IMG/VR virus record: IMGVR_UViG_3300033567_000101
Coordinates: 1 to 32,691 of that record
Origin: a virus
DNA: 32,691 bases
Strand: one strand, 5' to 3'
Shown: in pieces, positions 1 to 32,691 of the stretch
How positions within the stretch are numbered: position 1 is the first letter of the stretch
Layout: every line of letters starts with the position of its first letter
The notes under the pieces: generated by a model
What the model was told of the DNA's origin: nothing
What the model saw: only the letters and a program-made list of their open reading frames with translations
Databases searched by the model: none
Position numbers and translations under genes: made by a program

Positions 1-603
1 CAGCGTGGTGTGGGGTTCCGGATGTCGGAGATAGCCGGTTGCCTGCTGACTCATGAGCATGGAGACCACTGCAAGAGTGTGCGAGACGTGATGAAGGCTG
101 GCGTCGACGTATATGCCAGCTATGGAACGTGGAATGCGCTGAGGTTAGACGGCCACCATCGGGCTCATCCAGTGAAGTCACAGCAGCCGTTCGACCTTGG
201 CACCTGGCGCGTGTTGCCGTTCGAAGTTGAGCACGATGTCTCAGAACCGTTCGGGTACCTGCTGGCGAACAAGAGCGGCGAAAAGCTGGTGTTCCTCACT
301 GACACCTACTATTGCAGATACACGTTTACCGGACTGACTCACATCGCTGTCGAGTGCAACTACAGCATCGAGCTGTTGGACGAAAACATTGCAGCTGGTC
401 GAGTTCCCGCGGTAATGAAGAAGCGGTTGCTGAGGTCTCACTTTTCGCTCGAGCACGTGCTGGACTTTCTGAGAGCTAACGAACTGAAGGGAGTGAGGGA
501 GATATGGCTCTTACATCTGAGCGACAACAACAGCGACGAAACGATGTTCAAACGCCGAGTGCAAGAGGTCACCGGAAAAACTGTCCGAGTGGCCGGAAGG
601 TAA
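1..603 (+). CDS. Metallo-beta-lactamase-fold hydrolase (5' partial)
   Basis: The frame is open from the first base, so the N-terminus is probably outside the window; the GTG at position 10 is unlikely to be the true start. The signature T-H-E-H-G-D-H (the HxHxDH metal motif) lies near the visible N-terminus. Later, V-F-L-T-D-T supplies the usual metal-bridging aspartate, and two more histidines (L-L-R-S-H-F-S-L-E-H and W-L-L-H-L-S) fit the C-terminal metal ligands. Family members usually have about 50 to 60 residues before this motif, which fits the truncation. Many phages carry such proteins as predicted nucleases or phosphodiesterases; the substrate cannot be told from sequence. The LysM gene overlaps its 3' end by about 100 bases. 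The fold is confident, the exact role is not. Confidence 0.85.
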   Translation, partial: QRGVGFRMSEIAGCLLTHEHGDHCKSVRDVMKAGVDVYASYGTWNALRLDGHHRAHPVKSQQPFDLGTWRVLPFEVEHDVSEPFGYLLANKSGEKLVFLTDTYYCRYTFTGLTHIAVECNYSIELLDENIAAGRVPAVMKKRLLRSHFSLEHVLDFLRANELKGVREIWLLHLSDNNSDETMFKRRVQEVTGKTVRVAGR

Positions 604-887
604 AACTCCTTGCCCTCCTCAAACTCGCAGCTCTCGTGATTTTTATGGTAGCGGCGATAAGCGGACTCACCCTGCGGTTACATAACTTCTACGGCACCAC
701 ACACCTTGCAGGGTGGACGAGCTATCGAGTGCAAGATGGAGACACCTTGAGCGGCCTAGCGGCGCGGTTTGACGGACGAGATTATCGGTGGCTGGTGATA
801 GACCAAATAGAGAAACAAAACGGGTTGGGTAGCAGCGCGGCGATTCGAGCGGGAGAGGTCATTCAAGTACCAGTAGGGAGGCGTTGA
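504..887 (+). CDS. Small membrane-anchored LysM protein
   Basis: The 127-residue product has a basic N-terminal tail (residues 1-34), one hydrophobic segment (about 35-55) and a C-terminal LysM domain (about 74-123, with Y-R-V-Q-D-G-D-T-L-S and an I-Q-V-P ending). LysM binds peptidoglycan, so the protein is predicted to sit in the membrane with LysM outside. The ATG at 504 is preceded by a purine-rich AGGGAG site, which supports this start despite the 100-base overlap with the upstream gene. The layout of one membrane segment plus LysM and the small size resemble YneA, the SOS-induced division inhibitor of Bacillus. That is a similarity of architecture only, and an ordinary phage cell-surface protein is equally possible. 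Confidence 0.7.
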   Translation: MALTSERQQQRRNDVQTPSARGHRKNCPSGRKVKLLALLKLAALVIFMVAAISGLTLRLHNFYGTTHLAGWTSYRVQDGDTLSGLAARFDGRDYRWLVIDQIEKQNGLGSSAAIRAGEVIQVPVGRR

Positions 888-891
888 ACTG

Positions 892-1621
892 ATGGGCGGG
901 TTACAGGTGTTCCATTACGAAATGACGGACGTACGGGCGGTGCAAATGAACGGAGATACCTGGTTCGTAGCAACGGACGTGTGCTCCATCTCTAGACATC
1001 AATAATCCTTCGGATGCCGTGAAACGTCTTGATGCGGACGAACGTGCCCTAGTTTCAATCGAGGGCACAAATAATGGGAATCGCCCATTGAACTGCGTCA
1101 GTGAATCCGGGCTTTACACCTTGATTCTGGGCAGCCGCAAGCCGGAAGCACGTGCCTTCAAACGGTGGATTACTCACGATGTTATTCCAACAGTCCGCAA
1201 GACCGGGAGTTATAGTGTCACGCCTAAGTCTCCGGCCGAGATGCTGCTCGAGATGGCAAAGCAGTTTGTGGTCCAGGAACAGCGTATGAGCCATCTTGAG
1301 ACGCAAATACAAGCGGCAAGCCACCGGATCGACAGCCTGGACCGCATTGACGTCGACGGCGATGGCCAGCAGCGCCTGAACAAGATGATTCGCAAGTACG
1401 CACATCAAGAGGGCCTGACGTTCCAGAAGGCGTGGCGCGACTTCACAGACCGTTTTAACACTGCGTATCACACGAACCTGACGGCCCGGGTTGATAACTA
1501 CCGGGACAAGCATGGTCTCCGTGAGCTTTCGAGACCCCAGTACCTGTCCATCGTTGGGCAGTTGGATGATGCGATTCGTGTGGGTGACAAGATGCTCAAT
1601 CAGAGCCCGGTGGGGGTGTAG
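892..1621 (+). pseudogene. BRO-N / ORF6C antirepressor split by a one-base frameshift
   Basis: An ATG at 892 opens the start of a BRO-N domain (F-H-Y-E, then W-F-V-A-T-D-V-C-S-I), but this frame stops at 1003-1005. The remainder of the domain continues in the next frame from about 992 (L-D-I-N-N-P-S-D-A-V-K-R-L-D) through E-S-G-L-Y, S-R-K-P-E-A and F-K-R-W-I-T, all typical BRO-N landmarks. Dropping one T near 991 joins the two halves perfectly. A helical linker follows, then a C-terminal region like the ORF6C domain (K-A-W-R-D-F, about the last 100 residues). The GTG at 1019 has no ribosome binding site. Such proteins bind DNA and act as phage antirepressors. The break could be a real mutation, a sequencing error or, less likely, recoding. 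Confidence 0.82.
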
Positions 1622-1624
1622 ATA

Positions 1625-2122
1625 GTGAAAATGAACAACCAGAAAGAAGCAAATGGAACACTCCAAATCGTATCAAACTTTCTTCAGCACATTCGTGATT
1701 CACCGGCTCCTCACTCATTTGATGAACACTGGACCCGGTGGATTGATTTCCGTCGCCACTACGAGGAGTTCACCAGGAAGTTGATTGAGGAAAATACCGA
1801 GTCACCAATCGAAGCCATCATGTATCTACATTTGCGTGACTGGATGATTAATCACCCTGTATTAGTTGAAACTCAGGTGCCTATCAGCAAGTACCGAGTC
1901 GACTTTCTTCTTTCAACATCGGCGAAAAAGGTGGTTGTCGAATGCGATGGTCACGATTATCACGAACGGACAAAACAGCAGGCTCGAAGAGACAAGCAAC
2001 GAGATAGAGAACTCACGAAATGCGGGTACACGGTTCTTCGATTTACGGGTTCTGAGATATGGGAAAATCCGTGGAACGTGATTCGGGAGATTGAGGAACT
2101 GATGTTTCCATCCGAGGAGTGA
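1625..2122 (+). CDS. DUF559 / Vsr-like PD-(D/E)XK endonuclease
   Basis: The 165-residue protein has an unassigned N-terminal region (1-58) followed by a DUF559-type nuclease domain. Landmarks are S-P-I-E with Glu63, Y-R-V-D-F with Asp93, V-E-C-D-G-H-D-Y-H with Glu106 and Asp108, then R-D-K-Q-R-D-R-E-L and V-L-R-F-T-G-S-E-I. This is the E...D...ExD layout of very-short-patch-repair-like nucleases, which cut DNA in a metal-dependent way. The start is the GTG at 1625, two codons before an ATG and three bases after the antirepressor stop. Phage copies may serve in DNA repair, recombination or host DNA breakdown; the cytosine methyltransferase nearby raises the option of a Vsr-like mismatch role, but this is inference. 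Confidence 0.8.
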   Translation: MKMNNQKEANGTLQIVSNFLQHIRDSPAPHSFDEHWTRWIDFRRHYEEFTRKLIEENTESPIEAIMYLHLRDWMINHPVLVETQVPISKYRVDFLLSTSAKKVVVECDGHDYHERTKQQARRDKQRDRELTKCGYTVLRFTGSEIWENPWNVIREIEELMFPSEE

Positions 2123-2129
2123 CTGAACG

Positions 2130-3191
2130 GTGCCAAAAGGAGATTACCAACGACTCAAAGCGGACGTCGAAGATGGTGCGGTTCCGATTGCGCGCCTTCT
2201 GCTCGAAGCGGTGTCCATGGCGAAGCTCAATGGGGTAGCCAAAGGGCTTGTGATCTTCATCTGGCGTCGTACCTACGGATGGATGGATGTCAACGGTCGT
2301 AAGCACAAATCAGACCGCATCACACTCGCCGAGTTTGCCCAGGCCACTGGGTCCGCGAAGACGTACGTTTCGTCGCAGCTGAAGCTTCTGGTGAAGGCAC
2401 ATGTCATTGAGGAACAGTCCGATCCAGACAACGGTCGCTATAAGCAGTACGGCATGAATACAGATGTATCCGGCTGGGACAAGGTCGTTCTCAATACGGA
2501 TGATTTGCATCAAGCTATCGAAACAAAATTGTACGTTCATAGCACCAAAAATGGCACCTTAACGGTTCAGCAAACACGTAACCGTTCAGCAAATGCTAAA
2601 GGTTTAACAAACGCTGAACCGTTAAGCAATAGCATAACAACAACGTTCAGCAAATGCGTAACCTTCAGGTCCGATAATCCCAGTGGTGGCGCGGGAAGCG
2701 ACGCGTCTAAAGAAAGAAGTACTAAAGAAATAAAGATCGCTGTTGCTGCTACCCCCTATAGTCCCCCGTCGAGGTTTGACGATGAGGTTGAAGCGGTCTT
2801 GAGACAGCACATGGGGAACCCGCACTATCGACTGGTGGGTACAGACTTTCACCTGCTAAAGGAATTGGTGGCTGACGGCGTTTCTGGAGAAGTAATCCTG
2901 CAGGGTATGGCGGAAGGCTTCGAGCGGTACAGACCTAGATTCGATGGTGACAAGATAAGCTCGTTTTCCTACTTCAGAAACATCATTCGTGAATTGTGGC
3001 GCGCGGTCACAGAGCGTGAACAGGCCCACCTTCAGGTGGCAGTTGGACAAGTCAAGAGGGCGGAGTCTACACCAAGGAACAAAGGCGCGCCAAAGGCAGG
3101 TAACTCGCTGGGCAGTGAAGGTTCAACGGCAAACGGACAACGGGACCCGCGTTATGCGGCATTCTACGAGCTGTTTCCGGATACGACGTGA
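2130..3191 (+). CDS. Phage replication initiator (lambda O-like N-terminal domain)
   Basis: This 353-residue protein begins with a winged-helix region like the phage replication protein O N-terminal domain: I-W-R-R-T-Y-G-W, D-R-I-T-L-A-E-F-A-Q-A-T-G, and K-L-L-V-K-A-H-V-I (about 15-115). A low-complexity Asn/Thr/Ser-rich linker (about 140-210) follows, then a helical C-terminal domain with S-S-F-S-Y-F-R-N-I-I-R-E-L-W near residue 280, probably the part that recruits replisome proteins. The linker is encoded by four copies of a repeat (see next entry), matching lambda, whose origin lies inside gene O. Start is GTG at 2130. No separate helicase loader or helicase gene is visible; it may be host-supplied or lie outside the window. 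Confidence 0.75.
   Translation: MPKGDYQRLKADVEDGAVPIARLLLEAVSMAKLNGVAKGLVIFIWRRTYGWMDVNGRKHKSDRITLAEFAQATGSAKTYVSSQLKLLVKAHVIEEQSDPDNGRYKQYGMNTDVSGWDKVVLNTDDLHQAIETKLYVHSTKNGTLTVQQTRNRSANAKGLTNAEPLSNSITTTFSKCVTFRSDNPSGGAGSDASKERSTKEIKIAVAATPYSPPSRFDDEVEAVLRQHMGNPHYRLVGTDFHLLKELVADGVSGEVILQGMAEGFERYRPRFDGDKISSFSYFRNIIRELWRAVTEREQAHLQVAVGQVKRAESTPRNKGAPKAGNSLGSEGSTANGQRDPRYAAFYELFPDTT
2559..2738. repeat. Iteron-like repeats with A-rich tract: candidate replication origin
   Basis: Four copies of a motif with the core GTTCAGC lie in about 100 bases. Copies on the plus strand start near 2561 (AACGGTTCAGCAAA), 2580 (AACCGTTCAGCAAA) and 2642 (AACGTTCAGCAAATGC). The inverted copy at 2613-2623 reads AACGGTTCAGC on the minus strand. 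Copies two and four share 14 identical bases. A purine- and A-rich tract follows at 2707-2738, a plausible unwinding element. The repeats encode the linker of the replication initiator, exactly where lambda-like phages place their origin. The repeats are seen directly; the origin function is inferred. Confidence 0.65.
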
Positions 3192-3204
3192 GGGGTGAGA
3201 GACG

Positions 3205-4770
3205 GTGAGAAGAAGCGACGTACAACTCAACTTATTCAACGCTTCCAGACGTGAGATCATCGTCGACAACTTTGCTGGAGGCGGCGGCGCGAGTACCGGA
3301 ATTGAGTTGGCAACTGGTCGTAGCGTGGACATCGCTATCAACCACGATCCTGCTGCCATTGCGATGCATACGGTCAACCACCCGACGACGGAACACTACT
3401 GCGAGTCGATATGGGATGTGGACCCGCGCAAAGCTACAGACGGCCGTCCGGTGGCACTGTGCTGGTTGTCGCCAGATTGCAAACACTTTTCAAAAGCTAA
3501 GGGTGGAAAACCAGTAGAAAAGAGTATTCGGGGGCTGGCGTGGGTTGCAGTTCGATGGGCGGCAACGGTTAAACCTCGCGTAATCATGCTCGAGAATGTC
3601 GAGGAGTTCAAGACGTGGGGGCCCCTGCTGAAAGATGGGATGCCGGACAAGGACAAGAAAGGCCAGACGTTCCAATCGTTCGTGAATGCGCTCAAGCGTC
3701 AAGGATACCAGGTGGAGTGGAAGGAGCTCAGAGCATGTGACTACGGGGCCCCGACGATTCGCAAACGGTTCTTCTTGATAGCTCGATGTGACGGTCAACC
3801 TATCGTGTGGCCAGAGCCCACACACGGTGTGCCTGATAGTCCGGCAGTCAAGCATGGCCGACTGAAACCTTGGCGGACGGCTGCGGAGATTGTCGACTGG
3901 TCGCTTCCGTGTCCGAGCATCTTTGAACGCAAGAAGGCACTCGCTGAGAACACAATGAGACGTATCGCGCGTGGGATTTACAAGTTCGTTCTCACCGACC
4001 CGAATCCGTTTATTGTCAAAGTGAATCATCATAGTGAACAGTTCCGCGGACAGAAGTTGGACGAGCCGTTGCAGACGATAACCGCAAAGAACGGCTGGGG
4101 CATCGTTGCTCCATTCCTTGCTCAGTACCACACGGAGACGGCGCACAGCGAGGTACGAGGTCAAGCGATGACGGAACCGATTCTGACGCTGGACACGTCG
4201 AACCGATACGGATTGGTCGCTGCCTTTCTCGCAAAGCACTACGGCGGCAATTACACAGGCCCTGGAACAGCAATGGACGCGCCAGTATCAACCGTAACGA
4301 CAACAGACCATAACGCGCTGGTCTTAAGTCACCTGACGAAGATGTACGGCACAAATACAGGTCAACGCATTGGCGAACCATTGCACACAGTGACAGCCGG
4401 CGGCAATAAATTCGGCGAAGTTCGCGCGTTCCTGACTCAGTACAACGGCTCAAGTATTGGCCAAGACTTGCGAGGTCCATTGAATACCATCAGCACCCAT
4501 GACCGCTTCGGGCTGGTTGCAGTGCACGGTCAAGACTACGCCATCGTGGACATCGGGATGCGGATGTTGGAGCCACATGAGCTGTTCGCGGCGCAGGGTT
4601 TTCCGGACGATTACATCATCGATCGCGATGTGAACGGAAAGGCTTACCCGAAGTCGGCACAGGTTGCTCGGTGTGGGAATGCAGTGCCGCCACCGTTCGC
4701 AGAGCACCTGGTTCGCGCCAACTTAGCGGAAATGTGTACAAAGCAAAACGCGGCCGTTGGAGCCGATTGA
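3205..4770 (+). CDS. DNA (cytosine-5)-methyltransferase with repeated recognition region
   Basis: The 521-residue enzyme would transfer a methyl group from S-adenosylmethionine to cytosine C5. Motif I is D-N-F-A-G-G-G-G-A-S (21-30). Motif IV is L-S-P-D-C-K-H-F-S with the presumed catalytic Cys92. Motif VI is E-N-V (130-132), motif VIII is R-K-R-F-F-L-I-A-R, and the C-terminal motif G-N-A-V-P-P-P-F closes the fold. Motif IV reads P-D-C instead of the usual P-C, a variant I recognise from mobile-element enzymes. Between motifs VIII and X, about five diverged repeats of roughly 35 residues occupy the target-recognition region (each has a P-x-x-T-[IVL] step followed by G-[LI]-V or a similar turn). 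Start is GTG at 3205. With no partner endonuclease recognised, a role in shielding phage DNA is likely. Confidence 0.92.
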   Translation: MRRSDVQLNLFNASRREIIVDNFAGGGGASTGIELATGRSVDIAINHDPAAIAMHTVNHPTTEHYCESIWDVDPRKATDGRPVALCWLSPDCKHFSKAKGGKPVEKSIRGLAWVAVRWAATVKPRVIMLENVEEFKTWGPLLKDGMPDKDKKGQTFQSFVNALKRQGYQVEWKELRACDYGAPTIRKRFFLIARCDGQPIVWPEPTHGVPDSPAVKHGRLKPWRTAAEIVDWSLPCPSIFERKKALAENTMRRIARGIYKFVLTDPNPFIVKVNHHSEQFRGQKLDEPLQTITAKNGWGIVAPFLAQYHTETAHSEVRGQAMTEPILTLDTSNRYGLVAAFLAKHYGGNYTGPGTAMDAPVSTVTTTDHNALVLSHLTKMYGTNTGQRIGEPLHTVTAGGNKFGEVRAFLTQYNGSSIGQDLRGPLNTISTHDRFGLVAVHGQDYAIVDIGMRMLEPHELFAAQGFPDDYIIDRDVNGKAYPKSAQVARCGNAVPPPFAEHLVRANLAEMCTKQNAAVGAD

Positions 4771-4784
4771 GAGGAGCGTGTGAA

Positions 4785-4955
4785 ATGGACGAGCTGTATG
4801 TGGTGTGGACGAAGTTAGACGACGGATGGCGTCCGAGTTGTCCGTTGACGCGCTATCAAGCTGACGTGTGGAGCGCACAGGACATTACGCAAGGCTATGA
4901 CGTACGTGTGCACCCAGCGCCCCGGATGACGGCGCAGGCATTTGCGGAGGAGTGA
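4785..4955 (+). CDS. Small phage protein of unknown function (56 aa)
   Basis: The ATG at 4785 follows a good GAGAGGAG site, and the gene lies between the methyltransferase and the J-domain gene. The product (M-D-E-L-Y-V-V-W-T-K-L...) is acidic, contains three tryptophans and has no membrane segment. I recognise no family. Its stop lies a few bases before the next start, which supports a shared operon. Confidence 0.6.
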   Translation: MDELYVVWTKLDDGWRPSCPLTRYQADVWSAQDITQGYDVRVHPAPRMTAQAFAEE

Positions 4956-4960
4956 GTGAC

Positions 4961-5491
4961 ATGCCGGATGGACGACGCAAGCAATATGCTGATCCCGAAT
5001 TTTACGAGCGCAAACTGCAGCTTGTGATGGAACGCTTCGGAATCAAGAAAGGTGACTATGAGTGGAACTGGGACCGCTTCGGCGGATGGGTGCAGTTTCG
5101 ATTCAAAGGCGAGTTATATCGCTTCGAGCACAGTGTCGAGAAGGCCAAGGCAAAGGGTGTCAAGCTGTCATACGGATCGGATGCCTTTGCACAAATTGTG
5201 TTGACTCTTGAGGACCTGGCACGGATGCAGGAGCGCGGTATTTACGAGCTGTCAACGTGGATATCGGGATTGAAGTTTCTGCCGCCGGTGGTCGAGGTTC
5301 CGAGTTTCTTTCGTCAGATGGGATTCACTGAGTTACCGGCTGGCGCAGAAGACGTGAGGGAGCGGTACCGGACGTTGGCCAAGCAGTTGCATCCTGATAC
5401 CGGGGGTAACGAGGAAGATTTTAAAGTACTGCAGCGGGCAACGGAGCAAGCTGTGAAATGGTTCGAGACGAAAGGTGGCGATAAGAAATGA
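4961..5491 (+). CDS. Phage protein with C-terminal J-domain
   Basis: The last 50 or so of 176 residues form a J-domain: helix II R-E-R-Y-R-T-L-A-K-Q-L, the H-P-D tripeptide (144-146), T-G-G-N-E-E-D-F, and a final helix. J-domains stimulate Hsp70 (DnaK) ATPase activity. The N-terminal 110 residues are aromatic-rich (Y-E-W-N-W-D-R-F-G-G-W) and look like a separate, unassigned domain that could choose the client. The ATG at 4961 is preferred to the GTG at 4952 because the GGAGG at 4946-4950 is correctly spaced only for the ATG. A phage may use it to redirect host DnaK, for example in replication, as lambda uses host DnaJ. That role is inference. Confidence 0.78.
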   Translation: MPDGRRKQYADPEFYERKLQLVMERFGIKKGDYEWNWDRFGGWVQFRFKGELYRFEHSVEKAKAKGVKLSYGSDAFAQIVLTLEDLARMQERGIYELSTWISGLKFLPPVVEVPSFFRQMGFTELPAGAEDVRERYRTLAKQLHPDTGGNEEDFKVLQRATEQAVKWFETKGGDKK

Positions 5492-5667
5492 TTGCACTCA
5501 AACCCGCAATAGAAGGCCGTGTAACAGAGATCCACGATGATTACGCCGTGGTACGCGATGGTGACGCTACGCAGGTGTACAGCCTCTCATGGTACAGGGT
5601 AGGGAACGACACGCGGTCTCTTGTTGAGATACGGAAGCCGGATGGAGACGGAGATGACGCGGCGTGA
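5488..5667 (+). CDS. Small phage protein of unknown function (59 aa)
   Basis: The ATG at 5488 overlaps the stop of the J-domain gene (ATGA), suggesting translational coupling. The predicted product starts M-I-A-L-K-P-A-I-E-G-R-V-T-E-I and has alternating hydrophobic residues typical of a small beta-barrel, ending in an acidic tail (D-G-D-G-D-D). Its stop overlaps the next start. No family recognised. Confidence 0.6.
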   Translation: MIALKPAIEGRVTEIHDDYAVVRDGDATQVYSLSWYRVGNDTRSLVEIRKPDGDGDDAA

Positions 5668-5894
5668 CGCCGCTAAGCCGTGAGCTAACTGACGCGCTGC
5701 ACGCTGACGGATACCACGTCGTAACGAGGCAGGAGTGGTACGCACAGCAAGCTCGTATAGCGGTGCTGGAGAAGGTGGAGGAGGCAGCGCGGAATATGGT
5801 CGCATCTACTCGTTCAGATACGATCTTCGGATCACATAGCTATATCTACTGGAGCAGAAAATTGATTGATGCCCTGGAGACGCTGGACAAGTGA
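5664..5894 (+). CDS. Small helical phage protein of unknown function (76 aa)
   Basis: A GTG at 5664 overlaps the upstream stop (GTGA) and is preceded by a GGAGACGGAG-type ribosome site. The product is mostly helical, with a likely short coiled coil (Q-Q-A-R-I-A-V-L-E-K-V-E-E-A-A), and has no membrane segment. Many Bacillota phages have helical proteins of this size in the same region. Function unknown. Confidence 0.6.
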   Translation: MTPLSRELTDALHADGYHVVTRQEWYAQQARIAVLEKVEEAARNMVASTRSDTIFGSHSYIYWSRKLIDALETLDK

Positions 5895-5906
5895 GGAGGA
5901 GTTGAC

Positions 5907-6089
5907 ATGGTGCAGATGGTGACCACGGAGACTTGTTGGCTCTGGACAGACACTGCCGAGCAGTTCTACGAGACAGTCAAGGCCGGTCAACCAGTATTCG
6001 CACCCTGGCGAATGACCGCTCCTAAGTTTTGGTTCGACAAGCTGTATATCACGGAGGCGCGAGCCGAACAGGTGGTGTTGGAACTATGA
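5907..6089 (+). CDS. Small phage protein of unknown function (60 aa)
   Basis: The ATG at 5907 follows a strong GAGGAGGAG site with good spacing. The predicted product is tryptophan-rich (four Trp in the first 45 residues) and has no membrane segment. Its last codons overlap the recU start (ATGA at 6086-6089), so translation of the two is probably coupled. No family recognised. Confidence 0.6.
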   Translation: MVQMVTTETCWLWTDTAEQFYETVKAGQPVFAPWRMTAPKFWFDKLYITEARAEQVVLEL

Positions 6090-6625
6090 CAAGGCTAAGT
6101 ACGGGTCAGGGCAATCGCGGCATGGTGCTAGAACAGCTCATCACCTACGCCAACCAGCAGTACATGACCAAAGGGTTAGCCGTCGTGCACAAACGCCCGA
6201 CGCCCGTGAAGATTCTACGAAGCCAAGGATCGCGTATTGTGTCGGCTGTGCTCGAGTCAAAGAGCACCGTCGATTATGAAGGATGCTACAAGGGGCACAG
6301 CTTACAATTCGAGGCAAAGTCTACGCAGAGCAACTCGAGTTGGGCGCTCAAGAACATCCATGACCATCAAATCGAACATCTGCGGCTGAGCGAATCTATG
6401 GGCGCTATCTGTTTCGTGATTCTGGAGTTCGCGCGGCGAGGAGAAATCTTCTACGTCCCGGCACAGTTAGTGGTCAGGGCATACGATGCGGCACTGCGCG
6501 GTGGCACGAAGAGCATGCCATACGACGACATCGAGCGCGTGTGCTACCAGGTGCAAAGCGGGCGCGGAGTGGTGCTCGATTACCTGGCGGTAGTGGACAA
6601 GCTGTTGGAGCAACAGACAGCTTGA
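6086..6625 (+). CDS. recU: Holliday junction resolvase RecU
   Basis: The 179-residue protein matches RecU. N-terminal G-Q-G-N-R-G-M-V-L-E-Q-L-I is followed by the catalytic core S-T-V-D-Y-E-G with Asp63, then F-E-A-K-S-T with Glu76 and Lys78, and a helix with H-Q-I-E-H-L. RecU cuts four-way DNA junctions, and phage copies resolve recombination intermediates before packaging. The ATG at 6086 is chosen because it overlaps the upstream stop and gives the family's N-terminus; the longer frame from 6029 would run into the upstream gene. It is the last gene before the ArpU-like regulator, its usual place in many Bacillota phages. Confidence 0.92.
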   Translation: MTRLSTGQGNRGMVLEQLITYANQQYMTKGLAVVHKRPTPVKILRSQGSRIVSAVLESKSTVDYEGCYKGHSLQFEAKSTQSNSSWALKNIHDHQIEHLRLSESMGAICFVILEFARRGEIFYVPAQLVVRAYDAALRGGTKSMPYDDIERVCYQVQSGRGVVLDYLAVVDKLLEQQTA

Positions 6626-6630
6626 TAGAC

Positions 6631-6661
6631 AAAAAAATCCCCGGCCAGTTGGACCGAGGGA
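6631..6661 (-). terminator. Intrinsic terminator facing left
   Basis: A hairpin pairs TCCCCGG (6638-6644) with CCGAGGGA (6654-6661, one bulged A). On the minus strand it is followed by seven T residues (A7 at 6631-6637 as written), the form of an intrinsic terminator for leftward transcription. It would protect the early operon from antisense transcripts such as read-through from the leftward gene ending at 7661. Confidence 0.6.
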
Positions 6662-6715
6662 ATGAGGGTCATCGACTTGCATCTACGTCCACAACTTATC
6701 ATGGGGGTGGTGTAG

Positions 6716-7210
6716 GTGCAAGGTCAGATAATGCTAGGTATTCCACAAACAGACGTTAAGCGGACACGTCAGGCACTGTACGCATATCTCGCGGTGTATC
6801 GGCGGTACCGGCAGCAGCTCTCGCAGGGTTGGAGCCCTAAGCTCAAGCCGCCGCTGCCGGGATACGAGAAGGCAATGGATCCAGACCTGATACGCCGCCA
6901 AGGGCCTAAGCTAGGTGTCGGTAGCGGTATGACACCGGAGGAGTTCAAGGAGGCGTTTGTCACACGGGTGGAACGTAAGGTGGACAGGCTTCCACCGTAC
7001 GGGCGAGAAGTTATCACCCGGCGCCTGTTAACTTTGCGCTCTGGGTATCGATCCATCCACGACTTACGAAGTGACACGGAAGTTCTGGAGGACATGCAAC
7101 GTGCCGGGTGGGCGTCCGAGAGGGCGTATTATGAACGACAAAAGGCCGAAGCTATTCAGATGCTGGCGGAGATGTTGCACGTAGCTGTATACAGTGATGA
7201 AATTTCGTAG
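6716..7210 (+). CDS. ArpU-like late transcription regulator
   Basis: The 164-residue protein has the layout of the phage ArpU family: an N-terminal I-P-Q-T-D-V-K-R-T-R-Q-A-L followed by a Y-R-R-Y helix, a variable middle, and a C-terminal helix-turn-helix-like region (Y-Y-E-R-Q-K-A-E-A-I-Q-M-L-A). ArpU-type proteins resemble sigma region 4 and act as late-gene regulators just ahead of the packaging genes, the position seen here. The start is a GTG at 6716 after a GGGGGTGG site; an ATG lies five codons further on. The assignment rests on position and overall pattern, so a more distant sigma-like protein is possible. Confidence 0.6.
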   Translation: MQGQIMLGIPQTDVKRTRQALYAYLAVYRRYRQQLSQGWSPKLKPPLPGYEKAMDPDLIRRQGPKLGVGSGMTPEEFKEAFVTRVERKVDRLPPYGREVITRRLLTLRSGYRSIHDLRSDTEVLEDMQRAGWASERAYYERQKAEAIQMLAEMLHVAVYSDEIS

Positions 7211-7318
7211 GGAAACATGATGGAACGGTGAGGATTCAATCCCGGAAAGCAGCGCTACAATGGGGGCAAGGACAGATGTGTCCACGTGGAAAAAGTGAAA
7301 AGTTACAAGGGATGGCGA

Positions 7319-7415
7319 GGCGCCCATATCGGGTGCCTTTAGTCGTATATTCAGGCTCTGCCGGGTGGTGTCATGTGCCATATACCCGACGCGTCCGGAG
7401 CGTTCCGGCAGAGCT
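7319..7415. other. Two stem-loops, the second with a 10-bp perfect stem
   Basis: GGCGCCC (7319-7325) pairs with GGGTGCC (7331-7337) around a 5-base loop. Then GCTCTGCCGG (7355-7364) is perfectly matched by CCGGCAGAGC (7405-7414), with G:U pairs possible at both ends. Inside it, CCGGA/TCCGG can form a competing small hairpin. A smaller hairpin, GGACA/TGTCC, lies upstream at 7270-7283. No T-run follows, so these are not intrinsic terminators. The stretch 7211-7441 holds no convincing gene. It could be part of a cos/pac region or a structured RNA leader for the 34-residue gene just downstream. Confidence 0.5.
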
Positions 7416-7441
7416 ATCCGGTTTGAGAGAGGTGATAGACA

Positions 7442-7546
7442 ATGACTTGTCCCTGCCAGCTAGGTTATAAGTGCGTCTGGGCAAAGGACGTTGGAACGAA
7501 GCTAACTTGTGCGTTGCCGAGGTGTGTGATGCTGGCGAAGAAGTAA
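7442..7546 (+). CDS. 34-residue Cys-rich small protein
   Basis: An ATG at 7442 follows a good GAGAGAGGTG site. The 34-residue product starts M-T-C-P-C-Q-L-G-Y-K-C and has cysteines at 3, 5, 11, 23 and 28, ending in L-A-K-K. The spacing suggests a small zinc knuckle, but no family is certain. It sits between two long inverted repeats, just before the cargo block. Ribosome site, cysteine pattern and fit into the gap argue that it is real. Confidence 0.5.
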   Translation: MTCPCQLGYKCVWAKDVGTKLTCALPRCVMLAKK

Positions 7547-7564
7547 GCGTATGAATCTGCCTAG

Positions 7565-7619
7565 CATCGAGGGCACAGATCGGAGCCGAAGTCCGCGCGC
7601 GGCGCTCCGGCCCTCGATG
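7565..7619. other. Long stem-loop with GC palindrome: candidate cos site or structured RNA
   Basis: CATCGAGGGC (7565-7574) pairs perfectly with GCCCTCGATG (7610-7619). Directly stacked on it, CGGAGC (7581-7586) pairs with GCTCCG (7604-7609), leaving a 6-base bulge ACAGAT on one side. The tip contains CCGCGCGCGG (7593-7602), itself a perfect palindrome. No T-run follows on either strand. The element lies between the late regulator and the terminase genes, where cos-type phages often keep the packaging site. Confidence 0.5.
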
Positions 7620-7660
7620 GTGGGTGGAAATGATGAAATCAAATGCTCGGATCTGTGAGG

Positions 7661-7900
7661 TTAATAAAAACGGTATTTATACTGTCCACCATCACGAACA
7701 ATAAGATACCACCTACCAGTTCCATTTACCGAAATTCTCACGGGTGTTTGCGTGTAGTGTCCGCCAAAGTAAGTGTACTGTTGACCGGATTGAAATCTGC
7801 TGAAGTTTGTGCTGTCAACAAGAAAAACATCCGCAGCATGGTTCAATTCAACTTCCACGCTTAATGAACCGTTTGAATCGGCATATGGTACTTGATCCAT
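7661..7900 (-). CDS. DUF1883-like protein (79 aa), leftward
   Basis: This gene runs against all its neighbours. Its ATG (complement of 7898-7900) follows a near-ideal AAAGGAGG site. The product has the DUF1883 pattern: V-E-V-E-L-N-H-A-A-D-V-F-L-V-D, then N-F-S-R-F-Q-S-G-Q-Q-Y-T-Y-F-G-G, and a closing G-R-W-Y-L-I-V-R-D-G-G. DUF1883 is a small beta-rich domain sometimes found with TIR or other defence-like domains; its ligand is not known to me. The opposite strand, lower G+C and isolation mark it as an added cargo gene. It is divergent from the HEPN gene, with a short dyad between them that may control both. Confidence 0.75.
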   Translation of the reverse strand: MDQVPYADSNGSLSVEVELNHAADVFLVDSTNFSRFQSGQQYTYFGGHYTQTPVRISVNGTGRWYLIVRDGGQYKYRFY

Positions 7901-7932
7901 GTTAGCACCTCCTTTCTCCAACAAACTTCTGC

Positions 7933-7945
7933 ATTGTCCGACAAT
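7933..7945. promoter_or_regulatory. Dyad between divergent cargo genes (candidate operator)
   Basis: ATTGTC-C-GACAAT is a perfect 6-1-6 dyad in the 108-base space between the leftward DUF1883 start and the rightward HEPN start. This is where an operator controlling both would sit. I could not identify convincing -35/-10 boxes on either strand, so promoter positions are unassigned. Confidence 0.4.
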
Positions 7946-8008
7946 TTCCTTGTAAGAAGCAGGAAATAAAATCCGGATAAAGAAATTGAAGATAAGGGGG
8001 TGCAGACA

Positions 8009-8935
8009 TTGCCTCAACAAGACGTGGAGTTTACGTTGCTCGAAAATGGTCTGGACTTTGTGCTCTCAGCGCTGGAACATATGGCAGGAGATCCTTCTCC
8101 TCGTGAGATTAAATATAGCGTGCTTCATCTCTGCTCTGGGATTGAGCTGGTATTGAAGGAGAGACTGATGCGAGAGCATTGGTCTCTGGTGTTTGACAAA
8201 CTCGAAAAGGCAAAGAAGACGACTTTTGAGAGCGGACGATTTAACAGTGTGACATTCGTGCCGTGCATAGATCGACTCATTGAAATAGCTGGGGTAGACT
8301 ACGTACGCGCCCATCGTAAAGAGTTGGAGTCATTTCGAGACAGAAGGAATCAGATTGAACATTTCGGATTTGTTGACTCAATAGAAGCCATCAAGTCTTC
8401 ATCATCTAAGGTATTGAATTTTTTGTATGATTTTATTCATCGCGAATTAGCACCAACTGCTGACCTTGAAGAGCAACTCGCAGAGATGCTCGAATACCTT
8501 CGGGAGTTCGACCAGTTTGTCAAGGACAGGATGCTTATTGTTCAGGAGGAAGTAGCCGATGTTTGTTCACCTATAGTCGAGTGCTCGCGATGTAGGCAAA
8601 TGGCGGTTACGATAGCGGAGGGGGAGGCACTATGTCACTTTTGCCGACATGTCTCTCAGGGTGAGGATGCCGCCGTTGAATATGTTGAGGAAATACAAGG
8701 TACAACCGCCTATGCGCTTGGCAAGAATGGTTTCGAGTTTCCGGTATACGATTGTCCTGAATGTGGTTCTTCCGCGGTTGTCGAGAACGAGGAAGGAATT
8801 GTATGCTTCTCGTGCGGAGAGTCATGGGAGTTGAGCGCAATGACATATTGTGACCGGTGCGGTCGGTCCTTCTTTAGGCATGAAACCAACTCCGATCTGT
8901 GTGAATCTTGTTTCGAAGATTTGTCGAGAGACTGA
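8009..8935 (+). CDS. HEPN-like protein with three zinc ribbons
   Basis: The 308-residue protein has an all-helical N-terminal half (1-145) with L-L-E-N-G-L-D-F, L-H-L-C-S-G-I-E-L-V-L-K and R113-N-Q-I-E-H118, an R-x4-H motif characteristic of HEPN RNases. A helical linker (150-185) leads to three CxxC pairs-of-pairs: C192/C195/C209/C212, C249/C252/C266/C269 and C281/C284/C298/C301, each a likely zinc ribbon. HEPN proteins often cut RNA in toxin or defence systems, while zinc ribbons commonly bind nucleic acid or a partner. The TTG at 8009 is preferred over the GTG at 8000 because the GGGGG site at 7996-8000 is properly spaced only for the TTG. RNase activity and defence are inferences. Confidence 0.7.
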   Translation: MPQQDVEFTLLENGLDFVLSALEHMAGDPSPREIKYSVLHLCSGIELVLKERLMREHWSLVFDKLEKAKKTTFESGRFNSVTFVPCIDRLIEIAGVDYVRAHRKELESFRDRRNQIEHFGFVDSIEAIKSSSSKVLNFLYDFIHRELAPTADLEEQLAEMLEYLREFDQFVKDRMLIVQEEVADVCSPIVECSRCRQMAVTIAEGEALCHFCRHVSQGEDAAVEYVEEIQGTTAYALGKNGFEFPVYDCPECGSSAVVENEEGIVCFSCGESWELSAMTYCDRCGRSFFRHETNSDLCESCFEDLSRD

Positions 8936-8967
8936 TTCGCACATACTGGTCATATCAACGCCTTCCT

Positions 8968-9005
8968 TCATTCGAATGATTCCGACATATTGAAGGAATT
9001 TCCTT
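8968..9005. promoter_or_regulatory. Two dyads upstream of the coiled-coil gene (candidate operators)
   Basis: TCATTCGAATGA (8968-8979) is a perfect 12-base palindrome. AAGGAA-T-TTCCTT (8993-9005) is a perfect 6-1-6 dyad, the same geometry as the dyad at 7933-7945 although its sequence differs. Both lie in the 106-base gap between the HEPN gene and the next gene. TTGAAG near 8990 could serve as a weak -35 box, but no good -10 is spaced correctly. Confidence 0.4.
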
Positions 9006-9041
9006 TAAATTGAAGAATATGTGGGTTAGGAGGCGAATGAT

Positions 9042-9371
9042 ATGAATGATAAGAAGGCAGCGTTAGAAGTGTATCAAAAGGAACTACAAGAGAGGATTTC
9101 TGCTAAAGAAGCGGAGTATGCGGAAAGAGAAGGTCAACTTGATTCTCTTGGTCAGAGGAAGGGAATTCTGGATCGCACTCTGCAAAAAAACCGCGAAACC
9201 ATAACGTCCAATGATAGGCGTTTCATCGAACGGGAGTTAGAAACCGTTTCTACAGAATGGGATAAGGCGGGAACGATCTTCAATGAGAGCAGGGACGAAT
9301 GGGTTTGTGCGATCCGCTCTCTAAAATTAATATTAGAGGAAACCCGGCGTTTGATAGTAAAGAATTCATGA
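9042..9371 (+). CDS. Coiled-coil protein of unknown function (109 aa)
   Basis: The ATG at 9042 follows a strong TTAGGAGG site. The product is charged and almost wholly helical, with heptad-like spacing (Y-Q-K-E-L-Q-E-R-I-S-A-K-E-A-E-Y-A and later R-F-I-E-R-E-L-E-T-V), so a coiled coil is likely. No known domain or membrane segment is seen. It is the last gene of the cargo block and is followed directly by a terminator. It could partner the HEPN protein or be an ordinary small phage protein that often precedes the terminase; nothing decides between these. Confidence 0.65.
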   Translation: MNDKKAALEVYQKELQERISAKEAEYAEREGQLDSLGQRKGILDRTLQKNRETITSNDRRFIERELETVSTEWDKAGTIFNESRDEWVCAIRSLKLILEETRRLIVKNS

Positions 9372-9380
9372 GATTCAACC

Positions 9381-9407
9381 AACCCACTTTGGTGGGTTTT
9401 TCTTTTT
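9381..9407 (+). terminator. Intrinsic terminator just before the terminase genes
   Basis: AACCCAC (9381-9387) and GTGGGTT (9392-9398) form a 7-bp hairpin with a TTTG loop, followed by a T-rich run to 9407. The small terminase ATG lies only 18 bases downstream, leaving no room for a promoter in between. Late transcription must therefore read through it or use antitermination, unless the terminase promoter is hidden elsewhere. Confidence 0.8.
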
Positions 9408-9424
9408 GTGGAGGTGACGTTGAG

Positions 9425-9916
9425 ATGGGCAAGTTGACGCCAAAGCAGAGCGCCTTCGTGCAAGAGTACCTTGTCGATCTCAACGCCACCCAAGCCGCGA
9501 TTCGTGCGGGGTACAAAGCAAAGACGGCAAGACAGATTGCAGCAGAAAACTTGTCAAAACTTAACATTCAGTCTGCTATCCAAGAAGGAATGCAGAAACG
9601 CGAACAGCGCACGGAGATCACACAAGACAAGGTCATCGAGCAACTCGCTAAGATCGCGTTCCTCGACATTAAGGACGTGGTCACCTGGGCGGATAAAGAA
9701 GGCATCAAAATCCGTCCGAGTGAAGAGGTGGACGGTACGGTTCTAACGGAAGTGTCCGAGACTTTATCCGAGGGTGGCTGGACGAAGAAGGTGAAGATGT
9801 CCGACCGGATGCGTGCCTTGGAGATGCTCGGCAAACACCTTGGTATGTTCAAGGAGAATATTCAACTTAGTGGAGCTATCGGGGTGAATTTCGTTGATGA
9901 CATCGACGACGGATAA
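9425..9916 (+). CDS. terS: Terminase small subunit
   Basis: The 163-residue protein starts M-G-K-L-T-P-K-Q-S-A-F-V-Q-E-Y-L-V-D-L-N-A followed by T-Q-A-A-I-R-A-G-Y, the classic N-terminal helix-turn-helix of the terminase_2 small subunit family. A C-terminal oligomerisation region follows, with R-M-R-A-L-E-M-L-G-K-H-L-G-M-F. It recognises phage DNA at the packaging site and hands it to the large subunit. The ATG at 9425 follows a GGAGGTGA site. Its stop lies downstream of the large-subunit start, so the two genes overlap by about 20 bases. Confidence 0.92.
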   Translation: MGKLTPKQSAFVQEYLVDLNATQAAIRAGYKAKTARQIAAENLSKLNIQSAIQEGMQKREQRTEITQDKVIEQLAKIAFLDIKDVVTWADKEGIKIRPSEEVDGTVLTEVSETLSEGGWTKKVKMSDRMRALEMLGKHLGMFKENIQLSGAIGVNFVDDIDDG

Positions 9917-11171
9917 TGTTCGGATGTCCGACAAGGTGTTGCCTGCTTTCCGAGATGCGTGGGTTGCCAACCGCAAGGCCGAATACTTGTACTACGTGTT
10001 CAAGGGCGGTCGCAACTCTACGAAGTCAACGCATATCAGTGTCATGCTGGTGTACGATCTCATGCGCTATCCCGTGAATGCGCTAATCATGCGTAAGGTG
10101 GCCGAGACACTTGTCGAGTCAGTGTTTGAGCAGTTGCAGTGGGCGATTGATTACCTCGGGGTGAGTCACCTGTGGAAAGTCAGCAAAAGCCCGCTACGGC
10201 TGACATATATCCCACGTGGCAACTATTTTCTGTTTCGTGGTGCCGACAAGCCAGAGAAGATCAAATCCATCAAGACAAGCAAGTTCCCTATTGCTCGGCT
10301 GTGGATTGAAGAGTTGACCGAGTTTCAGACTGAGGATGAAGTTTCGACCATCGTCAATTCAATTGTTCGTGGTGAGCTGGACGACGGATTAAAATACAAG
10401 ATATTCTTCAGCTACAACCCGCCGAAGCGCAAGCAGAGCTGGGTGAACAAGAAATACGAGACTAATTTTCTGCCGCGCAACACATATGTACATCATTCCA
10501 CCTACCTGACTAATCCGCACTTATCACAAGCGTTGATTGAAGAAGCCGAAGAGGTCAAAAAGAAGAATCCTTTCAAGTACGATTGGGATTATCTCGGCAA
10601 GCCGATTGGTAGTGGCATCGTACCTTTCACAAACTTGTCATTCCGGCAAATAACGGACGACGAAATAAAGTCGTTCGACAACCATAGACAAGGGATTGAC
10701 TGGGGCTACGGTGTAGACCCGTTTTCCTTCGTGCGCTGGCACTACGACAAGACACGCAAACGTCTCTTTTGTTGTGATGAGATATACGGACTCAAGCTAT
10801 CTAATCATTATGTTGCCGAGCAGATGAAGGCGCGTGGGTATCACATCCTGACGACAATTGCAGACAGCGCCGAGCCAAAATCCATTGATGAAGTACGTTC
10901 CTATGGCGTCAAAATCAAAGGTGCCAAAAAGGGACCCGGTTCGGTTGAGTACGGTGAGAAGTGGTTGGACGATTTAGAAGAGATCGTCATTGACCCTGTC
11001 CGAACGCCGAATACGGCCAAAGAGTTTGAGGACATTGACTACCAAGTGGATCGAGACGGCAATCCAAAGAGTAAGTTATCCGAAACAGGCAACCACGCCA
11101 TTGACGGTACACGGTACGCCTGTGAGGACGATATGACCAAACCAGTAGCCATCCGCATCGGACGCGCATAG
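9897..11171 (+). CDS. terL: Terminase large subunit (PBSX-type)
   Basis: This is the packaging motor ATPase and nuclease. Near the N-terminus F-K-G-G-R-N-S-T-K-S (about 35-44) is the variant Walker A seen in PBSX-type terminases, and L-W-I-E-E-L-T-E-F is Walker B with its catalytic glutamate. The C-terminal nuclease part includes G-I-D-W-G-Y-G-V-D-P and A-D-S-A-E-P-K-S-I, supplying metal-binding aspartates, and a final N-H-A-I-D-G-T-R-Y. About 424 residues is normal for the family. ATG 9897 is chosen, although a TTG one codon upstream is equally possible. It overlaps the small subunit gene. Confidence 0.93.
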   Translation: MTSTTDNVRMSDKVLPAFRDAWVANRKAEYLYYVFKGGRNSTKSTHISVMLVYDLMRYPVNALIMRKVAETLVESVFEQLQWAIDYLGVSHLWKVSKSPLRLTYIPRGNYFLFRGADKPEKIKSIKTSKFPIARLWIEELTEFQTEDEVSTIVNSIVRGELDDGLKYKIFFSYNPPKRKQSWVNKKYETNFLPRNTYVHHSTYLTNPHLSQALIEEAEEVKKKNPFKYDWDYLGKPIGSGIVPFTNLSFRQITDDEIKSFDNHRQGIDWGYGVDPFSFVRWHYDKTRKRLFCCDEIYGLKLSNHYVAEQMKARGYHILTTIADSAEPKSIDEVRSYGVKIKGAKKGPGSVEYGEKWLDDLEEIVIDPVRTPNTAKEFEDIDYQVDRDGNPKSKLSETGNHAIDGTRYACEDDMTKPVAIRIGRA

Positions 11172-11182
11172 GAGGTGACAAC

Positions 11183-13384
11183 TTGCCAAACGGAATCACA
11201 CTACGCCAGGCGTTTCAGCTATGGCGCGAAAGTCGCAAGGCGGTGACTACTCCAGGTGGCATGCCTCCTATGATGTCGGCGATGCTATCCGGCCAACCAC
11301 ACTGGAGCAACTGGACAACGAAACGCGCGGTCAACGATGGCTACAGCGCCAACTCGTGGGTGTATGCGTGCGTTCGCAAGCTATCAGCAGCCGCAGCCAG
11401 CATTCCGTGGTACGTCGAGAAGCGCGGCCCAAAGGGTGATTGGGCGCGGCAGGATGGTCACCCGATTGAGGTGCTATTACGGTCACCTAACGCGCATATG
11501 AGCGGGCAGGACTTGTTCGAGACTTTGTCAACACAGCTCAACCTTGCAGGTAACAGCGTATGGTATCTGAACCTCGTGCGTGGTTCTCCGCTGGAAATAT
11601 GGCCGATGCCGCCTGATAGAGTGGCGCCGGTACCGAGCAAGGATAACTGGATTGATCACTACGAGTACCGGGCTGAGGGCGTTGAGAAACCCATACCGTA
11701 CGACCCACAGCAGATCATGCACTTCATGTACATCAATCCTGACGACCCATATTGGGGCATTGCGCCGCTACATGCTGCTGCCAAAGTGGTTGACAGTGAC
11801 GTGGAAGCCGTCAAATGGAACAAGATTGCGTTGCAGAACCGTGCTATCACGGACGGTGTATTCTCGTTTACCGATCCATTGACCGAAGACCAATACGACG
11901 AGGCTCGACGTCAAGTCAGAGAGCAATACCAGGGCGCTCAAAACGCGCATACACCGTGGGTGCTCGGTGGTGGTGGCAAGTGGAACCCGATGGCGCGTAC
12001 GCCTGTTGAGATGGACTTCATTGAAGGACGTCGGATGAACCGCGAAGAGATAGCCGCAGTGTTTCAGGTGCCGCCGGTGCTTATCGGCATCCTAGACCAC
12101 GCTTCCTACGCCAACTATGAGCAAGCAGAGAAATCATTTTGGCAGGATACGATGGTGTCACATCTACGCGACATATCGGCGGCGCTTAACCTCGGTTTGG
12201 TGCCGTTTTTCGATCCGAAAGCGGCGTTACGTGCGCGTGGGCAGTTGGTTGAACCGGACCTGCGTATCCGCCCGGACTTCTCGCAGGTTGCCGTGTTGCA
12301 GGATGACCTGAACGGTCTCGTCACAACCGCGAAGATTTTGTACGACATGGGTGTTCCGTTTGACCAGATCAATCAACGATTGGAACTCGGGTTTGAATCG
12401 TTCGAGGGTTCGGATGAACCGTGGAGACCCGCGACATATCTGCCGAATGGTCAACTACCAACATCGGCGCAGGTTGCAGTGGCAGCGAGTGTACCTCCCG
12501 CCAAACGCATTGGTGGCGCGGCTCAGACGAAGGCGTTGAACCTCCAGACTACCGAGCAGAAGAAAGCCCATTGGGAGTCGTTTGAAGCCCAGCGCGAAGG
12601 CTGGTACGGGGCGATGGCGGAGAAGGTTAAGGCGCGTTTCGCTGGTGAGCACGCGGTGGTGTCGAAGGCCATCAAGAGCGCATCTAGTCCGACCGATGCC
12701 ATCATGTCGGCACAATCAGCGGTGACGAGTCAGCGAAGCGATTGGGGCAAGTTGTTGGCACAAGTGTATGCGGTTGTCGCCCAGGACTTCGGTGAGTCAA
12801 CCGAGCGTCAACTCAAGTCTGACACAGGACCATCTCAGCGTAAGGACAATCAACCGACAGATGGTACAGCGGGTACGCCTACAACTGGAGAGGTTGTGGC
12901 CTACGACGTGTTCAATCAGGCCATTCAGGACTGGATATCCAACCAAGCCGCGACGAAGGTCACGCAGATTACCGACACCACTCGTAAACAGCTACGCGAT
13001 GAGTTGGCAAAGGGTGTACAGGTTGGTGAGAGCATCCCGCAACTGATGGCGCGCATCGACCAACTCTACCTCAAGGACATCATTCCGAACCGGAGCGAGA
13101 CGATAGCCAGAACCGAAGTTATCGCGGCGTCCAACCTTGGCTCCGTGACGGCCGCAAAGGCAACGGGGCTCACCGGACTCAAGAAGATATGGCTTGCCAC
13201 AATGGACAACCGCACGCGCGAGGCTCACGCGCTGGCAGACGGCCAAGAGGTCACAATGGCCGACTCATTTGTTGTTGGCGGTGAAAAGCTCGAGTTCCCG
13301 GGAGATATCTCGGAGGGCGCGACGGCCGACGAGATTATCAACTGTCGCTGCACGGTGATTTATAGACGGGACGGGGGTGCATGA
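11183..13384 (+). CDS. Portal protein fused to a Mu-F-like head morphogenesis domain
   Basis: A TTG start at 11183 is supported by an AGGAGGTG site with 7-base spacing. The first 420 or so residues are an HK97-type portal: N-S-W-V-Y-A-C-V-R-K-L, H-M-S-G-Q-D-L-F-E, I-M-H-F, and R-R-M-N-R-E-E-I-A-A-V-F-Q-V-P-P. The portal ring is the DNA gate at the capsid vertex. A linker (about 420-590) follows, then a Mu-F/SPP1 gp7-like domain near the C-terminus with E-T-I-A-R-T-E-V, M-D-N-R-T-R-E-A-H and I-I-N-C-R-C-T. At 733 residues it is far longer than a usual 400-500 residue portal because two genes that are normally separate are joined. The frame is continuous, so the fusion is real as read. Confidence 0.9.
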   Translation: MPNGITLRQAFQLWRESRKAVTTPGGMPPMMSAMLSGQPHWSNWTTKRAVNDGYSANSWVYACVRKLSAAAASIPWYVEKRGPKGDWARQDGHPIEVLLRSPNAHMSGQDLFETLSTQLNLAGNSVWYLNLVRGSPLEIWPMPPDRVAPVPSKDNWIDHYEYRAEGVEKPIPYDPQQIMHFMYINPDDPYWGIAPLHAAAKVVDSDVEAVKWNKIALQNRAITDGVFSFTDPLTEDQYDEARRQVREQYQGAQNAHTPWVLGGGGKWNPMARTPVEMDFIEGRRMNREEIAAVFQVPPVLIGILDHASYANYEQAEKSFWQDTMVSHLRDISAALNLGLVPFFDPKAALRARGQLVEPDLRIRPDFSQVAVLQDDLNGLVTTAKILYDMGVPFDQINQRLELGFESFEGSDEPWRPATYLPNGQLPTSAQVAVAASVPPAKRIGGAAQTKALNLQTTEQKKAHWESFEAQREGWYGAMAEKVKARFAGEHAVVSKAIKSASSPTDAIMSAQSAVTSQRSDWGKLLAQVYAVVAQDFGESTERQLKSDTGPSQRKDNQPTDGTAGTPTTGEVVAYDVFNQAIQDWISNQAATKVTQITDTTRKQLRDELAKGVQVGESIPQLMARIDQLYLKDIIPNRSETIARTEVIAASNLGSVTAAKATGLTGLKKIWLATMDNRTREAHALADGQEVTMADSFVVGGEKLEFPGDISEGATADEIINCRCTVIYRRDGGA

Positions 13385-14910
13385 TGGAGATAAAGACAAC
13401 TCGACTTGAGCTCAAAGACATCGAGCCGAGCAAGGGCATCTACAGCGGATACGCCAGCACCCACACGCAGGACGACGGCGAGCCACCTGATATTGTCGAG
13501 CCAGGGGCCTTCGCCAAGACAATCACGGAGAATGGTCCCACATCACAGAAGCCGCGAATCAAGGTCCTATACCAACATGACTTCTTTAGCCCCATCGGAA
13601 AGCCTCTGATACTCAAGGAGGACTCGACGGGGCTTTATCATGAGTCCCAGATTGCACAGACGACGCTCGGTAAAGACGTTCTGACGTTGATGGCCGAGGG
13701 CGTCATAACGGAGCAGTCGATTGGCTTTGACACGATTAAGTCGGACATGGATCCCAATGGCGTGCGACACCTGCGCGAAATCAAACTATGGGAATACAGC
13801 CCGGTTACATGGGGGATGAACGCCAACACACCGATCCTTGGTGTCAAGAGTTTGGGTAGCGTGGAGACGTTGGCGGAACGCATCAAACGGGCGGAGAAGG
13901 CCATTAAGCGCGGCGAATTATCAAACGAGGATCTTGTGATGGCGCTCGAAAAGACGCTGCCACTGTGGCGAGAGGAGCTGAAAGACATGCACGTCAAAAA
14001 TGCAAGCGGTAAGGCAGACTGGCCACTCGCCTCTAAGGACCAGGCATGGGACGGTGGCGAAGCGCACAAACGGATTCTCGCGTGGGCTACCGAAGCAGGC
14101 AAGGTCAATTGGACGAAGTACGCGAGTTGCTACTTCTGGTTCGATGGTACCGCGCCAGATCCAGACCATGACGGATTGCCCGATCAGGTAGGCGCGTACA
14201 AGCTGCCGTTCTGTGATGTGATCGACGGCGCGGTCAAAGCGGTACCGAAAGGCATCATGGCCGTGGCTGGAGTGCTTCAAGGCTCAATGGGCGGCGTCGA
14301 TATTTCAGACGCTGATAAGACGTCCGTGAAGGCCAAGGTTGCGGCCTACTACAAGAAGTGGGGCGGTACGGTGCCGTGGGAGTCTGGTGGCAAGTCTGGC
14401 GCAGGCAGTACAGAGTTTAAGGCGCCCGATTTCAATCAGCTTATGACCGCGCAACAGCTATCTGACGCTATGTTTGATATGCGTTATGCACTACGCGAAG
14501 CCATCGAGGGCGCATTGTTTGACTCGACGGTAACAGACAAGGTCGGTGAAGTCTCCAAGATTTGTGACCAGTTCAAAGCGGCACTGGTCGCCTGGACGCA
14601 GAAGATTGTCGCGAACGGTGCACTTGGCAAGGACGACGAGAACCAGCTGGAAGAAGCAATCGTTGCGCTAGGTGGCGATGGCCCGGGTGAGAGCAAGGCT
14701 GGACGTGTGCTTTCATCGGACAATCTTGACAAGTTGAAGAAAGCGCATGAACACCTGTCCGCGGTCATAGCGGCAGCAGACACTCAATCTTCGGAGCCGA
14801 GCGGCAAAGGCACTCACTCCGCTACAGAGCCGGATCCAGTTGTGGTCCACTCGATTAAAGCAACGCTTGAGCAAATGAGACTCGAAACCAAAAAGAGAGG
14901 TGTGTCCTAA
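13381..14910 (+). CDS. HK97-type prohead protease with long C-terminal extension
   Basis: The first 170 residues are an HK97 prohead protease (serine peptidase): L-Y-Q-H66-D with the catalytic histidine, E-Q-S113-I-G-F with the nucleophile, and L-W-E-Y-S-P-V-T. It would trim scaffold and capsid during head maturation. Instead of ending near 200-220 residues it continues to 509. A second conserved-looking domain (about 210-340) includes Y-K-L-P-F-C-D-V and G-G-V-D-I-S, a module I have seen attached to phage proteases. A helical tail follows and may act as scaffold. The ATG at 13381 overlaps the portal stop (ATGA). Confidence 0.88.
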   Translation: MMEIKTTRLELKDIEPSKGIYSGYASTHTQDDGEPPDIVEPGAFAKTITENGPTSQKPRIKVLYQHDFFSPIGKPLILKEDSTGLYHESQIAQTTLGKDVLTLMAEGVITEQSIGFDTIKSDMDPNGVRHLREIKLWEYSPVTWGMNANTPILGVKSLGSVETLAERIKRAEKAIKRGELSNEDLVMALEKTLPLWREELKDMHVKNASGKADWPLASKDQAWDGGEAHKRILAWATEAGKVNWTKYASCYFWFDGTAPDPDHDGLPDQVGAYKLPFCDVIDGAVKAVPKGIMAVAGVLQGSMGGVDISDADKTSVKAKVAAYYKKWGGTVPWESGGKSGAGSTEFKAPDFNQLMTAQQLSDAMFDMRYALREAIEGALFDSTVTDKVGEVSKICDQFKAALVAWTQKIVANGALGKDDENQLEEAIVALGGDGPGESKAGRVLSSDNLDKLKKAHEHLSAVIAAADTQSSEPSGKGTHSATEPDPVVVHSIKATLEQMRLETKKRGVS

Positions 14911-16128
14911 GTGGAGATCAAAGAGCTACACGAGGAACTAAATAAGACGTGGGAAAGCATGAAGTCGATGCTGTCGAACCAAGATGCCGAGATCAAAAAA
15001 ACTGGCGAAGTCTCTCAGGAAACCAAGGCACAGATTGACGCCATGAACGGCCATATCACCGGCTTGCAGGCGCGCACAAAAGAGTTACAAGATGAGCTGA
15101 CGGCCCTGCAAGTGAAGGCTGGTCGCCGTGGTTACGATGGTGGCACAGGTGGCAAGCAGTCCACCATGACACCGGAGCAGAAGGCCGCGTTTGAGAAGTA
15201 CGTACGCTACGGCATCAACGGTCCAACGGCTGGCAAAGCTGGCTGGCAGGAAGCTGAGACGAAGGCACTGTCTGAGATGATCGACAGCCAAGGTGGCTAC
15301 CTTGTACCGCCTGACTTCGCGTCGGAAATGATTGAGGTTGCCCAGAACATCGCGCAGATTCGTTCGGTTGCTAAGAAGTCGAACACGAGCCGTGCAGAAC
15401 TCGAGTACAGCAAGCTGACGCAGCGTGCTACCGTAGCATGGGGTAATGAGTCCATCGCGGTTAGCCCGCAGGACTTGGCGCTCGGTCTCGAAGCCATCCC
15501 GGTCAACGAGATTACAGCCCTGGTGCTGGTGCCGAACACGTTGCTCGAGGATGCGGAGTCGAACATCTGGTCTGACCTGACCGACATTTTTGGTAAGGAC
15601 ATGGCGTTCGCGGAAGACTTGGCCTTCTCGGTCGGTGACGGCAACAAAAAGCCGGAAGGATTGGCGTCCAACAAGGACGTGCAAGCGCGCGCTATCAAGT
15701 CTGGTGCGGCGGCTACGTTGACGGACTCTGATGTACTTCTGACGGCCTTGTATAACAACAAGATCGTCTATCGCCAGAACGCAACGTGGGCAATGAATTC
15801 GACCGCCGAAGCCTTGGTCCGAAAGATGAAGGACAACTACGGCCAATACCTGTGGGCACCCGGCTTGGAGCCTGGACGACCTGCACATCTGCTTGGTCGG
15901 CCGGTTATCAACCCGGAAGGCTTGCCCGACATCGCCGCCGGCACATACCCAATTGTGATTGGTGACTTCAACAGCGGCTACCGCGTGGTCGACCGTCGCG
16001 GCGTGACTATTCAGCGCCTGGTTGAGCGGTACGCAGAGTTCCGCCAGACCGGATTCTTGGTGACCAAGCGCGTCGGTGGTCAGGTTGTACTCGCTGAAGC
16101 TTTCACGCCTATCATCATCTCAGCATAA
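14911..16128 (+). CDS. Major capsid protein (HK97 fold)
   Basis: The 405-residue protein begins with a coiled-coil delta domain (about 1-75), the part removed by the protease in HK97-like heads. The capsid fold follows: D-S-Q-G-G-Y-L-V-P-P-D-F, E-I-T-A-L-V-L-V-P-N-T-L-L-E-D, A-F-A-E-D-L-A-F-S-V-G-D-G and P-I-V-I-G-D-F-N-S-G-Y. GTG 14911 directly abuts the protease stop and has a GAGAGGTG site. Position after the protease is standard. Confidence 0.95.
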   Translation: MEIKELHEELNKTWESMKSMLSNQDAEIKKTGEVSQETKAQIDAMNGHITGLQARTKELQDELTALQVKAGRRGYDGGTGGKQSTMTPEQKAAFEKYVRYGINGPTAGKAGWQEAETKALSEMIDSQGGYLVPPDFASEMIEVAQNIAQIRSVAKKSNTSRAELEYSKLTQRATVAWGNESIAVSPQDLALGLEAIPVNEITALVLVPNTLLEDAESNIWSDLTDIFGKDMAFAEDLAFSVGDGNKKPEGLASNKDVQARAIKSGAAATLTDSDVLLTALYNNKIVYRQNATWAMNSTAEALVRKMKDNYGQYLWAPGLEPGRPAHLLGRPVINPEGLPDIAAGTYPIVIGDFNSGYRVVDRRGVTIQRLVERYAEFRQTGFLVTKRVGGQVVLAEAFTPIIISA

Positions 16129-16158
16129 TCAATCAACTCTATCGGAGGTGTTAAATAA

Positions 16159-16566
16159 GTGGAAACGGTAAAAGGCAATATCAAGCTGACGTCGCACATC
16201 GCGGCGAACAGCTACGCAGCTGGCGCGACGAACGGCACGGCGGTGGACCTCTCAGGGTTCAGCAACGTGTCGTTTTTTGTTTCCGTTGGTTCGGTCGGAG
16301 CCGCAGGCACACTCGATGTTAAGTCTCAGTACAGCGACGACGATGTGAACTGGACGGACGATGCACTGAGCACCACAGCTGGCGAGAGTATTGGAAACGA
16401 CATCTCACTGCCGCAAATTACGGTAGCTGGCGAAGCTCGTCTGCACATTCCGAACCCGGTACATCGTTACTATCGTTTGGTTGCGACTGTCGGCACGAAC
16501 GCGGTTGTGTTCGGCGTTGCAACAGCACTTGGCGGCGCACGTCATCGGCCTGTGTCGTACAGCTAA
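16159..16566 (+). CDS. Putative capsid decoration or minor head protein
   Basis: This 135-residue, beta-rich protein directly follows the capsid gene. It contains V-D-L-S-G-F-S-N-V-S-F-F-V, S-Q-Y-S-D-D-D-V-N-W-T, and a C-terminal H-R-Y-Y-R-L-V-A-T-V-G-T. The repeated short beta-strands resemble small jelly-roll structural proteins of tailed phages. GTG at 16159 follows GGAGGTG. Its position suggests a decoration protein, but the sequence alone does not prove this. Confidence 0.55.
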   Translation: METVKGNIKLTSHIAANSYAAGATNGTAVDLSGFSNVSFFVSVGSVGAAGTLDVKSQYSDDDVNWTDDALSTTAGESIGNDISLPQITVAGEARLHIPNPVHRYYRLVATVGTNAVVFGVATALGGARHRPVSYS

Positions 16567-16586
16567 GGCATTAAAGTTTGAGTGAT

Positions 16587-16610
16587 GGAGTGGCCCTTGT
16601 TGGTCACTCC
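16587..16610 (+). other. Intergenic hairpin after the head genes
   Basis: GGAGTGGCC (16587-16595) pairs with GGTCACTCC (16602-16610), nine pairs including one G:U. The downstream bases are not a clear T-run, so it is at most a weak terminator. It may be an mRNA stability or processing hairpin between head and connector genes. Confidence 0.45.
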
Positions 16611-16633
16611 TATTGCTAGTTGGGAGGTATCGT

Positions 16634-16816
16634 ATGCCAAAAATAAAGGTGAAGGAAACGCACGATGCAAGTTCTGATGGCGTGACAATCAACACGTATG
16701 AAGCCGGTCAAGTTTACGACATGCCAGATAGACTCGCGCAGATGTTTCTAGACAACGGTTGGGGCGCAGATTCAAAGGCGAAAGCAGGGCCGAGTGAGAC
16801 AAAGGCTGGTGAGTAA
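16634..16816 (+). CDS. Small connector-region phage protein (60 aa)
   Basis: The ATG at 16634 follows a GGGAGG site. The product M-P-K-I-K-V-K-E... has the pattern of small proteins commonly found before head-tail connectors: a beta segment, then a turn, then Y-E-A-G-Q-V-Y-D-M-P-D-R-L-A-Q-M-F and a charged tail. It resembles the 72-residue protein at 19276 in this G-[DQ]-V plus helix pattern. Function not established. Confidence 0.6.
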   Translation: MPKIKVKETHDASSDGVTINTYEAGQVYDMPDRLAQMFLDNGWGADSKAKAGPSETKAGE

Positions 16817-16818
16817 GG

Positions 16819-17463
16819 ATGGGCTTGCAACTCGTAACACCACCCGCAATTGAGCCACTGACGCTGGAAGACGCCAAATTGCACCTGCGCGTAGACTCGT
16901 CGGATGACGACACGCTTATATCGGCGCTCATTGTTGCTGCACGGAACAAGATTGAGGGCTACACGCAGCGCGCGCTCATCACACAGACGTGGGAATACGT
17001 GCTCGACATGCCAAACAACAAGCAACGCATCCCACAACCGCCGCTACAGCGCGTAAACAGCATCAACCTGATCGACACAGATGGCACGGTGACCACGATT
17101 GACCCCAAAACATACATCGTGGACCCGAGTGGGATTTACGCGCGTGTGACGCCCGTCAAGGCGTCTCGGTTGGCGTTTGTGGACCCGGACTTGTGGCGTG
17201 GCATCTGGCCGTGGCATCGCGGTTTCGCATCGTTCATCATCAATTTCACGTGTGGGTATGGTGACACGGGCGATACGGTTCCAGGTGCGCTTGTGGAAGC
17301 CATTCGGATGTACACAGCACTATTGTACGATAACCGCGAAGGTCAGCCCACGAACATGTCGTCTGGTGCGGCGCGTGCGTCGATTGCATTGGCGAGTATT
17401 GGAGCGACGTTGCCCGAGAGTATCAGGGCCTTGTGTAGTCCGTACATGGCGAGGGTGTTGTAG
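16819..17463 (+). CDS. Head-tail connector protein (gp6-like)
   Basis: The 214-residue protein starts with the standard connector pattern: P-L-T-L-E-D-A-K-L-H-L-R-V, D-D-D-T-L-I-S-A-L-I and A-A-R-N-K-I-E-G-Y-T. These helices form the connector ring under the portal. A middle beta region (L-Q-R-V-N-S-I) and a helical end (A-L-V-E-A-I-R-M-Y-T-A-L-L-Y) match the phiE125 gp8/HK97 gp6 group. The stop abuts the next ATG. Confidence 0.88.
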   Translation: MGLQLVTPPAIEPLTLEDAKLHLRVDSSDDDTLISALIVAARNKIEGYTQRALITQTWEYVLDMPNNKQRIPQPPLQRVNSINLIDTDGTVTTIDPKTYIVDPSGIYARVTPVKASRLAFVDPDLWRGIWPWHRGFASFIINFTCGYGDTGDTVPGALVEAIRMYTALLYDNREGQPTNMSSGAARASIALASIGATLPESIRALCSPYMARVL

Positions 17464-17805
17464 ATGTATTACGCGCCGAGTTCCGGAGACCTGAATCGCC
17501 GTGTCACATTGGAGCAACCGACAACTGTAGCTGATGGCATGGGTGGCTCGAATACCACGTACACAGCGCTGGCAACGGTCTGGGCGAAGGTATCGCCAAA
17601 AGCCGGTAGTGAGAAGCTCCACGGTGACCAGTTGACGCCGACTATCACGTATGATGTGACGATCCGGTATCGCAATGACGTGGACGCATCAATGCGCTTG
17701 TCTTATGAGGGGCGAAAGCTGCGTATCAACGGAGTGATAGACAACGGAGAGCAACATCGGTTCCTGGCGCTATCCTGCGACGAATGGCCAGCCGCAGCGA
17801 ATTAG
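17464..17805 (+). CDS. Head closure protein (head-tail adaptor)
   Basis: The 113-residue protein matches the phage head-tail joining family: G-D-L-N-R-R-V-T-L-E-Q at the N-terminus, W-A-K-V-S-P, and a C-terminal I-N-G-V-I-D-N. It seals the connector and links head to tail. Its ATG directly follows the connector stop. Its stop overlaps by 4 bases the stop of a leftward gene. Confidence 0.88.
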   Translation: MYYAPSSGDLNRRVTLEQPTTVADGMGGSNTTYTALATVWAKVSPKAGSEKLHGDQLTPTITYDVTIRYRNDVDASMRLSYEGRKLRINGVIDNGEQHRFLALSCDEWPAAAN

Positions 17806-18002
17806 TCGGGTGGTTGACGTAGCTTGTCCTCGGCATCCTCGCGCGCGGTGACTTTGCCTTGATTGCGGAGCCAGAGTGCTAAAGTCGCGTACTCAGGCGG
17901 CCGATGTTCTTGGGGCACCCACTCTGCATACTCTTCCCACGTGATTTTACCGTAGTCGAGCATGTACAAGTGCAGGGTGTCGCTGAGGGAAACACGTAGC
18001 AT
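17802..18002 (-). CDS. Small leftward gene inside the connector/tail operon (66 aa)
   Basis: A leftward frame starts at the complement of 18000-18002, after an AGGAGA site with good spacing. It ends at 17802, overlapping the head-closure stop tail-to-tail. It fills almost the whole 226-base gap before the gp10-like gene; that gap has no rightward gene. The product is acidic and aromatic (T-W-E-E-Y-A-E-W-V-P-Q), ending R-Q-P-P-D; no membrane segment, no family recognised. The fit and ribosome site argue it is real, although its strand is odd. Confidence 0.6.
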   Translation of the reverse strand: MLRVSLSDTLHLYMLDYGKITWEEYAEWVPQEHRPPEYATLALWLRNQGKVTAREDAEDKLRQPPD

Positions 18003-18031
18003 GTAGTCATCTCCTATGGGGGTGTTTTTGT

Positions 18032-18451
18032 GTGCAACTAAGGTTGGACTTCCGAGGCAACATTGCAGCGGAGTTGAGAAAATACCGTGATGCGAAGGTG
18101 TCGGAGCTCAAAGATGTCATCAACGAGTCTGCACTAATGATTGAGTCGGGGGCGAAACAATTGACGCCTGTCGATACGGGTAGACTCCGCGCCTCTATAC
18201 AGACATTCGTCGGCGAAGATGGACTTTCCTTCGACATCGGAACAAAAGTTAATTACGCGATTTATGTCGAGTTTGGAACTGGTAAGTATGCCGCGAATGG
18301 CGACGGTCGCAAAACACCGTGGGCCTACAAAGACGGCAACGGCCACTGGCATCGAACGTCCGGCAATCCAGCGCAACCGTTTTTGCACCCAGCGTTTGAA
18401 GCTGAGCTGCCGAAATTCAAACGTCGTTTGAAGGATGTGATGTCACGGTGA
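18032..18451 (+). CDS. HK97 gp10-like tail component
   Basis: The 139-residue protein contains the family signature T-P-V-D-T-G-R-L-R-A-S-I, then Y-A-I-Y-V-E-F-G-T-G, and the C-terminal P-A-Q-P-F-L-H-P-A-F. These proteins help complete the tail and its joining to the head. GTG 18032 is chosen after a GGGGGTG site. Its stop overlaps the next start (GTGA). Confidence 0.88.
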   Translation: MQLRLDFRGNIAAELRKYRDAKVSELKDVINESALMIESGAKQLTPVDTGRLRASIQTFVGEDGLSFDIGTKVNYAIYVEFGTGKYAANGDGRKTPWAYKDGNGHWHRTSGNPAQPFLHPAFEAELPKFKRRLKDVMSR

Positions 18452-18849
18452 ATTCCTCGCTTGGCGCGTTTCAGGTGGCACTCTACGAGAGGCTATCAGC
18501 CGATGCCAATCTATCAGCGAAGGTGACTGGCGTATTCGACTTTGTGCCGGAAGGACAAGCCTATCCATACGTGACGCTTGGTCAAGATACCGCGACGGGT
18601 GATGACACGTTTACGACGGTTGGTCAGCAGGTGACAACAACGCTGCACACCTGGAGCCAGTACAAGGGATACAGCGAGGTCAAAAGCATTCACGCGCTGA
18701 TTCTGCAGGCGATGACGACACCACTCGTGGTGTCCGCTTGGACGTGCGCACTTTTGATGGTGGACATGGAGCACGTGATACCCGATCCGGACGGTATTAC
18801 CAGGCACGGTGTTTTGCGATTGCGATATGTGTTATCTCAACCAAAGTAA
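18448..18849 (+). CDS. Tail completion protein (DUF3168-like)
   Basis: This 133-residue protein begins with A-L-Y-E-R-L-S-A-D-A-N-L and continues with P-E-G-Q-A-Y-P-Y-V-T-L-G, V-T-T-T-L-H-T-W-S and a terminal L-R-L-R-Y, the pattern of DUF3168 proteins, which form the terminator ring at the head-proximal end of the tail tube. The GTG overlaps the gp10-like stop, and the major tail protein follows, the usual order. Confidence 0.82.
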   Translation: MNSSLGAFQVALYERLSADANLSAKVTGVFDFVPEGQAYPYVTLGQDTATGDDTFTTVGQQVTTTLHTWSQYKGYSEVKSIHALILQAMTTPLVVSAWTCALLMVDMEHVIPDPDGITRHGVLRLRYVLSQPK

Positions 18850-18866
18850 GTAAGGAGGCTGCGTAG

Positions 18867-19259
18867 ATGTCATTATCAGGCGTAGGCGGAAATGTGAAAG
18901 TCGGAGCAGCACCGGCAGTGGTCGGTGAGGTCAATCAGTGGAAGCTGGATATCGATGCGGCTGCACTAGAGACCACAAATTTCAGTAGCGGTGGATGGAA
19001 AGAGTTTATCGCAGGACTGAAAGATTGGACAGGATCCTTTGACGCGAACTGGGACGTGGCCAATGACACTGAGGGACAGGCGGTCATCCAGAGCAACATG
19101 TTTGCAGGCACATCCATGGCGGTGGAACTCGACGTGGACGGTACGCACAAATACACGGGTAGCATCCTCGTTACTAAGGCGTCCATCGACACGCAAGTGA
19201 AAGGTATCGTCACCATCGCGTACACATTCCAAGGGACTGGGGTACTCACGTTCGCGTAA
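18867..19259 (+). CDS. Tail tube protein, copy 1 (130 aa)
   Basis: A strong AGGAGG site precedes the ATG at 18867. The product carries W-K-L-D-I-D, N-F-S-S-G-G-W-K-E-F-I-A-G-L-K, a W-x-G-S-F-D-type strand and K-A-S-I-D-T-Q-V-K-G, the pattern of small siphophage tail tube proteins. The C-terminal half of the protein at 19427 shows the same landmarks in the same order, so the two are paralogues. This copy is the shorter, simpler one and is probably the main tube subunit. Confidence 0.82.
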   Translation: MSLSGVGGNVKVGAAPAVVGEVNQWKLDIDAAALETTNFSSGGWKEFIAGLKDWTGSFDANWDVANDTEGQAVIQSNMFAGTSMAVELDVDGTHKYTGSILVTKASIDTQVKGIVTIAYTFQGTGVLTFA

Positions 19260-19275
19260 TTCGGAGGTGGCAAGC

Positions 19276-19494
19276 ATGCGTAATCTTCAATACACAGGCG
19301 CGGGTGAGTACAAGGACCCGCGCCTTCGCTTTGTCGCGACAAAGGGTGACGTCATCGAGTTTACGGATGACGAGGCCGACACGATCCGCAAGCAACATCC
19401 ACGCACGTTCCAGGAGGTGAAACCAGATGGCGATATCGGGGTCAGTGGCGGCAGTGTACCGACAAACGACAGCGGTGGGGATGGCGTTCGTTGA
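19276..19494 (+). CDS. Small tail-region protein (72 aa)
   Basis: The ATG at 19276 follows a GGAGGTGG site. The product has G-D-V-I-E-F-T-D-D-E-A-D-T-I-R, a short beta-strand then helix, and a Gly/Ser-rich tail. The next gene starts inside it, overlapping by 68 bases, with its ribosome site in this coding region. It resembles the 60-residue gene at 16634. Function unknown. Confidence 0.6.
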   Translation: MRNLQYTGAGEYKDPRLRFVATKGDVIEFTDDEADTIRKQHPRTFQEVKPDGDIGVSGGSVPTNDSGGDGVR

Positions 19495-20062
19495 TGCGGC
19501 AACCACAGCGGTCGCGGGGACCGGCATCACGCCATATACGCGCTACCAGGTCACAACGGTGGCTGACCGATACTGGGACAAGTCTCAGGCCGTAACGGTC
19601 AAAGTTAACGGTGTCATCGTGACCACCGGATTCACCATTGAGTACCTCAGCGGTTTCGTGGTGTTCGCAACGGCTCGCGCCAGCACAGACACGGTGACGG
19701 TATCCGGTACGGCGCTCGCGGTCGCTCAAGTTGGCGGCATGTTCGGGTGGAAACTCGATATGGACGTTGCTATGGAAGAGGTCACAACTTTCTCCAGTGG
19801 TGGCTACAAGGAGTTTGTCGCTGGTCTCAAAGGGTTTAGTGGCTCTGCGGACGCCTACTGGACGGACACAGATACTGCCGATTTCATGTCCAACGGTGAA
19901 GAAGTCATCCTTGTGCTTTATACCGACGACACTGCAAACAAAAACCGCTATGAAGGGTACGCGCAGTTGAAAAAAGATTCCATCGACGTACAGACCAAAG
20001 CCGTCGTCAAAGACACGCTCAATTTTGAAGGCGACGGGACGCTGTATTACAGGGAGGGCTAA
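19427..20062 (+). CDS. Tail tube protein, copy 2 with N-terminal extension (211 aa)
   Basis: The C-terminal 110 or so residues repeat copy 1: G-W-K-L-D-M-D-V, T-T-F-S-S-G-G-Y-K-E-F-V-A-G-L-K, and K-K-D-S-I-D-V-Q-T-K-A. An N-terminal extension of about 95 residues (A-I-S-G-S-V-A-A-V-Y..., V-T-V-K-V-N-G-V-I-V) looks like a separate beta domain that could decorate or cap the tube. The ATG at 19427 has an AGGAGGTG site, supporting the overlap with the upstream gene. It may be a minor tube subunit, a specialised first or last ring, or a surface-decorated variant. Confidence 0.78.
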   Translation: MAISGSVAAVYRQTTAVGMAFVDAATTAVAGTGITPYTRYQVTTVADRYWDKSQAVTVKVNGVIVTTGFTIEYLSGFVVFATARASTDTVTVSGTALAVAQVGGMFGWKLDMDVAMEEVTTFSSGGYKEFVAGLKGFSGSADAYWTDTDTADFMSNGEEVILVLYTDDTANKNRYEGYAQLKKDSIDVQTKAVVKDTLNFEGDGTLYYREG

Positions 20063-20064
20063 TA

Positions 20065-20430
20065 TTGCCAAGGAGTCAGGTTGTAAAAGTTGGCGACAAG
20101 GATTTCACCGTGACGGAGAAACGCGTCGGTGAGTTGGAAGACATGTTCGCGAAGATCGTCAAAACGAACATCGATACAGCGCGCGAGAAGGATACCACCG
20201 ATGAGCAGTTCGTGGACAAACTCAAGTCGTCTGTTGTGAGTGGTCTCTATGGTGCGTTTGAACTGATTGCACCTGGTATTACGTCGGACGATGTCAAGAA
20301 TGCTTATCCAAGCGAGTTGGAAGCGTTAGTGGAGGCATTCATCGACGTAAATTTTACCGGACTGAAACGGGTATCAGGTCCTGCGTTGAAATTGGTGCAG
20401 GCAGGATTAGCGCAGAAGTCAGCGTCCTAA
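20065..20430 (+). CDS. Tail assembly chaperone (gpG-like)
   Basis: The 121-residue protein (TTG start at 20065 after GGGAGG) lies between the tail tube and the tape measure, the place of tail assembly chaperones. It is helical, with V-G-E-L-E-D-M-F-A-K-I near the start and V-E-A-F-I-D-V-N-F near the end. The frame after it is open in the -1 register and encodes the chaperone partner, as in lambda gpG/gpGT. It wraps the tape measure during tail assembly. Confidence 0.78.
   Translation: MPRSQVVKVGDKDFTVTEKRVGELEDMFAKIVKTNIDTAREKDTTDEQFVDKLKSSVVSGLYGAFELIAPGITSDDVKNAYPSELEALVEAFIDVNFTGLKRVSGPALKLVQAGLAQKSAS
20349..20355 (+). other. Candidate -1 ribosomal frameshift heptamer
   Basis: A-AAT-TTT fits the X-XXY-YYZ slippery form in the gpG-like frame (codons gtA AAT TTT). 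The -1 frame is open from here through the upstream stop at 20428-20430 and on to 20720. Slippage would join the two chaperone halves. I see no other matching heptamer in the overlap, though a site nearer the stop cannot be excluded. Confidence 0.5.
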
Positions 20431-20720
20431 TCGCGCGTGAATTCGGCTGGACGCCCGAGGTGGTACGTGCGCAATATCACCTCGAGCTCATCGACATGGT
20501 GGACGAGTTGGTGTACCAGCGCTCCATAGACGATTACAAGGCCACTCGCAGAGCGGCCTTTTTGGGTGTTGTGTTTAATCGCTCGCAAGGCGGTAAGGCA
20601 GAGATCAAAGACATGATAGGTGACCCACCAGAACGGCAACGTGACATTGACGAAAGATTGGAAAAAGCACGCGCGGTGGCTAAAGCGAAAGGAGTGAGAG
20701 TGCCAGATGAACGTAGGTGA
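20355..20720 (+). CDS. Tail assembly chaperone C-terminal part (gpGT-like, via -1 frameshift)
   Basis: This -1 frame has no good start of its own before a GTG at 20460. Yet its typical chaperone residues begin upstream of it: L-I-A-R-E-F-G-W-T-P-E-V-V, then Q-Y-H-L-E-L-I-D-M-V-D-E-L. This argues for expression as an extension of the gpG-like protein. The end (A-R-A-V-A-K-A-K-G-V-R-V-P-D-E-R-R) overlaps the tape-measure start. Feature start is set at the slippery site; the true junction is not proven. Confidence 0.7.
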   Translation, partial: YRTETGIRSCVEIGAGRISAEVSVLIAREFGWTPEVVRAQYHLELIDMVDELVYQRSIDDYKATRRAAFLGVVFNRSQGGKAEIKDMIGDPPERQRDIDERLEKARAVAKAKGVRVPDERR

Positions 20721-22920
20721 ATTGATGGTATCTCTCGCACTCAATATCTCTGACTTTGACCGCAAGCTGACCGAGGCAGAAGGTAAAGGTCTGTCGTTTA
20801 CAGAGACGTTGAAATCAGTGTTTGCGACAGCCGATCCCAACATCAACATCCAAGTCAAGGACGGCGTTGCAGAGGTTAAGATTGAGGACTTCAAATCATT
20901 ATTAGATACAATCCCGGACGAGAAAGTAACGCACTTGCGCACAACCGGCGGTGGCATCGGAGGTGGTGCAGGTGCCGCGGGTGCAGCGACGGCAGGCGGT
21001 GGTACTGGACCGCTCGCAGGCATCATTGCTGGCGCGATACCGGCGATTGCACCAGTTGGCGCGGCAGCAACGACAGCAGTCATGGGACTTGCCTCAGCGT
21101 TCACGGCAGCCGGTGCAGGCGCGGTCGCATTCGGCGCGGTGGCAGTCTCTAACCTCAAGGGTATTTTCACAGCGTCATCTAACTTGACGAAGGCTCAGGA
21201 CGCTTACAATGCTGCGGTTACCGACAAACAACGACAGGCCGCTCTAGTCAAAGAACAGCAGGCACTTGTCGGGTTGAACGGGGCGCAGTTGCAAGCGGTG
21301 AAATCGTTGCAGTCGTTCAAGTCTTTCTGGGATAGCTTTGCCGCTTCGTTTCAGACACCGGTGCTCAGCTTGTTTTCTCAGGGACTTCATGACGTTGAGA
21401 CACTGATGACGGATATGAAACCGACCATCACAGCCGCAGCTGGTGCGTTTCAAACGCTGATGTCTCAGTTTACGAAAGGCCTCGGTGGTTCGCAGGCGAA
21501 GGACTTCTTCAACTTCCTTGCCAAAACAGCTGGCCCTGATCTTGTCTCCCTCGGCGACACCTTCGGCAACGTCATCGGTGGTATCTTAAATCTGATGGTC
21601 GCGTTTGGCCCGACAGGTCAGAGTATGGCGGCTAGCCTCGCAAAAATGACGGCCAACTTCCGCGATTGGGCCGCGAGTCTCAAAGGAACAAAAGGATTCG
21701 AGGACTTCTTGAAATATTCAGCGGCCAGCGGGAAAGCCGTGCTGGACCTCATCGGCAACCTAGCACACCTTGTTGGTACTCTGCTCAAAAACATGGCACC
21801 GCTTGGACTTGTGATGGTCAAAACGGTTAGTGACCTCGCAAAATGGATCAACCAACTCATGACCACAAATCCCTTGATAAAGACGTTGGTGTCCCTTGTG
21901 TTCGGAGCTGCTAAGAACCTCGTAGAGTTCGTTGACGCTGTGATCAAGATGTTTACCTGGCTCGGCAAAACACACCCCGTCATCATGGACATCGTCACCG
22001 CGCTCGGCTTTGCGACAGCCGCCTGGTTTGCGCTCAATGCCGTCATGTCCATGAACCCCATCACTATTGTTATCATTGCCATCGTCGCACTTGTTGCGGC
22101 AGGTGTGGAGCTTGTCAATCACTGGGGGCAGGTAAAGAAATTCTTCGCCGGGTTGTGGTCGTGGTTCACAGCTGAGACGACAAAGACCTGGAACGGGATT
22201 GCAACATTCTTCACCAAGACATGGAAGGACATCACGGGTGGCATAACCAAAGCGTGGGATGCGATTGAAGGGTTCTTCAAAAAGTATGGGCTAGACATTC
22301 TCGCCGCTTTAACCGGCCCAATTGGTTTGCTAGTACTATTTCTCGTCAAGAATTGGTCAACTATCACATCGGACGCGACAAATGCTTGGAACGCACTCGT
22401 GTCTGGTATCAAGTCCATCATTAGCACAGTCGTGGGTATTGTCGAAACGCCATTCAAGGATATCAGTCAGTTTTTCGCTGGTCTTGCAGGAGAGGCGTTC
22501 CAATGGGGTGCAAACCTAGTTGGTAATGTGGTGAATGGTATCGAGAGCATGATTGGACGCGTCAAAAGTGCTGTTTCGAACGTCGCGTCGGCCATCGGGA
22601 ATTTCTTGGGCTTTCATTCTCCAGCAAAAGAGGGACCTGGTAGCGATGCGGATCAGTGGATGCCTAACCTTATGAACATGCTCGTCCAGGGCGTTCAGTC
22701 AGGTACGCCGAAACTGCGCACGGCGCTGTCTGGCGTGATTGGCGCGCCGTCTATCGGTGGGATAGGTTCTCTATCTCCCTTGAACACCTCTTTTTCTGGC
22801 GGCGGTTCCAGCGGTAGTACGCGCCCCATTATCGTATATCTTGATGGCCGTGAGATTGCACGAGGAACAGCTCCACACATGGTCGATGAACTGAGACTAC
22901 GCACGGGTAACAAACTCTAG
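20707..22920 (+). CDS. Tail tape measure protein
   Basis: The 737-residue protein sets tail length. It has an N-terminal start typical for these proteins, a Gly/Ala-rich hydrophobic stretch (about 81-150), long helical stretches, a second strongly hydrophobic segment (about 440-475) and a C-terminal F-H-S-P-A-K-E-G-P-G-S-D-A-D followed by W-M-P-N. The last motif is a common tape-measure ending. At about 0.15 nm per residue this would give a tail near 110 nm, a rough guide only. No muralytic domain is recognised inside. The ATG at 20707 overlaps the chaperone end. Confidence 0.92.
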   Translation: MNVGELMVSLALNISDFDRKLTEAEGKGLSFTETLKSVFATADPNINIQVKDGVAEVKIEDFKSLLDTIPDEKVTHLRTTGGGIGGGAGAAGAATAGGGTGPLAGIIAGAIPAIAPVGAAATTAVMGLASAFTAAGAGAVAFGAVAVSNLKGIFTASSNLTKAQDAYNAAVTDKQRQAALVKEQQALVGLNGAQLQAVKSLQSFKSFWDSFAASFQTPVLSLFSQGLHDVETLMTDMKPTITAAAGAFQTLMSQFTKGLGGSQAKDFFNFLAKTAGPDLVSLGDTFGNVIGGILNLMVAFGPTGQSMAASLAKMTANFRDWAASLKGTKGFEDFLKYSAASGKAVLDLIGNLAHLVGTLLKNMAPLGLVMVKTVSDLAKWINQLMTTNPLIKTLVSLVFGAAKNLVEFVDAVIKMFTWLGKTHPVIMDIVTALGFATAAWFALNAVMSMNPITIVIIAIVALVAAGVELVNHWGQVKKFFAGLWSWFTAETTKTWNGIATFFTKTWKDITGGITKAWDAIEGFFKKYGLDILAALTGPIGLLVLFLVKNWSTITSDATNAWNALVSGIKSIISTVVGIVETPFKDISQFFAGLAGEAFQWGANLVGNVVNGIESMIGRVKSAVSNVASAIGNFLGFHSPAKEGPGSDADQWMPNLMNMLVQGVQSGTPKLRTALSGVIGAPSIGGIGSLSPLNTSFSGGGSSGSTRPIIVYLDGREIARGTAPHMVDELRLRTGNKL

Positions 22921-22937
22921 AAGGGAGGCGAGAGGAA

Positions 22938-23633
22938 TTGAACTACTTTGACCTGACCCTGGACACGACGGGGCCGTCGAATCCGTCTGTCGCTTTACAG
23001 AGTGGTAATCAGTACGCGACGGCGGTACTTGTGACCGCCACGGTGTCTACCGGTGACGCAACGACGACCAGTTATCAGATGCAATTCTGGGGAGACCTCG
23101 ACTTAGCCTGGGCCAAGGCGAATGGGATCGTGGGTAGTTCGGCAACAGCAACGGACGAGGCAAGCGCGCTGTGGATCACATATGCCACGAGTAAACAGCT
23201 GCAGCTCAGCACAGGAGACGGGACGAAGACGGTTTACCTTAAACTGCGAGACGATGTCTATAATGTCTCAGCCCAGGCGAGTGATCAAATCACGCTCGAC
23301 ACGACCAAACCTACCATCACAATCACAGGTCCGGACGTGTCCAAAGTCTCTATGGTGTCGGGGAAGAACGTCGCGTCGTTCTCGTTCACCAGTGATTCCG
23401 ACTATCAGCAGTACATCGTAAAGGTAGTGGCATCAAGCGGCGCAGACCACACGACCGGGACCACGATTGGAACGGCGAATAGTAGCACCAATATGTCTGG
23501 TGGCGCAGGAACCGCATCGACGGTTATTAACTGCCAAGTCAATGGATCTGACCTGCAAGCTGCAAGTGCAGGTGACGGAACGAAAATCATCAAAGTGTTT
23601 GTCGAGGACAATGCGGGAAACTGGAGCGTGTAA
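22938..23633 (+). CDS. Ig-like tail protein 1 (231 aa)
   Basis: A TTG at 22938 follows a GGGAGG site. The product has two beta-sandwich modules, each introduced by L-D-T-T-[GK]-P. An aspartate-rich strand end (V-Y-L-K-L-R-D-D-V-Y-N-V-S) marks the first, and V-F-V-E-D-N-A-G-N-W-S-V ends the second. These are features of bacterial Ig-like domains on phage tails, often used for loose attachment to carbohydrates. Position right after the tape measure suggests a distal tail or baseplate part. Confidence 0.65.
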   Translation: MNYFDLTLDTTGPSNPSVALQSGNQYATAVLVTATVSTGDATTTSYQMQFWGDLDLAWAKANGIVGSSATATDEASALWITYATSKQLQLSTGDGTKTVYLKLRDDVYNVSAQASDQITLDTTKPTITITGPDVSKVSMVSGKNVASFSFTSDSDYQQYIVKVVASSGADHTTGTTIGTANSSTNMSGGAGTASTVINCQVNGSDLQAASAGDGTKIIKVFVEDNAGNWSV

Positions 23634-23636
23634 CGT

Positions 23637-23993
23637 ATGACTGCTCCCGTCACGACGATACAGTCTGCCAGCGCAACCAAAATCAGCAATCAATCCGGGA
23701 AGAATGCTTGTGTAGTCACTTTTTCGGCGAATCAGGACTTGCACGACTACACAGCGCAAGCGCTCGGCACGTCGCATAGTACTGGCACCAAGGTTGCGGG
23801 CTCCGGGAATGTCTACCCAAGTTCTTCGCTCTATCCGTCTTCGACTCTTTATCCGAGATCCTACTTACTGCCAGCTGGGACAGTCGAGACGTTCGAGGTG
23901 GACTACGCGGAGATAGCCAGTAACGACGGCACCTATCAGATTAACGTATATGGCATGAACGCCGCCGGAGAGTGGGAGGGCTATGAGCAGTAG
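23637..23993 (+). CDS. Ig-like tail protein 2 with Tyr-Pro repeat (118 aa)
   Basis: The 118-residue product starts with a beta-rich half (T-F-S-A-N-Q-D-L-H-D-Y-T-A), followed by Y-P-S-S-S-L-Y-P-S-S-T-L-Y-P-R, a Tyr-Pro-Ser repeat, and ends with Y-G-M-N-A-A-G-E-W. It follows the Ig-like gene with a three-base gap and overlaps the next. The repeat recurs in shorter form at the end of the hub protein (26192). Function unknown; likely surface-exposed. Confidence 0.6.
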   Translation: MTAPVTTIQSASATKISNQSGKNACVVTFSANQDLHDYTAQALGTSHSTGTKVAGSGNVYPSSSLYPSSTLYPRSYLLPAGTVETFEVDYAEIASNDGTYQINVYGMNAAGEWEGYEQ

Positions 23994-24513
23994 CAGTTTC
24001 GAGCTCATATTGGACACCACACCACCAGATATTTCGATTACTGCCCCGAGCTATACCATACCTCAAGTGGACACGGATATTGTTGTCCAGGCATCAGAAG
24101 CGCTCTCTGGCCAGGAGATATATTTTATTGATACGTCAGGGGCACGTTACGATTATCTATTCACGCTGAACGGGGACGCCTATGACGGTGTGGTTCAATT
24201 CAATGATGTTGCCTGCGGAATCGGCACGCTGTATGCAAAAGTGTGGGACGATGTGCGGAATGCCTCCGCATTGGTCTCACGCTCAATCAATATTTTGCCC
24301 AGCGCTCAGTTCACCACTGACGGCGTAGACTCCTCCCGTCTCGTTGCCACAGCAGAAGACCAGCGTGTGGTTGCAGCGGCCGAAACGGAAAGACGCGTAG
24401 ACGCGGGAGGGATGATTCGAGAGCTGACAGGTCAAAGTTCGGATCGGGTCATCGATTCGACAGACGGTGCGCGGAAAGTTGAGGTGGCGGTTGATGCAGT
24501 ATCAGCAGGGTAA
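23983..24513 (+). CDS. Ig-like tail protein 3 (176 aa)
   Basis: The N-terminal half repeats the L-D-T-T-P-P-D-I-S-I-T opening of the Ig-like modules and ends with V-W-D-D-V-R-N-A-S-A. The C-terminal 70 residues are charged, without Cys, and helical (A-E-D-Q-R-V-V-A-A-A-E-T-E-R-R). ATG 23983 overlaps the upstream gene by 11 bases, and its 3' end overlaps the next by 20. Probably part of the same tail-tip assembly. Confidence 0.62.
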   Translation: MSSSSFELILDTTPPDISITAPSYTIPQVDTDIVVQASEALSGQEIYFIDTSGARYDYLFTLNGDAYDGVVQFNDVACGIGTLYAKVWDDVRNASALVSRSINILPSAQFTTDGVDSSRLVATAEDQRVVAAAETERRVDAGGMIRELTGQSSDRVIDSTDGARKVEVAVDAVSAG

Positions 24514-24772
24514 CACCGTCAGGCTTCAGGGAACATTTTTTGACTGGGATGGAAGCCCAATCGATCCCGATTTAATCGAGGTCATCATTTATGACGTGCA
24601 ATATAAGAAATTAAATGAATATCCGATTGATGCTTCGAATAGGCAGGATGTCGGTAAATACTTTCTTGACTGGATTGCGGATACCGTAGGCAGTTTCACA
24701 TATGAATGGTACGCGGAAATTGACGGAACCCCGAGTCTGCAGCGCCAGCGTATCAACGTGGTAAGGGTGTGA
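24494..24772 (+). CDS. Small tail-tip protein (92 aa)
   Basis: The ATG at 24494 follows a GAGGTGG site. The 92-residue product reads G-N-T-V-R-L-Q-G-T-F-F-D-W-D-G, Y-F-L-D-W-I-A, and F-T-Y-E-W-Y-A-E-I-D-G, a compact beta-sandwich pattern seen in small phage tail proteins. It overlaps the preceding gene and precedes the hub gene. A longer version from GTG 24467 lacks a ribosome site. Confidence 0.6.
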   Translation: MQYQQGNTVRLQGTFFDWDGSPIDPDLIEVIIYDVQYKKLNEYPIDASNRQDVGKYFLDWIADTVGSFTYEWYAEIDGTPSLQRQRINVVRV

Positions 24773-24776
24773 CGTC

Positions 24777-26192
24777 ATGGTTATCCAAATAAACGGGTCA
24801 CCTGTTCAAATTCGTGCAGGAACCTTGCGTATCACGGATGTAGTTGACCAGCGCGCGACTTGCTCATTCACCGTCACAGACATTGCAGGATCGTCTCACT
24901 ACCGAAAGGGGATGGCGGTTCAGATCACCGATGGTGCGGCGGTGTACGGTGGAGTCGTGAATGACGCGACCGAGAGCCACATATCGAACCTCTCAAGCGG
25001 GCTTTTTCATGACGTCAACTGCGTCGATTACAAGTATTACGCCACCAAGCGGGTTGCAGCGGAGTCATACATCGATACTGCAGCGGACGTTATTTTCGAC
25101 GACCTCATCACAAAGTATCTGTCTGACGAAGGTATCACGCCCGGTCTCGTTGAATCCGCGCCCTCCATTCACTCCACAATCATTAACTATGCATACCTCA
25201 GTGACGCTTTCGACGAGCTTGCACAAATGGCCAACTTTGTGTGGGGCATCTTGCCGGATAAGACAGCAGAATTTCATGAGCAATTTTCGAAGCCGGCACC
25301 ATTTGATGCAGATAACTCGATTGCGCGGTATGGTTCGGTTTCGGTCAAGCACGGAAATGACCAGTATCGCAACAGGCAGTATATTCGGGGCGGCATCAAT
25401 ACCACAGATCCACAAACGGAGTCACGAACGGGTGATGCGCAGACCACCTCTTGGTCCATGGGCTATCCGCTTGCAAAGGTCCCGACGATTACAGTAGATG
25501 GTGTCTCCAAAACGGTAGGAATCAAGGGTGTTGATAGCGGCAAAGACTTCTACTGGTCAAAAGGGGATAACACGATAACGCAAGATGCTAGTGCTACGCC
25601 CTTGGCTAAGGGGAGCGTTTTAAGCGTGACGTACCAGGGGCAATACAACGTCATTGTGCTATCGGAAGACCCTGGAGCGATTGCGGACCGGAAAACGGTT
25701 GAGGGCGGTGGCACGGGGTATGTGGATGACATCCAAGACCAACCAAACACTGCCGATTCGCAATCGGGATTCCAAACTGCGGCTGCTCTACTCAAACAGT
25801 ACGCCACCGTTGGACGAACCCTTAAATATCGCACAAGGAGCGCAGGTCTACGCTCCGGAATGGTCCAGACAGCAACCTTTCCGCAACATGGCCTGGACGG
25901 CGTGCAGATGCTGATTCAAGAGGTTGACACATCGGACGACGGCACCATCTTGTGGTATGACGTGACGGCCGTAGAGTCGCCGGTTCAGAGTGCGTGGAAG
26001 TCGTTGTCCAAAGGTCTCGCCCGGCCCACAGTCTGGGTGGACAAGGTGAATGTTGGAGAGCAACAGACATTGTCTGTGCTTGCACCTATCAGTGAGATAT
26101 GGATTTGGACAGAGACTACCGGGGCGACTTTGTTCGCGTGCCCATTACCATCTACCACGCTGTACCCGAGCGACACCCTGATACCTTGTTAA
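24777..26192 (+). CDS. Baseplate hub / tail-associated protein
   Basis: The 471-residue protein has the layout of siphophage hub proteins: an N-terminal beta domain (V-Q-I-R-A-G-T-L-R-I-T-D), a hub region with N-C-V-D-Y-K-Y-Y-A-T, F-D-E-L-A-Q-M-A-N-F-V-W and a V-S-V-K-H-G-N-D-Q-Y-R-N-R linker, then another beta domain with Y-R-T-R-S-A-G-L-R-S-G. It ends in L-P-S-T-T-L-Y-P-S-D-T-L-I-P, which echoes the repeat in the gene at 23637. No lytic motif is recognised. Role inferred from size, position and pattern. Confidence 0.7.
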   Translation: MVIQINGSPVQIRAGTLRITDVVDQRATCSFTVTDIAGSSHYRKGMAVQITDGAAVYGGVVNDATESHISNLSSGLFHDVNCVDYKYYATKRVAAESYIDTAADVIFDDLITKYLSDEGITPGLVESAPSIHSTIINYAYLSDAFDELAQMANFVWGILPDKTAEFHEQFSKPAPFDADNSIARYGSVSVKHGNDQYRNRQYIRGGINTTDPQTESRTGDAQTTSWSMGYPLAKVPTITVDGVSKTVGIKGVDSGKDFYWSKGDNTITQDASATPLAKGSVLSVTYQGQYNVIVLSEDPGAIADRKTVEGGGTGYVDDIQDQPNTADSQSGFQTAAALLKQYATVGRTLKYRTRSAGLRSGMVQTATFPQHGLDGVQMLIQEVDTSDDGTILWYDVTAVESPVQSAWKSLSKGLARPTVWVDKVNVGEQQTLSVLAPISEIWIWTETTGATLFACPLPSTTLYPSDTLIPC

Positions 26193-26205
26193 GGAGGCGA
26201 CGGAT

Positions 26206-26556
26206 TTGATAACGGATGGCGGATTGGATCTAATCTCTCAGGCGCTTAACGTCACTTACATTGCACTTGGAGATGGCACGACAGCGCCGTCTCCCTCCGA
26301 TGTGGGTTTGGTCAACGAGAAATTTCGAAAAGCCGTCACTCAACACATTGACAATGGCACGGGCGATGAACAGGTTATCTGCTATATCGCGCCCTATGAG
26401 TGCAACGACTTCGAGATCCAAGAGATCGGCGCGTTTGCGGGTGTCGCAACCGATACGCCAGGTAGCGGTACACTTGTCGCGCGGTGGCTTTACAGTCGGC
26501 AAAAAACCAACCTTGAGTCCATCCAAGTGACTAGGGACGACATATTCGGGAGGTGA
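26206..26556 (+). CDS. Tail fibre-associated protein (116 aa)
   Basis: A TTG at 26206 follows an AGGAGG site with 7-base spacing. The protein matches a common phage fibre-base module: I-T-D-G-G-L-D-L-I-S-Q-A-L, Y-I-A-L-G-D-G-T-T, V-N-E-K-F-R-K-A-V, and E-I-Q-E-I-G-A-F. Such modules usually anchor fibres to the baseplate. It is small and separate from the fibre gene that follows. Confidence 0.72.
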   Translation: MITDGGLDLISQALNVTYIALGDGTTAPSPSDVGLVNEKFRKAVTQHIDNGTGDEQVICYIAPYECNDFEIQEIGAFAGVATDTPGSGTLVARWLYSRQKTNLESIQVTRDDIFGR

Positions 26557-26563
26557 TGAGTAG

Positions 26564-27505
26564 ATGGCATACACAAAGACGACATGGGTAGCTGGTGGCG
26601 CGCCTGGTATTAGTGCCGCGAACCTCAACAACCTTGAGACACAGTACGACGACGCCATGGCAGACGGAGGGATTCCATATGCCACAGATACCAGCGGAAG
26701 CGCAAACACAATTGTGGCTACTGTTTCGCCAGCACCGGCATCATATACCGATGGGTATTCTGTGCGCATCAAAGTAGCAAACACGACGACTGGCGCGACT
26801 ACGTTAAATCTAAATGGGATCAGTGCTGTTGCTGTCAAAAATGCAGATGGAACATCTGTGGGGTCAGGAGACTTGGTCGCGGGAGTACCGCGAATTTTTA
26901 CTTATGTTGGTGGTGGAACACCGGCTTTTATAGCGTCGGGTAGTGGCGGCCTATCCGCGTCCGGTAATGCAACAGCCGCTGATGTACTCGCTCCATATAC
27001 ATTCACCAGCGTGGGCGGCAGAGCACAATCAGGAACGATGCCCAACAACGGTCAGAAAATAATTACACCAAGTACGGTACAACAAGCGATTGCGCTGGGG
27101 TATCACGATGGTACGGGGTATGTTGTGGGGGATTCGGACCTTGTTGCGGCTAACATATTGAGTGGCAAAAGTATATTCAATGTTGCAGGGAGCGCACAGG
27201 CGAGGAACTACGCGAGCGGTTCTGCGACATCCGATTACTATGGTTGGGTTACGGTATCGGGGCTGTCATTTACTCCTAAAACAGTAGTCATTTTTGGCTT
27301 AAACGCAGGTAGTCTGTTTCGACTCGGGGCGTATGCAAATCTACTACAAGCAGGACAACAAATTTTTGCTGACCCGACTCGTGTGGAAATTGCAGTTAAT
27401 GAGAGCGCACAGGGAGCCGTAGATACGTCTTGGGTTTACAATGGGGCATTTAGTATCAGAGGGGCAACTTCTAATTACGCGCTACTGTGGGAGGCATGGG
27501 CATAA
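26564..27505 (+). CDS. Tail fibre protein
   Basis: The 313-residue protein begins A-Y-T-K-T-T-W-V-A-G-G-A-P-G-I-S-A-A-N-L-N, a common fibre N-terminus, followed by a Thr/Asn-rich beta region (T-T-G-A-T-T-L-N-L-N-G-I) and a module I-A-L-G-Y-H-D-G-T-G-Y-V, I-L-S-G-K-S-I-F-N-V-A-G-S. The end looks like a small globular tip. It likely contacts the host surface. ATG at 26564 follows GGGAGGTG. Confidence 0.78.
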   Translation: MAYTKTTWVAGGAPGISAANLNNLETQYDDAMADGGIPYATDTSGSANTIVATVSPAPASYTDGYSVRIKVANTTTGATTLNLNGISAVAVKNADGTSVGSGDLVAGVPRIFTYVGGGTPAFIASGSGGLSASGNATAADVLAPYTFTSVGGRAQSGTMPNNGQKIITPSTVQQAIALGYHDGTGYVVGDSDLVAANILSGKSIFNVAGSAQARNYASGSATSDYYGWVTVSGLSFTPKTVVIFGLNAGSLFRLGAYANLLQAGQQIFADPTRVEIAVNESAQGAVDTSWVYNGAFSIRGATSNYALLWEAWA

Positions 27506-28161
27506 TGCAGATAGGCAGGAAGATTTACTACGAATTGTCCACAGGAAACGTCATCACCGACACAGGTGAACGCCAAGGTGACGTAGTCGAAACTACGGAG
27601 GCGCAAGACTTCGCACTGTATTCAACATTACAACCATATCAGCAGAGCGCAGTCGGCGTCCTACAACTCACATTCGGGCAAGACGCACAAAACTTCGGAG
27701 CGTACCCGTATCACGTTGACATCACGCAGATACCTCCTGTGGTTGCGTGGGATACAGCGAATCGAATTGGCGCGACGTTGGCAGACGTTCAAACATCCAA
27801 AGTCGCACAGTTGCGGGATATGTTCACGCAAACGCTAGTTGGGGGCTTTGTATCTTCGGCAGACGGTACAAGTCGCACGTATGGGTACACACCGACCAAC
27901 TACGATCACAGTGACCAGTCCAACATGAACAAAATAGCTACACAAAGTGCTCTCGGAATCACGGTGTGGCCTGTCGAGTACGCAGATATCCACGGTAGTC
28001 CTGTGCCACTCACGCAAGTGCAGTTTACACAGTTGGTTTCCGACGCCGGGAAATTCGAGATGGCACAGACAACTCAGCTACGGTCACTAATCGGACAGGC
28101 CATGTCCGCGACAACGACAAACGCGGTGAATGCAATTCAGTGGACGGTGGCGAGTTACTAA
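27505..28161 (+). CDS. Tail fibre-associated protein (DUF4376-like C-terminus)
   Basis: The ATG at 27505 shares a base with the stop of the fibre gene. The 218-residue protein starts M-Q-I-G-R-K-I-Y-Y-E-L-S-T-G-N-V, common in Bacillota phage tail proteins, and ends with a helical region with G-F-V-S-S-A-D-G-T-S-R-T-Y-G-Y, followed by D-Q-S-N-M-N-K, resembling DUF4376. The function is probably fibre assembly or attachment. It is the last tail gene; a terminator follows. Confidence 0.72.
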   Translation: MQIGRKIYYELSTGNVITDTGERQGDVVETTEAQDFALYSTLQPYQQSAVGVLQLTFGQDAQNFGAYPYHVDITQIPPVVAWDTANRIGATLADVQTSKVAQLRDMFTQTLVGGFVSSADGTSRTYGYTPTNYDHSDQSNMNKIATQSALGITVWPVEYADIHGSPVPLTQVQFTQLVSDAGKFEMAQTTQLRSLIGQAMSATTTNAVNAIQWTVASY

Positions 28162-28182
28162 ACCGCTCCGCTCCACACGACC

Positions 28183-28203
28183 GGCCCTTCGGGGCTATTT
28201 TTT
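28183..28203 (+). terminator. Intrinsic terminator between tail and lysis genes
   Basis: GGCCC-TTCG-GGGCT (28183-28196, with one G:U pair) forms a stable tetraloop hairpin, followed by A and six T residues to 28203. The next gene's ribosome site begins just 8 bases later, so no promoter fits between. As at 9381-9407, transcription must read through, or a promoter lies within the upstream gene. Confidence 0.82.
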
Positions 28204-28224
28204 ATGCCCATAGGAGGTGAAGTT

Positions 28225-28740
28225 ATGTCCGCCGTCACTTGCAGGCCTGGTGATGTATTGTTCTACTTCCAAGCCGGTGATCTCGAACGTCTAATCCAAC
28301 TCGGCGAGAAGCTCGAAGAACACTCCAATGGGCCGTGGCCGTATCACGTCGCAGTGGCTCTCAACTCTGCCGACAAGCTCGAGGCCGACTTCTGGGACAC
28401 CGCGATTAATTCAATTTTCGATGGGCGTCCCTTTGTCGTCTGCCGGCCGCCGTATCCCGATGCTGGGCAGCTTGCTCGCGCGCTCCAGTGGGGCCGTGGT
28501 CGTGTCGGTCGACTGTACGGATGGGTTGGCATCATCGACCAAGGGCTACGGGACCTGTCGGGTGGTCGTCTACACATGCCGCGCTGGTTTATCGAGTGGG
28601 TGGACAAGCTGTGGCCGTACTGCTCGACGCTGGTAGAGTCCATCGTATCCCGCGCCGGGGTCCATGACATCCCGGAATGGCCGCCTCCGTCTCCCGCGGA
28701 TTGCTGGCTGGCGTTGCGGAGCTATCAACTACACGAGTGA
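28225..28740 (+). CDS. Permuted NlpC/P60-like (YiiX-type) cysteine peptidase
   Basis: The 171-residue protein has the permuted papain-like order: G-D-V-L-F-Y-F near the N-terminus, Y-H-V-A-V-A with the catalytic histidine (about residue 41), then W-P-Y-C-S-T-L-V with the candidate nucleophile cysteine. P-S-P-A-D-C-W-L-A-L closes the fold. Enzymes of this group cut amide or ester bonds, for example in peptidoglycan or lipids; the substrate is unknown. The ATG at 28225 is chosen because AGGAGGTG sits just before it, although the frame is open upstream. Its place at the start of the lysis genes suggests an accessory role in lysis. Confidence 0.72.
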   Translation: MSAVTCRPGDVLFYFQAGDLERLIQLGEKLEEHSNGPWPYHVAVALNSADKLEADFWDTAINSIFDGRPFVVCRPPYPDAGQLARALQWGRGRVGRLYGWVGIIDQGLRDLSGGRLHMPRWFIEWVDKLWPYCSTLVESIVSRAGVHDIPEWPPPSPADCWLALRSYQLHE

Positions 28741-28751
28741 GGGGTGAGCTG

Positions 28752-29009
28752 GTGGGAGAGTGGTATAGCGATAAGGACATGTTCGAGATGATCCAAGGCC
28801 TTAAGGCGGACTTGTCGGAGACGCGGAACACGATCAAACGGTACAACGGATTGTGGGAAAAGTTTGAGGGCATGGATATGCGACTAAACAACATCGAGCA
28901 ACGCAAAATCGGTCGAATATCAGCAAACAAGTCTTTCCGCGAATGGGGAGGATGGCTGTTTGGCGGTTGCAGTATCGTGATTGCGGCGATTGCGCTATTC
29001 CATAAATGA
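28752..29009 (+). CDS. XhlA-like holin-associated membrane protein
   Basis: GTG at 28752 follows GAGGGGTGAG. The 85-residue product is a helical coiled-coil region (G-L-K-A-D-L-S-E-T-R-N-T-I-K-R), an N-N-I-E-Q-R-K segment, then one C-terminal membrane segment (L-F-G-G-C-S-I-V-I-A-A-I-A-L-F). This is the layout of the haemolysin XhlA family, which in PBSX helps release the endolysin with a holin. No charged tail follows the membrane segment apart from H-K. Confidence 0.72.
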   Translation: MGEWYSDKDMFEMIQGLKADLSETRNTIKRYNGLWEKFEGMDMRLNNIEQRKIGRISANKSFREWGGWLFGGCSIVIAAIALFHK

Positions 29010-29018
29010 GGTGAGAAG

Positions 29019-29522
29019 ATGACTGACATCCACATCGAGTCTCGTACGATACACGACGTTGTTGTTGACCCTGATCACGCAAACCGTACAGAATCTGCGG
29101 TGTTCCGTGCAACAAAGAAGCGTTTACGTGCAGATGGTCATTACAAGTGTTGGATATGTGGTACGACGAAGGACATTCAAATTCACCACTTTGTTGCGGA
29201 ATATATGTTCTCTGACATCGCTGACCTCGACAAGGCGAAAGAGGTTGCGGAGACCTTCGACATCTATGGTTACGGGCGTTTGTTAAAGCACCAACCGCTG
29301 ACCAGCACAGAGGATGTGCGTTGCTGTATGGCACTCTGTCAAGCCCACCACACAGGTGTTGACCACGCGGATGGTAACAGCGGGACCGGCATACATTCGC
29401 TCACAATGCCATCATGGCTGATACAACGCGTGGCCAGAGACGGCGCGAATCCGATACCACAACCGGGCGAGACAGTGGCGCAGACCGAAACGGAAGTTAA
29501 AGCAGAGGAGGCGACGCCATGA
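29019..29522 (+). CDS. HNH-type protein between lysis genes
   Basis: The 167-residue protein has C-W-I-C-G, I-Q-I-H-H-F-V-A-E-Y-M-F, C-C-M-A-L-C-Q-A-H-H-T-G and G-I-H-S-L-T-M-P: a zinc-bound HNH-like fold with paired CxxC and HH motifs. HNH enzymes nick or cut DNA and often assist terminase at cos sites, but there they lie near terminase. Here it sits in the lysis module, between the XhlA-like gene and the endolysin. The charged C-terminal tail (E-T-E-V-K-A-E-E-A) is not typical. It overlaps the endolysin start. Confidence 0.72.
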   Translation: MTDIHIESRTIHDVVVDPDHANRTESAVFRATKKRLRADGHYKCWICGTTKDIQIHHFVAEYMFSDIADLDKAKEVAETFDIYGYGRLLKHQPLTSTEDVRCCMALCQAHHTGVDHADGNSGTGIHSLTMPSWLIQRVARDGANPIPQPGETVAQTETEVKAEEATP

Positions 29523-30868
29523 CCCTAAAAGCCATAGACTGTGCCACCACACTCACGGCATCGACCGCCAAGGCACTCAAAGCCTCCGGCATCGGTGCCG
29601 TTTTTCGTTACCTGACTGGTGCGTTTGCGATGAGTGTCGCCGAGGTCAGGGCCATCACCGACGCGGGGCTTGTAATCGGGAGCATCTACGAGACCAATCC
29701 GACGTACGCGAGCTACTTTACGGTCGCTCAAGGTCATGCAGATGGCAAGGTGGCAGTGATAGCGGCCAAAGCGCTCGGTCAGCCGCGTGGGTCTGGTATC
29801 TGCTTCACCGCGGACTTCGACGCACAACCGGGCGACATTGCATTCATTCACGCGTACCTGAACGGCGTCAAGCAAGCGGTCGCAGGTGCGTACAAGGTCG
29901 GCCTCTATGGCAGTTACACAGTCGTCACAGCGCTTGGCGGTGAAGTCGACTACACCTGGCAGACTTACGCATGGTCGGGTGGCAACGTTGCACCAGGTAG
30001 CGCGGCATACCAGCATCAAAACGGCGTGAGTGTTTGTGGCATCAACGTCGATCTCGACGACATCTATACAGACTTCGGCTTATGGCCGGGAGGAGTGGTG
30101 CAAATGGCGGATCCAACAATCCAACGCGGCGCGACAGGGGTAGAGGTCAGGAAACTTCAAACGCTGCTCAACACTCACGGTGCCAAGCTCAAGGTAGACG
30201 GTGATTTCGGCCCAGCTACACAAACTGCAGTCCAAACGTTTCAGGGTGCCAACCATCTGGCTGTCGATGGGGTGGTGGGACCACAGACATGGGGAGCATT
30301 AGAGGCACCTGTTCCTGCTCCGAAGCCACCTGACCCGACACCGGTACTGAAGCCTACACCAGCTCCACAACCTGCACCTAGCCATGTACCTCTGACAGCA
30401 GTAAAGGCCGTCACGGTCACGCTTGGAGATGGCACGGAGCAGACGCTATCCACCGCGCCGGCAACATCGGATCTCGTTCCACTCGCGGTGTTCGAGGGCG
30501 ACATTCTCAACTATGCGTTCTTCTTCCAGCCAACAACGACAGGTGGAAAGACTTTCGGACATTATCAGATGGATAGCGGGGCATGGGAGCTTGTTATCGC
30601 TGCCCACATTGCAGATGATTTGAACCTTCCAAACCTCGGGAGTTGCACCCAACGGTACGGGGCGGGGACGCACAAGGCTCACTATAGCCAGATTGACTTG
30701 GTTGTCGGTGAAAAAGTATATCCAAAGCAACCGTGCGTAGTAGACGAAGAATGGCCACAGGAGAGCATTGAGAACCCATCAGATGGTTTGTTTGGTTTGA
30801 GGTTCTTCAAAGACAACAACTTGGGTTTGAAACTAGACCTGTCTCCACCATTACTGTCAATTTACTAG
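29519..30868 (+). CDS. Modular endolysin: DUF1906 domain, peptidoglycan-binding domain, unknown C-terminus
   Basis: Residues 3-195 form a DUF1906 glycoside-hydrolase-like domain: A-I-D-C-A-T-T, A-V-F-R-Y-L-T-G, I-G-S-I-Y-E-T-N, F-T-A-D-F-D and I-N-V-D-L-D-D-I-Y. Residues 199-262 form a peptidoglycan-binding domain (R-G-A-T-G-V-E-V-R-K-L-Q, V-D-G-D-F-G-P-A-T, V-V-G-P-Q-T-W). A Pro-rich linker (A-P-K-P-P-D-P-T-P) follows. The last 160 residues are unassigned and may bind the cell wall. The protein would degrade peptidoglycan at lysis; the exact bond cut by DUF1906 proteins is uncertain. ATG 29519 overlaps the HNH gene (ATGA) and has an AGGAGG site. Confidence 0.88.
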   Translation: MTLKAIDCATTLTASTAKALKASGIGAVFRYLTGAFAMSVAEVRAITDAGLVIGSIYETNPTYASYFTVAQGHADGKVAVIAAKALGQPRGSGICFTADFDAQPGDIAFIHAYLNGVKQAVAGAYKVGLYGSYTVVTALGGEVDYTWQTYAWSGGNVAPGSAAYQHQNGVSVCGINVDLDDIYTDFGLWPGGVVQMADPTIQRGATGVEVRKLQTLLNTHGAKLKVDGDFGPATQTAVQTFQGANHLAVDGVVGPQTWGALEAPVPAPKPPDPTPVLKPTPAPQPAPSHVPLTAVKAVTVTLGDGTEQTLSTAPATSDLVPLAVFEGDILNYAFFFQPTTTGGKTFGHYQMDSGAWELVIAAHIADDLNLPNLGSCTQRYGAGTHKAHYSQIDLVVGEKVYPKQPCVVDEEWPQESIENPSDGLFGLRFFKDNNLGLKLDLSPPLLSIY

Positions 30869-30889
30869 AAAAACTAAGGAGAGATTCCA

Positions 30890-31417
30890 ATGATTTTTAC
30901 GGGAACCGATTGGACAACTGTAGTAACTGGCGCGGGTGTTGTCATAGCAGTACTCGGCGGTGGAGTCAAATTGTGGCGCAAGGTTGAGAAGGATAATCCA
31001 GGTCTCATTAAGGCCATCCCGAGCAAGGTTGTCACTGTCGTTGATGACGCCGCAAAGTTTGTGGAGCACATCGTCACGTCTCCGCTTTTTGCTGGTCTCG
31101 CGGCCAAGGGCAAGGTCGAAGCGCACCATGTCCTTGATAAGCTTACGCAGACGACCGCAGTCAGCGAGGCTAAGACGGTCCTGTTGGCGATTGGAAAGGT
31201 TTATGATGCGCTGACCGACGCGGAGAAACTCAAGGCCGAGGTTACTCTCAAGTTGGCGCTGTCGGGGATTGGTATCAACATGGCGGACAAGCAGATTCAA
31301 GCGGTGTTCACGGAGGCTCAGCAGGCGATTGACACGGCGAAATTGACGCCGATGTTTAAGGCATCATTTACACCGGATCCTGCGGTTGACCCTGCGGCGA
31401 CTACACAATCTGCATAA
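30890..31417 (+). CDS. Holin, LLH-type
   Basis: The 175-residue protein has one N-terminal membrane segment (about 8-28, V-V-T-G-A-G-V-V-I-A-V-L) and a long helical tail with E-H-I-V-T-S-P-L-F and A-L-S-G-I-G-I-N-M-A. The layout and the position after the endolysin match LLH-family holins, which permeabilise the membrane for lysis. ATG 30890 follows AAGGAGAG. Its tail is longer than in some members but within range. Confidence 0.72.
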   Translation: MIFTGTDWTTVVTGAGVVIAVLGGGVKLWRKVEKDNPGLIKAIPSKVVTVVDDAAKFVEHIVTSPLFAGLAAKGKVEAHHVLDKLTQTTAVSEAKTVLLAIGKVYDALTDAEKLKAEVTLKLALSGIGINMADKQIQAVFTEAQQAIDTAKLTPMFKASFTPDPAVDPAATTQSA

Positions 31418-31485
31418 CGGTGGGCATTCCACGAAAAAACAAAGTTTCGTTAACACAATGCCACACACCTGCAACATGTTTTTAA

Positions 31486-31558
31486 TACCCATTGGGTAAG
31501 CTTGTACACGGATAAGATAGCAACTTGGGGCTATCAATGCCGCCAGCGAAGGTGGGGC
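31486..31558 (+). other. Tandem hairpins in the lysis intergenic region
   Basis: TACCC/GGGTA (31486-31498), GATAGC/GCTATC (31516-31535) and CGCC...GGTG with further pairs (31539-31558) make three tandem hairpins in the gap 31418-31601, which otherwise lacks a gene. There is no T-run. They could be a leader RNA for the 31-residue gene or a small noncoding RNA. The last part loosely recalls a TPP riboswitch segment but lacks its other conserved elements. Confidence 0.4.
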
Positions 31559-31601
31559 TGTCGGTGGGCACTTATTCTCTAACTGCAGGGAGGCAACCAT
31601 C

Positions 31602-31697
31602 ATGGGTGCTGGGTTTGTCGTTATTCTCTTGATGCTTGGGGGTATTGGGTTCCTGATTGCGCGTACTTCTGATGTTGACGGTGAGGAATCAGTTTAA
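31602..31697 (+). CDS. 31-residue membrane peptide
   Basis: The ATG at 31602 follows an AGGGAGG site with good spacing. The peptide starts M-G-A-G-F-V-V-I-L-L-M-L-G-G-I-G-F-L-I-A, a single membrane segment, then R-T-S-D-V-D-G-E-E-S-V, a short charged end. It lies between the holin and the terminator and may be a small holin partner or other lysis factor. The peptide is very short, so this rests on ribosome site and composition. Confidence 0.5.
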   Translation: MGAGFVVILLMLGGIGFLIARTSDVDGEESV

Positions 31698-31792
31698 TCC
31701 GATCACGACAACGCAGACTCAGAGTGCATTGTGGACATACTAGGAAAGCAGCGATTACCATTCCGTCGAAACGAAACTAGCTGCGCAAGAAG

Positions 31793-31823
31793 GCCCTCAC
31801 CTTGTGGTGGGGGCTGATTTTTT
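31793..31823 (+). terminator. Intrinsic terminator ending the lysis operon
   Basis: GCCCTCACC (31793-31801) pairs with GGTGGGGGC (31806-31814, one G:U) around a TTGT loop, followed by TGA and six T residues to 31823. It closes the rightward late operon ahead of the leftward Abi_2 gene, which ends at 31867. Confidence 0.88.
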
Positions 31824-31866
31824 ATCTGGAAAATCACCTAGTCATATCGATGTATTCACATCGAGG

Positions 31867-32691
31867 TTAGGGCTCCGTAGAATGGTTTCTTTGAACAGAT
31901 CGAAGTTCTTCGTACCAATTATCCGGGAATCCCATAAGGGATATATCCACGTATTCCTCATATGCCTCAATTGTGCCTGTCAATGATTGAAGAAACCGCT
32001 CCCAGTCGGTTCGGGATAAACATAACCGAGCGCACACATATAATGCGGTATATAGGTGCTTGTCTCCATACTTCACTAGCCATGAGTTCGGCATCCTTGG
32101 ACTAAAGGTGAGATATTTGCCATATATTCTGGCGGAATGCGCACATGCGTTTCTGAGATAAACTAAGGTTCTTAGCCACGAACGAAGAAACGGGGACGAT
32201 ATGCCCTTTTGGTTGGCTATTTCACTTTGGTATTCAGAAAGCAAATTACTGTAGAAGAACGAAAGCTGATCGAAACTCATAAACTCAACAGTTACCCAGA
32301 TTGGGAAACGTCCTTTGTACTTCGCAAAGTGGTGAGTAACAATAGCATCCTTCTTGTTTCGATGTTTAAGGCTGTGCTTCATTTTCTTGCGGAATTCTAG
32401 ATAGGATTTTATGTTTTGGAAATTGCCTCGATATCGATGCGCCAATGGAGAAACAGTGTGGCCTAGATAGTAACTGACGTTTACCCTCATCGCTACTTCG
32501 ACTTTTTCTAGAATCCAAAGTAACCGATTTCTCAATTCCGCATCGAATTCATAAATCCGGTACACATTTTCAAAATTCGTTCCAGGTAAGTATGCATCTC
32601 CCTGTGTTCGATATGGCAGGAGATAACCTGTAAACCGATAGTAATTAACACGTTTCAGAACTGATACAGCAAAAGGTAAATCGCCGATCAC
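31867..32691 (-). CDS. Abi_2 (AbiD/AbiF-like) abortive infection protein, 5' partial
   Basis: The frame enters from the right edge, and the true start is probably outside. Landmarks of the Abi_2 family are clear: V-N-Y-Y-R-F-T-G-Y-L-L-P, Y-R-I-Y-E-F-D-A-E-L-R-N, K-V-E-V-A-M-R, W-V-T-V-E-F-M-S-F-D-Q-L-S and R-N-A-C-A-H, an R-x4-H motif like that of HEPN domains. AbiD/AbiF proteins block infection by other phages, often by killing the infected cell. The gene runs leftward, against the late operon, and looks lower in G+C than the structural genes, suggesting an acquired defence gene at the phage border. Confidence 0.88.
   Translation of the reverse strand: MIGDLPFAVSVLKRVNYYRFTGYLLPYRTQGDAYLPGTNFENVYRIYEFDAELRNRLLWILEKVEVAMRVNVSYYLGHTVSPLAHRYRGNFQNIKSYLEFRKKMKHSLKHRNKKDAIVTHHFAKYKGRFPIWVTVEFMSFDQLSFFYSNLLSEYQSEIANQKGISSPFLRSWLRTLVYLRNACAHSARIYGKYLTFSPRMPNSWLVKYGDKHLYTALYVCARLCLSRTDWERFLQSLTGTIEAYEEYVDISLMGFPDNWYEELRSVQRNHSTEP

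Follow-up and report, generated by a model that had tools for sequence, protein, structure and literature searches.

The late-gene leader of virus record IMGVR_UViG_3300033567_000101 (32,691 nt, analysed here at its full length and referred to as the window) raises the question of what two long stems are doing on either side of a very small Cys-rich gene. The first-pass annotation of this DNA had offered two answers, a cos site displaced from the small terminase subunit gene (terS) by later insertion of cargo, or a structured RNA. Because the best TerL relatives of the window come from prophages in Alicyclobacillus contaminans and in Alicyclobacillus sp. ALC3, the host of this phage probably belongs to the Alicyclobacillaceae.

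The leader is bounded at its left by a gene for an ArpU-type late transcription activator (6716–7210, + strand; PHROG_248 'transcriptional activator', E 4.7e-5), which is 61% identical to its homologue in the syntenic prophage L125, and at its right by terS (Pfam Terminase_2), whose start is probably at 9425; neither the regulator nor the Cys peptide has a match in the phage collection. To the right of the regulator gene is a putative late promoter (7256–7283, + strand) with a TACAAT −10 element at 7256–7261 and a start-region dyad, GGACAGATGTGTCC, at 7270–7283. It was missed by a sigma-70 consensus scan of 7150–9450, and we infer its activity as a late promoter from comparison: the 28-bp block is conserved in the syntenic prophage L083, with looser likeness in other relatives, several of which by eye have a TAYAAT-like −10 followed by a CAAGGACA..TGTCC-like sequence. 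Between the promoter and the Cys gene the fold also contains a terminator-like hairpin that the first-pass annotation overlooked, T1 (7319–7340, + strand), in which GGCGCCC-ATATC-GGGTGCC spans 7319–7337 and is followed by TTT. Equivalents of T1 with T-runs are present in L146, L150, L154, L083, L167, L169, L168, L122, L137 and L139. The gene order in L083 is recU, ArpU, promoter, T1, a moron, a 54-aa Cys4 protein, a long hairpin and terS; its moron, of about 85 aa, is homologous to one located between T1 and the Cys gene in L169 (L083 8835–9089 and L169 2456–2794; AKFFVADV..AKSVSLYGVFTSQDGREGNATEENRIFG).

Both stems, HP1 (7355–7364/7405–7414, + strand; GCTCTGCCGG/CCGGCAGAGC) and the core of HP2 (7565–7574/7610–7619; CATCGAGGGC/GCCCTCGATG), are perfect over 10 bp exactly where they had been placed, and the features described within the second are all present: the ACAGAT bulge (7575–7580), the 6-bp inner helix CGGAGC/GCTCCG (7581–7586/7604–7609), and the palindrome CCGCGCGCGG at the tip (7593–7602). 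The core of HP2 is part of an outer helix of about 18–19 pairs (7556–7574/7610–7628) with a single GxG mismatch at 7564/7620, and no 80-nt window in the record has a lower energy than the one with the whole hairpin (7554–7630, + strand), −43.7 kcal/mol (z about −4). When the entire region from 7319 to 7640 was compared with 100 dinucleotide shuffles, none of them folded as well (z −3.1). A stem counts for little by itself, because a few perfect 10-bp repeats are expected by chance in so long a record; there are five real sites with perfect 10-bp inverted repeats within 80 nt, and first-order Markov simulations gave 0–7 ten-mer matches. The 3′ flank of HP2 is AATGATGAAATC, and with no T-run after the stem HP2 does not fit an intrinsic terminator, the terminator-like sites of the leader being T1 and a second one, T2, discussed below.

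The two stems do not behave as a pair. HP1 is missing from the closest relatives, L146 and L147, has no convincing homologue in 41 family genomes (a single 22-base match, E 0.0036), and before the Cys gene the relatives carry unrelated hairpins or none. Its folding alone is unremarkable (z −2.2), and with no convincing homologue found it was dropped as a conserved partner of HP2; HP1 is specific to this phage and is not supported beyond its stem.

HP2, in contrast to HP1, has homologues at six loci besides the window (L146, L147/L150, L154, L143/L169, L125/L167 and L083), in phages or prophages of Alicyclobacillaceae type, and all seven lie 3′ of T1 and 5′ of the late genes. Both the Cys gene and HP2 are present in L146 and L147, and L154 carries an 88% identical HP2 without the Cys gene; L143 and L125 were recovered by model R1, and the L083 hairpin was first recognised visually, model R2, which was built with L083, also matching it. 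Covariance in homologous phages had been suggested as a check at the outset, and in alignment A5, which comprises these seven sequences (few in number, and some of them close relatives), the outer helix is 92% paired, with changes on both sides in 10 pairs. Double-change cells number 19 compared with 6.6 in shuffles, and the covariation score is 0.398 against 0.169 in shuffles, a value that none of 500 shuffles reaches, with slid controls at 0.112 or less. The inner helix covaries as well in a hand alignment (CGGAGC/GCTCCG, CCGAGG/CCTCGG, GCGAGT/GCTCGC, GTGAGT/GCTCAC). HP2 is a single hairpin to which L083 and L125 add a small side hairpin; UAGCA/UGGUG with its GxG mismatch is kept in six of the seven sequences while the bulge or junction ranges from 3 nt to a side hairpin, and the only member without GxG, L154, has a fully canonical helix. 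The sense (late) strand has 15 G-U cells and 3 A-C cells, an excess of G-U that suggests selection on this strand and points to RNA, with the qualification that the related sequences are not independent. It is covariation in the homologues, not folding energy, that decides the matter, and HP2 is very probably a genuine structured RNA in the late leaders of phages, with no Rfam family assigned to it. A search of the window gave no Rfam match above gathering score, the few weak sub-threshold matches (to eukaryotic snoRNA or miRNA families) being taken as chance, and a search of the relatives' loci gave no family. Of the two original answers, a structured RNA is thus upheld for HP2, by the compensatory changes in seven loci, the G-U bias and the fixed place, but not for HP1.

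The distribution of HP2 is narrow. Among 59 genomes of the order and 399 sampled genomes of the class, R2 matches at E ≤ 0.001 were found only in G001 (two prophages), G037 and G041, all of them in Alicyclobacillaceae prophages. Order-level R2 matches at E > 0.003 were inspected in four cases (L176, L177, L178 and L180) and discarded as chance, having no UAGCA/UGGUG frame. A degenerate pattern scan of the 399 class genomes was too loose to be used, with controls matching equally often, and a stricter pattern gave just two contigs in viral_contigs, both already known. A hairpin 5′ of the Cys gene in L134/L171 (R1 30.8 bits) was excluded, as it is not recovered by R2, and membership of L168 2889–2973 (R2 19.8 bits) as a distant relative is doubtful.

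We next consider whether HP2, alone or with HP1, could be a cos or pac site moved away from terS by the cargo. It does resemble such sites in its position near terS and the start of the packaging genes, and in L154 it lies directly 5′ of HNH-terS-terL, an order typical of cos phages. However, closely similar HP2 hairpins precede four unrelated terminase arrangements: Terminase_2/Terminase_3 in the window, Terminase_6 in L146, Phage_terminase with Terminase_3 in L150, and HNH with Terminase_4 and TerL_ATPase in L154. L146 is particularly instructive, with both the terminase and the regulator exchanged (the protein replacing ArpU has weak PHROG_248 and PHROG_79 matches) and the Cys gene and HP2 retained. 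Because a packaging site would have to track its terminase and HP2 does not, the cos/pac proposal is unsupported, and the strand bias of the G-U pairs and the relatives without HP1 also speak against it; from these comparisons it is very unlikely that HP2 is a packaging site.

Comparison of the segments next to HP2 bears on a different DNA-level reading, in which the hairpin would be a recombination or cassette border of the cargo slot between the Cys gene and terS. In the window, L146 and L147 sequence similarity ends right after HP2 and a differing cargo follows in each, and in L125/L167 a minus-strand cargo gene separates the Cys gene from HP2. Against this, there is the asymmetry between G-U and A-C cells, no second HP2 copy was found beyond the cargo of the window, and the cargo borders may simply mark the end of the late-operon essentials; we regard a border function as highly improbable. 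The gene at 8000–8935 (+ strand), between HP2 and terS, is probable defence cargo and encodes a HEPN-like/DUF3644 protein with C-terminal zinc ribbons (PADLOC DUF3644, HEC-08, PDC-S64). A DUF1883 protein gene at 7664–7903 (− strand) shares about 71% identity with one in Paenibacillus phage Pd_22F.

The small gene in front of HP2 (7442–7546, + strand) encodes a 34-aa Cys4 protein, MTCPCQLGYKCVWAKDVGTKLTCALPRCVMLAKK, with the pattern C-x5-C-x-W...C-x4-C, and has a good Shine-Dalgarno sequence. On comparative sequence grounds it is a real gene: of 41 Alicyclobacillaceae genomes 11 have homologues, which lie in the late leader wherever their position was examined, L146 and L147 also carry homologues (94% and 88%), and in a smaller Cys4 alignment the C, C, W, C and C residues are invariant. 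The versions in the window, L146 and L147 are without the C-terminal tail present in other members. The protein probably binds zinc; it matches no Pfam or PHROG family at E ≤ 0.001, and no Com-family Pfam entry, and its AF2 model is uninformative (mean pLDDT 50). We note that two contigs that came from the TerL search, L017 (5595–5735) and L060 (3704–3802), encode shorter Cys4 relatives (C-x2-C-x-W..CPF..CV) 5′ of terL, and that in two ALC3 prophages a small single-TM-like ORF is located right after the Cys gene (L167, reverse complement, 2370–2460; L168, 2790–2892).

The Cys gene and HP2 occur together at six of the seven HP2 loci, and in the window, L146, L147, L083 and L169 the hairpin either overlaps the Cys stop codon or is at most about 8 nt away from it. 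This proximity raises the possibility that the Cys4 protein has as its RNA target HP2, which follows its gene, as in the Com/mom system of phage Mu; the zinc protein would bind the GxG helix and so control how its own message, or the next one, is translated or how stable that message is. Com of phage Mu is a zinc protein of the CCCC type with 62 aa, and it recognises a SELEX-derived RNA duplex that was crystallised with a central G-G pair (PMC6483171); the two systems are alike in having a very small CCCC protein adjoining an RNA element in a phage operon, and in the G-G pair. The Cys4 protein differs from Com in size and cysteine spacing (C-x5-C and C-x4-C, without Pfam similarity and with a poor fold prediction), and binding of HP2 by the Cys4 protein is a proposal by analogy. 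The sole member without the Cys gene, L154, is also the sole one without GxG, which is suggestive, but this joint loss is one case. The two are not obligate partners, HP2 being missing at many Cys-gene loci (e.g. L122, L170 and L172), and the next genes differ in every phage. Taken together, these points leave a Com-like role doubtful.

A long, irregular, intergenic hairpin without a T-run and with an asymmetric bulge beside its upper stem could also be a processing or stability element. In this case cleavage of HP2 by RNase III or Mini-III would part the leader/Cys message from the late mRNA and stabilise both, for which the R sites of phage T7 are a precedent, and the sense-strand bias fits such a role. 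RNase III sites need little sequence conservation, however, yet in HP2 UAGCA/UGGUG and GxG are retained in all but one member while the bulge or junction varies; we consider processing by these enzymes unlikely.

Our preferred reading, to which we would give a probability of roughly 45%, is that HP2 is a cis-acting RNA of the late leader that acts on the late transcript. The second terminator-like site, T2 (9381–9398, + strand), is a hairpin with a T-run resembling an intrinsic terminator and lies between the cargo and terS. Similar sites are found between HP2 and the packaging genes in L146 (2260–2275, 5′ of terS), in L150, and in L167 (5′ of a ParB-like gene of the packaging module), and an identical scan gave none that is convincing in L154 or L083. 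We place an effect on elongation first because late transcription from the leader promoter would have to cross the T2-like site and because there are precedents for leader RNAs that act in this manner. The putL and putR sites of HK022 are nascent phage leader RNAs of about 70 nt that act in cis near the start of a long transcript (PMC9378689), and HP2 is likewise a leader RNA near the start of a long phage transcript. The put sites, however, are pairs of adjacent stem-loops in early transcripts in E. coli, whereas HP2 is one irregular hairpin in the late leaders of Bacillota phages, with no adjacent second stem-loop; we claim no sequence similarity between them, and an activity of HP2 would be comparable by analogy. 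The RNA polymerase β′ zinc-binding domain is what put RNA acts on. The conAn system of plasmid pLS20, which consists of the ConAn1 protein and the conAn2 RNA, stands at the head of a long Gram-positive operon that has terminators within it (PMC8955417), and the HP2 locus resembles it in arrangement, with an RNA element and the gene of a small protein together where the operon begins. It differs in belonging to a plasmid conjugation operon, and at the HP2 locus T1 comes before the small gene, and each of the two parts can occur without the other. Terminator-like sites are present inside the late operon of the window (T2 and those beginning at 18008 and 28183), although their total is not above that in shuffles. 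The latter two are intergenic sites in the middle of the operon, at 18008–18024 and 28183–28196.

Under the elongation reading, HP2 would be transcribed from the late promoter just 3′ of the late-regulator gene, following T1 in the transcript and usually coming directly after the Cys4 gene. On leaving the polymerase the nascent RNA would fold into a long helix. Close to the base of this helix would be the fixed GxG mismatch, on its 5′ side a bulge or side hairpin that varies, and above these an upper stem. HP2, or a complex of HP2 with the Cys4 protein, would then modify the elongating polymerase, which would continue late transcription past downstream terminators such as T2. Antitermination as the specific mechanism is possible, with the odds somewhat against it. 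A point against it is that HP2 lies 3′ of T1, and T1 must therefore be overcome by something else. A two-part version, in which the Cys4 protein and HP2 together make the host polymerase resistant to terminators across the late operon, is quite unlikely, but if true it would give phages an equivalent of conAn, and an RNA-based route that replaces or supplements late antitermination of the Q type.

Most descriptions of late control in Gram-positive phages have ArpU, RinA or Ltr proteins activating a single promoter. In one account the activator gene is located directly 5′ of the promoter under its control, before terS (PMC13123087). The order of activator gene, promoter and terS in the window is alike, and the passages of that account on these promoters name no leader RNA element; HP2 is an additional component of the leader. 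A conserved leader RNA beside a widespread tiny Cys4 gene suggests a second layer of control, after initiation, and HP2 has been exchanged among phages independently of the packaging module. Lysogens of a food-spoilage genus would allow direct tests of this small element, and its covariance model provides a way to find it elsewhere.

Attenuation by pairing of the 3′ arm of HP2 with downstream sequence was considered and rejected, as the alternative is no better than a control arm over the set (Fisher p 0.13 within 45 nt and 0.047 within 80 nt for the 3′ arm; 0.18 and 0.044 for the 5′-arm control). The bulge and inner 5′ strand of HP2, CACAGATCGGAGC (7574–7586), are complementary at 12 of 13 positions to GCTCGGATCTGTG at 7645–7657, a complementarity that is not apparent by eye in L154. 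At the right end of the record, a gene for an AbiD/Abi_2 abortive-infection protein (31870–32691, − strand) is open at the contig edge. Finally, a 14-bp perfect inverted repeat (2558–2571/2613–2626) is located within the coding region 2130–3191, and has the strongest tiled-window fold z-score of the record, −6.1.
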